NCBI GenBank assembly: GCA_002699145.1
Contig: PABK01000004.1
Location: 62,001 to 126,000 of the forward strand
Source of the DNA: Halioglobus sp.
Lineage (GTDB): Bacteria > Pseudomonadota > Gammaproteobacteria > Pseudomonadales > Halieaceae
Length of the DNA: 64,000 nucleotides
Direction: 5' to 3'
Positions 1 through 64,000 of this stretch are shown piece by piece. Numbering within the stretch: the first letter of the stretch is position 1; every line of letters starts with the position of its first letter. Below the pieces are notes generated by a model that was given only the letters and a program-made list of their open reading frames with translations, did no database searches and was not told where the DNA came from. The position numbers and the translations under genes are program-made.

Positions 1-66
1 GGCAGCCGTAGACGCAGGACCCGGGACACAACAAACCAGTAAAAACGAGACAGGGGCAACAGGGGC

Positions 67-660
67 ATGAAAATCTTGGGACGTGTAGGCGGGTTCTCCC
101 TGATTGAACTCATGGTGGTCATGGCGCTGATGGCCGTGGTGCTGGGCATCGGCGCGCCTGCCTTTGTCAATACGATCAAGAACAATCGCCAGCTCACCGA
201 GGTGTACGCCCTGCGTGCGACGCTGTCGACCGCGCGCAGTGAAGCGCTGTCCCAGCGCATGCCGGTGATCGTGTGTGAAAGCACCGACGCCAGCAACTGC
301 GCCACCGACACCAACTCCTGGAGTTCCGGCTACCTGGCCTTCGCCGATGCCGATGCGGACGGTGTACCCGATCCCAACGAGATCCTGCTCAGCCGCCAGC
401 TCGACGCGGCCGGCCTGGAGATCAGCTTTTTCGACGCCGCGGGCAGCGCGCGCAGCAGCACCCAGTTCTCGGTGCGCGGCGACAGCCGCGGGCAGACCGG
501 CACCTTTGTGCTCTGCGATGACCGCCGCGACGCCACCCAGGCGCGCGTCCTGCACCTGGTGCCCTCGGGCGAGGTGCGCGCGGCCAAGGATACCGACGAT
601 CCTGCGGACGAGATCCTCAACGACCTGGGAGGCAACAATGTCGCATGCCCTGAGTCCTAG
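67..660 (+). CDS. fimT: FimT/GspH-family minor pseudopilin
   Basis: This encodes a 197-residue type IV pilus minor pilin of the FimT/GspH class, which would prime or cap the pilus in the inner membrane and periplasm. The N-terminus is a prepilin signal: a short basic leader ends in Gly-Gly, followed by FSLIELMVV with Glu at mature position +5 and a hydrophobic helix. The rest is a soluble domain with a Cys pair (VCESTDASNC) and a late Cys, as in GspH-like pilins. An AGGGGC ribosome site sits just before the ATG. It is the first gene of fimT-pilV-pilW-pilX-pilY1-pilE. The 66 bases before it hold no gene. FimU is the alternative family name; the sequence alone does not separate them. Confidence 0.88.
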   Translation: MKILGRVGGFSLIELMVVMALMAVVLGIGAPAFVNTIKNNRQLTEVYALRATLSTARSEALSQRMPVIVCESTDASNCATDTNSWSSGYLAFADADADGVPDPNEILLSRQLDAAGLEISFFDAAGSARSSTQFSVRGDSRGQTGTFVLCDDRRDATQARVLHLVPSGEVRAAKDTDDPADEILNDLGGNNVACPES

Positions 661-1288
661 GAAAGCTCGCCGTATGGCGGTCACGCGGCAGCGTGGATTT
701 ACCATGATCGAGGCCCTGGTGACCTTCGCCATTCTGGCGGTCGGCGTGCTGGGCATCGTCACCCTGCTGGTCACCTCGAAAACATCGCAGTTCGAGGCGG
801 TTCAGCGCGCGCGCGCGGTGACGCTCGCCGACGGCCTGCTCGAACGGGTGCGCGAAAATCCCGGTGCGCTGGCCAACTACGTCACCGGGCTGAGCCCGAT
901 GGGCGGCGGCAGCCTCGGCAGCGAACCGAGCCCGAACTGTGCGGACAGCGCCTGTGATCCCAACGAGGCCGCGGTACACGACCTGTGGGCCTGGGAGCAG
1001 GAACTGGACGGTGCGGCGGTCACCTTCACCGATGCCGATGACAACACCACGTCCACCGGTGGCCTGCGCAACCCGCGCGGCTGCGTGCTCTTTACCCCCT
1101 TCAACGGCCGTGACCGCACCGGCCAGATCACGGTACTGGTGCAGTGGGACGGTTTGCTCGAGAGCAACGACGGGGTGCGCCCGGCGCTGGAAGGTGGGCA
1201 GGCCTGTGGTGGCGCGACGGCGGGCGGCGATCCGCGCCGTCGCCAGGTACTGGTGAGCAGCTTTGTCATGGATGGGGACGAGTTATGA
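638..1288 (+). CDS. pilV: Type IV pilus modification protein PilV
   Basis: PilV is a minor pilin needed for pilus assembly. The prepilin motif QRG/FTMIEALVTF is clear: cleavage after Gly, Glu at +5, then a hydrophobic helix (about residues 21-45), then a Cys-containing soluble domain. I chose the ATG at 638 because a strong GGGAGG lies five bases upstream, inside the end of fimT, which couples the two genes by a 23-base overlap. This gives 216 residues and a rather long 20-residue leader. The ATG at 674 would give a more usual 8-residue leader but has a weaker ribosome site, so the start is not settled. Its stop overlaps the pilW start (ATGA). Confidence 0.87.
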   Translation: MSHALSPRKARRMAVTRQRGFTMIEALVTFAILAVGVLGIVTLLVTSKTSQFEAVQRARAVTLADGLLERVRENPGALANYVTGLSPMGGGSLGSEPSPNCADSACDPNEAAVHDLWAWEQELDGAAVTFTDADDNTTSTGGLRNPRGCVLFTPFNGRDRTGQITVLVQWDGLLESNDGVRPALEGGQACGGATAGGDPRRRQVLVSSFVMDGDEL

Positions 1289-2319
1289 ACACCTGTCACC
1301 AGCAGCGGGGCGGCACACAGCGCCAGCGCGGCTTCACCCTGGTGGAGTTCATGGTCGCGATGCTGCTGGGCACGATACTGATTGGCGGCGCTGTCGCCAT
1401 TTACCTGGCCTCGAATCGCAGCTACCAGGAGACCGAACGCTCTATCGCCATGCTCGACAGCGGGCGTTTCTCGCTGCAGTTGATTACCGACTCCCTGCGC
1501 CACGCGGGTTTCTTCGGCGGTGTGCCCGCCGGCGCCATCACCCAGGATACCGCGCTGGGGGCACTGGCCGACGACTGCAGCGGCAGCGCGGCGGCCTATG
1601 ATATCAACAATTATCTGTTTGCCGTGGTGGCCGACGGCAGCGGCAACGCTGTCGCCTGCATCGATGACGCGCGGCCGGGCACCGACGTGCTGGTCATCAA
1701 GTACATGCTGCCCGACCCGCTGAGCGATACCGAGGACCCGAACGCGCCCGGCGACGGCGTGATTTCCTGGCCCACTGGGCTGGACGCGGGCCAGACCTAT
1801 ATCGTCGCCAATGCGAACGCCGGCCTGCTCATGGACGGCGCCGATACGCCGCCCAACGTCGGCGACGGGCAGGAGTACGCGCGCGGCATGGCCTGGCCCT
1901 ACATGTTCCAGGCGTTCTATGTGCGCCAGCCGGACAACGCGGTGGAAGAGTTTCGCCTGGCGAGCAAGACGCTGCGTCTGGACGGCGCCTCGATGAACGT
2001 GGTGACCGAGGACCTGGCCGAGGGCGTGGAAGACCTGCGCGTGCGTTTCCGTTACGACAGCGACGGCGACGGCGAGGTCGATACCACCGGTTACGCCGAG
2101 GACCTGGCGGCGGCGGACTGGGCCAACGTCGGTTCCGTGGAGGTGTTCATGCTGGTGCGCTCGCAGGAGCAGGACTTCAACTATGACAACGAAAAGGCCT
2201 ACGTGCTCGGCGACCGCGCCCCGGTGGGCAGCACCGACGACAGTTTCTGGCGCATGCTGGTGACGCGCTATGTCGCCCTGCGCAATCCCAACCTGGTGAT
2301 CCAGGCCGGAGGTGCGTGA
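1285..2319 (+). CDS. pilW: Type IV pilus minor pilin PilW
   Basis: PilW belongs to the minor-pilin priming complex with FimT/FimU, PilV and PilX. The protein has 344 residues. The leader ends in QRQRG, followed by FTLVEFMVAM with Glu at +5 and a hydrophobic helix over about residues 17-40. The long C-terminal domain contains the acidic DSDGDGEVD stretch and ends with a segment (RYVALRNPNL) typical of PilW. The ATG at 1285 overlaps the pilV stop as ATGA and is preceded by GGGGA. Length and position between pilV and pilX fit the family. Confidence 0.88.
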   Translation: MNTCHQQRGGTQRQRGFTLVEFMVAMLLGTILIGGAVAIYLASNRSYQETERSIAMLDSGRFSLQLITDSLRHAGFFGGVPAGAITQDTALGALADDCSGSAAAYDINNYLFAVVADGSGNAVACIDDARPGTDVLVIKYMLPDPLSDTEDPNAPGDGVISWPTGLDAGQTYIVANANAGLLMDGADTPPNVGDGQEYARGMAWPYMFQAFYVRQPDNAVEEFRLASKTLRLDGASMNVVTEDLAEGVEDLRVRFRYDSDGDGEVDTTGYAEDLAAADWANVGSVEVFMLVRSQEQDFNYDNEKAYVLGDRAPVGSTDDSFWRMLVTRYVALRNPNLVIQAGGA

Positions 2320-2810
2320 TGCGGAATCTGTCCAACAGGCGTGACCAGGCCGGTGTGGCACTGGGCGTGGCCATGATATTTTTGCTCATCGTGACCATCA
2401 TCGGCGTGGTCGCCGCGCGCAACAGTACGTTCAGCCTGAAGATGTCGGGCAACCTGCAGGATCTGAGCAATTCGCTGCAGTCCGCCGAAGCCGGCACCCT
2501 CGCCGTGTTGTCGCTGGCCAATACCGGCAACGATCCCTTCCGGGGCGGGGATACGGAGGACCCGTTCGACGGCGTCAGCCCCAATCCCCTGGACAACCTC
2601 AACGACGCTGGTGCCGTCGATACCGACGTGACCCTGATGGCCTTCGAATCCGGCTGCCCGCGACAGCGGCGTTCCAGCAACACCTCAGAGGTGTGGGGAA
2701 CCAATACGACCGTCTGCGACTACTACCGCGTGGACGCAGAACACGATGTTGCCCAGCGTGCGCGTACCCGGGTATCGCTGGGCGTGATCAAGCGCGTGTT
2801 GAAACCCTGA
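2319..2810 (+). CDS. pilX: Type IV pilus assembly protein PilX
   Basis: A 163-residue PilX. The N-terminal region QAGVALGVAMIFLLIVTIIG is the membrane helix of the PilX_N family. It is followed by the family signature around KMSGNLQDLSN and SAEAG, where incoming pilins are contacted. PilX members lack the +5 Glu, and so does this one. The ATG overlaps the pilW stop by one base (TGATG); a GTG three bases upstream is an alternative. A C-terminal pair of cysteines (SGCPR and TVCDYY) resembles the disulfide region of PilX. A gap of 99 bases follows before pilY1. Confidence 0.82.
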   Translation: MRNLSNRRDQAGVALGVAMIFLLIVTIIGVVAARNSTFSLKMSGNLQDLSNSLQSAEAGTLAVLSLANTGNDPFRGGDTEDPFDGVSPNPLDNLNDAGAVDTDVTLMAFESGCPRQRRSSNTSEVWGTNTTVCDYYRVDAEHDVAQRARTRVSLGVIKRVLKP

Positions 2811-2909
2811 GCGGGGCGGCTATGCAACGGGTGCTGACAAACAACAAAACCATTCCGGTTGGAACAGCCCGCGGGCCTGACGAGGCCCCGGGGAAGCAGG
2901 GGGTGTAAC

Positions 2910-5900
2910 ATGATCGACAAGCTGACTCGCCAGGTACTCCTGTCCCTGGTCTGCGCACTCGGGGGCATGGTCTGCCTGCCGGCGCTCGCCGACGATACCG
3001 AGATCTACAAGACGCGCTCGCTCGATGTCTCGTCCGGGCGCCCGAAGGTCCTCATCATCATGGATGACTCGGGCAGTATGGACACCACGGTCGAGGGGCA
3101 GCGTCCCGCCTACGACCCGACCAAAACCGATTACCAGGGCGGTATCTCCGGCAGCGAGTTCGACCGCATCTACTGGAGCACCGGGGACAACGGGCCGCCG
3201 CGTTCCAACAGCGACAACTGGTTCGCCATCGACAGGAACCGCTGCGCCTCGTCCTTTGACGCACTGGACAACCAGGGTTTCTTCCAGACCGCCAGCGCCC
3301 GCCGCTGGGTCGACAGCTCCACCGAAACCACCTGCACCATCACGCGCTACTACTGCTCCAACACCGGCGCCACCATCTACAGGAACCGCGATGCGCGTCG
3401 CTGTCGCCGCAACGGGGGCAGTGTGCGTACCGAGGAATCCTGTGAGACCAACACCCTGCCGGGGCGCTGGCGCAGCCTGTCCGACAACGTCAACTACCCC
3501 GCGCACGTGGAGTGTGAGAGCGATGTCACCGGCGCCGAGCCGGGCAACGGTCCCAGCGTGGCCGACGGCTACCCCCAGGACAACGTGGCCGATGGCGACG
3601 CCCTGGGCGCCGCGACCCCCGAGGACGCCGACGATATCTGGGGCAGCACCACCTACAAGTTCTACAGCGCCAATTACATCGACTACTGGAACGACGATTC
3701 GCTGACCGAAGACCGCACGCGCATGGCGATCGCGCAGGACGTGATCGCCGACCTGGTCAGTGCGAACACCGGTGTCGACTTTGGCCTGGCGACCTTCAAC
3801 CGCAATGACAACGGCGAGAACGAGGACGGCGGCCGCATCATCCACCGCATCATCCCGAACATGACCGCGGGCGAGCGCAGCGGCCTGGTCGATATGATCG
3901 AGAACGACCTGGACGCCGACGGCTGGACGCCGCTGTGCGAGACCTACTACGAGGCCTACCGCTACCTGTCCGGAAAATCGGTGCGCTACGGTGACAACCG
4001 CGACACCGGTGGCAGTCCCGACCGGGACCTGCCGCCGCGCGACCTGAACGCGGAAAACGGCAGCAAGGTCTACAATTCCCCGCACACAGACTGCCAGTAC
4101 GCCTACATCATCCTCATGACCGATGGCCTGCCAACCTACGATACCGCGGCCAACAGCTCCATCGAGTCACTGACCGGCAAGACCTGCCGCTACTGGGAAG
4201 ACGACATCGGCGGCAACGGCAATCCGAAAAACTGCCTGCCCGAACTGGCCGAGTACATGGCCACCACGGACCTGGACGGCGACGACGAGAACGGCGTACA
4301 GAAGGCGGTGACGTATACCATCGGCTTCGAGATCGATCAGCCGCTGCTCTCGGAGACCGCGCGCCTGGGAGGCGGCGACTACAACACGGCCTTCAGCGCC
4401 GACGAACTGGCTGGCGCCTTCAGCAGCGTGATCGACAGCATCCTGTCGGACGCGGGTAACTTCACCTCGCCGGCGACGGCGGTGGACAGCTTCAGCCGTA
4501 CGCAGAGCCGCGACGTGGTGTACTACGCCATGTTCAAGCCGGCCCAGCGTGTCGACTGGCGCGGCAATATCAAGAAGTTCAAGATCGCCGACACGGGTGA
4601 CGGGCCGTTCGTCGTGGACCGCAACAACTTCCCCGCCATCGACCCGGTGAGTCGGGACTTCAAGGCCAATGCGAGCAGCTACTGGAGCACCCAGGACGGT
4701 CCCACGGTGGACAAGGGTGGCGTCGGCGGCCTGCTGGCGGCGCGCGACCCGGCGACCCGCCGCGTCTTCACCAATACCGGTACCGGCGGTGCGCTGGAGG
4801 TATTTGAAACGGACAATATCACGCCCGACGCCTACGACCCGCCGTTCGAGGACGACGCCGCCCTGTGGGCGCAGTGGGGGGTCGGCAGCGCGGCCGACCT
4901 GGCCAAGGTGGTCAACTGGGGCCTGGGTTACGACGCCGGCGTCGTCGCCAATGGCCCCCGCGAGTGGATCCTGGGCGATATCCTGCACAGCCAGCCCCAG
5001 GTGGTGAACTACGGCTCCAGGGGCGGTTTCAGCGACGACAACCCGGATCTGCGTGTGCTCGTGGGCACCAATACCGGTTTCGTGCACATGTTCGGGGATG
5101 ATAACGGCCAGGAAGACTGGGCGTTCTTTCCCAAGGAGTTCGGCAGTATTCTCAACGACCGGCGGCTCAATGCCGTCTCCAGCGGCAACGTCTACGGCAT
5201 GGACCTGACGCCGGTGGTGTACAAGCTCGATGTCGACCGCGACGGCAGCCTGGACCACACCCAGGGCGACAAGGTCTGGGCCTACTTCGGCATGCGCCGC
5301 GGTGGCGACGCCCTGTACGCACTGGATATCTCCGACCCCGACAACCCGGCATTCCTCTGGGCGGTCGGGCGCACGTTGACCGAGAACGCCGACGAGATGG
5401 GCCAGACCTGGTCGCAACCGGTGATTACCTATATACCCGGGTACACGGATGACCAGGACTTGCCCAAGCCCGTGGTGATCGTCGGCGCCGGCTACGACCC
5501 GAACAAGGACAGCCACAGCGTGGGTACCGCCGACAGCATGGGCCGTGGCATATTCTTCATCGACGCCGAGACCGGCACGGTGATCCGCACCGTGACGCCC
5601 GACGCCGGCTCGCTGCTCAATGTACAGGCCGACGGCCTGCAGGACTCGGTACCGAGCGAGGTCGCGGTGCTGGACAGCAACAACGACCTGCTCACAGACC
5701 GCGTGTACTTCGGCGATACCGGCGGCAACGTGTGGCGCGTGGACATCGGGCCGCGACTGCCGGATGCCGGCGATTCCACCGAGACCTGGTTTGCGACCAG
5801 GCTGGCGGTGCTGGGCGGCAACGCCACCGACAACGACCGGCGCTTCTTCTACAAACCGGAAATTGCGCTGCTCACCCTGGCCAACGGCGAGTCGGTGGAC

Positions 5901-6575
5901 GCGGTGATGCTCGGCAGCGGCGATCGCACCAACCCGCTGGCCACGGATGTCGACAACTTCTTCTACCTGCTGCGCGATCCGCAGACCACGCTGTACACGG
6001 ACGATGCGCCGACAGCCGCGGAATGCGACGACAGCGACCCGGACAACTACCCGCTGGACAACCGCTGCTTCCTGCCCATCTCGCATGCGGCCCTGTTCGA
6101 CGTGCCAGACAACCGGTTGCTCAACGGCGCCGACGAGGACGACAAGGCCGACGCCGTGGCGGAACTGCTCGCCGCGCCGGGCTGGAAGTACGCCCTGACG
6201 CTGAGCGGGGAGAAGGTGACCACCAGCGGCAGCGTGCTGGCCGGTGAACTGGACTTCGCGACCTTCTCGCCGGTCTCCCTGGCGGCGGATATCAATACCT
6301 GCACGCCGGCTTCGGGTACGGGGCTGCGCTACTACCTGGATATCTTTTTCGATCCCGGCACGCCGGACGATCCGCCGCCGGACCCGCTGCCGCCGGGCGA
6401 TATCCCGGATGACACCAGCCTCTATGTGACCGAAGAGGGCCAGGTGTACAATCCGGAGTCACCGAAGACGCCGCCGGACCCCAACGACCCGGACGATGAC
6501 GACAGCGGCTTCAAGGAGCGTGACGCGGCGCTGCCGCCGCCCTACGGCAATTACTGGTACTCAGAGGAGTATTGA
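2910..6575 (+). CDS. pilY1: Type IV pilus tip adhesin PilY1
   Basis: PilY1 sits at the pilus tip and acts in adhesion, pilus extension and surface sensing. The protein has 1221 residues with a signal peptide ending near LPALA (about residue 28). A von Willebrand A domain follows, with a MIDAS motif DDSGS at residues 52-56 and long insertions up to about residue 520. The C-terminal half is the PilY1 beta-propeller, seen in MRRGGDALYALDISDP and in the Ca2+-loop-like DSNNDLLTD before a GDTGGNVWRVD blade. The tail is rich in Pro and Asp. The ATG at 2910 follows a GGGGG run and gives a clean signal peptide; an in-frame extension upstream would not. The pilE start lies three bases after the stop. 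Confidence 0.92.
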   Translation: MIDKLTRQVLLSLVCALGGMVCLPALADDTEIYKTRSLDVSSGRPKVLIIMDDSGSMDTTVEGQRPAYDPTKTDYQGGISGSEFDRIYWSTGDNGPPRSNSDNWFAIDRNRCASSFDALDNQGFFQTASARRWVDSSTETTCTITRYYCSNTGATIYRNRDARRCRRNGGSVRTEESCETNTLPGRWRSLSDNVNYPAHVECESDVTGAEPGNGPSVADGYPQDNVADGDALGAATPEDADDIWGSTTYKFYSANYIDYWNDDSLTEDRTRMAIAQDVIADLVSANTGVDFGLATFNRNDNGENEDGGRIIHRIIPNMTAGERSGLVDMIENDLDADGWTPLCETYYEAYRYLSGKSVRYGDNRDTGGSPDRDLPPRDLNAENGSKVYNSPHTDCQYAYIILMTDGLPTYDTAANSSIESLTGKTCRYWEDDIGGNGNPKNCLPELAEYMATTDLDGDDENGVQKAVTYTIGFEIDQPLLSETARLGGGDYNTAFSADELAGAFSSVIDSILSDAGNFTSPATAVDSFSRTQSRDVVYYAMFKPAQRVDWRGNIKKFKIADTGDGPFVVDRNNFPAIDPVSRDFKANASSYWSTQDGPTVDKGGVGGLLAARDPATRRVFTNTGTGGALEVFETDNITPDAYDPPFEDDAALWAQWGVGSAADLAKVVNWGLGYDAGVVANGPREWILGDILHSQPQVVNYGSRGGFSDDNPDLRVLVGTNTGFVHMFGDDNGQEDWAFFPKEFGSILNDRRLNAVSSGNVYGMDLTPVVYKLDVDRDGSLDHTQGDKVWAYFGMRRGGDALYALDISDPDNPAFLWAVGRTLTENADEMGQTWSQPVITYIPGYTDDQDLPKPVVIVGAGYDPNKDSHSVGTADSMGRGIFFIDAETGTVIRTVTPDAGSLLNVQADGLQDSVPSEVAVLDSNNDLLTDRVYFGDTGGNVWRVDIGPRLPDAGDSTETWFATRLAVLGGNATDNDRRFFYKPEIALLTLANGESVDAVMLGSGDRTNPLATDVDNFFYLLRDPQTTLYTDDAPTAAECDDSDPDNYPLDNRCFLPISHAALFDVPDNRLLNGADEDDKADAVAELLAAPGWKYALTLSGEKVTTSGSVLAGELDFATFSPVSLAADINTCTPASGTGLRYYLDIFFDPGTPDDPPPDPLPPGDIPDDTSLYVTEEGQVYNPESPKTPPDPNDPDDDDSGFKERDAALPPPYGNYWYSEEY

Positions 6576-6577
6576 GC

Positions 6578-7009
6578 GTGAAGCGACTGTCCAGCCAGGC
6601 CGGTGTGACCCTCATGGAGGTGGTGATCGTCGTGGTGATCGTCGGCGCACTGATGCTGGTGGCCCTGCCGGCCTACCAGAACCAGTTGCAGAAGGGGCGG
6701 CGCGCGGACGCCATGCAGGCCCTGTCAGACGTGGCCAGCCGGCAGGAGAGCTTCATGCTCGACCGGCAGACCTATACCACGGATATGACCGCACTGGGCT
6801 ACGCCGCTGACCCCTACGAATCCCTGGAAGGGCACTACACGGTCAGCGCCGCCGCCGGGGCTTGCGGGTCGATCGCCAACTGCTACCTGCTGACGGCGAC
6901 GCCGGCGGCAGACAGCCCGCAGCAGAAGGATACACAGTGCATCAATTTCACCCTGTCCTCCACCGGCGAGAAAGGCGCGACCGGGACGTTGGGGGCGGAG
7001 TGCTGGTGA
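6578..7009 (+). CDS. pilE: PilE-type minor pilin
   Basis: A 143-residue type IV pilin-like protein, the last pilin of the operon. The mature N-terminus reads VTLMEVVIVVVIVGALML: a hydrophobic helix with Glu at +5, but Val instead of the usual Phe/Met at +1. The soluble domain has Cys residues (ACGSIANCYLL, a late QCINF and a C-terminal ECW) that fit PilE minor pilins. I prefer the GTG at 6578, eight bases after AGAGGAG, over the TTG at 6572, which would sit almost on the ribosome site. It follows pilY1 directly, as in other gammaproteobacteria. Confidence 0.85.
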   Translation: MKRLSSQAGVTLMEVVIVVVIVGALMLVALPAYQNQLQKGRRADAMQALSDVASRQESFMLDRQTYTTDMTALGYAADPYESLEGHYTVSAAAGACGSIANCYLLTATPAADSPQQKDTQCINFTLSSTGEKGATGTLGAECW

Positions 7010-7020
7010 GGGAGAGTGAC

Positions 7021-7332
7021 ATGAACAACGCGAGCAAAGCGGTGCGCCTGGCGGTGGCCGCGATCTGCCTGGCCGGAGCGGTCAGCGCCCAGGCCAACCC
7101 GCGCAAGTACGTCTACGCCTGTGAGGTGCAGACACAGGCTGGAGTCGCCGGCCTGGTCATGGTGCAGGCGGATACGCTGAAGGACGCGCACAAGGCCGCG
7201 CTGGGAGCCTCCGCCCGGACGCTCGACGGCAAGCGCAGCCAGGCCGTGTCCCTGGTGGAGTGCATCGAGCACGGCAAGGGGTCCTTCCGCGACTCGGCCA
7301 TGCAGCGCCTGTACGACAGCACACCCCGCTAG
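7021..7332 (+). CDS. Small secreted protein of unknown function
   Basis: A 103-residue protein that I do not recognise. It begins with a signal peptide (basic start, hydrophobic AVRLAVAAICLAGAVSA, likely cleavage after AQA), so it should be periplasmic or exported. The mature part is about 78 residues, with two cysteines (YACEV and VECIEH) that could pair, and is Lys/Arg rich. It starts 11 bases after pilE behind GGGAGAG and is transcribed with the pilus genes, so a role in pilus assembly is a fair guess but only a guess. It converges with gloB, 30 bases away, and no hairpin with a T-run is visible between them. Confidence 0.7.
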   Translation: MNNASKAVRLAVAAICLAGAVSAQANPRKYVYACEVQTQAGVAGLVMVQADTLKDAHKAALGASARTLDGKRSQAVSLVECIEHGKGSFRDSAMQRLYDSTPR

Positions 7333-7362
7333 ACGCCGGCGCGACTGTACCCCGGGAGCGCT

Positions 7363-8133
7363 TTAGAAACTGTCTTTCCAGCCCCTGACGGTGGCGAATA
7401 CCCTCTCGGGGCTGGCGTCGTCCAGGCGCCCCTGTTCCCGCAAACTGTCGACCAGCGCCGGTTCGCGGCAGCGCAGGAACGGGTTGGTGGCCAGTTCCAG
7501 GGCGATATCCGAAGGCACGGTGGGCTCGGCGCGCGCCCGCGTGTCCTGCGCATCCTGCACGCGCTGACGCAACGCCGCGTTGCCGGGTTCCACGGCGCGG
7601 GCGAACTCCAGGTTGGCCAGGGTGTATTCGTGGGCGCAGTACACACGCGTCGGCGCGGGCAGGGCGGCAAGCGTGTCCAGCGAGCGCAGCATCATCGGCG
7701 GATCTCCCTCGAACAGCCGGCCGCAGCCGCCGGCGAACAGGGTGTCGCCGCAAAACAGCAGCGGCGGGTCGCCGTCGTGGAAGAACGCGATATGGTCCAG
7801 GGTGTGGCCGGGCACTGCCATGACCTCGAATTCCAGCCCCAGCACCTGTGCCCGGTCGCCATCGCCGAGGCGGTTGTCGATACCCTCGATGCCCGGATTG
7901 TGCGGACCATGTACACGCGGCGAGTAGCTCTCGCGCAGTTGCGCCAGGCCGCCGACGTGATCGAAGTGGTGGTGCGTGATGATGATGTCGGTGAGCTGCA
8001 GCTCACGCGCTTCCAGTTCGGTGATGACCGGGTTGGCGTCGCCCGGATCGACCACGGCGGCACGGCCCTGGTCGTCGTGCAGCAGCCAGATGTAGTTGTC
8101 GGAAAAGGCGGGTACCGGGTGGATGTTGACCAT
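7363..8133 (-). CDS. gloB: Hydroxyacylglutathione hydrolase (glyoxalase II)
   Basis: Glyoxalase II hydrolyses S-lactoylglutathione to lactate and glutathione, finishing methylglyoxal detoxification in the cytosol. The 256-residue length matches the family. The binuclear metal site is complete: THHHFDH for the first ligands, GHTLDH, the bridging Asp in FCGDTLF, and the late His in YCAHEYT. The C-terminal HAGH domain ends in RGWKDSF. It is divergent from the yafS-like methyltransferase, followed by rnhA and dnaQ, an arrangement also known from E. coli and Pseudomonas, which supports the assignment. Confidence 0.95.
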   Translation of the reverse strand: MVNIHPVPAFSDNYIWLLHDDQGRAAVVDPGDANPVITELEARELQLTDIIITHHHFDHVGGLAQLRESYSPRVHGPHNPGIEGIDNRLGDGDRAQVLGLEFEVMAVPGHTLDHIAFFHDGDPPLLFCGDTLFAGGCGRLFEGDPPMMLRSLDTLAALPAPTRVYCAHEYTLANLEFARAVEPGNAALRQRVQDAQDTRARAEPTVPSDIALELATNPFLRCREPALVDSLREQGRLDDASPERVFATVRGWKDSF

Positions 8134-8216
8134 GTTGCGGCGTTCCCTGGGGGCGAAAATACAGTACTATAGCCGCACTGAAGCGCACCGAGGGGAGCGC
8201 CGGGCGCGGCATCCGG

Positions 8217-9011
8217 ATGCAGACACAGTGTAACGACATTTTCGCGCAACTGGAAACCTGGTACGGCGGCGACAGCGGCCGCTACCTGCAGGAGTCCATA
8301 CTGTGTGCCGCCCGCCCCATGCTGGAAACGGCCTTCGGCTACCACATCCTGCAGCTGGGCGTGCAGGGCGACACGCCGCTGTGCGCCGCCAGCCCGATCA
8401 ATCACCGCATCGGCTGCGCCGCCGGGCATCGCGCCCAGGTGGGCCTGGTGGCCGAGGCCTTCGAGCTGCCGCTGGAGAGCGACAGCGTCGATGTGGTGAT
8501 CGCCCACCATTGCCTGGACTTCACCGACCACCCGCACCAGGTGCTGCGGGAGATCCAGCGGGTGTTGACGCCGCAGGGGCAGCTGCTGCTGATCGGCTTC
8601 AATCCGCTGAGCCTGCACGGCCTGCACAGCCGGCTGCGCGGCTGGCTGCGCGACCCGCTGTGGCGGCGCCACCGGCCGGTGGGTGAGCACCGGGTTACCG
8701 ACTGGTTGCACCTGCTCGGCTGTGAGGTACAGGACGTGGCACGCCTGTACGCCGTGCCGCCCGCCGGGCGCGGGCGACTGCGCGCCTGGCTGGCGCGCCT
8801 GGATCGCTGGGGCGGCAGGCACAATGTGCCGCTGTCGGGCCTGTACGTGCTGCACGCCGTCAAGCAGGTGGCCGGCCTGCACCGGCCGCGCCGCGCCCTG
8901 CGCGGGCGCAGCGCCCGGCTGATCGGACTCGTTCCCAAGCCCGCGCCGAGCCCGACACCGGCCGCGCCGCATGCTTGCGATGTTTTCGAGAAAGGGGATG
9001 TAGCTGCTTGA
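8217..9011 (+). CDS. YafS-like SAM-dependent methyltransferase
   Basis: A 264-residue class I methyltransferase-like protein. The Methyltransf_11-type core is visible as a hydrophobic strand with [19 protein letters not shown] (motif II region) and the following [19 protein letters not shown] (motif III, LTPxGxLL). The N-terminus lacks a neat GxGxG, and LQLGVQGD near residue 45 is the likely degenerate motif I. Position between gloB (divergent) and rnhA (downstream, stop/start overlap) matches E. coli yafS, whose substrate is not known to me. The ribosome site before the ATG is weak. Roughly the last 20 residues, rich in Pro and Ala, look disordered. Confidence 0.8.
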
Positions 9012-9472
9012 AATATGTAGAGATTTATACTGATGGCGCTTGTCGGGGCAACCCTGGACCCGGGGGCTGGGGAGCGCTGCTGCGCTACGGCGACAAGGAG
9101 AAGGAGCTGTACGGCGGCGAACCGGCCACGACCAACAACCGCATGGAACTGCGCGCGGCCATCGAGGGCCTGCGCGCCCTGGCCCAGCCCTGCCGGGTGA
9201 AGCTGACCACCGACTCCACCTACGTGCGCAATGGCATCACCAGCTGGCTGGCGGGCTGGAAGCGCAAGGGCTGGAAAACCGCCGCGCGCAAGCCGGTGAA
9301 AAATGTCGACCTGTGGCAGGCCCTGGATGAGCAGAACCAGCGCCATGAGGTGCAGTGGGAATGGGTCAAGGGACACAGCGGTCACGCGGAGAATGAACGC
9401 GCCGACGAGCTGGCCAATCGCGGCATCGATGAGCTGGCGGCGGGCGCGCGGCGCACGGCGGAGGGCGGCTAG
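9008..9472 (+). CDS. rnhA: Ribonuclease HI
   Basis: RNase HI degrades the RNA strand of RNA:DNA hybrids. All four catalytic acids are visible: Asp in [11 protein letters not shown], Glu in NNRMELRAA, Asp in [11 protein letters not shown], and Asp in ENERADELA; the basic protrusion [10 protein letters not shown] is also present. I chose the TTG at 9008, which overlaps the methyltransferase stop (TTGA) and has AAAGGGGA nine bases upstream; this gives 154 residues, the normal size. A TTG at 8975 would add 11 residues without homology. dnaQ follows at once, as in enterobacteria and pseudomonads. Confidence 0.95.
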
Positions 9473-10198
9473 TTGCGGCAGATCGTACTCGATACCGAAA
9501 CCACCGGCCTGGAGGCTTCCCAGGGGCACCGCATCATCGAGATCGGCTGCGTGGAGCTGGTCAACCGACGCCTGACCGGCAACCACTACCACCAGTACAT
9601 CAATCCGCGACGCGACATCGACCAGGGCGCCATCGAGGTGCACGGCATCACCGCGGAGTTTCTCGCCGACAAGCCGCCGTTTGAGCAGGTGGCCGCGGAC
9701 TTCGTCGACTTCGTGCAGGGTGCGGAACTGATCATTCACAACGCGCCGTTCGATATCGGTTTCCTGGACAGCGAGCTACAACGCCTGCCCGACGAACAGC
9801 GTCTCATGGCGGATGTGTGCACGGTCGTCGATACGCTGGTCATGGCGCGTTCGCGGCACCCGGGCCAGCGCAACAACCTGGACGCCCTGTGCCAGCGTTA
9901 CGAGGTGGATAACTCCCAGCGCGACCTGCACGGCGCGCTGCTGGACGCCGAGATCCTCGCCGACGTCTACCTGGCCATGACCGGTGGCCAGACCGCCCTG
10001 CAACTGACCGATGCCGATGACGAGGGCAGTGGGCAGACAGGTGGCGAGAAGATTCGCCGTCTCGCCGCCGGGCGCGCGCCGCTGCCCGTCATCGAGCCCA
10101 CGGCAGAGGAACTGGTGGCGCACCGCGCGCAACTGGACGCGATCTCCGCGGCCTGCGAGGGCGATGTAGTGTGGCGCAGCCTGGCCGGCGACAACTGA
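9473..10198 (+). CDS. dnaQ: DNA polymerase III epsilon subunit (3'-5' exonuclease)
   Basis: DnaQ is the proofreading exonuclease of the replicative polymerase. This 241-residue protein has the DEDDh motifs: LDTETTGLE (ExoI), HNAPFDIGFLDSEL (ExoII) and HGALLDAEILADVYL (ExoIII, with the catalytic His and Asp). A C-terminal region after about residue 185 would bind the polymerase alpha subunit. The start is a TTG directly after the rnhA stop; GGAGG at 9460-9464 lies eight bases before it and no ATG is available at the correct length. It converges with nhaB. Confidence 0.95.
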   Translation: MRQIVLDTETTGLEASQGHRIIEIGCVELVNRRLTGNHYHQYINPRRDIDQGAIEVHGITAEFLADKPPFEQVAADFVDFVQGAELIIHNAPFDIGFLDSELQRLPDEQRLMADVCTVVDTLVMARSRHPGQRNNLDALCQRYEVDNSQRDLHGALLDAEILADVYLAMTGGQTALQLTDADDEGSGQTGGEKIRRLAAGRAPLPVIEPTAEELVAHRAQLDAISAACEGDVVWRSLAGDN

Positions 10199-10226
10199 GC
10201 GCGCGGCTCCCGGCGCCCGCGCACAC

Positions 10227-11732
10227 TCAGAAGAAGAGGTAGACGCAGGCCAGCCCGACGCCGCCCATGACCAGCGTGTAGGGCAGGGCCATGATCACCA
10301 TGCGCCCGTATGACAGGCGAATCAGCGGCGCCAGCGCGGAGGTCAGCAGGAACAGGAACGCCGCCTGGCCGTTCGGCGTGGCCACGCTGGGCAGGTTGGT
10401 GCCAGTGTTGATCGCCACGGCAAGGTGCTCGAACTCCGCGCGCGTGATCTCCCCGGCGTCGAGGGCGTCCTTCACCTGGTTGATATAGACGGTGGCGACG
10501 AAGACGTTGTCGCTGATCATGGACAGCAGCCCGTTTGCAAGGAAAAACATCGATGGCCGGATGGCTGAATCCATGGCCAGTACCGTGTCGATGATAGGGG
10601 TGAACAGGTGCTGGTCGTGAATCACCGCGACGATGGCGAAGAACACAACCAGCAGCGCCGTGAAGGGCAGGGCCTCCTCGAAGGCGTGCCCGATCTGGTG
10701 TTCCTCGACCACCCCCATGAAGGCGGTGAGCAGGACGATGACCATCAGCCCGACCAGCCCCACCGCCGCCCAGTGCATGGCCAGCGCGAGAATGAGGATG
10801 CAGGCGACAACCGCCTGTACCAGCAGGCGCGCATTGGTGCGCACGTTGCGATGGCTTTCCGCCTGCGCCTGGTACGACTCCAGCACCTCGCGTACGTTGT
10901 CCGGTAGCCGCGTGCCGTAGCCGAACCTGCCGCTCATCTCCAGCAGCACACAGGTGGCCAGGCCCGCCGTCAGCACCGGCATCGTCACCGGCGCCATGAT
11001 GGTGAAGAAATGCTTGAAGCTCCAGTCCGCCACGGTGGCGATCAGCAGGTTCTGCGGCTCGCCGACCAGGGTACAGACGCCGCCCAGGGCGGTGCCCACG
11101 GCGCCGTGCATGAGCAGGCTGCGCAGGAAGGCGCGAAATTGTTCCAGATCCTCGCGGTGCTGTTCGTGCACGGAGGCGTCGTCGGCGTGATCGTGCGCCA
11201 TCTCGTCCAGCCCGCCGCCCGAGGCGACCTTGTGGTAGACCGAGTAGAAGCCGACAGCGACGCTGATCAACACCGCGGTCACAGTGAGGGCGTCGAGAAA
11301 TGCCGAGAGAAACGCCGACACCGCCGAGAACAGCAGCGACAGCAGGATTTTTGAGCGTACACCCAGCAGGATGCGTGTAAACACGAACAGCAGCAGTTCC
11401 TTCATGAAGTAGATGCCCGCCACCATGAACATCAGCAGCAGAATCACCTCGAAGTTGTGTACGGTCTCGGCGAACACCATATGCGGTGTGGTCATGCCAA
11501 GCAGTACGGCCTCGATGGCCAGTAGCCCTCCAGGTTGCAGCGGGTAGCAGCGCAGTGCCAGCGCCAGGGTAAAAATGAACTCGCCGATGAGCACCCAGCC
11601 GGTGACGAACGGGCCGCACAGTTGCAGCGCTACGGGGTTCAGCAGTAAAAATCCGACAATGGTCTTCTTGTACCACTCCGGAGAACTGCCGAGAAAGTTT
11701 TTCCACAGGGCCAGGGGCAGGCTGTCGTTCAT
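10227..11732 (-). CDS. nhaB: Na+/H+ antiporter NhaB
   Basis: NhaB exchanges Na+ for H+ across the inner membrane for pH and sodium homeostasis. The 501-residue length is close to the E. coli protein. The N-terminus ([16 protein letters not shown]) and internal stretches such as [25 protein letters not shown] and [18 protein letters not shown] are characteristic of NhaB. About 12 hydrophobic segments are seen. It lies between dnaQ (convergent) and nudC (divergent, 156-base gap). Confidence 0.95.
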
Positions 11733-11827
11733 GGGATGATGGGTCGTTCCAGGCTGGAGGCGGCATTCTACGCCATTCGGGGCTGGTTGCGTATGTCCGG
11801 CCGGGATTTAATCGCCGCCGGCGCAAC

Positions 11828-11856
11828 TTGCCCGCCAACCCCGCGGCGCATACTAT
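11828..11856 (+). promoter_or_regulatory. Possible sigma-70 promoter for nudC
   Basis: TTGCCC (11828-11833) and TACTAT (11851-11856) are separated by 17 bases and lie 32 bases before the nudC ATG. Both hexamers are only partial matches, so this is a suggestion. Confidence 0.35.
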
Positions 11857-11888
11857 AGCCGGTCATTTGCCGACCCTGCGGAGAGAAG

Positions 11889-12701
11889 ATGTTCCGACCC
11901 GACAACAAGCCCCCGGCCGACAGCGGTGTCGAACTGGTGATCGTGTTCCAGCGGGGCCAGCTGCTCAGCGATATGCGCTCAGCGCAGGGGTGCCTGCTGC
12001 CGCGGGAACAGCTGGGCCAGTGCGGCTGGCGCGAACGCCGGCGCCAGTTCCTGGGCTACTGGGAGGAGCGGCCCTGTTTTGCCGTGGAGATCGACGACGC
12101 CGACGAGCCCGATCCCATGCAGTTCCAGAAGGGTAACCTGTACCATATTCTCGGCCGCGTCGACGAACGTCTGTTCGCACTGGCGGGGCGCGCGCAGCAG
12201 CTGCTGGACTGGGAGCGCGACCACCGTTTCTGCGGCCGTTGCGGCAACGCCATGCGCCTGGACGAGCAGGAGCGGGCCATGCGCTGCGATCCCTGCCGCA
12301 GCATCAACTACCCGCGCATTGCACCCTGTGTGATCGTGCTGGTGACGCGGGGAGAGGAGCTGCTGCTGGCGCGCAACGCGAACTTCCCCCAGCCCATGTA
12401 CAGCACCCTGGCGGGGTTCATCGAGGCGGGCGAAACCGTGGAGGAAACCCTGGCGCGCGAGGTCAGGGAGGAGGTCGGCGTGGAGGTCGACAACCTGCGC
12501 TATTTCCAGTCCCAGTCCTGGCCGTTCCCGAACCAGCTCATGCTGGGCTTTTTCGCCGACTACGCCGGTGGTGATATTGTCTGCGACGAGGTGGAAATCG
12601 CCGACGCCCAGTGGTTCCACTACCGCGACCTGCCACTGATTCCCCCGCAGGCCTCTATTTCAGGCCAGCTGATCGCGCACCACGTGCGCTCTCTCGGGTA
12701 G
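11889..12701 (+). CDS. nudC: NAD(+)/NADH pyrophosphatase NudC
   Basis: NudC hydrolyses NADH/NAD+ to NMN(H) and AMP and can remove NAD caps from RNA. The 270-residue protein shows the full family plan: an N-terminal domain, a zinc ribbon with FCGRCG and MRCDPC, then a Nudix domain with box GFIEAGETVEETLAREVREE, and the NudC-specific QSWPFPNQLM (family SQPWPFPxS). A GGAGAG site precedes the ATG by a few bases. sohB follows ten bases after the stop, probably co-transcribed. Confidence 0.95.
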   Translation: MFRPDNKPPADSGVELVIVFQRGQLLSDMRSAQGCLLPREQLGQCGWRERRRQFLGYWEERPCFAVEIDDADEPDPMQFQKGNLYHILGRVDERLFALAGRAQQLLDWERDHRFCGRCGNAMRLDEQERAMRCDPCRSINYPRIAPCVIVLVTRGEELLLARNANFPQPMYSTLAGFIEAGETVEETLAREVREEVGVEVDNLRYFQSQSWPFPNQLMLGFFADYAGGDIVCDEVEIADAQWFHYRDLPLIPPQASISGQLIAHHVRSLG

Positions 12702-12711
12702 GGGGCGCGAC

Positions 12712-13770
12712 GTGGAGTTTATCCTGGAGTACGGACTCTTCCTGGCCAAGGCGGTAACCCTGGTGGTGGCGCTGCTGGTGCTGGTCGCCAGCGTGGTCGC
12801 CATCGCCTCGCGGCAGCGCACGGAGCAGCACGAGGGGCATATCGAGGTGCGCAAGCTGAACGACCGCTACCGGCACATGGGCGATGTGCTGCGCGGCGTC
12901 ACCGACGATGCCGCCCTGCTGAAAGAGCAGAAAAAGGCGGAAAAGAAGGAGGAGAAAGAGCGGAGCAAACAGGCGAAAAAGTCGCGCAAGAAGGGCGGCG
13001 ATGGCCCGCCGGACAGGCCTGGACGGCTCTATGTCCTGAATTTCGACGGTGATATGCGCGCCAGCGCCACCGACAATCTGCGCGAGGAGATATCCGCGGT
13101 ACTGGCGCATGCCGCCGACGGCGACGAAATCCTGCTGCGCGTGGAGAGTCCTGGCGGCGTGGTGCACGGCTACGGCCTGGCCGCCAGCCAGTTACAGCGT
13201 ATCCGTTCGGCAGGCGTGCCCCTGACGGTCGCCGTGGACAAGGTTGCCGCCAGCGGCGGTTACATGATGGCCTGTGTTGCGCAGCGCATCATCGCAGCGC
13301 CGTTCGCCGTGGTCGGTTCCATCGGCGTACTGGCGCAACTACCCAATTTTCACCGCCTGCTGAAAAAACACGATATCGACTTCGAACTGTTCACCGCGGG
13401 GGAGTACAAGCGCACCCTGACCCTGTTTGGCGAAAACACCGACAAGGGCCGCGAGAAATTTGTCGAGGAACTCGAGCAGACCCATGAACTGTTCAAGGAG
13501 TTCGTCGGCAGCAACCGGCCGTCGCTGGATATCGCCCAGGTCGCCACCGGCGAGGTGTGGTACGGCAGCCAGGCCGTGCAGCGCGGCCTGGTGGACGAAT
13601 TGCAGACCAGCGACGAGTTTATCCAGGAGCGCCTGGCGGACTGGGACGTTTTCGAGGTGCGCTTCGTGCACAAGAAGAACTGGCAGGAAAAGCTGGGCAT
13701 GGCCGCGGGGGGTGCGCTGGAGCGGGCCCTGCTGAAGATCTGGCAGCGCGGTCAGGGGCCGCACGTCTGA
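12712..13770 (+). CDS. sohB: Probable inner-membrane protease SohB (family S49)
   Basis: SohB is a signal-peptide-peptidase-like serine protease anchored in the inner membrane. The 352-residue protein has one N-terminal membrane helix (about residues 8-32), a Lys/Glu-rich linker (about 70-97, probably helical), then the S49 domain. The catalytic Ser181 lies in AASGGYMMA and the general base Lys233 in GEYKRTLT. The GTG start at 12712 follows GGGGG by six bases. It appears to be a single-domain SohB rather than the two-domain SppA. Confidence 0.92.
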   Translation: MEFILEYGLFLAKAVTLVVALLVLVASVVAIASRQRTEQHEGHIEVRKLNDRYRHMGDVLRGVTDDAALLKEQKKAEKKEEKERSKQAKKSRKKGGDGPPDRPGRLYVLNFDGDMRASATDNLREEISAVLAHAADGDEILLRVESPGGVVHGYGLAASQLQRIRSAGVPLTVAVDKVAASGGYMMACVAQRIIAAPFAVVGSIGVLAQLPNFHRLLKKHDIDFELFTAGEYKRTLTLFGENTDKGREKFVEELEQTHELFKEFVGSNRPSLDIAQVATGEVWYGSQAVQRGLVDELQTSDEFIQERLADWDVFEVRFVHKKNWQEKLGMAAGGALERALLKIWQRGQGPHV

Positions 13771-13774
13771 GAAG

Positions 13775-14008
13775 CTAGTCTGCGCTCTTGCCACCTTCGC
13801 GTTGCTTGCAGTTCCCCTTGACGATAATTGCCCGGTTGACCAGGGCCTCCTGGTCGCCGTTTTCCTCCGCCAGTACGGCGGCGCCGATATCGCTCCCGGG
13901 ACTGGCGCAGGGATCTTCCTCTGGCACCAGGGTCAGCCAGTAGAGCAGGGCGACCAGGCCCAGCACAAAGAGAAAAGCGGCGACTTTCAACACTGCGGAT
14001 GTGGGCAT
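13775..14008 (-). CDS. Small single-pass membrane protein, unknown
   Basis: A 77-residue protein with one membrane helix (AAFLFVLGLVALLYWLTLV, about residues 9-27) and a short acidic, Cys-containing domain outside (DPCASPGS and KGNCKQ, possibly a disulfide). I know no family for it. I use the ATG at 14008; upstream in-frame ATGs at 14038 and 14083 would add Arg/His-rich residues. It converges with sohB, four bases away, and lies downstream of the LysR gene in the same direction. Confidence 0.5.
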   Translation of the reverse strand: MPTSAVLKVAAFLFVLGLVALLYWLTLVPEEDPCASPGSDIGAAVLAEENGDQEALVNRAIIVKGNCKQREGGKSAD

Positions 14009-14075
14009 CGGGATTCGCTCGCGCCTGTTTGCATGCATACTCGCACAATGGGCAGGCACGCTCCAGCGCCAGGAT

Positions 14076-14960
14076 TCAGGCATCGGTAGCGCGGCAGGTA
14101 CGCATCCAGGCCTCTACCGTCTCGCGTGGAAAGCGCTTGCGCGGCAGCGCGAAGTAGAAGGTGCGGCGCATGTCGCGGCGCGGCACGCGCAGCGGCACCA
14201 GGTCGCCGTTGGCGAAGTTTTTTTCCAGCACGATGCGCGACAGGCAGCCGATGCCCAGCCCCGATTCGACCGCGTTCTTGATCGCCTCGTTGTGCTTCAG
14301 CTCGAGGTAGACGTTGATGTCCGGGAGCAGGCCGGCCATGGCCCGCTCGAAGGTCTGCCGCGCCCCGGAGTCAGGCTCGCGCAGTATCCACATAGCCTCG
14401 CGGATATCCCGCGTACCCAGCACCTGCTTCTGCGCCAGCGGGTGGTCAGCCGCGCAGAACACCACCAGTTCGTCCTCGCGCCAGGGGATCAGTTCGAGTT
14501 CACGGTGCTGCACCTCTCCCTCGATCATGCCGATGTCTACCTCGTAGTTGCGCACACGTGACACCACGTCCGGCGTGTTGGCGATGTCCAGCTGAACGTC
14601 CGCCTCCGGGTAGCGCGCCAGGTAGCCGGCCAGGTAGCGCGTGGCCAGGTGATTGCCGATGGTGAAGCTGGCCCCGACCTTGATATGCCCGACGTCGGTG
14701 TGGTCGCGCAGCATCTCCTCGAAACTCTTGCAGTGGGCGAGCAGGCTCTCCGCCTCCTTGCGCAGCGTGTGGCCAATGGCGCTCAGCGACAGCCGATTGC
14801 TGGCCCGGTCGAACAGCGTGACATCGTAGGTGTGCTCGAGGTTGAGCAGCGCCTCGCTGGCCGCCGACTGGGACATGTGCAGGCTGTTGGCGGCGCGCGA
14901 AATATTCTGGTGCCGCGCCACGGCGAGGAAAATCTGTAACTGGCGGATGGTAAACTTCAT
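14076..14960 (-). CDS. LysR-family regulator beside sulfate activation genes
   Basis: A 294-residue LysR-type regulator. The N-terminal winged helix-turn-helix covers about residues 1-60 ([20 protein letters not shown] and [14 protein letters not shown]). The rest is the periplasmic-binding-protein-like effector domain ([20 protein letters not shown]). The ATG at 14960 follows AGGTGATC; a longer open frame upstream has no ribosome site and no homology. It is divergent from cysC-sat across 171 bases that include the 12-base inverted repeat GGCAGTGCTGCC (14988-14999), so control of sulfur assimilation, like CysB or CysL/YeiE, is plausible. The effector is not readable from sequence. Confidence 0.88.
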
Positions 14961-15131
14961 GATCACCTCGGCGGACCGGGCCGGGCAGGCAGTGCTGCCG
15001 GAAAAACCGGTAAGGCTATCCATAATATCCTGTTTTACATGGAGAAGGAATGGGTCTACCCTTGCGCGCCATTCGAATCGCCTTCGGCCGCGCCGGGGCA
15101 CCCGTATTTCACTCCCAGGGAGACTACAAGC

Positions 15132-15749
15132 ATGGCGGAACAAAAAGCGACCAACGTTCACTGGCACGAGGGCGATATCACCCGCGAGCACCGCGCGAAA
15201 CTGCTGGGCCACAAGGGCGCGACCCTGTGGTTCACCGGGCTTTCGGGTTCCGGCAAGAGCACCGTCGCGGTGGAACTCGAGGGCACCCTTAACGAGATGG
15301 GCATCCTCTGCTACCGCCTGGATGGCGACAATGTGCGCATGGGCATCAACAAGAACCTGGGTTTTTCCGCCGAGGACCGCACCGAGAACATCCGTCGTAT
15401 CGGCGAGGTCGCCAAGCTGTTCGTCGACGCCGGCGTCATCGCCCTGAGCAGTTTTATCAGCCCCTACACGGCGGATCGCGACCAGGTTCGCGCCCTGCAC
15501 GAGGAGGCGGGCATGGATTTTATCGAGGTGTTCGTCGATTGCTCGCTGGAAGCCGCCGAGAGCCGCGATCCGAAAGGGCTGTACAAGAAAGCGCGCGCCG
15601 GCGAGATCAAGAACTTCACCGGGATCGACGACCCGTACGAGGCGCCTGCGCAGCCGGAAATCCACCTGCATTCGGACCAGCAGAGCCTGGCCGAAGAGGT
15701 GCAGGAAATTCTCAGCGTGCTGCGTGAGCGCGGCATCATCAACAAGTAA
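15132..15749 (+). CDS. cysC: Adenylyl-sulfate (APS) kinase
   Basis: CysC phosphorylates APS to PAPS, the donor for sulfate reduction and for sulfotransferases. The 205-residue length fits. The P-loop GLSGSGKST lies near residues 36-44, followed by [17 protein letters not shown], the [13 protein letters not shown] segment, and [11 protein letters not shown] with [14 protein letters not shown] near the C-terminus, all hallmarks of APS kinase. The ATG at 15132 has GGGAGA upstream. sat follows 13 bases after the stop. Confidence 0.95.
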
Positions 15750-15762
15750 GCGGGAGAGCGCA

Positions 15763-16953
15763 ATGATCAAGCCCCACGGTTCCGACGAACTCAACCCGCT
15801 TTTCGTCTACGACAGCGAGAAGCGCCACGCACTGATCGACGAGGCCGAAGGCCTGCCATCGCTGCTGCTCAACTCCGCCGCCGCGGCCAATGCAGTCATG
15901 ATGGGGGGCGGGTATTTCAATCCCCTCAGCGGCTACATGAGCCTGGCCGACGCCCTGAGTACCGCGGAGAAAATGCACACGGTGGACGGCCTGTTCTTTC
16001 CCGTCCCGGTGGTCAACCTGACCGACGAGAGCGGCGTCGAGGCCGGCAGCCGCATCGCCCTGCGCGACCCCAACGTCGAGGGCAACCCGGTACTTGCCGT
16101 GATGGATGTCGAGGCCGTGGAGACGGTCAGTGACGAACAGATCAATTTCATGGCGGAGAAGATTTTCCGCACCCTGGACCCGCAACACCCGGGCGTCGCC
16201 ACCTTCACCGGCCTCGGTCGCACCCTGCTGTCCGGCCCCATCCAGGTGCTGAACTTTTCCTATTTCCAGGCTGATTTTCCCGACACCTTCCGCACCGCCG
16301 TGGAGATTCGCAACGAGATCGCCGAGCACGGCTGGGAAAAAGTGGTCGCCTTCCAGACCCGCAATCCCATGCACCGCGCGCACGAGGAGCTGTGCCGCAT
16401 GGCCATGGACGACCTCGACGCGGACGGCATCCTCATTCACATGCTGCTGGGCAAACTCAAGCCGGGCGACATTCCCGCCGACGTGCGCGACGCCGCGATC
16501 CGCAAGATGGTCGAGGTCTACTTCCCGCCGAATACCGTCATGGTCACCGGTTACGGTTTCGACATGCTCTACGCGGGCCCCCGCGAGGCGGTGTTGCATG
16601 CCCTGTTCCGGCAGAATTGCGGTTGTACCCACCTGATCGTAGGCCGCGACCACGCCGGTGTGGGCGACTACTACGGCGGTTTCGACGCGCAGACCATCTT
16701 CGACGAGGAGGTGCCCGACGACGCGCTGGAACTGGAGATCTACCGCGCCGACCACACCGCCTACAGCAAGAAGCTGAACAAGGTGGTGATGATGAAAGAC
16801 GCGCCGGATCACTCCAAGGACGACTTCGTGCTGCTGTCAGGCACGGCGGTGCGCGAGATGCTTGGCAAGGGTATCGCGCCGCCCCCCGAGTTTTCGCGTC
16901 CCGAGGTGGCGAAGATTCTCAGCGATTACTACCAGTCACTGGATGCGGGCTGA
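15763..16953 (+). CDS. sat: Sulfate adenylyltransferase (single-chain ATP sulfurylase)
   Basis: Sat makes APS from ATP and sulfate, or runs in reverse in sulfur oxidisers. The 396-residue protein belongs to the homo-oligomeric family, not the CysD/CysN type. The nucleotide motif QTRNPMHRAHEEL and the second site GRDHAGVGDYYGG are intact. The ATG at 15763 is preceded by GGGAGAG; an in-frame extension upstream is unlikely. It sits between cysC and the DHH gene, so the local operon goes from sulfate to PAPS. No cysH or sulfite reductase lies in the window. Confidence 0.95.
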   Translation: MIKPHGSDELNPLFVYDSEKRHALIDEAEGLPSLLLNSAAAANAVMMGGGYFNPLSGYMSLADALSTAEKMHTVDGLFFPVPVVNLTDESGVEAGSRIALRDPNVEGNPVLAVMDVEAVETVSDEQINFMAEKIFRTLDPQHPGVATFTGLGRTLLSGPIQVLNFSYFQADFPDTFRTAVEIRNEIAEHGWEKVVAFQTRNPMHRAHEELCRMAMDDLDADGILIHMLLGKLKPGDIPADVRDAAIRKMVEVYFPPNTVMVTGYGFDMLYAGPREAVLHALFRQNCGCTHLIVGRDHAGVGDYYGGFDAQTIFDEEVPDDALELEIYRADHTAYSKKLNKVVMMKDAPDHSKDDFVLLSGTAVREMLGKGIAPPPEFSRPEVAKILSDYYQSLDAG

Positions 16954-17909
16954 TGGACTACGACCTGTTCAATGGCGACGCCGACGGCATCTGCGCGCTG
17001 CTGCAACTGCGCAAGGCCGAACCGCGCGAGACGCAGCTTGTCACCGGCGTGAAGCGCGATATCAACCTGCTGGGCAGGGTGCAAGCGGCTGCGGGCGACC
17101 GCATCACCGTGCTGGACGTGTCCATGGACAAGAACAAGGAGGCGCTGCACCAGGTACTGGATGCGGGCGCCGAGGTGTTCTACGTGGACCACCATAAACC
17201 CGGGGAGATTCCCGATAGCCCGGCGCTGACGGCGCTGATCAACGAGGCCCCCGACGTCTGCACCGCGGCGCTGGTCAACGGCCATCTCGGTGGCAGCCAC
17301 CTGGACTGGGCGGTGACCGGGGCGTTCGGCGACAACCTCAAGGACACCGCGCGCAGCCTGGCCAGAGACCTGGACATCTCCGCGCAGGCGCTGGACGAGT
17401 TGGAGGCGCTGGGCACCTACATCAACTACAACGGTTACGGCCCGGCGATCGAGGACCTGCATTTCGACCCGAAGGAACTGTACCTGCGCCTGTACGCGGC
17501 GGAGGGCCCGCTGGATTTCGTCGCCAACTCGCCGGATTTTCGCAAGCTCAGTGACGGTTACGCCCAGGACATGGGCCTGGCCGAAAAACTGCAGCCCGCC
17601 GAGGAAAACGGCGCCACAGCGGTGTTCATCCTGCCCAACGAGGCCTGGGCGCGGCGCGTCAGCGGCGTGTACAGCAACGACCTGGCCACGGACAACCCCG
17701 GGCGCGCCCACGCGGTGCTCACCGTGAAGGACAACGGCAATTACCTGGTCAGCGTGCGTGCGCCCATGGTGAACAAGCAGGGCGCCGCTGACCTGTGCCA
17801 GCAGTTCCCCACTGGCGGCGGGCGCGCAGGCGCGGCGGGTATCAACGACCTGCCGGCGGACATGCTGCAGGACTTCGTCGCGGCGTTCCAGCAGGCCTAC
17901 CCCGGCTGA
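16953..17909 (+). CDS. DHH-family phosphoesterase, possible PAP phosphatase
   Basis: A 318-residue DHH-type phosphoesterase. Metal-binding motifs are visible: DYDLFNGDADGICALLQL at the N-terminus, LDVSMDKN (second Asp), and VDHHKPGE (the DHH motif). The C-terminal part ends with the Gly-rich QFPTGGGRAGAAGIN, the DHHA1-like substrate motif. The ATG overlaps the sat stop (TGATG), so it is translationally coupled to sulfate activation. NrnA-type members of this superfamily hydrolyse pAp, the by-product of PAPS use; a PAP-clearing role here is inferred from context only. Confidence 0.82.
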   Translation: MDYDLFNGDADGICALLQLRKAEPRETQLVTGVKRDINLLGRVQAAAGDRITVLDVSMDKNKEALHQVLDAGAEVFYVDHHKPGEIPDSPALTALINEAPDVCTAALVNGHLGGSHLDWAVTGAFGDNLKDTARSLARDLDISAQALDELEALGTYINYNGYGPAIEDLHFDPKELYLRLYAAEGPLDFVANSPDFRKLSDGYAQDMGLAEKLQPAEENGATAVFILPNEAWARRVSGVYSNDLATDNPGRAHAVLTVKDNGNYLVSVRAPMVNKQGAADLCQQFPTGGGRAGAAGINDLPADMLQDFVAAFQQAYPG

Positions 17910-17942
17910 CCGTCGCGCGCCGGCGCCGCCGGGGAGCCCGCT

Positions 17943-18668
17943 TCAGGTGCGCGTCTCCTTGCGCAGCTGGCTGGGATTGCGGCCGTAGTGGCGGGTGAAG
18001 GTGCGGGTGAAATGACTGTGGTCGGCGAATCCCGTCTCCAGGGCGATGGTGCCGATGGGCTTGTCGGTCTCCAGCAGCAACTGCCGCGCGTTGTCCAGTC
18101 GCACCTCGTTGATGTACTGGTGGGGGGTCTTGTCCAGGTGCTTGCGAAAGCGCCGCTCCAGGGCGCTGACGGAGATATTGCAGGCGGCGGCCAGGGCATC
18201 CACCGAGATCGCGGTGGCGAAATTCTGGCAGATGTAATCCACCGGCGCGCGCAGTTCGCGCAGGGGGACGGCGGTGCCCTCGGTGCGGTTGAGGTGGCGG
18301 CTGATGCCGAAGGTGCCGATGACCTGGTCCCGCTGGTCGTAGATCGGCCACTTTGAGGTCAGGAACCAGTCGCCGCCATCGCCCTCGCCGAGGATGAGTT
18401 CGAGGCGGTCGTTCACCACGCCGCCGTCCAGCACGTAGTCGTCATCGCTCACGTATTTCGCCGCCAGGTGCGCCGGCGCAATATCGAAATCGCACTTGCC
18501 CAGCAGGCCCTGCAGGGTGCCGAAGCCGAAACGTTCAAAGAACAGGCGGTTGCCGTAGACGAAGCGGCCCGCGCTGTCCTTGATCCACGCGTGGGTGTCC
18601 GGAATGAGGTCCAGCATGGCGAAGCTGCGTTCCGCCCCGGCCAGTGTGGTGAAAACCAGTTTTGACAT
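17943..18668 (-). CDS. PAS-domain AraC-family regulator of the xyl operon
   Basis: A 241-residue regulator. The N-terminal half (about residues 15-120) is a PAS-like domain (HAWIKDSAGRFVYGNRLFF and GTFGISRHLNRTE). The C-terminal half is an AraC double helix-turn-helix (ISVSALERRFRKHLDKTPHQ and ETGFADHSHFTRTFTRHYG). It is divergent from xylB across 182 bases. That gap contains the 13-base inverted repeat at 18738-18750 and, on the minus strand, TATAAT close to this gene. Control of the xyl operon is inferred. A PAS sensor rather than a sugar-binding cupin is unusual for a pentose regulator. Confidence 0.85.
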   Translation of the reverse strand: MSKLVFTTLAGAERSFAMLDLIPDTHAWIKDSAGRFVYGNRLFFERFGFGTLQGLLGKCDFDIAPAHLAAKYVSDDDYVLDGGVVNDRLELILGEGDGGDWFLTSKWPIYDQRDQVIGTFGISRHLNRTEGTAVPLRELRAPVDYICQNFATAISVDALAAACNISVSALERRFRKHLDKTPHQYINEVRLDNARQLLLETDKPIGTIALETGFADHSHFTRTFTRHYGRNPSQLRKETRT

Positions 18669-18737
18669 TTTATGGCGCTCGCGCCGAATTTGTTCTAATT
18701 ATAAGTGAATCTATTCAAGACATCCCCCCCGGCGAGA

Positions 18738-18750
18738 GGGGATTATCCCC
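18738..18750. promoter_or_regulatory. 13-base inverted repeat, candidate operator
   Basis: GGGGATTATCCCC is a perfect 6+1+6 inverted repeat midway between the AraC gene and xylB. A second repeat, CCCGCC-AGC-GGCGGG, lies at 18765-18779 and could form a hairpin in the xylB leader. Either may be a regulator site; no direct evidence. Confidence 0.3.
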
Positions 18751-18850
18751 CGGTGTCGCAACATCCCGCCAGCGGCGGGTCGCAAGGCAATAATAATGAC
18801 GAATCCCGCAACCTTGGGGCGCCGCAGCCCCGCGCCGGCAGAGTCCTGAT

Positions 18851-20323
18851 ATGTACCTGGGCATCGACATTGGCACCCAGGGCGTCAAGGCCTTGCTCTA
18901 CGATGCCGATGCCGCGCGCATTGCTGCCGTGCAGCAGGCCCCGCTGGAACTCATCAGCGAGCCGGATGGCACCCGCGAGCAACTGGCCTCGTGGTGGGTG
19001 CAGGGGCTGCTGCAGTGCCTGCAAGGCTTCGCACCGGCCGAACGCGCGCGGGTGCGTGCGCTGGCTGTCTCCGGGCAGCAGCACGGCTGCGTCGCCCTCG
19101 ATGCCGCCGGCGCGGTGCTGGCGCCGGTAAAACTGTGGTGCGACACGGCGACCGAGGTCGAGTGCGAGGAGATCACCGCGGCTTTCGGCGGCCGCGAGCG
19201 CTGCCTGGCGGAGCTGGGCAACCCCATTTTGCCCGGCTACACCGCGTCGAAGATCCGCTGGCTGAAAAAACACCGGCCGCAGGCTTACGCGCGTCTGCAC
19301 ACCGTGCTACTGCCCCACGACTACATCAATTTCTACCTGACCGGGGAGCGTGTCGCCGAGTGCGGCGACGCCAGCGGCACCGGTTTGTTCGACGTGCGCC
19401 GGCGCCGCTGGCACGCGGGTATCCTGCAGGCCGTGGACGCGGAGCGCGACCTCGCCGACACGCTGCCGCCGCTGGCGGCCCCCGGCAGCGTCATCGGGCA
19501 ACTCGGCGCGCAGGCGGCGCGGGAGTTGGGCCTGCCCCCCGGCATACCGGTGGGGACCGGTGGTGGCGACAACATGATGGCGGCGATCGGCACGGGCAAT
19601 GTCAGCGCCGGGGCGTTGACGGTCAGCCTGGGTACCTCGGGCACGCTGTTTGCCTGCGCGGACGAAGCGGTCGTCGACGAGCAGGGCGAAATGGCGGCGT
19701 TCTGTTCCTCCAGCGGATCCTGGTTGCCGCTGGTGTGCACGATGAACTGCACGGTGTCCACGGAACTGACCCGCGGCCTGTTGAATGTCGCGGTCGCCGA
19801 CCTGGATGCCCGCGTCGACGCCGTGCCGCCCGGCGCCCAGGGAGTTGTGACACTGCCGTTTTTCAACGGTGAACGCACGCCGAACCTGCCACGGGGCAAG
19901 GGCTGCCTGTTTGGCCTGGACCCGGGCAATTACCGCGCGGACAACCTGTTGCGCTCGGCCATGGAGGCCGCGGTTTACGGCCTGCGCGCCGGCCTGGACA
20001 GGCTGGTGCAGCGCGGTTGCGCGCCCGCTGCAGTGCGCCTCACCGGCGGCGGGGCGCGCAGCGCCGCGTGGCGGCAAATGGTCGCCGATATCTTCGCCCT
20101 GCCGGTCACGCTGCAGCACGGTGATGAGGGAGCCGCGCTGGGAGCGGCCCTGCAGGCGATGTGGACGTTGCAGGGGGGGGACCTGCAGGCGCTGGTCGAC
20201 GAGCACCTGGCCCTGGACACTTCCCGGGCTTGCGCGCCGGACCCGGATCGCACGCAGCTTTACCACGGTTTGTACCAGGATTACCTGCGTCACGTGGGCG
20301 CGGTCAGCGGATTGTACGCGTAG
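18851..20323 (+). CDS. xylB: Xylulokinase
   Basis: XylB phosphorylates D-xylulose to xylulose 5-phosphate. The 490-residue FGGY-family kinase starts with [18 protein letters not shown] (phosphate-1 motif) and has [12 protein letters not shown] with KLWCDT, typical of xylulokinases, then [14 protein letters not shown], and the C-terminal ATPase motif [19 protein letters not shown]. It opens the operon with xylA, a Gfo/Idh protein, a TIM-barrel isomerase and an MFS transporter. The ribosome site is weak (GAGTCC). Confidence 0.93.
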
Positions 20324-20358
20324 GGCCTGCGCCCGGAGACAGCAAGAGGAAACACGCT

Positions 20359-21693
20359 ATGTCACAGGATTACTTTCGCGGCGACCGGGAATACTTTCCG
20401 GGCATCGGTTGCATCCCCTTCGAGGGCCCCGAGTCCGACAACCCGCTGGCCTTCAAGTTCTACCAGCGCGAGCGAGTGATCGGCGACAAGACCATGCAGG
20501 AACACCTGCGCTTCGCCGTGTGCTACTGGCACACCTTCTGCGCCAAAGGCTCCGATCCTTTCGGCGTCGATACCCAGGTGTTCCCCTGGGACGAGCCCGC
20601 CGACCCGATGGCTGCCGCTCGCGCGCGCATGGACGCGGCCTTCGAGTTCTTCACCAAGCTCGGCGTGCCTTATTACTGTTTTCACGACCGCGATATGGCA
20701 CCTGAGGGCGCCGACGTCGCCGGGTCCGAGAGAAACCTCGCCGCCATGGTGGCGCTGGCCGCCGAGCGCCAGGCCGAGACCGGCGTGAAACTGCTCTGGG
20801 GCACGGCGAACCTGTTCGGCCACCCGCGCTATATGAACGGCGCGGCCACCAACCCGGATTTTGCCGTACTCACCCACGCGGCCGCCCAGGTAAAAGCGGC
20901 GCTGGATGCCACGGTCGAGCTGGGCGGGGAAAACTACGTTTTCTGGGGTGGGCGCGAGGGCTATGCCAGCCTGCTCAACACCGATACCCGGCGCGAGACG
21001 GAGCACCTGGCGCGCTTTCTCGACAAGGCCAGGGAGTACGCTCGCAGCATCGGCTTCAGGGGCACCTTCCTGGTGGAACCCAAACCCATGGAGCCGAGTA
21101 AACACCAGTACGATTTCGACGCGCAGACGGTGATCGGCTTTTTGCGCCAATATGGCCTGGCCGGTGATTTCAAGGTCAATGTCGAGGCCAATCACGCCAC
21201 ACTCGCCGGGCACAGCTTTGCCCACGAGTTGCAAATGTGCACGGATGCGGGCCTGCTCGGCAGCATCGACGCCAACCGCGGCGACCCGCAGAATGGTTGG
21301 GACACCGACCAGTTCCCGACAGACCTGTACGACGCGGTGCACGCCATGCTGGTCGTGCTGGCCGGTGGCGGCCTGGGCAGCGGCGGCCTCAATTTCGACG
21401 CCAAGGTGCGGCGTGAGTCGGTGGACATGGAGGATATCTTCATCGGCCATATCGGCGGCATGGATACCTTCGCGCGCGCCCTGGAGACGGCTCACCGCCT
21501 GCGCGCGAACGGCGCACTGGAGCAGCACAGGGCGGCGCGCTACGCCAGCTTCGACGCGGGTCAGGGCGCGCGCTTCGAGTCCGGCGAACTGGGCCTGGCC
21601 GAGCTGCGTGACCTGGCCGCCGAAAGTGGCGAACCGGAACGGGTATCGGGCCGCCAGGAATGGTACGAAAACCTCATCAACCAGTATATGTAG
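20359..21693 (+). CDS. xylA: Xylose isomerase (class II)
   Basis: XylA interconverts D-xylose and D-xylulose with two divalent metals. The 444-residue length is that of class II enzymes. Catalytic motifs are present: [13 protein letters not shown] (His109 and Asp112), [16 protein letters not shown] (metal Glu), [12 protein letters not shown], and SIDANRGD. The ATG at 20359 follows AAGAGGAAA; it comes 35 bases after the xylB stop. With xylB it completes entry into the pentose phosphate pathway. Confidence 0.96.
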
Positions 21694-21710
21694 ACAGCGG
21701 GAGAGCGAGC

Positions 21711-22868
21711 ATGGGCAAGGTCAGGATGGGCATGGTCGGTGGCGGGGAGGGCGCCTTCATCGGCGCGGTACATCGCATCGCCGCGGCCCTGGACGGGGAA
21801 ATCGAGCTGGTCTGCGGCGCCTTCAGCAGCGACGCGCAGCGCGCGGCGCGCTCCGGCGCGGCGCTGTACCTGCCGCCGGAGCGCGTCTATAGCAGTTACC
21901 TCGACATGATGCGGGCGGAAGGCGCGTTGCCGCCGCAACAGCGCATGCAGTTCGTCGCGATCGTCACCCCCAATCACCTGCATTTCCCGGTCGCCGAGGC
22001 GGCCCTGCGCGCTGGCTTTCACGTACTCTCAGACAAGCCAGCCACGCTCAGCCTGGACGAGGCGTTGCGCCTGCGCGAAATTGTGCAAGACAGCGGCCTG
22101 TTGTACGGCCTGACGCATACCTACACCGGCTACCCCCTGGTGAAGGAGGCGCGGCAGCGCGTCGCCGCGGGTGACTTCGGCGCGATCCGCAAGGTGGTGG
22201 TCGAGTATCCCCAGGGCTGGCTGGCCGATCGCCAGGAGGACGTCGACAACAAGCAGGCGCAGTGGCGCCTGGACCCGTCCCGCGCCGGCATCAGTAGTTG
22301 CATGGGCGATATCGGCGTGCACGCGGCGAACCTCGCCGAGTACGTCACCGGGCTGCGCATCAGCGAGATCTGCGCCGACCTCAGCGCTTTCGTCCCCGGC
22401 AGGGCGCTGGATGACGACGGCGCTGTCCTGCTGCGCTTCGACAACGGAGCGCGCGGCGTGCTGCACGCCAGCCAGGTCAGCGTCGGCGAGGAAAACGCCA
22501 TCAGCCTGCGCGTTTACGGCGAGCACGGCGGACTGGAATGGCGGCAACAGGAGCCCAACACCCTGTGGCTGAAGTGGAACGACCGTCCCACGCAGATGCT
22601 GCGCACCGGCGGTCCCTACCTCGGCGACCTGGCCGCTGCCAATACACGCACGCCCATGGGGCATCCCGAGGGTTACCTGGAGGCTTTCGCCAACCTTTAC
22701 ATGGCCTTCGCCGGCCAGGTCAGGGCGCATGCCGAGGGGCAGGAGGCGGACGCGCGCAGTCGCGACTGCCCCGGCATAGACGCGGCAGTGCGCGGCATGG
22801 CGTTTATCGAACTGGCGGTGGCCGCCAGCGCGTCCGAGACGAAATGGCACGCCTTCACTACCGGATGA
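21711..22868 (+). CDS. Gfo/Idh/MocA-family oxidoreductase
   Basis: A 385-residue NAD(P)-dependent sugar oxidoreductase. The N-terminal Rossmann fold starts MVGGGEGAFIGAVHRIA; the conserved Lys-Pro lies in LSDKPATLSL; the C-terminal alpha/beta domain has GDIGVHAANLAEYVTG with the catalytic Asp and His of the family. The ATG at 21711 follows GGGAGAG, 17 bases after xylA. Substrate cannot be read off. Candidates are a xylose dehydrogenase-like activity or, with the next gene, handling of 3-keto-sugars. Confidence 0.87.
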   Translation: MGKVRMGMVGGGEGAFIGAVHRIAAALDGEIELVCGAFSSDAQRAARSGAALYLPPERVYSSYLDMMRAEGALPPQQRMQFVAIVTPNHLHFPVAEAALRAGFHVLSDKPATLSLDEALRLREIVQDSGLLYGLTHTYTGYPLVKEARQRVAAGDFGAIRKVVVEYPQGWLADRQEDVDNKQAQWRLDPSRAGISSCMGDIGVHAANLAEYVTGLRISEICADLSAFVPGRALDDDGAVLLRFDNGARGVLHASQVSVGEENAISLRVYGEHGGLEWRQQEPNTLWLKWNDRPTQMLRTGGPYLGDLAAANTRTPMGHPEGYLEAFANLYMAFAGQVRAHAEGQEADARSRDCPGIDAAVRGMAFIELAVAASASETKWHAFTTG

Positions 22869-22910
22869 CGCGGGCCGCCACCCGCTACAACACGACAAGA
22901 GGAACTAGCG

Positions 22911-23966
22911 ATGTCCAAAATGAAAGGTCCGGCCATTTTCCTGGCCCAGTTCGCAGGCGCCGAGGCGCCCTTCGATTCCCTGGCCAATATCACGCGTTGG
23001 GCGGGAGACCTTGGCTACAAGGGGGTGCAGGTGCCCACCTGGGAGGCGGGGCTGATCGACCTGGAGCAGGCGGCGCAGAGCGTGGACTACTGCGACGAGT
23101 TGCGCGGCATCTGCGCGGAGAATGGCGTGCAGATCACCGAACTGTCGACGCACCTGCAGGGCCAGCTGGTGGCCGTGCATCCGGCCTACGACGAGCTGTT
23201 CGACGGCTTTGCGCCGGCGCAGGTACAAGGCAACCCGAGGGCGCGCCAGGCCTGGGCCGTGGAGCAGTTGCAACTCGCCGCCCGCGCCAGCGCCAATCTC
23301 GGCCTGAGCGCCCACGCCACGTTTTCCGGGGCGTTGCTGTGGCACACCATGTACCCCTGGCCGCAGCGCCCCGAGGGTCTGGTGGAGGCGGGTTTTGCGG
23401 AGCTGGCCGCGCGCTGGCAACCGCTGCTGGACGCCTTCGACGAGGCCGGCGTGGACCTGTGTTACGAGATCCACCCGGGCGAGGACCTGCACGACGGCGT
23501 CACCTTCGAGCGCTTCCTGGAAGCCACGGGGAACCACCCGCGCTGCAAGATTCTCTACGACCCCAGCCACTTCGTGTTGCAGCAGCTCGACTACGTGCAG
23601 TTTATCGATTTTTATCACGAGCGTATCGGCATGTTTCACGTCAAGGACGCCGAGTTCAACCCCGACGGTCGCCAGGGTGTGTACGGCGGTTACCAGGGCT
23701 GGGTCGACCGGGCGGGCCGTTTCCGTTCGCTCGGTGACGGTCAGGTGGACTTCAGCGCGATTTTCAGCCAGTTCGCCCGTTACGGTTTCGACGGTTGGGC
23801 GGTGCTGGAGTGGGAGTGCTGCCTCAAGCATCCCGAGGACGGGGCCCGCGAGGGAGTGGAATTTATCAACCGGCATATCATCCACACCACGGACAAGGCG
23901 TTTGACGATTTCGCCGGCGCCGGCGCGGACGAGGCCGGCAACCGGCGTATACTGGGCATCGATTAG
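22911..23966 (+). CDS. Sugar phosphate isomerase/epimerase-like TIM barrel
   Basis: A 351-residue AP-endonuclease-2/xylose-isomerase-like TIM barrel. The likely metal site is seen as successive strand ends: CYEIHPGEDLHDG (Glu), YDPSHFVLQQ (Asp/His), FHVKDAEFNP (His/Asp) and VLEWECCLKH (Glu). Such proteins paired with a Gfo/Idh oxidoreductase act on oxidised sugars or inositols in several pathways. Here the pair sits in the xyl operon, before the transporter. Exact reaction unknown. A GAGGA site precedes the ATG. Confidence 0.85.
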   Translation: MSKMKGPAIFLAQFAGAEAPFDSLANITRWAGDLGYKGVQVPTWEAGLIDLEQAAQSVDYCDELRGICAENGVQITELSTHLQGQLVAVHPAYDELFDGFAPAQVQGNPRARQAWAVEQLQLAARASANLGLSAHATFSGALLWHTMYPWPQRPEGLVEAGFAELAARWQPLLDAFDEAGVDLCYEIHPGEDLHDGVTFERFLEATGNHPRCKILYDPSHFVLQQLDYVQFIDFYHERIGMFHVKDAEFNPDGRQGVYGGYQGWVDRAGRFRSLGDGQVDFSAIFSQFARYGFDGWAVLEWECCLKHPEDGAREGVEFINRHIIHTTDKAFDDFAGAGADEAGNRRILGID

Positions 23967-23986
23967 CCCGAGCAGGAGAAAATAAT

Positions 23987-25303
23987 ATGACTGAACCAAT
24001 GCTTGACCGCAGGCGCCTCTACCACGTCGGCAATCTGTCAATTTTCATGGTCGGGCTGGGCTTCGCCGTGCGCGCGAACATCGCCCCGAACCTGCAGAGC
24101 GACATCTACGACAAGATCGACCTGGCCAACTCCGCCACCCTGCTGGGCGAGGCCCTGGGCGCGACCTTCACCGGCTTCGCCCTGACCCTGCTGTTCGGCA
24201 GCGCCCTGGTGGACCTGATTGGCATGAAACGCATGTTGCTGTTGTCGGCGCTGGGCTATGTCGCCGGCGGGCTGGGGCTGCTGGCCGCCACCTACATGCC
24301 GGTGGACGGTACCGTGCAGACCCTGGTGCTGGTCAGCCTGTTGCTGACCGGCCTGGGCTGGGGCGCGGTGGAAGCCGCGTCGAATCCCATGGTCGCGGCC
24401 CTGTACCCCGAGGAAAAAACCCACCGCCTGAATATCCTGCACGCCTGGTGGCCCGCGGGCATCGTCATCGGAGGCCTGCTCGGCGTGGCCATCACCAGCT
24501 TCGACCTGCCGTGGAAACTGAATCTGTTTGTCCTGGTGTTGCCGTCCCTGGTGCTGGCCTGGATGGTGGCGACCTCGGTGTTCCCCGTCACCGAGCGCGT
24601 CGCCGCGGGGGTGAGCTACGGCGAGATGTTCGCCGAACTGCTCAAGCGACCGCTGTTCTGGGTATTCTGGGCGTGCATGTTCCTCACCGCCGCCGCCGAA
24701 CTCGCCCCGGGGCAGTGGGTGAATATCGCGTTGTCGAATATCGTCGGCATGCAAGGCATCGTGCTGCTGGTCTATGTCAGCGCCCTGATGTTCGTGGGTC
24801 GTCACTTCGCCGGTCCGATCGTTAGCAGAATCTCCTCGGTGGGCCTGATGTTCGTCAGTTGCGTGGCAGCCGGCATCGGCCTGTACCTGCTTAGCCTGGC
24901 GGATTCGCCGCTGCTGGCATTCGGCGCCGCCACTGTGTGGGGCCTGGGCGTGTGCTGGATGTGGCCCACCATGCTGGCCATCGTGTCGGAGCGTTTCCCG
25001 CGCGGCGGCGCCATGGCGATGGGCCTGATGGGCTTTGCCGGCGGCATGTCGATCCAGTTCGTATTGCCCGTGATGGGCGGTATCTTCGACGCGGCCAAGG
25101 CAGAGGCAGCCGGCGGTGCCGGGCAGCTCGCCGGGCTGTCGGGCGAAGCGCTGCAGGAGGTCATCCGCTATGCATCGGTCGAATCCTTCCAGTCCGTGGC
25201 GGTCATCCCGCTGCTGTTATTGCCGGTGTTTGGCGTGATCTGGCTGGCCGACCGCCGCCGGGGAGGACACCAGCCGGAAATCATCGGCGGCCCCGCGGCC
25301 TGA
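23987..25303 (+). CDS. MFS sugar transporter
   Basis: A 438-residue major facilitator with about 12 membrane helices. The loop between helices 2 and 3 is marked by LVDLIGMKRMLLLSALGY (MFS motif A-like), and the family's Trp/Pro pattern is seen at AWWPAGIVIGG. As the last gene of the xyl operon it is the likely inner-membrane importer of xylose or a related sugar. An AGGAG site precedes the ATG. An intrinsic terminator follows. Confidence 0.87.
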   Translation: MTEPMLDRRRLYHVGNLSIFMVGLGFAVRANIAPNLQSDIYDKIDLANSATLLGEALGATFTGFALTLLFGSALVDLIGMKRMLLLSALGYVAGGLGLLAATYMPVDGTVQTLVLVSLLLTGLGWGAVEAASNPMVAALYPEEKTHRLNILHAWWPAGIVIGGLLGVAITSFDLPWKLNLFVLVLPSLVLAWMVATSVFPVTERVAAGVSYGEMFAELLKRPLFWVFWACMFLTAAAELAPGQWVNIALSNIVGMQGIVLLVYVSALMFVGRHFAGPIVSRISSVGLMFVSCVAAGIGLYLLSLADSPLLAFGAATVWGLGVCWMWPTMLAIVSERFPRGGAMAMGLMGFAGGMSIQFVLPVMGGIFDAAKAEAAGGAGQLAGLSGEALQEVIRYASVESFQSVAVIPLLLLPVFGVIWLADRRRGGHQPEIIGGPAA

Positions 25304-25330
25304 TTTCGCGTTGGGGCCTGCTGCAGCACC

Positions 25331-25354
25331 ACACCGCCACGGCGGTGTTTTCGC
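25331..25354 (+). terminator. Intrinsic terminator after the xyl operon
   Basis: ACACCGC-CACG-GCGGTGT followed by TTT forms a 7-8 bp GC-rich hairpin with a short T-run, 28 bases after the MFS stop. It separates the xyl operon from the TonB receptor gene. Confidence 0.7.
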
Positions 25355-25465
25355 CCGGTCGCAGCGCGTGACCGGGCGGGGGAAAAATAACCCCCGGGCG
25401 CGTCGCGCGCACCGACCGTTTCGGCTATGCTTGCTTTTACAAGCCACTTGTCGGAGAAAAAGAAT

Positions 25466-27670
25466 ATGGCTTTGGACAAGCGCAAGCCCGCGCTGCTGGC
25501 CCTGGCCGTCATCGCAGACAGCGGCCTGAGCACGGCGCCCGCGGTGGCGCAGGGCCTGGCCCTGGAAGAGGTGATCGTCACCGCGCAACGGCGCTCGCAA
25601 TCGCTGCAGGATGTGCCCATCTCCGTGGTGGCCATGGATCAGCAGGTGCTGGAAATGCGCGCTATCGATGAAATCGAGGACATCAGCCTGGATATCCCCA
25701 ATTTCACCGTCAATACCTTCCCCTCCGACTCCACCACCATCCGCCTATTCATTCGCGGCATCGGCCAGAACGACGCACAGATCACCCAGGATCCGTCGGC
25801 GGCGCTGTACCTGGACGGGGTCTACATAGGCACCAGCGTGGCGGCGGGCTTCGAGGGCGTCGACGTACAGCGCATCGAGGTGCTGCGCGGCCCCCAGGGA
25901 ACCTTGTACGGGCGCAACGCCACCGGTGGCGCGGTCAACATCATCACGCGGCGAGCGGATGTCGAACGCGTGGAATTTAGCCAGGGTTTCAGCGCTGGCA
26001 ATCTCGACAAGTTGCAGTCCAAGAGCATGCTCAACCTGCCGCTGGGTGAGCGAGTCGCGGCGAAGCTCAACTACAACTACACCCGCCGCGACGGCATTGT
26101 CGAGAATACCGGTCCCGGCGAGGATTTCATGAACGAGGACCGCAAGACCCTGGTGGCGGACCTGCGGTGGCTGGCCGGCAGCGACGTGACTGTCGACTAC
26201 CGTTACGAAAGCGCACAACTGAACGACTCCGAGCCCTTCAACCAGGTACTCACGGATCCGGCGTTGTCCAACGGCATCGTCGCGGGGCTGATCGTGTACA
26301 ACGACGACTGGCGCCGCAAGCGACTGGACAAGGTCACCTCGGAACGCCCCATACTCTCGTCGGACCAGCAGATCGACGCCCACAGTCTCTGGGTGCACTG
26401 GGAGATCAGTGACACCCTGCGCCTGGAGAGCATCTCCGCATACCGTGACCTGGACAGCTTTTCGCCCTCTGATTTCCTGCCGACGGCGAGCACCATTACC
26501 GGCGGTGCGCCGGTGCTGGGCCGCTTCAGGACCGATTTCGAACAGTGGTCACAGGAATTGCAGTTGCAGGGCTCCACGCGGGACTGGGAGTACGTGACCG
26601 GGTTGTACTACTACCAGGACGAGGCCTTCCAGGACAATACCGACGGCGTCACGCTGGGCGAGGGCGGTACGGTGACCACCACGGACACCGAGAACTGGTC
26701 GGCGGCCGCCTACACCCAGGCCAGCTGGAATCCCGGGTGGATGGACCGGCGCTGGCGTTTCACGCTGGGCGGGCGCTACTCCGTCGACAATCGCAAGTCC
26801 GAGCGCAACAACCAGGGCGCGGTCACACCCTTTACCGCCTCCTACGACGAGGACTTCGACAACTTCAACCCGTCGATGGTCGTGGCCTACGACATCAACG
26901 ACGATATGAACGTTTACGGCAAGATCGAAACCGGCTACAAGTCCGGCGGCACCTCGCAGCGTTCGGCCAGGGAAGACCTCTTCGCCGCCGGTTTCGACGA
27001 GGAGGAAATCGTCAGTTACGAACTCGGTTTCAAGGGCGAGTTCTGGGGCGGACGCGGCCGCTACAACTCCGCGCTGTTCTATATGCAGATCGACGGCCTG
27101 CAGACCAGTATCCAGACCGACCCGGTCAGTCCCGGCGGTCGCGATTTTCTACCGCTGGATGGCAACGAGATACTTGGCGCAGAGATCGACCTGAACCTGC
27201 TGCTGACTGAAGGCCTGACTTTCAGTTTCAGTTACGGCTATCTGGATACCGAGCTGGGCGAGACGGCACTGACCGCCGATACCGGGCTAACCGAAACCGT
27301 CAATGACAGCATGCCCTATGCGCCGGACCACAGCGCTTTCGCCTCGCTGGACTATGCCAGGCCCTTGCCGCTGGGTTCCCTGGGCCTGAACATGAACTAC
27401 GGCTGGCAGGACGAGGTTTCCTCCAACGTGGTCGAGGAGGGCAACTACGTCGTCGGCTCCTACGGTTTGCTGGGGGCTGCGGTAAGCTGGTCCGAGCTTT
27501 CCCTGGGCAGTGTGCCGGGGATGTTTCGCCTGGTGTTGTGGGGACGCAACCTGCTGGATGAAGAGTGGGGGCTTTCCGGGCAAACGGCACTGGAGCCACT
27601 GGGTGCAGACGAAACCGAAATTTTCGGCGAGCCGCGCACCTACGGCCTGACCCTGGGCTACCTGTTTTGA
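25466..27670 (+). CDS. TonB-dependent outer-membrane receptor
   Basis: A 734-residue TonB-dependent receptor for energised uptake across the outer membrane. After a signal peptide (ends near PAVAQG) comes the TonB box-like LEEVIVTAQRR, then the plug domain (IRGIGQNDAQITQDPSAA and VLRGPQGTLYGRNATGGAV), then the 22-strand barrel ending in the aromatic LGYLF. The ATG at 25466 has GGAGAAAA upstream; the in-frame ATG at 25427 would spoil the signal peptide. It is a clear relative of the receptor at 46074-48365. Ligand unknown; neighbours suggest a glycoside. Confidence 0.92.
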   Translation: MALDKRKPALLALAVIADSGLSTAPAVAQGLALEEVIVTAQRRSQSLQDVPISVVAMDQQVLEMRAIDEIEDISLDIPNFTVNTFPSDSTTIRLFIRGIGQNDAQITQDPSAALYLDGVYIGTSVAAGFEGVDVQRIEVLRGPQGTLYGRNATGGAVNIITRRADVERVEFSQGFSAGNLDKLQSKSMLNLPLGERVAAKLNYNYTRRDGIVENTGPGEDFMNEDRKTLVADLRWLAGSDVTVDYRYESAQLNDSEPFNQVLTDPALSNGIVAGLIVYNDDWRRKRLDKVTSERPILSSDQQIDAHSLWVHWEISDTLRLESISAYRDLDSFSPSDFLPTASTITGGAPVLGRFRTDFEQWSQELQLQGSTRDWEYVTGLYYYQDEAFQDNTDGVTLGEGGTVTTTDTENWSAAAYTQASWNPGWMDRRWRFTLGGRYSVDNRKSERNNQGAVTPFTASYDEDFDNFNPSMVVAYDINDDMNVYGKIETGYKSGGTSQRSAREDLFAAGFDEEEIVSYELGFKGEFWGGRGRYNSALFYMQIDGLQTSIQTDPVSPGGRDFLPLDGNEILGAEIDLNLLLTEGLTFSFSYGYLDTELGETALTADTGLTETVNDSMPYAPDHSAFASLDYARPLPLGSLGLNMNYGWQDEVSSNVVEEGNYVVGSYGLLGAAVSWSELSLGSVPGMFRLVLWGRNLLDEEWGLSGQTALEPLGADETEIFGEPRTYGLTLGYLF

Positions 27671-27808
27671 GTGCTGCTGGAAGCGCACAGGCATGAAGCC
27701 GATACGAAATTGCTGGAATGCTGCAGCCTGGGGCATTTTCTCCATGCTCACAGCTGCACCGCAAGTGCTGCTCACATGAAGAAAGTTTCACGCAACCCCC
27801 TTATGAGC

Positions 27809-27837
27809 TTAAGTTCACTCGTTGCAGGTCCTATAAT
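27809..27837 (+). promoter_or_regulatory. Possible promoter for the SDR-GMC operon
   Basis: A perfect -10 TATAAT (27832-27837) lies 39 bases before the SDR start. The -35 at 17 bases spacing (TTAAGT) is poor. The rest of the 206-base gap shows nothing I can name. Confidence 0.4.
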
Positions 27838-27876
27838 GCCAATCCTTCAACACACTATGCCGGAGGCTAAGGCAGA

Positions 27877-28539
27877 ATGCTCAAAGGTCGTAAAATCATC
27901 GTCACCGGGGCCAACGGCGCCCTGGGAAGCAAAGTCTGTGAGGTGGCGGAAGCGCAGGGGGCGAGCACGCTGCGCCTGGACCTGGCTTTCTCCGAGGCGG
28001 ACGACAACTGTCACGCGGTGGACCTCACCGACCTGGAGGCGACCACACGCCTGGTCGGTGAGCTGGGCGACTTCGACGGTGTATTCAATATCGCCGGCGG
28101 GTTTGCCATGGGCAGCGATACCTGGACGCGCGACGACGCGGACTGGGAGAAGATGTTCGCGCTCAATGTCACCACCCTGCGCAACATGCTCAAGGCGGCG
28201 GTGCCGCTGTTGCTGCAACGTGGCGGTGGCAGTATCGTCAACGTCGGCGCCTACGGTGCGCGCGAGGGCCAGGCTGACATGTCGGCCTATTGCGCATCCA
28301 AGAGCGTGGTGATGCGCCTGACGGAAAGCCTGGCCAACGAGGTCCGCGACCAGGGCGTCAATGTCAACGCCGTCCTGCCCACGGTCATCGATACACCGGC
28401 CAACCGCGCCGGCATGCCCGACGCCGACCCGTCGGCCTGGGTCGCCCCTGAGGACCTGGCCAACGTGATCTGCTTTCTCGGCTCCAGCGCCGCGCACGCG
28501 GTGCACGGGGCGCTGGTGCCGGTGCGCGGCCTGTCGTGA
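27877..28539 (+). CDS. QDPR-like short-chain dehydrogenase
   Basis: A 220-residue SDR. The cofactor motif TGANGALGS and the active-site YCASK (Tyr-x3-Lys) are present, but the usual catalytic Ser after the beta-5 strand is absent: the segment reads SIVNVGAYGARE. This pattern, with NIAGGFAMG and AVLPTVIDTPANRAGMPDAD, resembles quinoid dihydropteridine reductase, which also lacks that Ser. True pterin activity is not shown. It may serve the glycoside-oxidation genes downstream (small membrane protein, Tat lipoprotein, GMC). A GGAGG lies just before the ATG. Confidence 0.83.
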   Translation: MLKGRKIIVTGANGALGSKVCEVAEAQGASTLRLDLAFSEADDNCHAVDLTDLEATTRLVGELGDFDGVFNIAGGFAMGSDTWTRDDADWEKMFALNVTTLRNMLKAAVPLLLQRGGGSIVNVGAYGAREGQADMSAYCASKSVVMRLTESLANEVRDQGVNVNAVLPTVIDTPANRAGMPDADPSAWVAPEDLANVICFLGSSAAHAVHGALVPVRGLS

Positions 28540-28602
28540 ACCGTCTCGTCAATCAACCCGGGCCGTGTGAATGACGCCGCGCAAAGACAGGGGATAGGAC
28601 TT

Positions 28603-28860
28603 ATGGGCATACCGGCACGGCGCTGGCTGATTGCTATCGGGGTAGCGTTTTACCTGTACTTCCTGCTTCCGGCGACGGCCGCGGCTTTTTATGAACTGTA
28701 TCACCTGACCCATATCGATGCGGTTTACTGGGGCTATAGCGGTTTCAAGGCCGCCGGGTACTACTTCGGTGTCTGGGAGTATCGCGAGCTGACCTGCCTT
28801 GGGCTGGCTGCCGCGATACTGCTGCTTCCCACGATTATCACCAGGCTGAGGCGAGCTTGA
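28603..28860 (+). CDS. Small two-helix membrane protein, unknown
   Basis: An 85-residue protein with two hydrophobic helices (WLIAIGVAFYLYFLLPATAAA and LTCLGLAAAILLLPTII) joined by an aromatic loop that includes YHLTHIDAVYWGY. I do not recognise a family. It starts behind GGGGATAGGA and is followed ten bases later by the gluconate-2-dehydrogenase subunit 3-like gene, so it may anchor or pass electrons for the GMC enzyme; that is inference. A GTG at 28567 is an alternative start. Confidence 0.6.
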   Translation: MGIPARRWLIAIGVAFYLYFLLPATAAAFYELYHLTHIDAVYWGYSGFKAAGYYFGVWEYRELTCLGLAAAILLLPTIITRLRRA

Positions 28861-28869
28861 GAGGTCTGT

Positions 28870-29493
28870 ATGAATAGACGAGAGTTTCTGCAATGCGCGG
28901 CGATCCTGGTATCAGGGTGCAGCGCCAGCCAGCTCGGCCTGGCACTGAGCCAGGAGCAGCAGGTATACCTGGCCACCGCGCCCGACTACATCACCACCGA
29001 GGTGAACTACCTGTCCGCGCCGCAGCGGCGGATCATTGCCGCGATGGCCGAGATCGTCATTCCACGCACCGACACCCCGGGCGCCATCGATGCCGGTGTG
29101 CCGAAATTCATCGAGTTGATGGCAGCGGACTGGTTCACCGAGGGCGAGCGCGCCATATTCGAGGCTGGCCTGCGCGACATGGAGACGCGGATTCCCGCGC
29201 AGTACGGGCGTGCGTTCGACGAGCTGCCCGCGGACACCCGGTTGGGCATCATGGAAGACATGGAGGCAGCGGCGGCCGACTCTCCCTGGTACGAATTCGG
29301 CAACGTGCAGCGCGATTTCATCAGTGACGCGCCCTTCATCTGCCAGGTGAAAGAGCTCACTATCTACGGTTTCTTCACCTCTGAAGCGGGCGCCACCCAG
29401 GTGCTGCGCTACAACGCGATGCCCATGCGCTTTGACGGCGACATACCCCTGGATCCGCAGGACAGTACCTGGTCCTCGGACGGGTTGATCTAG
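28870..29493 (+). CDS. Gluconate 2-dehydrogenase subunit 3-like Tat lipoprotein
   Basis: A 207-residue small subunit of a GMC-type dehydrogenase. The N-terminus is a twin-arginine signal (MNRREFLQCAA) that runs into a lipobox-like LVSGC, so export by Tat and lipid anchoring are likely. The family region begins near residue 50 (YLSAPQRRIIAAMAEIVIPRTDTPGA), the conserved block of this family. The partner flavoprotein, encoded nine bases downstream, has no signal of its own and would be carried out with it, as known for FAD-dependent glucose and glucoside 3-dehydrogenases. Confidence 0.88.
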   Translation: MNRREFLQCAAILVSGCSASQLGLALSQEQQVYLATAPDYITTEVNYLSAPQRRIIAAMAEIVIPRTDTPGAIDAGVPKFIELMAADWFTEGERAIFEAGLRDMETRIPAQYGRAFDELPADTRLGIMEDMEAAAADSPWYEFGNVQRDFISDAPFICQVKELTIYGFFTSEAGATQVLRYNAMPMRFDGDIPLDPQDSTWSSDGLI

Positions 29494-29502
29494 GAGCGGA
29501 CG

Positions 29503-31221
29503 ATGATTCCTGCAGAACATTACGATTTCGATGCCATCGTCGTCGGTTCCGGCGTGTCCGGCGGCTGGGCCGCCAAGGAACTGACCGAGAAGGGGCTCAA
29601 GGTACTGGTGCTGGAGCGGGGCCGGGATATCACCCCGGGGCCGGACTACCTGGGCGAACACGCCCCGGCATGGAAGGTGCCCTACCAGGGCAAACGCCCC
29701 AGGCAGCTGTACGAGGACGAGTACCCCATGGGCAAGCGCGTCTACGCCCTGAGCGAGCGCAACCGCCAGTTCTGGATGAACGAGAAGGAGAACCCCTACG
29801 TGGTCGACGCGAAGAATCCCTTCATGTGGATTCGCGCCGACGTGGTCGGCGGGCGCTCGCTGCTCTGGGGCCGCCAGACCTACCGCTGGAGCGAACAGGA
29901 TTTCCGTGCGAATGAGCAGGACGGCCATGGTATTCCCTGGCCGGTCGGCTACCAGGATATCGCGCCCTGGTACAGCCACGTGGAAAAGTTCGCCGGCATC
30001 AATGGCAAGGCCGAGGGCCTGCCGCAACTACCGGACAGCGAGTTTCAGAAGCCGATGCCGTGGATGGCTCTGGAGCAGACCATTCACGGGCGCCTGAAGA
30101 AAAAGGCGCCGGACATCACCCTGACCAATGCCCGCGTCGCCATCCTCACCGAGGACCTGCCGGGGCGCAGCGCCTGCCACTACTGCGGCCCCTGCCACAA
30201 CGGCTGTTCCACCGGCAGCTATTTCAGCTCCCACAGCTCCACGCTGCCGGCGGCGCGCGCGACCGGCAACCTCACCCTGAAGGCGGACGCACTGGTAGAG
30301 CGCCTGGAACACGACCCGGTCAGCGGGCGCGTCACGCGGGTACACGTCATCGACACGCGCACACGCGAGCGCAGCGCGTTCAGCGCCAGGCTGTTCTTCC
30401 TTTGCGCCTCGACGGTGGGCAGCACGCAGATTCTCATGCAATCGCGCAGCGAGGCCTTCCCCAACGGCCTGGCGAACTCCAGCGGCGTCCTCGGGCACTA
30501 CATGATGGACCATACCCTGGGTATGAGCGGCATGGGTATTTTCCTGGATAACATGGACAGCTACTACTACGGCAATCGCCCCACGGGCCTGTACATCCCG
30601 CGCTTTCGCAACGTGGGCGGGCAGGACGAGGACGCGGATTTCGTGCGCGGTTACGGCTACCAGACCTTCACCATCCGCACCGACTGGACCACGAATTTCA
30701 ACAGCAAGGGCTTCGGCGCCGACCTGAAGGACTCGCTGCGCAAGCCTGGCCCCTGGATCTGGGGCATGGCCGGCTTCACCGAGTGTCTGCCCTTCAAATC
30801 CAACCGTATGTACCTGAGCAACAAGGTCGATCGTTACGGCCTGCCGCAGGTTGCCTTCGAGATGAAATGGAGCGACAACGAGGTCAAGCTGCGCCGCGAT
30901 GCCGCCCGGCAGGCCGACCGTATCCTCAAGGCCGCCGGCGCAGTGTTCGCTATGCCCGGTGACAGCCAGGACCTGACCGCGGAGCAGATGTCCCTGCCCG
31001 GGGAGGGGATCCATGAAATGGGTACGGCGCGCATGGGCGACGATCCCTCGGAGTCGGTGCTGAACAAGTGGAACCAGGCCCACGACGTGCCCAACCTGTT
31101 CGTCACCGATGGCTCCTTCATGACCTCGGCGTCCTGCGTCAATCCGTCGCTGACCTACATGGCCTTCACCGCCCGCGCCTGCGACTACGCGGTAAAACAG
31201 CTGGCCTCGGGCGCGGTTTAG
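29503..31221 (+). CDS. GMC-family FAD-dependent sugar dehydrogenase
   Basis: The 572-residue catalytic subunit. It has the FAD-binding AIVVGSGVSGGWAAKEL at the N-terminus and the GMC active site near the end: GIHEMGTARMG, VTDGSFMTSAS and NPSLTYMAFTARA. A cysteine cluster ACHYCGPCHNGC (Cys225, 228, 231, 235; C-x2-C-x2-C-x3-C) may hold an Fe-S centre, similar in place to that of bacterial FAD glucose dehydrogenases. With the Tat lipoprotein upstream it would oxidise a sugar or glycoside in the periplasm. No cytochrome c subunit is encoded nearby. Its stop overlaps the convergent AraC gene by four bases. Confidence 0.9.
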   Translation: MIPAEHYDFDAIVVGSGVSGGWAAKELTEKGLKVLVLERGRDITPGPDYLGEHAPAWKVPYQGKRPRQLYEDEYPMGKRVYALSERNRQFWMNEKENPYVVDAKNPFMWIRADVVGGRSLLWGRQTYRWSEQDFRANEQDGHGIPWPVGYQDIAPWYSHVEKFAGINGKAEGLPQLPDSEFQKPMPWMALEQTIHGRLKKKAPDITLTNARVAILTEDLPGRSACHYCGPCHNGCSTGSYFSSHSSTLPAARATGNLTLKADALVERLEHDPVSGRVTRVHVIDTRTRERSAFSARLFFLCASTVGSTQILMQSRSEAFPNGLANSSGVLGHYMMDHTLGMSGMGIFLDNMDSYYYGNRPTGLYIPRFRNVGGQDEDADFVRGYGYQTFTIRTDWTTNFNSKGFGADLKDSLRKPGPWIWGMAGFTECLPFKSNRMYLSNKVDRYGLPQVAFEMKWSDNEVKLRRDAARQADRILKAAGAVFAMPGDSQDLTAEQMSLPGEGIHEMGTARMGDDPSESVLNKWNQAHDVPNLFVTDGSFMTSASCVNPSLTYMAFTARACDYAVKQLASGAV

Positions 31222-32342
31222 GCGGCGGCCGCGGCGTCGCGAAAGTCGCTGCGAAATTGTCGCGGGCTGCAACCCATGGACTGGCTGAAGTAGCGCGTGA
31301 AATGGGACGGGTCGTCAAAGCCCACTTGCGCGCCAATGCTGGCGATGCTGTCATTCCCGTTGAGCAGTAGCCTGCGCGCTTTCTGCAGGCGCCGGTCGTT
31401 CAGCCATGCCTTCGGCGCCATGCCGGTCTGTTCCTTGAACAGGTGCGCCAGGCGCGAGGTCGACAGGTTGCAGTGCGCGGCTACCGCGTCGATACGCACA
31501 TTGTCCGCCAGGTGGGCCTGCAGGTAATCGCAGGCGCGCTGGATGCGCGGGTCCAGCGATCGGGCTGTGAGCGACGCATTGCCGGCGTGCGCACGGATGA
31601 GTATTTCCTCCAGCTTGTTGTACTGCAACTCCGATTGCATGGGGTCGGGCTGCGCGCCAAGTTCGATCAACTCGCGGAACAGGCGCTCCTGGCGCCGTTG
31701 TGCTTCACCCTGCGGTAGCGAAAGCAGCAATATGCCGCGGTCGAGTTGTGGCCATTCCAGCAGTTCCTCCCAGTACGTGCGCGGTTGGAACAGCGCCCAC
31801 AGGTGTTCCCAGTTGTTCGCCCTGGGGTGCAAGCCATAATGGTAGTTCGCCTCGGGCCGCAGCAGCATCATGTCGCCGGCGCCGACGCAGGCCTCCATGC
31901 CGTCGCTGAGAAACAGCGCATTGCCGCCGATGGTCAGGTGCAATGTCCAGCAGGGCATTGCGCGCACACGCGTTTCACTCGCACTCAGCGCACCTCGGCT
32001 AACCCGGGTCGAACTGGCCTGTATGTCGTAGTCGTACAGCAGCGCGTGATCGAAGCCCTGGAAAAAGTCCTGCAGCAGCGCATAGGCTTCCTCTGCAGAC
32101 GGCCCCTGCGCTGACTCCACGCACGCGCGCCACTTCTTGAGTATGGGGCGTTGCCGTGCCAGAAAGTCGCCTTTCTGGCGCAGACGCTCCCCCAGTCGGC
32201 GCAATTTCTCGATGTCGATGGGAGAACCGGTGTACTCGGACAACGCCTGGGTGATTTGCGGGTCGGGGTCCTCGCCCTCGAACCAGCGGTAGAGCGATAC
32301 CGCCGCCTGTTGCAATGCGCTGTTTTCAGCAGAATTCGACAT
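31218..32342 (-). CDS. AraC-family regulator of the GH3/sulfatase locus
   Basis: A 374-residue AraC-type regulator. An N-terminal region of about 100 residues is unassigned. A cupin-like effector domain follows (about 110-230; TIGGNALFLSDGMEACVGAG and MLLRPEANYHYGLHP), then the double helix-turn-helix (ISTS-like NLSTSRLAHLFKEQTGMAP and QVGFDDPSHFTRYFSQSMG). It is divergent from the GH3 gene across 139 bases, so it probably switches the GH3-TonB-sulfatase operon in response to a breakdown product. Regulated genes and ligand are inferred. Confidence 0.88.
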   Translation of the reverse strand: MSNSAENSALQQAAVSLYRWFEGEDPDPQITQALSEYTGSPIDIEKLRRLGERLRQKGDFLARQRPILKKWRACVESAQGPSAEEAYALLQDFFQGFDHALLYDYDIQASSTRVSRGALSASETRVRAMPCWTLHLTIGGNALFLSDGMEACVGAGDMMLLRPEANYHYGLHPRANNWEHLWALFQPRTYWEELLEWPQLDRGILLLSLPQGEAQRRQERLFRELIELGAQPDPMQSELQYNKLEEILIRAHAGNASLTARSLDPRIQRACDYLQAHLADNVRIDAVAAHCNLSTSRLAHLFKEQTGMAPKAWLNDRRLQKARRLLLNGNDSIASIGAQVGFDDPSHFTRYFSQSMGCSPRQFRSDFRDAAAAA

Positions 32343-32456
32343 AAAAGTCCAGCCAGGCGGTAAATTTTCCCTTCAGCATAGCAGAAAAATACAACTTTCT
32401 AGCAAATCCCGACATTCCAGGTCTCCACAGGCCGCACTAGCATGGTGCTCGCTGCA

Positions 32457-32462
32457 TATAAT
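32457..32462 (+). promoter_or_regulatory. -10 element before the GH3 gene
   Basis: A perfect TATAAT lies 20 bases before the GH3 ATG, with no good -35 at 16-18 bases, which fits an activator-dependent promoter under the divergent AraC protein. An AGGAG ribosome site follows. Confidence 0.4.
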
Positions 32463-32481
32463 TCTAAATCAGGAGCCCGCG

Positions 32482-34530
32482 ATGCCACTCCCGGCGCAAG
32501 ACTCACGCGCAGGACCGCCTACACCGCCCGAGCCGCGTGTGGCCAGCCTGCTGACGGACCTTACGCTGGAGGAAAAGCTCAGCCTGTGCGCCGGGGCCGG
32601 TTGGTGGAAGACCCGCCCCGTCGAGCGCCTGGGCATTCGCCCGTTCCGCCTCACCGATGGCCCCCGCGGCGTCGGCTTCCATTCCAGCGGCAAACGCTGC
32701 ACCGCTTTTCCTTCCGGCATTGCGCAGGCGGCGTGCTGGGACGAAGCCCTGTTGCGGCGTCTGGGCGCCGCCCTGGGCAGCGAATGCCGCGCCGCGGGCG
32801 GCGATACACTGCTGGGCCCGGCAATCAACATCGCCAGGACGCCCCTGTGCGGGCGGACCTTCGAGTACCTCAGCGAGGACCCCTACCTGAACAGCCGCCT
32901 CGTGGTGCCCCTGGTCAAGGGTATCCAGGAGCAGGGCGTGGCCGCCTGCGTGAAGCATTTCGCGGTCAACAACCAGGAAACCAACCGGGTGCGCATCAGC
33001 GCCCAGGTCAGTGAACGCGCCCTGCAGGAGATTTACCTGCCGGCGTTCCGGGCCGCGGTGGAGGAGGGTGACGCCTGGTCCATCATGGCCGCCTACAACG
33101 GTGTCAACGGTACCCCTGCGTGTGAGAACACGGACCTGCTGGTGCGTCGCCTGCGCCGCGAGTGGGGCTTTCGCGGCTTCGTCGTCAGCGACTGGTTCGC
33201 GCCGCGCTTTACCGCCTCGACACAGGCCTGCGTCAAGGGCGGATTGTCCCTGGAGATGCCGGGCAAGGGGGCGCGCTACACGACGCAGAAGTTGCGCGCC
33301 GCCCTCGACGCGGGCGAAATCAGTGAGGCGGACATCGACGCCAATCTCGAGGGCCTGCTCTACGCCATGTTGCGCACGGGTCACCTGGACCGGCGCCCGC
33401 GTCCCGGGGAGCGCAATACCGAGGGTCACCGCGCCGTCGCGCGAGAGGTTGCCGAGGCCGGCATGACGCTGCTCAAGAACGATTCGCAGCTGCTGCCGCT
33501 GGACCCGGCGCGCACACGCAAGATCGCGCTGCTCGGCCCGCGCCTCAACAGGCGTAACTGTCTGCCCCTGTGGGGCGGTAGCGCGGGAGTCTGGACGCAC
33601 CGCGAGGTCACCCCGCTGCAGGGACTGCGCAGGGAGAACCGCGGGCGCTTCGAGTGGGTCGACAGCCCGGAAGCGGCGGACGCTGTCATCCTGGTGCTGG
33701 GGCTGAGTCACCGGCCGGGGCTGGATTCCGAGGTCAAGGACCGGGCCTCCCTGGAGCTGCCATGGGGCCAGGACGATCTGGTGCGACGCACCGTCGCGGC
33801 CAACCCGAATACGATCGTCGTCCTGTTGTGCGGCAGTCCCGTGACAATGCCCTGGGTCGACGAGGTGGCAGGCATACTCGTCGCCTGGTACCCCGGGGTG
33901 GAAGGGGGCACTGCGCTTGCCAGGACCCTGTTCGGCGACAGCAATCCCTCGGGCAAGCTGCCTGTCACCTTTCCGCGCAGCCTGGCCGACAGCCCGGCGC
34001 ATGTGTCGGCGCGAACCTTTCCCGGCGACGGCAAGGTCGTACACTACGATGAAGAACTGTTCGTCGGCTACCGGCACTTCGACAGGTACGCCATCGAACC
34101 GCTGTTTCCATTCGGCCATGGCCTGTCTTACACGGAGTTTGAATACAGCGACCTCGTACTGGAGGCGGACGAGGCTTCTCCTGGCGATACCCTGCGTGTT
34201 TCGCTGCAGGTGGCCAACACCGGGGAGCACGCAGGAGCGGAGGTGGTACAGCTGTATGTGGCCGATCCCGCCGCGGACGAGGATCGCCCGCCACAGGCGC
34301 TGAAGGGATTCGAGAAAATCTATCTACGGCCCGGGGAGAGGCGCAGGCTCACACTGGCACTGCCGCTGGCGAGCCTGGATATCTATTGCCCCGAACTGGG
34401 ACGGTGGAAAGCACAACCCGGCGTCTACGAAGTCCGCCTGGGCAGTTCCTCGCGGGATTGTCGCCTGCGCGGACGGTTCACACTCAGCGACAAAAATACC
34501 GCATCCAGTCTGCAACGGAGCCCGCAATGA
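32482..34530 (+). CDS. GH3 beta-glycosidase
   Basis: A 682-residue glycoside hydrolase family 3 enzyme that would release terminal beta-linked sugars (glucose or xylose). The TIM-barrel domain shows LTDGPRGVG, CVKHFAVNNQET (substrate Lys-His) and the nucleophile Asp237 in VVSDWFAPRF. The second alpha/beta domain and a fibronectin-III-like C-terminal domain (about 575-645) complete the usual plan. There is no signal peptide, so it should act in the cytoplasm on imported oligosaccharides or glycosides. Its stop overlaps the TonB receptor start (ATGA), coupling hydrolysis and uptake. Confidence 0.93.
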   Translation: MPLPAQDSRAGPPTPPEPRVASLLTDLTLEEKLSLCAGAGWWKTRPVERLGIRPFRLTDGPRGVGFHSSGKRCTAFPSGIAQAACWDEALLRRLGAALGSECRAAGGDTLLGPAINIARTPLCGRTFEYLSEDPYLNSRLVVPLVKGIQEQGVAACVKHFAVNNQETNRVRISAQVSERALQEIYLPAFRAAVEEGDAWSIMAAYNGVNGTPACENTDLLVRRLRREWGFRGFVVSDWFAPRFTASTQACVKGGLSLEMPGKGARYTTQKLRAALDAGEISEADIDANLEGLLYAMLRTGHLDRRPRPGERNTEGHRAVAREVAEAGMTLLKNDSQLLPLDPARTRKIALLGPRLNRRNCLPLWGGSAGVWTHREVTPLQGLRRENRGRFEWVDSPEAADAVILVLGLSHRPGLDSEVKDRASLELPWGQDDLVRRTVAANPNTIVVLLCGSPVTMPWVDEVAGILVAWYPGVEGGTALARTLFGDSNPSGKLPVTFPRSLADSPAHVSARTFPGDGKVVHYDEELFVGYRHFDRYAIEPLFPFGHGLSYTEFEYSDLVLEADEASPGDTLRVSLQVANTGEHAGAEVVQLYVADPAADEDRPPQALKGFEKIYLRPGERRRLTLALPLASLDIYCPELGRWKAQPGVYEVRLGSSSRDCRLRGRFTLSDKNTASSLQRSPQ

Positions 34531-36818
34531 TCAACAGCCACAAACGCGTATACACGACTGTCCTCGGCGCAATCCTGGCCGCCGGTGTACATGCACAGGA
34601 AGAAAAGAACAGCCTCGCGCTGGAAGAGGTACTGGTGACGGCGACGAAACGCGAGGCCAGCCTGCAGGATGTCTCTGTCGCGGTGACTGCCCTGAGTGCC
34701 GAGGAACTGCGCAACGCGCAGCTCATATCCTCGGAAAACCTGACCTTCCTGGTGCCGGCCCTGAATCTGCAGAAAGGCACCAATCCCCGGCAGACATCCT
34801 TTTCCATTCGCGGTATCGGCACCCAGTCTTTTAGCAGCGCCGTCGAGCCCAGCGTATCAACCATGATCGACGGGGTGGTGCTCGGCCGCTCCGCACAGGC
34901 GTTCATGCAATTGCTGGACATCGAACGGGTGGAAGTCCTGCGCGGTCCACAGGGCACCCTGTTCGGCAAGAACTCGACCGCCGGCGTGGTGCACATCATT
35001 ACCCAGGACCCCAGTGAGGAGCCCAGCGGCGAGATCAGCCTGACGGCGATCAACGACGAGGAGTACCGCGGCGGCCTGACCACGGCGGGGCCGCTCAGCG
35101 ATACGCTGGGCTATCGCCTCTCCGCCAACGGCGCCACCATAGACGACTACACGAAGAACTATTTCGATGGCGACAAGATCAACGGCGCGGACGAGTGGAG
35201 CGTGCGTGGCAAGCTGCGCTGGCTGCCCACCGAACTGCTGGAGTTGAAGTGGGCCAGCGATTACAGCGATCGTTCCTGTAACTGCAGCGGCGCGCCCATA
35301 CGCCGCCTGGAACCCTTCGGCGGCAATGACGCGCAGGTGGACGAAATCCTCGCCAATATCGCCCCGGTGCAGCCCGGCGACGACAACAAGGACGTCAATA
35401 TCAACAAGCTGCCGTTCAGCGATTCCGAGTCCTGGGGACACTCCCTGGAGGCGAACTGGGATGTCGGCGAATTCACCCTGACATCGATAAGCGCCTATCG
35501 TGAGTTCGAGGTCAACGGCTTCGGCGATGTCGACAGCCAACCCATCGACGCCCTGGGGTTCGACCAGTTCGGCACCACCAACACCGACCAGTTTACGCAG
35601 GAACTGCGCCTGCTGTCTCCGGCCGAAGACAGGTTCAATTACGTCGCGGGCCTGTTCTATTTCGACCAGGACGTGCAGCGCAATTTTCGTCGCGAGTTCG
35701 AGTTCCAGGAGGGCAACCCGGGTATCGCCATCGCCGATTTTTCCGTCGATACGACCAACTGGGCCGCGTTTGGCGAGATGACCTGGAACTTCACCGACAC
35801 GTGGCGATTGATACTGGGCGCGCGTTACACCGAGGACGAGCTGGAGTTCAACTTCCGGCGGACCCAGGAGGGGTTCACCCTGGGCCTGCCCGACGCGGTA
35901 GCTCCCACCCCGGGTGACACCCAGGAGGACGACATCTCCGGAAAGGTCGCGCTGCAGTGGGATTACAACGACGTGGGCATGACCTACCTGAGTTACACGC
36001 AGGGTTACAAGGGCCCCGCTTTCGATATCACTTTCGGCACCGACCCGGTGGGACTGCAACCGGTTGATCCCGAGACATCGGACGCCTGGGAGCTGGGCCT
36101 GAAAACCTCGCTGTTCGACCAGCGCCTGCGTTTAAACGCCGCCATCTTCTACGCCGAGTACCAGGAATTCCAGGCCCAGGCGTATATTGACCCCGACGGG
36201 CCGCCCGACTGCCCGCAGGAGGACCCGCTGTGCGACCCCAGCGATGACCCTGGCAGTTTTCGCCTGATCAACGCCGGCGAGGTATCCACGACCGGGGTAG
36301 AGGTTGATTTCCTCGCCCAGGTGACGGAAAACCTGCGCCTGTTCGGCGGCGCCGCGTGGATAGACGCGCAGATCGAGGATTACCCCGGCGGGCCGTGCAG
36401 CGGCGGCCAGGAGTTTCGCGGCGAGTGTGAGGGTACCCAGGACCTGTCCGGAGGCGACCTGCCATTCTCGCCGGACTGGAAAATCAACCTGTCGGCCACC
36501 TATACTTTCGTTGGCGACAGCGGTTTCGATATCGACGTTATCGGCGCCATGCGCGCCCAGGATGATATCCAGTACTCCATCACCCAGGACGAGTACACGG
36601 TCGAGGATGCCTACGCGATTTTCGATGTGTCGCTGATCCTGCGGGACCAGGCGTCACAATGGCAGGCGACCATGTTCGTAAAAAACCTCACCGACGAATT
36701 TTACGCGGCGGCGATTTACGCCAACAACCCGAACCTGCTGGCCAACGGTTACAACCAGGTCTACGACAAGTATTCGGAACGCACCTACGGCGTGGAACTG
36801 CGCTACCGTTGGTTCTGA
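34527..36818 (+). CDS. TonB-dependent receptor of the sulfatase locus
   Basis: A 763-residue TonB-dependent receptor. Signal peptide to about residue 22 (AGVHAQ), TonB-box-like LEEVLVTATKRE, plug (SIRGIGTQSFSSAVEPSV and VLRGPQGTLFGKNSTAGVV), and barrel ending YGVELRYRWF. The ATG at 34527 overlaps the GH3 stop, and the first sulfatase starts eight bases after its own stop. An extracellular loop near residues 565-590 has paired cysteines in an Asp/Pro-rich stretch (DCPQEDPLCDPSDD). Likely carries the sulfated substrate of the locus. Confidence 0.92.
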   Translation: MINSHKRVYTTVLGAILAAGVHAQEEKNSLALEEVLVTATKREASLQDVSVAVTALSAEELRNAQLISSENLTFLVPALNLQKGTNPRQTSFSIRGIGTQSFSSAVEPSVSTMIDGVVLGRSAQAFMQLLDIERVEVLRGPQGTLFGKNSTAGVVHIITQDPSEEPSGEISLTAINDEEYRGGLTTAGPLSDTLGYRLSANGATIDDYTKNYFDGDKINGADEWSVRGKLRWLPTELLELKWASDYSDRSCNCSGAPIRRLEPFGGNDAQVDEILANIAPVQPGDDNKDVNINKLPFSDSESWGHSLEANWDVGEFTLTSISAYREFEVNGFGDVDSQPIDALGFDQFGTTNTDQFTQELRLLSPAEDRFNYVAGLFYFDQDVQRNFRREFEFQEGNPGIAIADFSVDTTNWAAFGEMTWNFTDTWRLILGARYTEDELEFNFRRTQEGFTLGLPDAVAPTPGDTQEDDISGKVALQWDYNDVGMTYLSYTQGYKGPAFDITFGTDPVGLQPVDPETSDAWELGLKTSLFDQRLRLNAAIFYAEYQEFQAQAYIDPDGPPDCPQEDPLCDPSDDPGSFRLINAGEVSTTGVEVDFLAQVTENLRLFGGAAWIDAQIEDYPGGPCSGGQEFRGECEGTQDLSGGDLPFSPDWKINLSATYTFVGDSGFDIDVIGAMRAQDDIQYSITQDEYTVEDAYAIFDVSLILRDQASQWQATMFVKNLTDEFYAAAIYANNPNLLANGYNQVYDKYSERTYGVELRYRWF

Positions 36819-36826
36819 GCCGGCCC

Positions 36827-38488
36827 ATGCGCATGCACAGGGTGCTCGCAACGCTGGCCCTGTTGATCACGGCCCTGCCGTGCGCCGCACAACGTCCGAA
36901 TATCCTGCTGCTAATGGCCGAGGACATGAGCGCGCGGGTGGGCGCGTTCGGCGACGCGCTCGCCAGTACGCCCCACCTCGACGCGCTGGCGGCGCAGGGT
37001 GTGCGGTATCCCAATACCTTCACCACCGCCGGCGTCTGCGCACCGAGCCGCGCCGCGCATATCCTGGGGATGTACCAGATCAGCACTGGCACCCAGCACA
37101 TGCGCGCCTCCGGCGCACCTGGGGGCGGCTACCGGGCGGTGCCGCCGGCGCGCGCAAAGGCCTACCCGGAGCTGCTGCGCGCGGCAGGCTATTACACCTA
37201 TACCGATCACAAGCTGGATTACCAGTTCAGCGGTACCCTGTGGAACAGCGGCCCCTTCACCATCTGGGACGACGAGGGCTTCGGCACGCACTGGCGTGAG
37301 CGCCCGGCGGACGCGCCGTTCTTTGGTTTCGTCAACTTCAACGTGACTCACGAGAGCGGTGTCTTCACGCCCCTTGGCAACTGGCCCCACAGCGTCGTGC
37401 ATTTTGGTAGCCAGCTGATACGTGCGCTGACATCCCCGGATATCGAACTCGACAACCCGACACGGCCAGAACAGGTCGTGCTGCCCCCGTACTACCCGGA
37501 CACGCCGACCGTGCGCGCCGACCTGGCCCGGCATTACGACAACATCGCCATTATGGATGCCCAGGTGGGCGAATTGTTGGCGTCACTGGAGGAGGATGGC
37601 CTGGCCGACTCGACCATCGTGATCTGGACCACGGACCACGGCGACGGCCTGCCCAGGGCCAAGCGCGAGTTGTTCGACTCCGGAATCCGCGTACCGATGA
37701 TCATTCGCTGGCCGGCGGCCTTCCGTCCAGAGGGCGTGCCGCCGCACGGGGTCGACACAAGACTGGTCAGCTTTGTCGACCTGGCACCGACCATTCTTGG
37801 CCTGGCCGGCGTCGCCGTCCCGGACTACATGCAGGGTCGCGACTTCCTGCACGACGCACCGCGGCAGTACATCTTCGCCGCCCGTGACCGCATCGACGAG
37901 GTGCCCGATCGCCAGCGCGCGGCGCGTGACCGGCGCTTCAAGTACATCCGCAGTTGGTACCCGCAGCAGCCGGGTGGGCATGCGCTGCAGTTTCGCGACA
38001 ATATCGCCATGGCCAGGGAAATGCGCACGCTGTATGAGGCGGGTGAACTGGACTCCATGCAGCGCCAGTGGTTTGAACCGCCGGGACGGGAGCGCCTGTT
38101 CGACACCCGGAACGATCCCTTCGAGTTGCGCGACCTGTCAGGCGACCCGGGGCACGCCCTGGTCCTGGCGCGCCTGCGCGGCGCCCTCGACGGCTGGCTG
38201 GCGCGGGTGCCGGACTGGAGTGAGCAGCCCGAGGCGCAAATGGCCGCACAGTTCCAGCGAGGCGGCGCGCCAGGACCGACGCCCGCGCCGCGCCTCAGCC
38301 TGGTGGATGGGCGCGTGCGTATCGAGGGGGCAGAGGGCGCCTCGTTGGGTTATCGCGTCGACGAGAGTGCCTGGAAACTTTATACCGGGCCGGTGGTTTT
38401 GCTCCCGGGGCAGGCCCTGGCCGCGAAAGCGGTGCGCTACGGCTACGATGAAAGCGAAGAGGTCGAGTTGCGCCTACCCTTGGAATAG
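36827..38488 (+). CDS. Sulfatase (type I, formylglycine-dependent) 1
   Basis: A 553-residue type I sulfatase that would cleave sulfate esters in the periplasm. Signal peptide ending near PCAAQ. The formylglycine motif CAPSR is at Cys71. The first metal motif reads MAEDMS, with Glu-Asp in place of the usual Asp-Asp. Later motifs include WTTDHGDGLPRAKRELFDSG and RVPMIIRWP. The C-terminus (from about residue 490) carries an extra beta-rich part. Length and the WTTDHG signature resemble heparan N-sulfatase-like enzymes, but the substrate is open. Confidence 0.88.
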   Translation: MRMHRVLATLALLITALPCAAQRPNILLLMAEDMSARVGAFGDALASTPHLDALAAQGVRYPNTFTTAGVCAPSRAAHILGMYQISTGTQHMRASGAPGGGYRAVPPARAKAYPELLRAAGYYTYTDHKLDYQFSGTLWNSGPFTIWDDEGFGTHWRERPADAPFFGFVNFNVTHESGVFTPLGNWPHSVVHFGSQLIRALTSPDIELDNPTRPEQVVLPPYYPDTPTVRADLARHYDNIAIMDAQVGELLASLEEDGLADSTIVIWTTDHGDGLPRAKRELFDSGIRVPMIIRWPAAFRPEGVPPHGVDTRLVSFVDLAPTILGLAGVAVPDYMQGRDFLHDAPRQYIFAARDRIDEVPDRQRAARDRRFKYIRSWYPQQPGGHALQFRDNIAMAREMRTLYEAGELDSMQRQWFEPPGRERLFDTRNDPFELRDLSGDPGHALVLARLRGALDGWLARVPDWSEQPEAQMAAQFQRGGAPGPTPAPRLSLVDGRVRIEGAEGASLGYRVDESAWKLYTGPVVLLPGQALAAKAVRYGYDESEEVELRLPLE

Positions 38489-38532
38489 TCGGTGAGATCC
38501 GGGTGCAACGATTGAAAAGGTCGAGAGTGACG

Positions 38533-40083
38533 ATGTTGACGAGACTGGCGACGATACTGATATTTCTGTCCACGACGTCCGCGGTGGCGGCGCAGCGACC
38601 CAATATCGTATTCATCATGTCCGATGACCACGCTGTGCGCGCTGTCAGCGCGTATGGCGACAGCCTGATGCCCACGCCGAACATCGATCGTATCGCCGCC
38701 AACGGCATGCGTTTCGATAGGGCCTATGTCGGCAACTCGATTTGCGGCCCGAGTCGGGCCACCATGCTGACCGGGTTGCACAGCCATGCCAACGGGTTTT
38801 ACAGCAACGAGTGGTCAGGACCCTTCGACGCCGCACAGCAAACCCTGCCGAAGTTGCTGCAGACTGCCGGTTACAACACCGCGGTGATCGGCAAATGGCA
38901 CCTGTACAGTGACCCGGTGGGTTTCGACCACTGGGAGGTCATTCACAACGCCTTCGAGCAGGGTACTTATTACAATCCGGAGTTCCGCAGTCCGGCGGGA
39001 GTGGAAAAAAGTACCGGCTACGTGGCCGAACTGGTCACCGACAAGGCAATCGACTGGCTGGACAGCGTGGCGGAGGCGCCGACGCCGTTTTTTCTCATCT
39101 ACAATCACAAGACGCCACACCGCAACTGGATGCCCGGCCCACAGGAGTTGCGCGACTGGCGGGAGGACGCGCAGGTGCCAGAGCCGGACACCCTGCTGCG
39201 CGACCTTGAAGGCCTGACCCGCGCGCGGCGCGAGGCGCGAATGTCGATCAGCGGCTACATGACCGACAACGATGTGAAGCTCAGCATGAGCGGTAACCTG
39301 ACAGACTCGCAGGCAGCACTGTGGGAGTCGGCTTTCGCTGACGGCAATCGCGCATTCGAGCAGGCAGATCTGTCGCGCGATGAGGAGATCCGCTGGAAAT
39401 ACCAGCGCTACATCAAGACCTATCTTGCCTCGGTGAAAAGTATGGATCGCGAGATCGGCCGTCTGCTGGATCACCTGGAGCAGAGTGGCCTGTCCGACAA
39501 TACCATCGTTGTCTACACCTCCGACCAGGGCTTTTTTCTCGGCGAGAACGGTTGGTTCGACAAGCGCTGGATGGACGAGGTGTCCTCGCGCGTGCCGCTG
39601 CTGGTGCAGTGGCCGCGGAAGGTGGAGGCTGGCAGCAGCAACGAGGCGCTGGTGCAGAATATCGACTTCGCCCCGACCCTCCTGGACGCCGCGGGGGTCC
39701 AGCCCGTGCGTCCCATGCACGGGGTGAGCCTGCTGCCGTTGCTGCTGGGCCAGCAGGCCGACTGGCAGCGCGACCTGTACTACCATTTCTACGAGAATCC
39801 CGGTTTTCACGGGGTCGCCAGGCACTACGGCATTCACACCGGGCGTTACAAGCTGGTGCATTACTACCGCAACCAGGAATGGGAGTTGTTCGATCTGCAA
39901 ACGGACCCCGCCGAACTGCGCAACCTCTACGGCCAGCCAGGCTACGACGAGCTGACCCGCGAGCTGGTACAGAGGCTGCGCGCGCTGCGCAGCCAGTACC
40001 AGGTGCCCGACGAGGACCCTCAGGTGCCGTGGTACCACGGCCTGCTGATACGCACCGTTGAGCAGCTGATGAGGTTGCTGTAG
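38533..40083 (+). CDS. Sulfatase (type I, formylglycine-dependent) 2
   Basis: A 516-residue sulfatase. Signal peptide (LATILIFLSTTSAVAA), metal motif IMSDDHAVRA, formylglycine motif CGPSR at Cys71, and the second half motif VVYTSDQGFFLGENGWFDKR, with YYHFYENPGFHGVARHYG near the end, as in many marine polysaccharide sulfatases of this kind. I use the ATG at 38533; a GTG at 38503 would add ten residues before the signal. The third sulfatase starts four bases after the stop. Confidence 0.92.
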   Translation: MLTRLATILIFLSTTSAVAAQRPNIVFIMSDDHAVRAVSAYGDSLMPTPNIDRIAANGMRFDRAYVGNSICGPSRATMLTGLHSHANGFYSNEWSGPFDAAQQTLPKLLQTAGYNTAVIGKWHLYSDPVGFDHWEVIHNAFEQGTYYNPEFRSPAGVEKSTGYVAELVTDKAIDWLDSVAEAPTPFFLIYNHKTPHRNWMPGPQELRDWREDAQVPEPDTLLRDLEGLTRARREARMSISGYMTDNDVKLSMSGNLTDSQAALWESAFADGNRAFEQADLSRDEEIRWKYQRYIKTYLASVKSMDREIGRLLDHLEQSGLSDNTIVVYTSDQGFFLGENGWFDKRWMDEVSSRVPLLVQWPRKVEAGSSNEALVQNIDFAPTLLDAAGVQPVRPMHGVSLLPLLLGQQADWQRDLYYHFYENPGFHGVARHYGIHTGRYKLVHYYRNQEWELFDLQTDPAELRNLYGQPGYDELTRELVQRLRALRSQYQVPDEDPQVPWYHGLLIRTVEQLMRLL

Positions 40084-40087
40084 CGCC

Positions 40088-41521
40088 ATGTGGCGATGCC
40101 GGGGAGGCAGGCTGCGCCGCTGGGCTGTTCTGGCCCTGCTGCCCCTGGTCTACCTGCCCGGCACTGCGTCTGCCGGGCCCGCGCCCGCGCGGCCCAATAT
40201 CATTCTTATCCTGGCCGATGATATCGGCGCCGAAGCCGTGGGCGCCTATGGCGGCGAATCCTACCGCACGCCGCAGATCGATCGCCTGGCCGCCGATGGC
40301 CTGCGCTTCGAACATGGCCACGCGCAACCGCTGTGTACGCCCTCGCGGGTGAAGATCATGACGGGGCAGTACAACTTCCGCAATTACCGTCATTTCGGCC
40401 ACCTCGACCCGGGAGAGACCACGTTCGCCCACCTGCTGCGCGAGGCCGGCTACAGCACCGCGGTTGCCGGCAAGTGGCAGTTGTTCGATAACCGTTTCGA
40501 GGACATACAGGGTTCCCTGCCGGCCGGTGCCGGATTCGAGGACTACCTTGTCTGGCAACTGACCAGCGCGCAGCGCGGCTCGCGCTACTGGGCGCCCCTG
40601 CTGGACCACAACGGCGCGGTGACACAACACGGCGCAGAAGCGTTCGGTCCGGCGCTGGTCAACGATTTCGTACTGCGCTACATCGAGGCGCACCGCGATA
40701 GCCCGTTTTTGCTCTACTACCCCATGCTGCTGCCGCACGCTCCCTGGGTGACCACCCCGGATATGCGCGACGACACGGTCGATGAGCAGGCGCGCTTCGC
40801 CGCCATGGTCGCCTACATGGACAAGCTGGTCGGCAGGGTGCGCGCTACCGTAGAGGCGTCCGGACTGGCGCAGAATACGCTGATACTGTTCATCGGCGAC
40901 AATGGCACCGGCCGCGATATCCGCAGCCGTTACCTGGGTGAGTCGGTGCGCGGCGCCAAGGGCAGGACGCTGAACACGGGGACACGAGTACCCTTCATCG
41001 CCTGGGGGCCCGGCCTGGTGTCGCCCGGACGCGTCAGCGACAGCCTGGTCAACCTCAACGACGTCCTGCCGACCCTGCTCGAGGCGGCGGGACTGGTATC
41101 GCCGGCGGCCTATCCGGGAGATGGCGTCAGTCTGCTGGACGAACTGCGCGGCGCAGGCGAGATCGCGCGGCGCAATATTTTCATTCACTACGAACCGCGC
41201 TGGCCGACCAGCCGTCCGGCGCGCTACGCCTTCGACCGGCGCTGGAAGCTGTACGAAGGCGGGGGGTTTTACGATATGCGGGCGGACCCGCTGGAGAGGC
41301 GCTCCCTCGCACCCGGTGACCTGGACCGGGAGGGGCTGGTTGCCTACCGCGCCCTGCAGGCGAGAATTCGCAGCATGCCCGGGGAATTGCAGGACAGTGG
41401 CCTTTGGTGGCCGCCCGTAGGGCTGGTACTGGTTGTGCTGGCGCTGTTCCTGGTCACACTGGTGTTCTGGGGGGGCGCGAAACTGCTTGCGCGATTACAT
41501 TCCCACGGAGGTTCTCCATGA
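40088..41521 (+). CDS. Sulfatase (type I) 3 with C-terminal membrane anchor
   Basis: A 477-residue sulfatase with a signal peptide (WAVLALLPLVYLPGTASA), metal motif ILADDIGAEAVG, formylglycine motif CTPSR at Cys83, and the expected FIGDNGTGRDI. Unlike its two neighbours it ends in a hydrophobic helix (VGLVLVVLALFLVTLVFWGG, about residues 444-463), so it should be fixed to the inner membrane, facing the periplasm. The stop overlaps the start of the DUF3604 gene. None of the three has a maturation enzyme (FGE or anSME) in the window. Confidence 0.9.
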   Translation: MWRCRGGRLRRWAVLALLPLVYLPGTASAGPAPARPNIILILADDIGAEAVGAYGGESYRTPQIDRLAADGLRFEHGHAQPLCTPSRVKIMTGQYNFRNYRHFGHLDPGETTFAHLLREAGYSTAVAGKWQLFDNRFEDIQGSLPAGAGFEDYLVWQLTSAQRGSRYWAPLLDHNGAVTQHGAEAFGPALVNDFVLRYIEAHRDSPFLLYYPMLLPHAPWVTTPDMRDDTVDEQARFAAMVAYMDKLVGRVRATVEASGLAQNTLILFIGDNGTGRDIRSRYLGESVRGAKGRTLNTGTRVPFIAWGPGLVSPGRVSDSLVNLNDVLPTLLEAAGLVSPAAYPGDGVSLLDELRGAGEIARRNIFIHYEPRWPTSRPARYAFDRRWKLYEGGGFYDMRADPLERRSLAPGDLDREGLVAYRALQARIRSMPGELQDSGLWWPPVGLVLVVLALFLVTLVFWGGAKLLARLHSHGGSP

Positions 41522-43608
41522 TCAAGAAGGTACTGCTCGGCCTGGCCGCGCTGCTGCTGCTGATTTTCTGCTGGCTGCACGCACTGGGCAGCGGCTGGCT
41601 GGGCGGCGAACCCTGGCAGTCCGCGCCCGTGGTGCAGGAGCCGCGGCCGGCAGACACCGTGGCGGACGCTACACAGCAGATTCTCTTCGGCGACCTGCAC
41701 ACCCATACCAACTATTCCATCGACGCCTACCTGTTCAACACCGCGTTGATGAAAGACGTCGGCGTCACCACGCCCGCGGATGCCTGTGATTTCGCGCGTT
41801 ATTGTTCCGCACTGGATTTCTGGAGCATCAATGACCATGCCGAAGGGCTGACGCCGCGCGTCTGGGCCGACACGGTGGACGCCATTCGACAGTGCAACGC
41901 CGTGGCCGGGGACCCGGCGCATCCCGATATGGTCTCCTTCGTCGGCTGGGAGTGGTCCAACAGCGAGCGCGATGACGCGCCCAGCCATTACGGCCACAAA
42001 AACGTGATTTTTCGCACCTGGGAGGAGGGGCAGACGCCGCGCCGGCCCATCGCCTCGCGCGACCAGTACATACTCGCCCAGGCCCCCGCCTTTGTCTACG
42101 GCCTGATGAGCCTGGCGGAGGAGCCTGGCGCGGTGGCCGATTTCGGCTGGTATGCCGCCGAGTCACGCGGCGTGGCGGCCTGCCCCGAGGGGGTCAGGAC
42201 TACCGACCTGCCGGCGGACTGTCGCGAGGTCGCCCTGACGCCCACGGCGCTGTATCGCAAGCTGGACGAATGGGGCTACGACAGCATGGTGATTCCCCAT
42301 GGCCTGGCCTGGGGCACCACCAATCACCTGGACGCGGACTTCCGCAACCAGCTCGACGAGTACCGGCAGCGCTACGAAGTCCTGCTGGAGTCCTATTCCG
42401 GTCACGGCAACTCCGAGCGCTTCGAGGATTTCCGGCGCGTGGCCTACGATGACTCGGGGGTCGCCTATTGCCCGCCGGCAACGGAAAACTTCACGCCCTG
42501 CTGCCGCCGCGCCGGGGACCTGGTGCGCCGTGACTGCCCGGACCCTATGGCTCAGGCCTGTGAGCAGAGCGTACAACAGGCCATGGCGGCGCACGCCGCC
42601 GCGGGGCCGGTCGCAGGTCGCAAGCTGCTTCCCGACGCGACACTGGACGACTGGGCCGCCTGCGGGCAGTTGCGCAACAGCTTCCAGCCGGCGTCCATGT
42701 ATGTGCCGCGCCAGTCCGCGCAGTACAACCTCGCCCTGGGTTTTGACCAGCAGGGCAGGCCGGCACGCGCCCGCTTCGGCCTCATCGGTTCATCGGACAA
42801 TCATCTCGCCCGGCCCGGCAACAGTTTCAAGGAAACCGACCGCTTGCTGTACAGCGACCACAAACAGTTCAGCGGCGAGCCGTCCTGGTCGTATCGGGCC
42901 GACAGGGAGTCGAACGGATTCTATTACACCGGCGGCCTGGTGGCGGTGCACGCCCGCGGTCGGCACCGCGACGCGGTGTGGGACGCCCTGGCCCAGCGCC
43001 GTGTCTACGCCACCTCCGGCGACCGCATGCTGGTCTGGTTTGACCTGCTCAATGGCCCGGCGGGGGAGGCCCCGATGGGCTCGGAAGTGGCCATGCAGGA
43101 AACACCGAAATTTCGTGTGCGCGCCCTGGGCGCCCTGGAACAGCAACCGGGTTGCCCGGACTACGCGGTGGCCGCCCTGGGCCGTGAGCGCATAGCGTCA
43201 CTGTGCGGGGGCGAATGTTACCGGCCCGGCAACCGCCGCAAGGCCATCACCCGCATTGAAATCGTGCGCATTCGTCCGCAGGTGAGCGCGGCTGAGCCCG
43301 TGGCGCCCCTGATCGAGCACCGCTGGCGCGTCTTCACGTGCGCCGCGGACGGGGAGGGCTGCGAGGTCGAGTTCGAGGATACGGAGTACGCCGGTGCGGC
43401 GAGACCGGCGCTGTACTACGCGCGGGTGATCCAGGAGGCCGAGCCGCTGATCGGCGGCGACCCTTTCGGTTGTGAATACGACGCCGAGGGCAACTGCCTG
43501 CGGCGGCGCTACTGTATCGACGAGGTGGCCACGGCCGACAACAATTGCCTGGCCAGGGCCGAGCCGCGCGCCTGGACCTCGCCCATCTACCTGGAGCCCG
43601 GGGGCTGA
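41518..43608 (+). CDS. DUF3604 family exported protein
   Basis: A 696-residue DUF3604 protein. The N-terminus is a membrane anchor or uncleaved signal (VLLGLAALLLLIFCWLHALG). The family start FGDLHTHTNYSIDAYLF resembles the metal site of PHP-type phosphoesterases (His61, His63), and further His/Asp/Glu motifs follow (SINDHAE, VGWEWSN, GSSDNHLARPG). Many cysteines suggest a disulfide-rich periplasmic protein. DUF3604 genes often neighbour sulfatases in marine bacteria; the reaction is not established. GGAGG precedes the ATG, and the start overlaps the third sulfatase. Confidence 0.85.
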   Translation: MIKKVLLGLAALLLLIFCWLHALGSGWLGGEPWQSAPVVQEPRPADTVADATQQILFGDLHTHTNYSIDAYLFNTALMKDVGVTTPADACDFARYCSALDFWSINDHAEGLTPRVWADTVDAIRQCNAVAGDPAHPDMVSFVGWEWSNSERDDAPSHYGHKNVIFRTWEEGQTPRRPIASRDQYILAQAPAFVYGLMSLAEEPGAVADFGWYAAESRGVAACPEGVRTTDLPADCREVALTPTALYRKLDEWGYDSMVIPHGLAWGTTNHLDADFRNQLDEYRQRYEVLLESYSGHGNSERFEDFRRVAYDDSGVAYCPPATENFTPCCRRAGDLVRRDCPDPMAQACEQSVQQAMAAHAAAGPVAGRKLLPDATLDDWAACGQLRNSFQPASMYVPRQSAQYNLALGFDQQGRPARARFGLIGSSDNHLARPGNSFKETDRLLYSDHKQFSGEPSWSYRADRESNGFYYTGGLVAVHARGRHRDAVWDALAQRRVYATSGDRMLVWFDLLNGPAGEAPMGSEVAMQETPKFRVRALGALEQQPGCPDYAVAALGRERIASLCGGECYRPGNRRKAITRIEIVRIRPQVSAAEPVAPLIEHRWRVFTCAADGEGCEVEFEDTEYAGAARPALYYARVIQEAEPLIGGDPFGCEYDAEGNCLRRRYCIDEVATADNNCLARAEPRAWTSPIYLEPGG

Positions 43609-43801
43609 GCGGCGGCATGTGCGCGCGGCGGCCAGGCGCCTCCCCGGGCACCCCGACAGGCCACCCCGTCGCGGTTCAATGGGCTGGACCCCCTGCGCGG
43701 GAAAGCGCCGTCGGCGTCGTCCAGCGCCGCTTTGCCTTGATTCCCGCAGCGTCATTGATAACACTTGGCGCTCCTTGGGAATAGCCGAAATGGAGTCAGC
43801 G

Positions 43802-44902
43802 ATGAGCATGACAGACGCCGAAAAACGTGTGCAGAGCGGAGCCGCCTGGGACGAATTTTGCGACGCCCTGAAGGACGCAGGCAAGATCATTCGCAGCGAG
43901 AAGGCGCCACAGGACCCCTTCAACCAGGCCGAGGGCTATCGTTACCTGGCGCGCCTGTTGCGCGGGGGACTGGAAAGCTTCCTGGAGTACCGCGACCCCA
44001 TGTTCCCGCAGCTGCGCTGTGGCGCGCACGAGACCATCAAGCTGGGCGCCGACAACCCGGACAACCGCTACGAAAGCGCACCGATCAATCCCGCCTACGA
44101 CTATCGCATCACCGGCACCCGCGGTACGGTAAACTACCTGGGTATCAGCTCGATTATCAATCGCTATGCCGTGGACGGCACGATGGAAGTCACCGGGCAT
44201 ATCGATCACCGGCAAATGGAACTGGGCCCGGACGGAGAGCTGGAGATCATCCTGAGCAGGGAGGAAAAACCGGGCAACTGGTTACCGCTGGGCGAGTCGA
44301 CCAACTCCATCACGGTGCGCCAGACCTTCCAGGACCGGGTCAACGAGAAGCGCGCCGAGCTGAAGATCGAGCGCATCGGCGCCAGCGACGACCGCCCCGA
44401 GCCCCTTACCGCCGAAAAGCTGGAGCGTGGCCTGCAGGGCGCGGTGATGTTCGTGCAGGGTTCGGCGAAAATGTTCGAGGACTGGGCGGAGAGTTTCCTG
44501 CCCACGCTCAACGAACTGCCGCCGGCGGACCAGGACTACTGCCAGTCGATTGGCGGCGATCCGAACATCTTCTACTTTCACAGCGCCTGGGAGTTGGAGG
44601 AGGACGAGGTGTTCATCATCGAGGCGCCGGAGATTCCCGAGTGCCAGACCTGGAACTTCCAGCTGGACAACTGGTGGATGGAATCCCTGGACTACCGTCA
44701 CCACAAGATCCACGTGAACAAGCACACCGCCCACTACGAGCCGGATGGCAGCGTGCGCGTGGTCGTGTCGCACACCGACCCGGGCGTTCCCAACTGGATC
44801 GAGACGGCCGGGCACCGCATGGGCACCATGTGCTGGCGCTGGATCGGCGCGCAGCGGCACCCCACGCTGAATACGCGTGTGGCGAAACTGGCGGACCTGT
44901 AG
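43802..44902 (+). CDS. DUF1214 domain-containing protein
   Basis: A 366-residue protein. The C-terminal third matches the DUF1214 type (FQLDNWWMESLDYRHHK and NKHTAHYEPDGSVRVVVSHT). The N-terminal part is helical, with RYLARLLRGGLESFLEY. No signal peptide or membrane segment. I use the ATG at 43802, six bases after TGGAG; ATGs at 43790 and 43808 are alternatives. The sulfotransferase gene begins at the base after the stop, so the two are one unit; function is unknown. The 193-base gap upstream shows only a weak promoter-like TTGCCT/TTGATA. Confidence 0.8.
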   Translation: MSMTDAEKRVQSGAAWDEFCDALKDAGKIIRSEKAPQDPFNQAEGYRYLARLLRGGLESFLEYRDPMFPQLRCGAHETIKLGADNPDNRYESAPINPAYDYRITGTRGTVNYLGISSIINRYAVDGTMEVTGHIDHRQMELGPDGELEIILSREEKPGNWLPLGESTNSITVRQTFQDRVNEKRAELKIERIGASDDRPEPLTAEKLERGLQGAVMFVQGSAKMFEDWAESFLPTLNELPPADQDYCQSIGGDPNIFYFHSAWELEEDEVFIIEAPEIPECQTWNFQLDNWWMESLDYRHHKIHVNKHTAHYEPDGSVRVVVSHTDPGVPNWIETAGHRMGTMCWRWIGAQRHPTLNTRVAKLADL

Positions 44903-46066
44903 ATGACGAACGAGGTTACTTTTGTCGCCGATGAGCTGATCGACGAGGCGCAACAACAGACCGGTTTCGAGGATTTCGGCGCCCTGCCGTACCGCGAGGG
45001 ACTGGAAGCGCTGCTGGCGACCTACGACCGCAACGTTCGCGACCCGGCCGGGCGCGATCGCTGCCGGCAGCGGGTGGTCATGCAACTGGCCACGCGGCTG
45101 AAGTGCGAGAATGCCTTCAAGACAATCCCGCAGTACGCCGAGGAGGCCGTGACGGCCCCGGTGTTCGTCACCGGCCTGCCGCGTTCCGGCACGTCCGCGC
45201 TGCTCAACCTGCTGGTCGCCGCGCCGGAAAATCGTGGCCTGCTGCAGTGGGAGGTGCAGTTCCCGGATCCCTGGCCGGGCAGCCAGCCCGGAGAGGAGGA
45301 TCCGCGCTATCCCTTCCTGGTGAAAGCCCTGGAGGAATCGCGCAACTCGGATTTCGCCAAGATCCACTTCGTCGATGCCGATACGCCGGAAGAGTGCGTA
45401 CTACTGCATGCCTACGCGTTCAACGGCGTGCAACTGGGCTTCGAGATCATGCTCGAACCCTATCGCTCCTGGCTGCTACAGCAGGACCTTGCTCCCATGT
45501 ACGCCTACCAGAAGAAGCAGATGCAGATGCTCTCCTGGCGCCGCCCGGGCGGGCAGTGGATGCTCAAGGCCCCGGCGCACATGTGGGGCATCGACGCCAT
45601 CCTCGAGGTGTTCCCGGATGCGCGCTTCGTCTGGTGCCACCGCGATCCACAGAAAGTCGTGCCCTCCATCAACAGCATGAACAAGGTGGTCATGAACATG
45701 TACGCCGGGGACTTCAGTCACCTGGATGCGGGCGAGATTGGCAGGGCGGTGATGGACTGGTACGCGATGTCCCTGCAGCAGGGGCTCGCCATGCGCGACA
45801 AACTGCCGCCGGAACTGTTCGTGGATATGTCACAGCGCGAGTTCGTCGACGACCCCATGAGCGTGGTGCGGCGCGTCTACGCGGCCTTTAACATGGAGCT
45901 GGCGGAGGAGTCCCGGGCGGCCCTGCAGGCGCACATTGACGCCAACCCCAAGGGCAAGCACGGCAAGCACGAATACGACCTGGCGGAATACGGCCTGACC
46001 GCGGATCTCATCGCGGAGCGTTTCGCCTTCTACACCGGCGACCAGCGCTGGCCGATTTCCGACTAG
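44903..46066 (+). CDS. Sulfotransferase-family protein
   Basis: A 387-residue protein of the bacterial Sulfotransfer_3 type. The PAPS 5'-phosphosulfate loop is VFVTGLPRSGTSALLNLL; the 3'-phosphate-binding region is around RFVWCHRDPQKVVPSINSM. The rest (WMLKAPAHMWGIDAILEVFP) is typical. Such proteins transfer sulfate from PAPS to hydroxyl groups of lipids, sterols or carbohydrates; the acceptor here is unknown. It directly follows the DUF1214 gene and converges with the TonB receptor seven bases away. Confidence 0.88.
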   Translation: MTNEVTFVADELIDEAQQQTGFEDFGALPYREGLEALLATYDRNVRDPAGRDRCRQRVVMQLATRLKCENAFKTIPQYAEEAVTAPVFVTGLPRSGTSALLNLLVAAPENRGLLQWEVQFPDPWPGSQPGEEDPRYPFLVKALEESRNSDFAKIHFVDADTPEECVLLHAYAFNGVQLGFEIMLEPYRSWLLQQDLAPMYAYQKKQMQMLSWRRPGGQWMLKAPAHMWGIDAILEVFPDARFVWCHRDPQKVVPSINSMNKVVMNMYAGDFSHLDAGEIGRAVMDWYAMSLQQGLAMRDKLPPELFVDMSQREFVDDPMSVVRRVYAAFNMELAEESRAALQAHIDANPKGKHGKHEYDLAEYGLTADLIAERFAFYTGDQRWPISD

Positions 46067-46073
46067 GCGCGAC

Positions 46074-48365
46074 TTACTCGAACGCGTACTCCAGCGTCAC
46101 GCCGTAGGTGCGCGGGTCGCCGAAGGTGGCCAGCGCCAGCAGCCCCAGGTCGTCGAAAGCGGCCTGGCGGATATTGCCCACGTGGTACTCGTCATCCAGC
46201 AGGTTGTTGCCCCACAGGGTGACGCGCAGCGTGCCCAGTTTGTCGCCCAATTGCAGTTGCGTCAACGACAGCGTGGCGTTCACCAGGTTGCGGTCGGAGA
46301 GCTCGCCGGCGGGCAGCTGCACGCCGCCCAGCGACTCGTCCTGGTACTGGTAGTTGACGTTGGCATTGAGCGCACCGAAGGACAGCGGGTAGCTGTAGTC
46401 CAGGGCCGCGGTGAAGCTGTGCTGTGGCGCCAGCGCCAGTTCGTCGGTGAGTTGTTCCTCCACCAGTGACAGGCCCGTTGGCGAACTGTCGTCGATCTGT
46501 TGGTAAGTGATGGAACCCGGGCCGAATTTCGTATCCAGGTAGCCGTAACTCAGCGTGCCCACCAGCGACTCGGTAATGGCCAGGGAAAAATCCAGTTCGA
46601 TGCCGCTGATGTCGGCGTCGTCGATGTTGATGAAGTCGCGCTCACCGGGGTTGCGCCCGGTCTGTACGCTCTGCTGGTAGCCCTCGAATTCCATATAGAA
46701 CACCGCGGCGTTCAGGCGTGCCCGGCTGTCGAGAAAATCGCCCTTGAAGCCCAACTCGTAGGACACCAGGTCCTCCGGGTCGAAGCCGTTGCGAAAGTTG
46801 TCCAGTGAACTGGAGCGCTGGCTGGTGCCGCCGGCCTTGTACGCGGTGACGACCTTGGCGTAGACGTTGGACAGGGCATTGAGGTCGTACTCCACGGTGA
46901 AAGACGGGTTGAACTCGTCGAAATCCTGGTCGTAGTCGGCGACGAAAGCGGGGACCGTGGTGGGGGCGCCGGCGAAACCGTAGGACACCCGCGTGTTGTT
47001 GCGCGAAGCCTTGCGATTGTCATCCGAATAACGCGCGCCGAGGGTGAAGTGCCAGTCCTCGAGCTTGCGCGGGGTCCACGTCGCCTGGCCGAAAAGGGCG
47101 ATGGACGTGTTCTCCGTCGAGGTGTAGTCAATGATGCCGCCGGGCGGCACGGCCTCGGAGCCGTTGCTGTTGCCGGCGCTGTTGTCCTCCTCTGAGTCGT
47201 CCTCGTAGTAGTACAGGCCCGCTACCCAGGTGAGGTGATCGCTATCGCCCAGCAGTTGCAGTTCCTGGGAAAACTGGTTGAAGGTAGTGTCGGATATGCC
47301 GTTGACGATACTGTAGGCGCCAAACAGCGACACCGTGGGCGCCTGCGCTGTCTGGTTGAAAGCGTTGACATCGCGGTAGCCGGTGATGGAGCGCAGCTGC
47401 AAGGTGTCGCTCAACTCCCAGGCCAGGTCCAGGGTGTGGGCCTGTATCTCCACATCGCCCTTGACCTCCTGGTCGAAGGAGGTCGCATCGTCCAGGCGGT
47501 CCTGCGACACGTCCACGGGCATGCCGCGGGCGTCCAGGGCGGGGTTGGCGAAGCTGATGACAGCCGAGGCCGGTGCGTCGGGGTCGAAACGCAGGATTTG
47601 CGACAGGCGCGAAGTGTCCTTGATGTTCGAGTGCTCGAACTTGTAATCCAGGGTCGCGTCGCCGTTCACATCCCAGTGAAAATCAGCGGTGACGTTGTCG
47701 CGATCCTCAATGCCCCAGTCCTCGCCAGCCCCGTCGTTGTCGGTGATGCCGTCGCGCTCGGAGTAGGCGTAGGCCAGCTTCAGTGCGGTGCTGTCGGTGA
47801 GCGGCAAATTGAGGATCGAGCGCGAGCGCAGCGTGTCGTAGTTGCCCGCCGTCAGGCGCTGGCGAAAATTCAGCAGCCCCGGCTCGGCGCGGTTGGTGAC
47901 CAGGTTGATGGCGCCGCCGGTGGCATTGCGCCCGTACAGAGTGCCCTGCGGGCCGCGCAACACCTCGACGCGATTGATATCGGCGGTCTCGAACGCGGTG
48001 CCCACCGAGGAACCGATATACACGCCGTCCATATACAGCGCCACCGACGGGTCCTGGGTGACCTGTACGTCGTTCTGGCCCACGCCGCGGATGAACAGGC
48101 GTACGGTGGTCGACGCCCCGGTGAACTCGTTGACCACCACGTTGGGAACTTTCGAGGCCAGCCCCTTGATATCGTACACGCCCATTTTTTCCAGGGTGTT
48201 CTCGTCGAAAGCGGCGATGGATATGGGCACGTCCTGTATCGATTCTGCGCGTTTCTCCGCGGTGACGATCACCTCTTCCAGTACGGGTATGCTCCAGGCT
48301 GTCAGGGGCATAACCAGCAGTGCGCCACAGGCCATGCCCAGGCGCGTGCGTGTCGTGTGCAACAT
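46074..48365 (-). CDS. TonB-dependent outer-membrane receptor
   Basis: A 763-residue TonB-dependent receptor. Signal peptide (MACGALLVMPLTAWS), TonB-box-like LEEVIVTAEKRAES, plug with RGVGQNDVQVTQDPSVALYM and VLRGPQGTLYGRNATGGAI, barrel to a C-terminal YGVTLEYAFE. Its plug is very close to that of the receptor at 25466-27670, so the two are paralogues. The gene is divergent from the E1-E2 dehydrogenase operon across 282 bases. GAGG precedes the start. Ligand unknown. Confidence 0.92.
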   Translation of the reverse strand: MLHTTRTRLGMACGALLVMPLTAWSIPVLEEVIVTAEKRAESIQDVPISIAAFDENTLEKMGVYDIKGLASKVPNVVVNEFTGASTTVRLFIRGVGQNDVQVTQDPSVALYMDGVYIGSSVGTAFETADINRVEVLRGPQGTLYGRNATGGAINLVTNRAEPGLLNFRQRLTAGNYDTLRSRSILNLPLTDSTALKLAYAYSERDGITDNDGAGEDWGIEDRDNVTADFHWDVNGDATLDYKFEHSNIKDTSRLSQILRFDPDAPASAVISFANPALDARGMPVDVSQDRLDDATSFDQEVKGDVEIQAHTLDLAWELSDTLQLRSITGYRDVNAFNQTAQAPTVSLFGAYSIVNGISDTTFNQFSQELQLLGDSDHLTWVAGLYYYEDDSEEDNSAGNSNGSEAVPPGGIIDYTSTENTSIALFGQATWTPRKLEDWHFTLGARYSDDNRKASRNNTRVSYGFAGAPTTVPAFVADYDQDFDEFNPSFTVEYDLNALSNVYAKVVTAYKAGGTSQRSSSLDNFRNGFDPEDLVSYELGFKGDFLDSRARLNAAVFYMEFEGYQQSVQTGRNPGERDFINIDDADISGIELDFSLAITESLVGTLSYGYLDTKFGPGSITYQQIDDSSPTGLSLVEEQLTDELALAPQHSFTAALDYSYPLSFGALNANVNYQYQDESLGGVQLPAGELSDRNLVNATLSLTQLQLGDKLGTLRVTLWGNNLLDDEYHVGNIRQAAFDDLGLLALATFGDPRTYGVTLEYAFE

Positions 48366-48531
48366 CGATACCTCGGCTTTTTATTGTTGGCTGTAGTCTA
48401 GCGTATGGCAGGCGAAGATTTGCCCGCGGTGGTCTATCTTTTTGGCCCCGCGCGGCAGGCATGGCGCCTGCTTGCATGCAGGCCCCGGGGTGCGCTTGAG
48501 GCCATGTCCAGCCTGCGCTGACATAAACAGT

Positions 48532-48543
48532 CAATCCGGATTG
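48532..48543. promoter_or_regulatory. Perfect 12-base palindrome at the E1-alpha promoter
   Basis: CAATCCGGATTG is a perfect palindrome whose last three bases overlap the -35 hexamer of the putative promoter for the dehydrogenase genes. Its place suits a repressor or activator site. No regulator gene is adjacent. Confidence 0.4.
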
Positions 48544-48569
48544 TTTTTTTTCAGGCTATGCTCTATAGT
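48541..48569 (+). promoter_or_regulatory. Putative sigma-70 promoter of the E1-E2 operon
   Basis: TTGTTT (48541-48546) and TATAGT (48564-48569) with 17 bases between; start expected near 48577, giving a leader of about 70 bases before the GTG-region ATG-less start at 48648, which has GGGGAG upstream. The gap between the two divergent genes holds no ORF. Confidence 0.45.
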
Positions 48570-48647
48570 CAGGCCAGTGTTGGGCAAACGCCGCTGTCCC
48601 GATGTGTAAATTAATCAGTAACTTACAGCGCAAATAGGGGAGTCAAC

Positions 48648-49625
48648 GTGAACTTATCCCGGGATCAACTGCTGCGGGCCTACCGCCAGATGAAGACCAT
48701 CCGCGAATTCGAGGAGCGCGCACACGCCGAGATCATGAACGGCCAGATCGCGGGCTTCACGCACCTCTACACCGGGCAGGAAGCCAACGCGGTGGGCGTG
48801 TGCGAACACCTGGACCACCAGGACACGATCATCTCCACCCACCGCGGGCACGGCCACTGTATCGCCAAGGGCGCCGATGTCATCGGCATGATGAAGGAGT
48901 TGTGGGGGTCGGCCGAAGGCCTGTGCAAGGGCAAGGGCGGATCCATGCACGTGGCGGATATCGAGAAGGGCATACTCGGTGCCAACGGCATCGTCGCCGG
49001 CGGGCCGCCGATCTCGGTCGGCTCGGCGCTGGCGGCGAAAATCCGCAAGAACGGCCGTGTCGCCGTGTCTTTCTCCGGTGACGGTTCGGTCAACCAGGGC
49101 ACCTGCTTCGAGGCCATGAACCTCGCCGTGGTGCTCAAGGTGCCGGCGGTGTTCGTCATCGAGAACAACTACTACTCCGAACACACCAATATCAGCTACG
49201 CGGTAGGCTGCGACGACCTGAAGGCGCGCACCGAGGGTTTCGGTTTTCCGGTATTTGTCGCCGACGGCGCCGATTTCTTCTCCGTGTACGACGCGGCGGG
49301 CAAGGCCATCGAGCACGCGCGCTCAGGCAACGGTCCGGCAGGCGTATTCGCCGAGACCGGGCGTTTCCATGGGCATTTCGTCGGCGACCCGCAGTACTAC
49401 CGCGCCGACGGGGAACTGGACGACCTGCGCGAGAATTCCTGCTGCCTGAAAAACTTCCGCGCACGCGTGGACGGTGGTGGCGTGGTGAGTGCGGAGGAAC
49501 TGGACGCCATCGACGCGGAAGTCATGGCGTTGATCGACGAGGCGGTGAGCGCAGCGCGCGCCGCCGCGCGCCCCACCGCGGAGCAGGTAACCGAAGACGT
49601 GTACATTCAGTACGGCAGCGCATAG
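48648..49625 (+). CDS. 2-oxoacid/acetoin dehydrogenase E1 alpha subunit
   Basis: A 325-residue thiamine-diphosphate-dependent E1 alpha subunit. The TPP motif begins at FSGDGSVNQGTCFEAMNLA and closes with FVIENN; THRGHGHCIAKG and GKGGSMH are typical of pyruvate and acetoin E1 alpha (AcoA/PdhA type). It begins with GTG after GGGGAG. It forms an operon with E1 beta (11 bases later) and E2. Acetoin, pyruvate and branched-chain substrates cannot be told apart safely; the closest feel is AcoA. Confidence 0.9.
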   Translation: MNLSRDQLLRAYRQMKTIREFEERAHAEIMNGQIAGFTHLYTGQEANAVGVCEHLDHQDTIISTHRGHGHCIAKGADVIGMMKELWGSAEGLCKGKGGSMHVADIEKGILGANGIVAGGPPISVGSALAAKIRKNGRVAVSFSGDGSVNQGTCFEAMNLAVVLKVPAVFVIENNYYSEHTNISYAVGCDDLKARTEGFGFPVFVADGADFFSVYDAAGKAIEHARSGNGPAGVFAETGRFHGHFVGDPQYYRADGELDDLRENSCCLKNFRARVDGGGVVSAEELDAIDAEVMALIDEAVSAARAAARPTAEQVTEDVYIQYGSA

Positions 49626-49636
49626 GAGTTTTTGAT

Positions 49637-50644
49637 ATGCCGGAAAAAACCATGCGCGACGCCATCAACGAGGCGTTGCACCAGGCCATGGCCGAGGACG
49701 ACTCGGTCTTTGTGATTGGCGAGGACGTCGCCGGCTGTAATGGCAGTCCCAGCGGCAAGGTGGGCGAGGTCGGCGGCGTGTTCGGCGTCACCTCGGGCCT
49801 GTACAAGGCCTTTGGCCCGGATCGCTGCATCGACACGCCGATCTCCGAGTCGGCCATAGTCGGCGCCGCCGCGGGCGCGGCGCTGGTGGGCATGCGCCCT
49901 GTGGCGGAAATCATGTTCGCCGATTTCATCGGCGTGTGCATGGACCAGATCGTCAACCAGATGGGCAAGTTCCGCTACATGTTCGGTGGCAAGAGCAGGT
50001 GCCCGGCGGTGATTCGTTTCGCCTCCGGCGGCGGTTTCTCCGCCGCAGGCCAGCACAGCCAGTCCATGTACCAGGTCATGACGTCCTTCCCCGGCCTGAA
50101 AGTTGTCATCCCTTCCAACGCCTACGACGCCAAGGGTCTGCTGCTGCAGGCGATTCGCGACGACGACCCGGTATTGTTTTTCGAGCCCAAGGCGCTGTAC
50201 CAGGAGGCCTGCGAGGTTCCCGACGAGATGTACACGCTGCCCTTCGGCGAGGCCGCTTTCGTGCGCGAGGGCGACGACGTTACCGTGGTTGCCTTCGGGC
50301 AAATGGTGAATCGCGCGGCCGCGGCGATCGACGCGCTGGAAGCCGACGGCATCAGCTGCGACCTGATCGACCCGCGTACCAGTTCGCCGCTGGACGAGGA
50401 CGCCATCCTGGAAAGTGTCGAGGCCACCGGTCGCCTGGTCGTCGTGGACGAGTCCCCGCCGCGCTGCGGCCTCACCGCGGACATCGCCGCGCTGGCGGCT
50501 GATCGCGCGTTTCACGCGCTGAAGGCGCCGGTCAAGCAGGTGAGCGCACCGCACAGCCCGACGCCGTTTTCACCCGAGCTCGAAGCGGCCTATATTCCCG
50601 ACGTCGAGAAAATCAAGACAACCATCAAGGAAGTACTGGCATAG
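49637..50644 (+). CDS. 2-oxoacid/acetoin dehydrogenase E1 beta subunit
   Basis: A 335-residue E1 beta subunit (transketolase pyrimidine and C-terminal domains). Motifs: VFVIGEDVAG near the start, DTPISESAIVGAAAGAALVG (with the TPP-activating Glu), and ELIDPRTSSP-like DLIDPRTSSPLDEDAI in the C-terminal part. It is encoded directly after E1 alpha, behind an AGGAG site, and before E2 (12-base gap). AcoB/PdhB-like; substrate is open. Confidence 0.9.
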   Translation: MPEKTMRDAINEALHQAMAEDDSVFVIGEDVAGCNGSPSGKVGEVGGVFGVTSGLYKAFGPDRCIDTPISESAIVGAAAGAALVGMRPVAEIMFADFIGVCMDQIVNQMGKFRYMFGGKSRCPAVIRFASGGGFSAAGQHSQSMYQVMTSFPGLKVVIPSNAYDAKGLLLQAIRDDDPVLFFEPKALYQEACEVPDEMYTLPFGEAAFVREGDDVTVVAFGQMVNRAAAAIDALEADGISCDLIDPRTSSPLDEDAILESVEATGRLVVVDESPPRCGLTADIAALAADRAFHALKAPVKQVSAPHSPTPFSPELEAAYIPDVEKIKTTIKEVLA

Positions 50645-50656
50645 GCCGCAGATACC

Positions 50657-51853
50657 ATGAGTGAGATATATCCCATTGCCGTGCCCAAGTGGGGCATCGA
50701 GATGGTCGAGGGGACCATCAATACCTGGAACAAGCGTGAAGGCGACGCCATCGCCCGCGGCGACGAGGTGTTCGAGATGGAATCGGACAAGATCGTCAAC
50801 GTGTGGGAAGCGCCGGTAGAGGGCGTGCTGCGCCGCGTAATCGCGGAGGAGGGCGACGCTCACCCGGTCGGCGCGCTGCTGGGCGTGATCGCCGCTGCGG
50901 ACGTCAGCGACGCCGATATCGACGCCTTCGTCGCGAGCTATGCCAACACGTCCGGGAGCGCGGAAACCGCGGCGGAGTCCGCGCCGGCGGCTGCCCCGGC
51001 GACAACCGCCCCCGCCAGCAGCAAACCCGGTGGCGACGCCAACACCCGCTCCAGCCCCTCCGTGCGGCGCCTGGCGCAGGAGCTGGGCGTGGATTTGAAT
51101 ACGGTGAACGGCACCGGTCGTCGCGGTCGCATTACCGAGGATGACGTGCGCGCCGCCGCCAGCGACGCGGGCGAGGCGGGCGCGGGTGACAACGTGCAGG
51201 TGACGCCGCTCTCGGCGACGCGCAAGACCATTGCCCGGCGCCTGACCGAAGCCAAGCAGCAGATTCCGCATTTCTACCTCAGCGTCGACTACGAACTGGA
51301 CGGCCTGCTGGCGCGCCGTGCGCAACTCAACGCCGCCGGCGATGTGAGGGTCTCGGTCAACGACCTGATCGTCTGGTGTGTCGGCCGGGCGCTGATGGCG
51401 GAACCGCGCGTCAACGTCAACCTGGTGGGCGATGACATTCACCAGTTCGCCGACGCCAACATCGCGGTGGCGGTGGCGACGGAGGACGGGCTATACCCGG
51501 CCACCGTGCGCAAGGTGCAGGACCTGTCCGTGCAGGAACTGGCGACGAACCTGGCGGACCTGGCAGCGCGCGCCGCCGACGGCAAGCTGACCAAGGACGA
51601 TATCAGCGGCGGCTCCTTCACGGTGTCGAACCTTGGCATGTTCGGTGTGCACAGCTTTACCGCCATCATCAACCCGCCCATGGGTGCGATACTCGCGCTG
51701 GGCAAGGGCGAGCAGCGCGTGGTGGTGAAGGACGGCGCACCGGCGGTCGCCACCGTCATCAACGCGACCCTGTCCTGCGATCACCGCGTTATCGACGGGG
51801 CGGTGGGCGCCAGCTTCCTGCAGGCCCTGGGCAGGGAGATCGACGCGCTCTAG
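50657..51853 (+). CDS. Dihydrolipoamide acyltransferase E2
   Basis: A 398-residue E2 subunit. Order: lipoyl domain (Lys45 in MESDKIVNVW), an Ala/Pro linker, the peripheral subunit-binding domain (SPSVRRLAQELGVDLNTV, about residues 133-168), and the catalytic domain with the C-terminal SCDHRVIDGAVG (His and Asp of the active site). It completes E1-E2; no dihydrolipoyl dehydrogenase (E3) follows, so E3 must come from elsewhere in the genome. Confidence 0.92.
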   Translation: MSEIYPIAVPKWGIEMVEGTINTWNKREGDAIARGDEVFEMESDKIVNVWEAPVEGVLRRVIAEEGDAHPVGALLGVIAAADVSDADIDAFVASYANTSGSAETAAESAPAAAPATTAPASSKPGGDANTRSSPSVRRLAQELGVDLNTVNGTGRRGRITEDDVRAAASDAGEAGAGDNVQVTPLSATRKTIARRLTEAKQQIPHFYLSVDYELDGLLARRAQLNAAGDVRVSVNDLIVWCVGRALMAEPRVNVNLVGDDIHQFADANIAVAVATEDGLYPATVRKVQDLSVQELATNLADLAARAADGKLTKDDISGGSFTVSNLGMFGVHSFTAIINPPMGAILALGKGEQRVVVKDGAPAVATVINATLSCDHRVIDGAVGASFLQALGREIDAL

Positions 51854-51893
51854 CGGGATTCAGTTTGGCGCTGCCGCCGCCTATACTGGCGGC

Positions 51894-52439
51894 ATGCCCG
51901 AACTCGCCGTCCTGCTGATCGTGCTCGCCATCGCCACCGGCTGGATGTACAACCGGCTGGTGCGCGACCGCAACACCGTACAGGCCGCCTGGAGCGATAT
52001 CGACGTGCAGCTCAAGCGGCGGCACGAACTGGTGCCCAGGCTGGTGGAGTGCGTGCGCGCCTACGCCGACTTCGAGCGCGCCACGCTGATCGCGGTCACC
52101 GAGCTGCGCCAGCGCAGCATGGAGACGCCACAGCTGCCGCGCAAGGCCGCCATAGAGGATACGATGGAAGCGGCCCTGCACCAGCTGTTCTTGCGCGCCG
52201 AGGACTATCCTGACCTCAAGGCCGACGGTAACTTCAGCCAGTTGCAGGCCAGCCTCAGCGACACCGAGAACAGGATCCAGTATGCGCGGCGCTACTACAA
52301 CGGCGCCGTGCGCATTCTCAACACCCGCGTCCAGAGCTTTCCCTACCTGCTCATCGCCGACCCCCTGGGTTTCCAGCGCGCCGAATTCTTCGCCATCGAG
52401 GACGATGAGCGTCGCGCGCCGCAAGTGCAGCTCGACTGA
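51894..52439 (+). CDS. LemA family protein
   Basis: A 181-residue LemA protein. One N-terminal membrane helix (LAVLLIVLAIATGWMYNRLV), then the long helical LemA domain with the conserved WSDIDVQLKRRHELVPRLVE, NFSQLQASLSDTENRIQYAR and RRYYNGAVRILNT. It is followed one base later by a DUF2207 protein, the usual LemA/DUF2207 pairing seen in many bacteria. Biochemical role unknown. Confidence 0.9.
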   Translation: MPELAVLLIVLAIATGWMYNRLVRDRNTVQAAWSDIDVQLKRRHELVPRLVECVRAYADFERATLIAVTELRQRSMETPQLPRKAAIEDTMEAALHQLFLRAEDYPDLKADGNFSQLQASLSDTENRIQYARRYYNGAVRILNTRVQSFPYLLIADPLGFQRAEFFAIEDDERRAPQVQLD

Positions 52440-52440
52440 C

Positions 52441-54126
52441 ATGGGCAGGTGGCTCGGGGCAATCCTGTTCACCCTGCTGTGTGCAGCGGGGGCCGCGGCG
52501 AAGGAACGAATTCTCTCCTTTCACAGTGCAATCGACATTGCGGCCAACGGCGCGGTCACGGTGACCGAGACCCTGCGGGTGCGCGCCGAGGGCCACCAGA
52601 TCAAGCGCGGCATCTACCGTGACTTTCCCACCACCTACAGCGACCGCTACGGCAATCGTCACCAGGTCTCTTTTGCAATCCTCGAGGTGCGCCGGGATGG
52701 CACCGCTGAGCCCTGGCACCGTCGCAAACGCGGTAGCGGCGTGCGTATCTACATCGGCGATGCGAACGTCGGCCTGAACCCCGGCGAGCATACTTACTCG
52801 CTGCGCTATCGCAGCGACCGACAGATCGGCTTTTTCGCGAGTCACGATGAGCTGTACTGGAACGTCACCGGCAACGGCTGGGCATTTCCCATCGACAGCG
52901 CCAGCGCAACGGTACGCCTGCCCGAACCGGTCGCCGCCGCGGACATCACGCTGGATGCATTTACCGGTTCCACCGGTGCCAGGGAACGCGCCTGGCGTGG
53001 GCGCAGTATCGATGGCGGTATTGAGATCCACACGACCCGACCCCTGGCGCCGCGCGAGGGCCTGACCCTGGTCATGGGCTGGCCGCGCGGGGTTGTCGAC
53101 GCGCCTGGGCCGGGCCAGCGCCTGGCCTGGCTGCTGGCCGATAATTTCGGCCTGCTCGTGGCGCTGCTGGCCCTCGCGGGCAGCGCGATTTATCTGTTTG
53201 CCATGTGGTCGCGGCACGGCCGCGACCCGGCGCGGGGCGTGATCTTTCCCCACTACGAACCGCCCGCGGAGTATTCACCGGCATCCGCGCGCTATATACG
53301 ACGCATGGGATACGACAACCGGGTATTCGCCGCCGCAGTGCTCAACCTGGCGGTGAAGGGGCACCTGGATATCAGCTGTCGTGAGCAGGAGTACACGTTG
53401 ACGCGCAAGTCGTCGCAGGCGCCCCTGGCCCCCGGCGAGCAAGCGCTGTTGCGGCGCCTGTTTGCCGACGGCGACAGCCTGCGGCTGGACAACGCCAATC
53501 ACGTGGCGGTCGGCGCCGCGCGCTCCGCCCACAAGCTGGCGCTGGAGCGGGACTACCGTGGGCGCTACTTCAAGACCAACGGGATACTGCTATTGCCGTC
53601 CTTCGTGCCGTCCGTGCTGTTATTCGGGCTGCTCATCGCTATCGCCAGGATGGTGCCCGGCGCGCTGGCGGTGTTTGCCCTGATCCTGCTCCTGCACCTG
53701 CTGTTCCTGAGGCTGATGCGCGCGCCGTCGCCGCACGGGCGTCGCCTGATGGACAAGCTGGAGGGATTCAGGCAATACCTCGATGTCGCCGAGCGCGATG
53801 ACCTGGCGCTGCGCAACCCGCCGCAGAAAACTCCCGAGCTGTTCGAGCGCTACCTGCCCTACGCCCTGGCCCTGGGCGTGGAGCAGGCCTGGGCGGAGCA
53901 GTTCAGCGAGGTGTTCGCGCGCATGGGGGAGCAAGCCGGATACCAGCCGCAGTGGTACCACGGCAATTTCCAGCGCGCCAACATGGCTGGCTTCGCCCGC
54001 GATGTCGGGTCCAGCCTGTCCTCGGCCATCAGCTCCGCGGCGTCACCACCGGGTTCCAGTTCCGGCGCCGGCGGTGGGGGTTTTTCCGGTGGCGGTGGCG
54101 GCGGTGGTGGGGGAGGCGGCTGGTAG
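52441..54126 (+). CDS. DUF2207 membrane protein with Gly-rich tail
   Basis: A 561-residue DUF2207 protein. Signal peptide (AILFTLLCAAGAAA), an extracytoplasmic beta-rich domain (RVRAEGHQIKRGIYRDFPTT, the family signature), membrane helices near residues 225-252 and two more near 385-425, a cytoplasmic segment, and a C-terminal tail of Gly and Ser ending GGGGGGW. The ATG directly follows the lemA stop. The Gly-rich tail is a recurring trait of this family. Function unknown; probably a LemA partner. Confidence 0.88.
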   Translation: MGRWLGAILFTLLCAAGAAAKERILSFHSAIDIAANGAVTVTETLRVRAEGHQIKRGIYRDFPTTYSDRYGNRHQVSFAILEVRRDGTAEPWHRRKRGSGVRIYIGDANVGLNPGEHTYSLRYRSDRQIGFFASHDELYWNVTGNGWAFPIDSASATVRLPEPVAAADITLDAFTGSTGARERAWRGRSIDGGIEIHTTRPLAPREGLTLVMGWPRGVVDAPGPGQRLAWLLADNFGLLVALLALAGSAIYLFAMWSRHGRDPARGVIFPHYEPPAEYSPASARYIRRMGYDNRVFAAAVLNLAVKGHLDISCREQEYTLTRKSSQAPLAPGEQALLRRLFADGDSLRLDNANHVAVGAARSAHKLALERDYRGRYFKTNGILLLPSFVPSVLLFGLLIAIARMVPGALAVFALILLLHLLFLRLMRAPSPHGRRLMDKLEGFRQYLDVAERDDLALRNPPQKTPELFERYLPYALALGVEQAWAEQFSEVFARMGEQAGYQPQWYHGNFQRANMAGFARDVGSSLSSAISSAASPPGSSSGAGGGGFSGGGGGGGGGGGW

Positions 54127-54189
54127 CCTCACAGGGGACGAAAACCCGCTATAGTTGGAACGGGCGCACACGGCATACGGGAGGTGTCC

Positions 54190-54576
54190 ATGGATTCGCG
54201 TTTGTATTTCGTGCTGGGCGATTTGTTCAGCAACCTGCTGGTCGCCATCCTCGCCGGCTGGCTGTGTTCACTGTTGATTCCCGCCGGCTGGAACATGTTC
54301 CTGGCCATGCTCGTCGCGATGGTCATCGGTATGGCGGTGGGGCTGGTGCTATTTTTTCCGCTCGGCGTCGCCTTCGGCGCGATGGAGGTGATGCTGCCGA
54401 CCATGTTCACCGGTATGTTCAGCGGCATGGTGGTCGGCATGTGGGCGGCGATGATGCCGCTGGGCGGCCTGCAGGCCGTCGCGGCCGGGGCTGTTTGCGG
54501 CCTGGTTGGCGTCAACGTGATCTGGATTCTCAACAACAGCCTGCGCGGTGTGCAGGAACCGCGGGAGGGCGCCTGA
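54190..54576 (+). CDS. Polytopic membrane protein, unknown
   Basis: A 128-residue protein with about four hydrophobic helices rich in Met and Gly (GWNMFLAMLVAMVIGMAVGL and GMFSGMVVGMWAAMMP). No family recognised. I chose the ATG at 54190 with GGGAGG five bases upstream; a GTG six bases earlier overlaps that site. It is followed three bases later by a methyltransferase gene. Confidence 0.65.
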   Translation: MDSRLYFVLGDLFSNLLVAILAGWLCSLLIPAGWNMFLAMLVAMVIGMAVGLVLFFPLGVAFGAMEVMLPTMFTGMFSGMVVGMWAAMMPLGGLQAVAAGAVCGLVGVNVIWILNNSLRGVQEPREGA

Positions 54577-54579
54577 AGC

Positions 54580-55191
54580 ATGGATACCCAGACACAGGCC
54601 AAGTGGGACAAGGCCGCGCCGACCTTCGACCTGATGGCCGGCAAGGGCGCCGAGGCCCGCTGGCGGCCATTCAAGGAGCAGCTGTTTGCCAATATGCAGG
54701 GGCGCATCCTGTTCCTGGCCCTGGGCACCGGGCTGGATATCGAGACCTTTCCTCCCGGCAGGGACATTACCGCCATCGATATCAGTCCGCGGATGCTGGA
54801 GGTCGCCGGGCCGCGCATCGCGGCCTATGATGGCGATATCGACGCCCGCGTGATGGATGTGCACGAGCTTGATTTTGCAGATGCCAGTTTCGACCAGATA
54901 TTCACTTCCTGCACGTTCTGTTCGGTGCCGGACCCGGTCGCCGGCTTGCGCGCGCTGCGCCGCGTGTTGAAACCCGGCGGCGAGCTGTTCATGTTCGAGC
55001 ACACCGGCTCGCGCTATTACCCGTTCAAATTGATGATGGACCTGATGACACAGCTCACGCGCAGGATCGGGCCGGACATGAACCGGCCGACGCTGCACAA
55101 CGTGCGCGCGGCTGGCTACCGCGTTGTCGAGGTGAACAACCTGTTCCTGGACGTGGTGAAGACGATTCGCGCGGTGAACCCCGAGACCTAG
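54580..55191 (+). CDS. Class I SAM-dependent methyltransferase
   Basis: A 203-residue methyltransferase of the UbiE/Methyltransf_11 type. Motif I is FLALGTGLDIETF, followed by AIDISPRMLEVA (acidic loop end), FDQIFTSCTFCSVPD and RRVLKPGGELFMFEH. The substrate is unknown. It ends with a four-base overlap into the convergent SulP gene. Confidence 0.82.
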   Translation: MDTQTQAKWDKAAPTFDLMAGKGAEARWRPFKEQLFANMQGRILFLALGTGLDIETFPPGRDITAIDISPRMLEVAGPRIAAYDGDIDARVMDVHELDFADASFDQIFTSCTFCSVPDPVAGLRALRRVLKPGGELFMFEHTGSRYYPFKLMMDLMTQLTRRIGPDMNRPTLHNVRAAGYRVVEVNNLFLDVVKTIRAVNPET

Positions 55192-56930
55192 ATGATATAG
55201 GGCTCGATATCATCGGGCTTGAGGGAATTTACCGCGCGGTGGTGGGTGAGGAAAACGCGGCCGCTCAGCTTGCGCAGGAACGCCGTGTCGCGCAGCCTGT
55301 CCATCACCGGACCCTTGACCTCGCTCAGGTGCAGTTGCAGCCCCAGTTCACGTAGCCGCTCGTTGACCGCTTCCAGTGCCTCCAGTGCGCTCATGTCGAT
55401 CTCGTTGATGCCCGTGCACTGCAGGACGACGTGTTCGAGCGCGTCGTTGTCGGCGACCTGGCGGTAGATCTCGTCCTGCAAATAACCGGCATTGGCGAAA
55501 TACAGGCTCTCGTCCACCCGCAGTGACAGCAGGTTGGGATACGTAATGACATTGTGGCGCCGCACATTGCGGTAGTGCTCGGTGCCGGGCACCGCACCGA
55601 CCACGGCGATGTGGGGGCGTGAGGTCTTGTAAAGATGCAGTGCCAGGGAGGAGGCGATGCCGGCCACGACCCCAAGTTCCACGCCCAGCAGCAGGGTCAC
55701 CCCAATGGTGGTGGCCACGGCGATGAAGTCCGCCCGGGAGTAGCGCCAGGCGCGCAGCGGCATGTGCAGGTCTATCAGCGTGCTGACGGCGACGATAATG
55801 GTCGCCGCCAGCGCCGCCTTGGGCAGGAAATACAGCAGCGGCGTGAACAGCAGGGTGGTCAGGGCGATACCCGCCGCCGCCAGCAGGCTCGCCGCGGGCG
55901 TCCGTGCGCCCGCGTCGAAATTCACCACCGAGCGCGAGAACCCGCCGGTGACGGGAAAACCGCCGGAGATGGCCGAGGCGGCGTTGGCCGCGCCCAGCGC
56001 CACCAGTTCCTGGTCCGGGTCGATGCGTTGGCGGCGCTTGGCGGCGAGCGTGCGTCCGACAGAGACCGATTCCACGTAACCGATGACGGAAATCAGCAGT
56101 GCGGACAGCGCCAGTTCCGACCACAGCCGGGCGTCCCAGGGGGGCATGGCGAGCCCGGGCAGGCCGCGCGGGACGGCGCCGACCAGGTCCACGCCCAGCG
56201 CCTGGAAATCCGCCGCCTGGCTGGCGCAGATGGTCGCCGCAATCACCGCCACCGGCGCCGCCCTGGCGAGAATGCCGGCGGCGGTCTCCCCAGTACCCGC
56301 CCGACGCAGCAGGGGCTGCAAGCCGCCGCGTGCCCAGGCCAGGAAACCGATGGCCAGCGCGCCGGTGAGCAGGGTGACGCCGTTGGTGTCGGGCAGGGCG
56401 CGCCACAGCGAGACGCACAGCGACGGCAGCGTGTCGCCGCCGGCGTCGACGCCGAGAATATGGCGCACCTGGCTGAGCCCGATGATCACACCAGAGGCCG
56501 TGATAAAACCCGAGACCACCGGGTGGGAGAGGAAGTTGGACAGGGCCCCGAAACGCAGCAGCCCCATGCCCAGGAGCATCAGGCCGGACAGCAGGGCCAT
56601 GACCACCGCGGCGCCGGCGTACTCGGCACTGCCGGTTTCGAACAGGCGCCCAACGGCGGTGGCGGTCATCAGTGATACCACCGCCACCGGTCCCACCGAC
56701 AGCGTGCGGCTGCTCCCCAGCAGTGCATAGGCGGCCAGCGGCAGGATGCTCGCGTACAGGCCCATCTCCGCCGGCAGCCCCGCCAGCAGGGCGTAGGCCA
56801 GGGACTGGGGAATGAGCATGATGGTGACGATCAGCGCCGCCAGGGAGTCGCTGGCCAGGGTGGGCCCGTCGTAACCCCGCGCCCACTGCAGGGGCGGGAA
56901 CAGGCGGGCCAGGTCGCGTTGCGTTCGCAT
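55188..56930 (-). CDS. SulP-family anion transporter with STAS domain
   Basis: A 580-residue SulP transporter. About ten to twelve membrane helices with the family patterns VTIMLIPQSLAYALLAGLP (first helix) and NAASAISGGFPVTGGFSRS, then a cytoplasmic STAS domain (about residues 450-560; LQCTGINEIDMSALEALEAV). The ATG at 56930 overlaps the SQR stop (TGATG), so it is the third gene of the sulfide oxidation operon. SulP members move sulfate, bicarbonate or other anions; here sulfite/sulfate export or thiosulfate handling is a reasonable guess. Confidence 0.9.
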   Translation of the reverse strand: MRTQRDLARLFPPLQWARGYDGPTLASDSLAALIVTIMLIPQSLAYALLAGLPAEMGLYASILPLAAYALLGSSRTLSVGPVAVVSLMTATAVGRLFETGSAEYAGAAVVMALLSGLMLLGMGLLRFGALSNFLSHPVVSGFITASGVIIGLSQVRHILGVDAGGDTLPSLCVSLWRALPDTNGVTLLTGALAIGFLAWARGGLQPLLRRAGTGETAAGILARAAPVAVIAATICASQAADFQALGVDLVGAVPRGLPGLAMPPWDARLWSELALSALLISVIGYVESVSVGRTLAAKRRQRIDPDQELVALGAANAASAISGGFPVTGGFSRSVVNFDAGARTPAASLLAAAGIALTTLLFTPLLYFLPKAALAATIIVAVSTLIDLHMPLRAWRYSRADFIAVATTIGVTLLLGVELGVVAGIASSLALHLYKTSRPHIAVVGAVPGTEHYRNVRRHNVITYPNLLSLRVDESLYFANAGYLQDEIYRQVADNDALEHVVLQCTGINEIDMSALEALEAVNERLRELGLQLHLSEVKGPVMDRLRDTAFLRKLSGRVFLTHHRAVNSLKPDDIEPYII

Positions 56931-58600
56931 CAGGTCCCGATCTTGAATTGATCCGGCTCGACCATCCACTCGCGGCCACGCAGCATGCCCTGCCAGTAAA
57001 CCGGCGGCAGTATGCGCTCCTTGAGAATCCAGGCCAGGCGAGAAGGCTTCTGTCCGTCAATGAGCCAGCGCGGAAAGCTGGGCAGCAGCTTGCCGCCGTA
57101 GCCGAACTCGGCGAGCACGATCCTGCCTTTTTCCACGGTCAGCGGGCACGAGCCGTAGCCGTTGTAATGCGCAATACCCGACACCTTGCCCATGTCCTCG
57201 AGAAGGTTGTTGGCGACGATCGGCGCCTGCATGCGTGCGGCGGCCGCCGTCTTGGCGTTGGGCGCGTTCATTGCATCGCCAAGCCCCCAGATGTTGTCAT
57301 AGCGCTTGTGGCGCAGCGTGTTCTGGTCCACGTCGATCCAGCCGGCGCTGTCCGCCAGGCTGCTGTCGCGCACGAAGTCCGGGGCGCATTGCGGCGGCGC
57401 CACGTGGATCATGTCGAATTCGCGTTCGATTTCCGTCTGCGTACCGTCGCTGTCGGTCGCCGTGAACCAGGCGCGCCGGCTGTCGCCGTCAATGCGCAGC
57501 AGTTGCTGGCCGAGGTTCAGGTCGACCCCGTAGCGCTCAATATAGGCCATCAGCGCCGGCACGTATTCTTTCACGCCGAACAGTACATCCGCCGCGCTGC
57601 AGAACTGCACATCGATGTTGGCCAGGGCCCCGTTGCGCCGCCAGTGGTCGCAGGACAGGTATACCGCCTTCTGCGGCGCTCCCGCGCACTTGATCGGCAT
57701 GGGCGGCTGGGTGAACAGCGCGCGACCACTGTGCATACCGCTGACCAGTTGCCAGGTGTACGGCGCCAGGTCGAAACGGTAGTTGGAAGTCACGCCGTTG
57801 CGTCCCAGGGTTTCCACCAGGCCCTCGATGCCGTGCCAGTCCAGCTTGATGCCCGGGGCGACCACCAGGCGGGAGTAGTATACCGGTCGTGTGTCCTCGA
57901 GAATGACACGGTTGAGGTCCGGCTCAAAGGCGGCGACCGCTGCCTGAATCCAGTGCACACCGCGCGGGATGAGCGAGGCCATGGTCCTGACCGTGGCGCT
58001 CCTGTCGAACACGCCCGCGCCCACCAGGGTCCAGCCCGGCTGGTAGTAGTGCACCTCGGCGGGATCGATTATGGCGATGTCCAGGTCGGCGTCGCGGGCC
58101 AGCAGGCTCGAGGCCGCGGCGATACCGGCTGCGCCTGCGCCGACAATCAGCACATCGTGGCTGGCGTCCAGCGCGGCGTTGTGCAGGTGCGGCGCGAGCA
58201 GGTTTTCCAGGTCGTAGCCCTGGCGCTGCGCGGTGGACAGCAGGGCGCGTGCGGGCACGCCCAGGCGCAACTGGTACAGCGCCCAGAGTGACAGCGAACG
58301 GGTACCGGTGCGGCAGTAGGCGTGGATGGGCCGCGGCAGTCGCTCGAAGGCCAGGGTAAACTGGTCCACCAGTTCAGGGCTGAACTCGCCCGGTGTCACG
58401 GGCAGGTGCACGACGTCCACGCCCAGTTCTGCGGCCCGCGCCTGGATCTCTTCAAAATTCACCTGGTCCGGGCCCTCGCCATCGGGGCGGTTGCAGATCA
58501 GCCCCTTGACGCCTGAACGCGCGAGCTCGTCCAGGGCCTGCAGCGTGAGTTGCCCGGATACCGAAAACTCCTCGTTGACCGGTTTGATGTCGTTGCTCAT
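56930..58600 (-). CDS. Sulfur transferase (TIGR01244)-sulfide:quinone oxidoreductase fusion
   Basis: A 556-residue fusion. Residues 1-115 form a TIGR01244/DUF442-like domain with active-site HAYCRTGTRSLSLW (Cys96). From residue 150 it is an FAD sulfide:quinone oxidoreductase: DVLIVGAGAAGIAAAS, then the redox cysteines Cys304 (PIKCAGAPQK) and Cys484 (GSCPLTVEKGRIVLAEF), as in mitochondrial-type SQR. It would oxidise H2S to persulfide and pass electrons to quinone, with the N-terminal domain moving sulfane sulfur. It overlaps the dioxygenase stop (ATGA) and is followed by SulP. Confidence 0.92.
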   Translation of the reverse strand: MSNDIKPVNEEFSVSGQLTLQALDELARSGVKGLICNRPDGEGPDQVNFEEIQARAAELGVDVVHLPVTPGEFSPELVDQFTLAFERLPRPIHAYCRTGTRSLSLWALYQLRLGVPARALLSTAQRQGYDLENLLAPHLHNAALDASHDVLIVGAGAAGIAAASSLLARDADLDIAIIDPAEVHYYQPGWTLVGAGVFDRSATVRTMASLIPRGVHWIQAAVAAFEPDLNRVILEDTRPVYYSRLVVAPGIKLDWHGIEGLVETLGRNGVTSNYRFDLAPYTWQLVSGMHSGRALFTQPPMPIKCAGAPQKAVYLSCDHWRRNGALANIDVQFCSAADVLFGVKEYVPALMAYIERYGVDLNLGQQLLRIDGDSRRAWFTATDSDGTQTEIEREFDMIHVAPPQCAPDFVRDSSLADSAGWIDVDQNTLRHKRYDNIWGLGDAMNAPNAKTAAAARMQAPIVANNLLEDMGKVSGIAHYNGYGSCPLTVEKGRIVLAEFGYGGKLLPSFPRWLIDGQKPSRLAWILKERILPPVYWQGMLRGREWMVEPDQFKIGT

Positions 58601-59505
58601 GCAGCTGCTCCCGGCGTTGCCAGTTCACTGATATCGTCGCCGCCGAACGCGTTGACCGGCAGGGTCAGGAAAACCCGGCCCTGGGCATTGGCCGGGGGCA
58701 TGTGCCCGGCGCGCATGTTGACCTGCAGGGAGGGCAGGATCAGCGTGGGCATGCCCAGGGTGGCGTCGCGCTTCTCGCGCATGCGCACAAAGCTCATTTC
58801 GTCGACACCCTGGTGCACGTGTATGTTCGCCTCGCGCTGGGCGGCGACGGTGGTCTCGAATTCCAGTTGCCGCTCGTTGGGCAGGTAGTCGTGGCAGACG
58901 AAAATGCGCATGTCGCCGTCCAGCGCCAGGATGCGCTGGATGGAGCGGTACAGGGTGCTCGCGTCGCCGCCGGGAAAGTCGGCCCGCGCCGTACCCGCGT
59001 CGGGCATGAACAGCGTATCGCCGACGAAAATCGCGTCGCCCAGCACATAGGTCATGCAGGCCGGGGTGTGACCCGGCGTGTGCATGGCATAGCCGCGCAG
59101 GCCGCCGATATCCAGCCGGTCACCCTCGCTCAGCAGGACATCGAACTGCGAGCCGTCCCTGGCGAAATCGCCACCCGCGGCAAATATCTCGCCAAAGGTC
59201 TGCTGCACCGTGGTGATCTGCGCGCCGATGGCGAGCCTGCCGCCGACGCGCTGCTGGATATAGGGCGCGGCGGACAGGTGGTCGGCGTGCACGTGCGTCT
59301 CCAGCAGCCACTGCACCTCCAGGCCGTTGTCGCGCACGAAATCGATGATGCGCCGGGCGCCGTCGAAATGGATGGACCCCGAGGGGTAGTCCAGGTCCAT
59401 GACCGAATCGACGATGGCGCAAGCCCGGCTGTGCGGATCCTGTACCACGTAGGAAAGGGTGTTGGTGGTGTCGTCGAAAAAGGGAGTGACCTGCGCCTTG
59501 TTCAT
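58597..59505 (-). CDS. Persulfide dioxygenase (ETHE1-like)
   Basis: A 302-residue metallo-beta-lactamase-fold protein of persulfide dioxygenase type, which oxidises glutathione persulfide to sulfite. The iron ligands are visible: HVHADH (His71), PGHT (His146) and VGDTLF (Asp163), together with GTARADFPGGDA, diagnostic of the ETHE1/PDO group. Relative to short PDOs it has a C-terminal extension. The ATG at 59505 follows GAGGAAAA. First gene of the operon read from the sigma-54 promoter at 59551-59566; its stop overlaps the SQR start. Confidence 0.93.
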   Translation of the reverse strand: MNKAQVTPFFDDTTNTLSYVVQDPHSRACAIVDSVMDLDYPSGSIHFDGARRIIDFVRDNGLEVQWLLETHVHADHLSAAPYIQQRVGGRLAIGAQITTVQQTFGEIFAAGGDFARDGSQFDVLLSEGDRLDIGGLRGYAMHTPGHTPACMTYVLGDAIFVGDTLFMPDAGTARADFPGGDASTLYRSIQRILALDGDMRIFVCHDYLPNERQLEFETTVAAQREANIHVHQGVDEMSFVRMREKRDATLGMPTLILPSLQVNMRAGHMPPANAQGRVFLTLPVNAFGGDDISELATPGAAA

Positions 59506-59550
59506 GTTTTCCTCGCTGTTCGCGGTTGCGATCATTAACGGGAACAGCAC

Positions 59551-59566
59551 AGCAAAGGGCGTGCCA
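59551..59566 (-). promoter_or_regulatory. Sigma-54 promoter of the sulfide oxidation operon
   Basis: Read on the minus strand, TGGCACG-CCCT-TTGCT is an exact match to the -24/-12 consensus TGGCACG-N4-TTGCW, with ten bases between GG and GC. Transcription would start near 59540, about 35 bases before the persulfide dioxygenase ATG. The divergent gene encodes a sigma-54 activator. Confidence 0.9.
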
Positions 59567-59594
59567 GAAGATAACCTGCCTAAAATATCTTTCT

Positions 59595-59607
59595 CAACCC
59601 TTTGAAA
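59595..59607 (-). promoter_or_regulatory. Probable IHF-binding site
   Basis: On the minus strand TTTCAAAGGGTTG matches the IHF consensus WATCAANNNNTTR with one mismatch. It lies between the sigma-54 promoter and the upstream palindrome, in an AT-rich stretch also bounded by TATCTTT (59586) and AAAGATA (59610). IHF bending would bring the activator to the polymerase. Confidence 0.5.
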
Positions 59608-59675
59608 TAAAAGATAATTGGCTCCTGGCTCGCCACCGAAGCGTGACCCCTGCGCTTGTACCGGGGACTGACTTG

Positions 59676-59689
59676 TGCCAAATTTGACA
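59676..59689. promoter_or_regulatory. Palindromic upstream activator site
   Basis: TGCCAAATTTGACA has twofold symmetry (TGnCAAATTTGnCA) and lies about 140 bases before the predicted start of the persulfide dioxygenase operon and 26 bases before the activator's own ATG. Distance and symmetry fit an enhancer for a Fis-type HTH protein; it may also give autoregulation. Confidence 0.5.
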
Positions 59690-59714
59690 AATCCTACGCC
59701 AGAAACGACAGACC

Positions 59715-61052
59715 ATGGAGCTTATCGCCCGCGATACCGACAGCGCACTGGCGCGCATGCTGGATAGCTACGAACACCCCGCCATCCTGGTCACTCCCGA
59801 CTACCGCATACTGGCCACCAACGACCTGTACCGCGAGCGTTTCGGGCTGATCGACGTCAGTACTGGGCCCGCGCGCTGCTACAGGGTCTCCCACGGCTAT
59901 GACCGTCCCTGCGACCAGGCGGGCGAGGAGTGTCCCCTCGCCGCGGCGGCAGATTCCGGCCAGCGCGAGCGCGTATTGCACGTGCACCAGACGCCGCGCG
60001 GCGAGGAGCACGTGGACGTGGAAATGTTACCGGTGCTCGACGACGCCGGCGAGCTGCAGTACTTCGTCGAACTGCTCAAGCCGGTACCCGTGGCCGGGTC
60101 GGGTGTCGACGAGCGCCCCCTGGTTGGCAGCAGCGCCGCCTTCAACCGCATGCTCGGGCTGATCGCCAGGGTCGCGCCGGGTAATGCGGCGGTCCTGCTG
60201 CTGGGCGAATCGGGTAGCGGCAAGGAGTTGGCAGCCAGGGCAGTGCATCAGGGCAGCCGCCGCTGTGACGGCGCGCTGGTGACCCTGGAGTGCGCGGGCC
60301 TGAGCGAAACCCTGTTCGAGTCCGAGCTGTTCGGGCACGTCAAGGGCGCCTTTACCGGCGCCAACTACACCCGCCGCGGCCTGGCCGAAGCGGCGGACGG
60401 GGGCACCCTGTTCCTGGACGAGATCGGTGATATTCCCTACGCGCTGCAGGTGAAGCTGCTACGCCTGATCGAAACCGGCTGCTACCGGCCCGTGGGCAGC
60501 ACCGAGGTGCGCAGGTCAGATTTTCGCCTGGTCTGCGCCACGCACCGCGACCTGCGTGCGCTGGTCGATGCGGGCGCGTTCCGGCAGGACCTGTATTACC
60601 GTATCAACGTCTTCCCCATCCACGTGCCGTCACTGGCGGAACGTCTCGAGGACCTGCCGGCGCTGGCGCGCGCCATACTCGATGAACTGGCCGGTGAGAG
60701 GAGCCTGCACCTGACCGAGAGTGCACTGGACCTGCTGCGCGCCCACGAGTATCGCGGCAATATCCGCGAACTGCGCAATCTACTGGCGCGCGGGATCGTG
60801 CTCACCAATACCAATGTCATCGACCGCTCGGTCATCGCCCAGGCCCTGGCGACCGGCGAGGCTGAACCGGGTGGACGGAACGCTGGGGACAGGGACCTGA
60901 GCCTGAGGGCGGTAGAGCAGCGCCACCTGCAAAAGTTGCTGCAGGTGTACGCGGGCGATAAGCAGGCGGCGGCTGCCGCCGCCGGTATCAGCCTGCGCTC
61001 GCTGTACAGGAAGCTGCGCGATGTCAGGCAGGCAGCGCGTGATACACACTGA
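59715..61052 (+). CDS. fisR: FisR-type sigma-54 activator of sulfide oxidation
   Basis: A 445-residue bacterial enhancer-binding protein. An N-terminal PAS-like sensor (1-120) holds Cys55, Cys66 and Cys73; the spacing of 11 and 7 equals the sensor cysteines reported for FisR, which senses sulfane sulfur. The AAA+ domain has Walker A GESGSGKE (164-171), the sigma-54 loop GAFTGA (211-216) and Walker B TLFLDEIGD. A Fis-type HTH ends the protein (GDKQAAAAAAGISLRSLYRK). It is divergent from dioxygenase-SQR-SulP, which it should activate when persulfides rise. Confidence 0.92.
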   Translation: MELIARDTDSALARMLDSYEHPAILVTPDYRILATNDLYRERFGLIDVSTGPARCYRVSHGYDRPCDQAGEECPLAAAADSGQRERVLHVHQTPRGEEHVDVEMLPVLDDAGELQYFVELLKPVPVAGSGVDERPLVGSSAAFNRMLGLIARVAPGNAAVLLLGESGSGKELAARAVHQGSRRCDGALVTLECAGLSETLFESELFGHVKGAFTGANYTRRGLAEAADGGTLFLDEIGDIPYALQVKLLRLIETGCYRPVGSTEVRRSDFRLVCATHRDLRALVDAGAFRQDLYYRINVFPIHVPSLAERLEDLPALARAILDELAGERSLHLTESALDLLRAHEYRGNIRELRNLLARGIVLTNTNVIDRSVIAQALATGEAEPGGRNAGDRDLSLRAVEQRHLQKLLQVYAGDKQAAAAAAGISLRSLYRKLRDVRQAARDTH

Positions 61053-61090
61053 CCCCGGACACAGGAGCAAACGACGATGAGCCCACCACG

Positions 61091-62011
61091 ATGACCACCC
61101 GGCTACGCAACTGGAAGCCCGATCGACTGCCTGCGCTGGCCGGGAAGACCTACCTGATCACCGGCGGTAATTCCGGCATCGGCCTGGAGGCGGCGAAGAT
61201 GCTGGCGGCGGCGGGAGCGGACATCGTCATCGCCTGTCGCAACCCGCACAAAGCCGCGCGCGCCGCCGCCGGGATCGACAGCGCCGGCGGCAGTTGCGCC
61301 ACGGTTTCCCTGGATGTGTCCAGCCTCGCTTCGGTGCGTGAGGCGGCAGAGGACATCCGCGCGCGCTGGGACCGGCTGGACGGGCTGGTGAACAACGCCG
61401 GTATCATGCAGCCGCCGCTAACGCTCAGTGCAGACGGCTACGAACTGCAGTTCGCCACCAATCACCTGGGACACTTCCTGCTGAGCGGGCTGCTGTTCGA
61501 CCTGGTGGAGGCGGCCGCGGGGCGCATTGTCGCCGTGTCCAGCCTCGCGCACCTGCTGGGCCGGATTCACTTCGACGACCTGATGTTCCAGCGGCGCTAC
61601 AATGCCTCGGCGGCCTACGCCCAGAGCAAGCTGGCCAATCTCATGTTCAGCCTGGAACTGCACCGGCGCCTGCAACTCGCGGGCAGCGCGGTGAGCGCGG
61701 TGGCCTGTCATCCGGGCTTCGCCTCGACCTCGCTGTTCAGCACCGGGCCGCAGGGCCTGCTCAACGGCGCCTACAGGGTCGTCGACCCGGTGTTTGGGCA
61801 GTCGGCGGTCAACGGGGCGATCCCCACTGTACTGGCGGCGGCGGGGAAAGAGGCCTGCGCCGGCGAGTACTACGGGCCGCGCGCCTTCGGCGGTATTCGC
61901 GGCCCGGTCGGCAACGCCTACGTCAGCGCCAGGGCGCGCGACACCCGCGACGCGACGCGCCTGTGGCAGGTCAGCGAGGAACTGGTGGGGCTGGAGTGGG
62001 GGCCGCGGTGA
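61091..62011 (+). CDS. Short-chain dehydrogenase/reductase
   Basis: A 306-residue SDR of the retinol dehydrogenase/WW-oxidoreductase-like kind. Cofactor motif TGGNSGIGLEAAKML, NNAG in LVNNAGIMQPP, catalytic Ser in VAVSSLAH and Tyr-x3-Lys in AAYAQSKLANLMF. It follows fisR by 38 bases and could be co-transcribed with it, but a role in sulfur metabolism is not suggested by sequence. It converges with the TetR gene. Confidence 0.85.
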   Translation: MTTRLRNWKPDRLPALAGKTYLITGGNSGIGLEAAKMLAAAGADIVIACRNPHKAARAAAGIDSAGGSCATVSLDVSSLASVREAAEDIRARWDRLDGLVNNAGIMQPPLTLSADGYELQFATNHLGHFLLSGLLFDLVEAAAGRIVAVSSLAHLLGRIHFDDLMFQRRYNASAAYAQSKLANLMFSLELHRRLQLAGSAVSAVACHPGFASTSLFSTGPQGLLNGAYRVVDPVFGQSAVNGAIPTVLAAAGKEACAGEYYGPRAFGGIRGPVGNAYVSARARDTRDATRLWQVSEELVGLEWGPR

Positions 62012-62067
62012 ACGGACTCCCGCTGAACGCACTTTTCGGGGCAGCCCGGACGCCCGAGCAGTAGCGC

Positions 62068-62084
62068 GGACGGCTCAGCCGTCC
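62068..62084. terminator. Hairpin between SDR and TetR genes
   Basis: GGACGGC-TCA-GCCGTCC forms a perfect 7-bp stem at the 3' end of the tetR gene. No T-run follows on either strand, so it may be a weak bidirectional terminator or a mere stem. Confidence 0.3.
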
Positions 62085-62644
62085 AGTTGCTGACGTACAA
62101 ACACCTCGGCCATGTCCCTGGCGCGAGTGGCGGCCTGCCGGTCGCCGATAACGTGTGCGTAGACGATGGCGCCTTCCATCAACAGGTTGATCTGGTGCGC
62201 CAGCGCGGCCGGGTCGCGCGCGCCCGCCAGTTGTGCCTGCTCGCGAATGTAATCCACCACCAGGCGTTTGTGCTCGGCGGCGACCATGTGGCTGGGGTTG
62301 TCCTGTGCGGAAAACTCGGCCGCCGCATTAATGAACATGCAGCCGCTGAAGCCATCCTCGTTAAACCAGTCTCCCAGGAAGTCGAATAGCGCCAGCAGCC
62401 TGTCCCTGGGCGCGGCGGCTCGGCGCTCTGTCTCGCGCATCATCTTGTTGCGAAACATTTCGTCGCGCTTGCGCAGGGTGGCGAGAATCAATTCATCCTT
62501 GGAGCGAAAGTGGCTGTAGAGCGTCTTTTTCGACACGCCCGCGCTGGCGATGATCTTGTCCACGCCCGTGGCATTGAAGCCGTGGCGATAGAACAGGCGC
62601 AGGGCCTCGTCGACGATCTGTTCGCGTTTGGAGGGTGATGGCAT
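62075..62644 (-). CDS. TetR-family repressor
   Basis: A 189-residue TetR regulator. The N-terminal helix-turn-helix spans about residues 8-54 (FNATGVDKIIASAGVSKKTL and YSHFRSKDELILATL). The C-terminal domain has GFSGCMFINAAAEF, a pattern of the NemR/AcuR-like subgroup, with a Cys that could sense electrophiles. It is divergent from the NTF2-like gene, with three related 16-base boxes in between; one overlaps its own likely -10, so autoregulation is probable. Effector not known. Confidence 0.88.
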   Translation of the reverse strand: MPSPSKREQIVDEALRLFYRHGFNATGVDKIIASAGVSKKTLYSHFRSKDELILATLRKRDEMFRNKMMRETERRAAAPRDRLLALFDFLGDWFNEDGFSGCMFINAAAEFSAQDNPSHMVAAEHKRLVVDYIREQAQLAGARDPAALAHQINLLMEGAIVYAHVIGDRQAATRARDMAEVFVRQQLDG

Positions 62645-62666
62645 GAGCGTTTCCCCGGTTTTTGGG

Positions 62667-62682
62667 TAGACTGATTAGTTTA
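62667..62682. promoter_or_regulatory. TetR operator-like box A
   Basis: TAGACTGATTAGTTTA matches the palindrome TAGACCGATCGGTCTA at 12 of 16 positions and covers the probable -10 (TAAACT, minus strand) of tetR, 22 bases before its start. Confidence 0.45.
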
Positions 62683-62780
62683 TCCAGATTGCCCCAAAGA
62701 AGCCACATCCCTCACGAGCCATTTCCCAACATGCGCGCCAACTGCGACCTGATAGCCAACAAAATTTTTCACAGCACGTA

Positions 62781-62809
62781 TTGACAGAGGAAACAGATCG
62801 GTCTATCTT
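62781..62809 (+). promoter_or_regulatory. Sigma-70 promoter of the NTF2-like gene
   Basis: A perfect -35 TTGACA (62781-62786), 17-base spacer and TATCTT (62804-62809), 43 bases before the ATG. Operator-like box B covers its spacer and touches the -10. Confidence 0.65.
62790..62805. promoter_or_regulatory. TetR operator-like box B
   Basis: GAAACAGATCGGTCTA matches TAGACCGATCGGTCTA at 13 of 16 positions and lies across the spacer and -10 of the NTF2-like promoter, where a repressor would block RNA polymerase. Confidence 0.5.
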
Positions 62810-62820
62810 CCCTTCTCAAG

Positions 62821-62836
62821 TAGACAGACCTGTACA
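62821..62836. promoter_or_regulatory. TetR operator-like box C
   Basis: TAGACAGACCTGTACA matches the same palindrome at 11 of 16 positions; its centre is 31 bases (about three helical turns) from box B, so two dimers could bind on the same face. Confidence 0.4.
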
Positions 62837-62852
62837 CCTTGAGAGGCAGAGC

Positions 62853-63338
62853 ATGAGCAATCAGATCAAACCCCCGTTCACCCGTGAGAGCGCCCTGGCC
62901 AAGGTCCAGCGCGGCGAGGACCTGTGGAATTCGAAAGATCCCGCCCACGTCGCACTTGCCTACACGCCGGACTGTACCTGGCGCAACCGCAATGAATTTT
63001 TCCAGGGGCGCGAGGCTATCGAGGCCTTCCTGCAGCGCAAATGGCAGCGCGAACTGGACTATCGCCTGTACAAGGAGCTGTTCAGCTTCGCCGGGAATCG
63101 TATTGCGGTGCACTTCCGTTACGAGTACCGCGACGACAGCGGGCAGTGGTACCGCGCCTTTGGTAACGAACACTGGGTTTTCGACGAGGACGGGCTGATG
63201 AGCAGCCGCGACGCGAGCATCAACGAGGTAGCGATTCGGGCGGACCAGCGCGAGATAGCGTTGGACGGCGCGCAGCCCCGCGAGCAGGAAAAACCGACAG
63301 GGGAGGGCGCCTATGCGAATGATACGGGCCTGAAATGA
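62853..63338 (+). CDS. DUF1348/NTF2-like protein
   Basis: A 161-residue NTF2-like protein of the DUF1348 kind, recognised from the start PFTRESALAKVQRGEDLWNS and from WRNRNEFFQGREAIEAFLQR and YRYEYRDDSGQWYRAFGNEHW. Most of its length is the fold; there is no signal peptide. The ATG at 62853 follows GAGAGG; upstream in-frame codons lie inside the promoter. It is probably repressed by the divergent TetR protein. Biochemical function is unknown to me. Confidence 0.85.
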   Translation: MSNQIKPPFTRESALAKVQRGEDLWNSKDPAHVALAYTPDCTWRNRNEFFQGREAIEAFLQRKWQRELDYRLYKELFSFAGNRIAVHFRYEYRDDSGQWYRAFGNEHWVFDEDGLMSSRDASINEVAIRADQREIALDGAQPREQEKPTGEGAYANDTGLK

Positions 63339-63428
63339 TCAGGCTGCGGCCCCTGCGCCGCGCTGCAGTTTGCAACAAGGCAACACGCTTTAACCACTGA
63401 CAAATACACTCGACAGGAGTTATCGAAC

Positions 63429-63908
63429 ATGAATATCTTGAAACATCTGAAACGTTGCGCGGCGGTCGTCGCCGTTGTCTTTTCCGCCGGCAGCTTCGCC
63501 GCCGACGTGCAAATCAACACGGACGCCAACGACCTGGCAATCCACGGCTACGACGCGGTGTCGTATTTCACGCAAACCGGGCCGGTCAAGGGTGAGCCGC
63601 GCTACAGCGCATCGTATAACGATGCGATCTACCACTTCGCCTCAGCCGCCAACCGCGATGCATTCCGCGCCGACCCGGCCCGCTACGCGCCGCAATTTGG
63701 CGGCTATTGCGCCATGGGCGTCGCCCTGAACAAGAAACTGGACGTGGACCCCATGGCCTGGCGCATTGTCGACGGCAAGCTGTACCTGAACCTGAACAAG
63801 CAGGTGCAACGCAAGTGGCAGGAGGATGTGCCGGGCAACATCAGTACGGCTGAGCGCAACTGGTTCGGCATCCATAACCTGACTGTCGCGCAACTCGAGG
63901 ACGAGTAA
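63429..63908 (+). CDS. Exported YHS-domain protein
   Basis: A 159-residue periplasmic protein. Signal peptide ending AGSFAA (about residue 24), then a YHS-like domain: GYDAVSYFTQTGPVKG, SASYNDAIYHFASAANRDAF and YAPQFGGYCAMGVA, a signature of small YHS proteins that may bind a metal. It follows the NTF2-like gene by 90 bases, behind AGGAG; it may belong to the same regulon, but no operator box was seen directly before it. After it, 63909-64000 shows no gene. Confidence 0.85.
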   Translation: MNILKHLKRCAAVVAVVFSAGSFAADVQINTDANDLAIHGYDAVSYFTQTGPVKGEPRYSASYNDAIYHFASAANRDAFRADPARYAPQFGGYCAMGVALNKKLDVDPMAWRIVDGKLYLNLNKQVQRKWQEDVPGNISTAERNWFGIHNLTVAQLEDE

Positions 63909-64000
63909 GCGCATCGATTTCTGGCCGGTGAGGGTTCGTTCCCCGGGAGAGGTGCATGTCCCCACTCCCCACCCCGAAACCTCTCCAGCGGACCCTCAAG

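Follow-up and report, generated by a model that had tools for sequence, protein, structure and literature searches.

Transcription from sigma-54 promoters requires RpoN and an activator ATPase. Enhancer-dependent promoters of this class carry a GG at -24 and a GC at -12, and their activator sites lie about 80-200 bp from the transcription start. In the well-known PspF/pspA and NorR/norVW systems, the activator gene is divergent from its target, the activator sites are found near its own start, the activator is autoregulated, and IHF or bending intervenes between these sites and the -24/-12 promoter. The locus that we describe here resembles them in its divergent activator gene and in the place of its putative activator sites, and probably also in its autoregulation and in IHF or bending; it differs in its signal, its box sequences and the number of its sites. 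Another activator of this kind, FisR, reportedly goes with the sulfide-oxidizing genes (pdo2-sqr) of Cupriavidus pinatubonensis JMP134, in the work of Li et al. 2017.

The FisR/sigma-54 kind of promoter is already known in Cupriavidus and Acinetobacter. In the former, FisR senses reactive sulfur via three conserved cysteines, according to passages of a review (PMC9774590). It is described there, as is predicted for the FisR studied here, as a sigma-54 activator of sulfide-oxidizing genes, with sulfane sulfur sensed through three cysteines. In Acinetobacter baumannii, passages of PMC7315123 report that deletion of fisR abolishes the sulfide induction of the pdo1-sqr-tauE operon, and they describe a divergent fisR and a predicted sigma-54 promoter, as in our locus, but the sensor cysteines are not conserved there, unlike those of our FisR. 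The same passages report that cydAB is induced by sulfide, and make no tie between this induction and FisR. In its main text, this article mentions no binding site, IHF, UAS, palindrome or inverted repeat. More broadly, no FisR operator, box pair or link between FisR and a bd oxidase was found in the excerpts consulted from the open-access literature (including PMC7315123, PMC12170894, PMC10509353, PMC9774590, PMC10164946 and PMC5322542); the founding JMP134 work, which lies outside that scope, may contain an operator.

The control region between pdo and fisR

In the window, i.e., the whole 64-kb stretch of DNA that was analysed, a 209-bp gap (59506-59714) separates pdo from the divergent fisR gene (Table 1). 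Its GC content is 50%, vs 65% for the window, and falls to 30% in a stretch located just 5' of the promoter (59567-59620). The first-pass annotation had read this gap as a sigma-54 control region combining an exact -24/-12 element, an IHF-like site with one mismatch and a 14-base palindrome at about -140, next to the gene of a GAFTGA activator. We found each of these parts in place, and the sigma-54 reading is supported by orthologs, in which the -24/-12 element is kept and the palindrome is kept as one member of a pair. The observation itself was right and understated the case; it contained neither the second, weaker box nor the connection with the bd oxidase that are described below.

The -24/-12 element (TGGCACG-CCCT-TTGCT, minus strand) shows no mismatch to the consensus TGGCACGNNNNTTGCW. 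It is the only such site in the window, where the runners-up have 2 mismatches, and base composition leads one to expect 0.015 exact sites in 64 kb and about 5e-5 in a gap of 209 bp. The transcription start predicted from this element lies 35 bases before the pdo ATG, and the palindrome is centred 142.5 bp upstream of it. The GTG at 59550 was set aside as a start of pdo because it is located upstream of the predicted transcription start, while the ATG is preceded by GAGGA. Two weak sigma-70 promoter matches (9 of 12 positions) occur in or around the gap; neither was adopted, and none was assigned to fisR. Both rpoN and an IHF-alpha gene are found in the genome of the window.

Table 1. Features of the pdo-fisR locus, in positions of the window
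Feature	Position	Strand	Remarks
SulP/STAS permease, closing the operon	55188..56969	-	likely in-frame ATG at 56933 overlaps sqr stop
sulfurtransferase (BLH/TIGR01244)-SQR fusion	56930..58600	-	ATG overlaps pdo stop (ATGA)
pdo, persulfide dioxygenase of metallo-beta-lactamase fold	58597..59505	-	GAGGA lies before the ATG at 59505
predicted transcription start of the pdo operon	59540	-	inferred from promoter, first base of -24/-12 taken as -26
-24/-12 sigma-54 promoter TGGCACGCCCTTTGCT	59551..59566	-	0 mismatches, unique in window
IHF-like site TTTCAAAGGGTTG, centre -61	59595..59607	-	1 mismatch; same strand as, and within, the ortholog cluster at -58..-62
putative proximal FisR box (upstream activating site 1) TGCCAAATTTGACA	59676..59689		kept in orthologs as TGNCA-N4-TGNCA
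putative distal FisR box (site 2) CGCCAGAAACGACA	59697..59710		2 mismatches to TGNCA-N4-TGNCA
fisR, sigma-54 activator	59715..61052	+	PAS-like N-domain with C55/C66/C73, AAA+ with GAFTGA, HTH_8

The FisR protein of the window matches PF00158 and PF02954, and thus has the AAA+ and Fis-type HTH domains of its class. Its GAFTGA motif is replaced by GSFTGA in 4 of 68 full-length relatives. The three cysteines of the regulatory domain, spaced C-x10-C-x6-C, are present, and this pattern recurs in all 85 orthologs of the order and in all 31 further loci. The recognition helix is just as constant, since [ILV]SxR[ST]LYR[KR][IL] is found in 38/38 full-length FisR proteins of the order. The distribution of the gene itself is patchy: at E 1e-80, fisR is detected in 2 of the 18 genomes of the genus, that of the window included.

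On the other side of the gap, it is the dioxygenase half of NCBI model Blh that the pdo product matches, with a score under the whole-protein cut-off. This model joins both activities in one protein, whereas in the window the BLH sulfurtransferase domain is fused to SQR and the adjacent PDO is separate; a BLH-SQR-like fusion is also present in locus L219. A search for a second pdo in the genome of the window returned only three remote matches, with 32-36% identity over part of the protein. The SulP gene follows sqr in one other locus (L022) and pdo in three (L018, L111 and L222), and this recurrence beside sqr or pdo leads us to propose that the SulP of the window may move a sulfur oxyanion made by PDO.

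Conservation and geometry of the promoter and the box pair

Conservation was studied in 85 fisR loci, namely that of the window, 12 from relatives, 2 from named genomes and 70 from the order. Among relatives, 13 of 57 genomes matched (that of the window included), and in the order 76 of 390 matched at E 1e-100. Of the 80 loci given by the named-genome search, L021 and L022 were kept; in 77 others, the match begins at residue 100 or later, outside the sensor domain, and L098 (residues 2-437, 32% identity) was left out. Another locus, G148, was dropped, its gene beginning at a contig edge. A set of 82 loci omits the near-copies L021 (of L114), L110 and L144 (both of L109), and the genus-level count omits L021.

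The proximal box is an imperfect 14-bp palindrome, with one mismatched pair out of seven, and shows no mismatch to TGNCA-N4-TGNCA. The distal box lies 21 bp further on, and four bases separate its end from the fisR ATG, so that both fall between 39 and 5 bp before this codon. Their centres, at -142.5 and -163.5, are at the distances expected for activator sites of a sigma-54 enhancer, and FisR is the protein predicted to bind them. Taken by itself in the window, the pair lacks significance (a single match at a limit of 3 mismatches vs 0.26 expected, and 23 of 100 shuffles have one); the case for it comes from conservation.

This conservation is strong. In 72/85 loci, there is a pair of boxes with no more than 2 mismatches in total and a spacing of 19-24 bp, while base shuffles lead one to expect 0.04. 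The first-pass reading hinged on the persistence of the GG and GC of the promoter in relatives, and a -24/-12 site with both fixed and at most 3 mismatches overall was likewise found in 72 of the 85 loci, against 3.2 expected from base shuffles. In the 82 non-duplicate loci of the order, 68 have the pair (20-24 bp apart), 69 the -24/-12 element and 62 both, which leaves 14 loci without the pair and 13 without the promoter under the filter used. At the genus level, after removal of one near-copy, 28 of 32 genera have at least one locus with the pair, 26 with the promoter, and 24 with both in order. A motif-free alignment of 15 hand-picked gaps brings out the same columns, and contains no further conserved repeat. 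The box frequency table was drawn from sites chosen by motif; the evidence therefore comes solely from the alignment and from the comparison with shuffles.

Beyond the order, we considered 31 loci, i.e., 29 among the best matches, plus the plasmid records of Cupriavidus metallidurans and Pseudoalteromonas xiamenensis. The pair (at most one mismatch per box) occurs in 18 of them vs 0.02 expected, mostly with a spacing of 30-34 bp; the promoter is present in 19, promoter and pair together in 15, and 13 have no pair. The box pair thus seems to occur with a spacing of either two helical turns or three. L203, the relative from C. metallidurans CH34, shares with the window the C-x10-C-x6-C spacing and a divergent pdo-sqr. 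Unlike the window, it has no box pair under the rule used, but clustered TGCCA/TGGCA half-sites in another arrangement; on its promoter strand, a promoter-like TGGCACGGGTTTTGAG can be recognised by eye, with GA replacing GC.

The IHF-like site was scored against the IHF consensus WATCAANNNNTTR. That of the window lies between the boxes and the promoter and has one mismatch. Such a single match is weak, about 19% of dinucleotide-shuffled gaps holding one as good (12.55 of 66). In the ensemble of 66 gaps, which includes looser pairs than the 61-locus set used for geometry, a site with at most one mismatch is found on either strand in 32, vs 12.6 expected, and an exact one in 9, vs 0.66. In the 61-locus set there is a marked strand bias, with 32 sites on the promoter strand vs 7 on the other, and 29 of these 32 fall at -48..-52 or -58..-62, two clusters located 10-11 bp apart. 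Across 30 loci, among which related sequences were kept, their position shifts with the box distance (r = 0.65). Of the three sites of the first-pass annotation, the promoter and the palindrome, as a pair, are conserved, while the strand and position of the IHF-like site are common to 28 of 61 loci only (9 of 24 genera). The three near-copies remain in these 66-gap counts, in the correlation above, in the 85-locus counts and in the rounded-distance test given below.

The distance between the proximal box centre and the predicted start is most commonly about 140 bp in orthologs. In 54 of 61 loci, the box-promoter distance differs by no more than 2.6 bp from a value of the series 140.5 + k x 10.5, the centre of 140.5 being taken from the same data. 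When the 19 genus-level values that lie off 140 are put to a V-test, u is 2.52 (p about 0.006). If the phase and period of this set are then imposed on 15 loci of other orders, 12 of them are within 2.6 bp (p about 0.025). These two signals depend on the period, and both vanish at 10.0 bp (u = 0.79 and u = 0.03, respectively). A genus-level Rayleigh-type test gives p = 0.0003 with a best period of 12.0 bp, a result inflated by the cluster at 140, and a test on distinct rounded distances gives p = 0.03, a crude figure given that rounding took half-values to even numbers. The phase signal is also partly inherited. We regard it as likely, with moderate support, that box-promoter distances favour whole helical turns.

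Candidate divergent targets of the FisR control region

The nearest recognised divergent gene in the 85 loci encodes CydA in 47, PDO in 26, SQR in 1 and an ABC exporter-like protein in 3; in the other 8, no divergent gene was recognised. These labels come from comparison with six reference proteins, representatives being checked by Pfam. From the 47 CydA loci, 20 were picked to span genera and extended up to 6.7 kb, while L021 already covered 4 kb. The type of CydA was judged by length and match, ORFs were listed only from 150 aa, and the second oxidase subunit was confirmed by Pfam in two loci. All 14 loci with the shorter, CIO-type CydA (13 fetched plus L021) have pdo further along this strand. 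It is the next ORF (at least 150 aa) past the second oxidase gene in 13 of them, and lies about 2.9 kb beyond in L225. SQR then follows in 12 of 14 (10 so labelled, L219 by Pfam, and L021); L222 has SulP, and the stretch ends in L225. A fisR-divergent cydA-cydB-pdo order, usually then sqr, is thus seen in L212, L213, L215-L224 and L021. In the longer-CydA loci, there is no pdo in the fetched stretch in 7 of 7 (only 3.4 kb long for L214).

On a FisR tree built from the first 160 residues (84 rows, 161 alignment columns), the PDO and CydA labels need 8 changes each; the minimum imposed by well-supported branches is 6 for PDO and 7 for CydA. Most of these changes would be explained by a gain or loss of cydAB at the operon front. 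The genome of the window has its own cydA (L172). The roughly 800 bp that precede it contain no box pair with a spacing of 20-24 bp, and the -24/-12-like match has 4 mismatches; with no boxes in this region, control of this cydA by FisR is unsupported.

Other arrangements were seen at single loci. In L216, a peroxiredoxin gene (AhpC/TSA, 1-Cys C-domain; 5712-6371, minus strand) lies between fisR and cydA and is the first divergent gene. In L101, this place is taken by a TauE/SafE sulfite exporter, followed by a distant PDO-like gene. Three fisR-like genes (L151, L160 and L162) have a tandem upstream gene and no divergent operon; this upstream gene matches Lysine_decarbox/SLOG in L151, and its counterparts in the other two are alike by eye. 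Their genomes carry a second fisR-like copy (L164, L159 and L161), divergent to an ABC exporter that is CydD-like by eye.

Proposed mechanism and alternatives

We consider it very probable that the gap is a FisR/sigma-54 enhancer control region for pdo, sulfurtransferase-sqr and sulP, probably assisted by IHF and switched on by sulfane sulfur. The sigma-54 RNA polymerase would wait, closed, at the -24/-12 element, while two FisR dimers would occupy the paired 14-bp boxes beside the fisR start codon. Modification of C55, C66 and C73 by sulfane sulfur would be accompanied by the assembly of the AAA+ domains into an active ring. IHF, at about -61, would probably bend the AT-rich spacer, and the FisR ring would meet the polymerase and open it. 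FisR bound to the boxes would probably also restrain the expression of fisR itself, given how close these boxes lie to its ATG.

This last point raises the question of whether the boxes serve mainly as an operator for fisR repression, by FisR or another regulator, the promoter and FisR being as proposed and the true activating sites lying elsewhere or being dispensable. Such an arrangement would account for boxes that stop, in median, 6-7 bp short of the fisR start codon, whether the divergent gene encodes CydA or PDO, and for the three tandem loci (L151, L160 and L162), which retain at least one box with at most one mismatch and in which no -24/-12 was found. We nevertheless judge it improbable: autorepression alone requires neither the whole-turn tendency of the box-promoter distances nor positioned IHF-like sites, and no other repeat that could serve for activation is conserved in the 15 aligned gaps. 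Even less credible is a regulator other than FisR, whose boxes would be tied to the fisR locus by chance. As the loci were gathered via the fisR gene, the association of the boxes covers fisR loci only; however, both the box and the FisR recognition helix are conserved, and the boxes remain beside fisR while the divergent gene switches repeatedly on the FisR tree, which makes this explanation very hard to sustain.

The part attributed to IHF is more exposed. The element could be a mere AT-rich spacer, perhaps intrinsically bent, to which no IHF binds, and the low GC content of this stretch in the window, the one mismatch of its site (a kind of match common in shuffles) and the 33 of 61 loci devoid of a promoter-strand site at the preferred positions all point that way. 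The strand bias and the two position clusters nonetheless speak against a bare spacer, which we hold to be rather unlikely, though well ahead of the two previous alternatives.

Beyond the window, we lean slightly towards a broader proposal, in which FisR, besides being a detoxification switch, would act in many bacteria as a master switch for sulfide-proof respiration. A single enhancer design, with two boxes spaced by two or three helical turns, a bend site around -50 or -60 and a whole-turn box-promoter distance, would drive pdo-sqr, cydAB alone or cydAB-pdo-sqr, and the operon front would have gained or lost cydAB on at least about six occasions. The locus of the window is the plain pdo-sqr version of this layout. 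A specific candidate operator for a sulfane-sulfur sensor, together with simple spacing tendencies, would make it possible to predict FisR targets from the sequence. Moreover, as the same control region precedes CIO-type bd oxidase genes that are followed by pdo and in most cases by sqr, it would seem that the detection of sulfide directly induces a sulfide-resistant terminal oxidase along with the enzymes that feed electrons to it.
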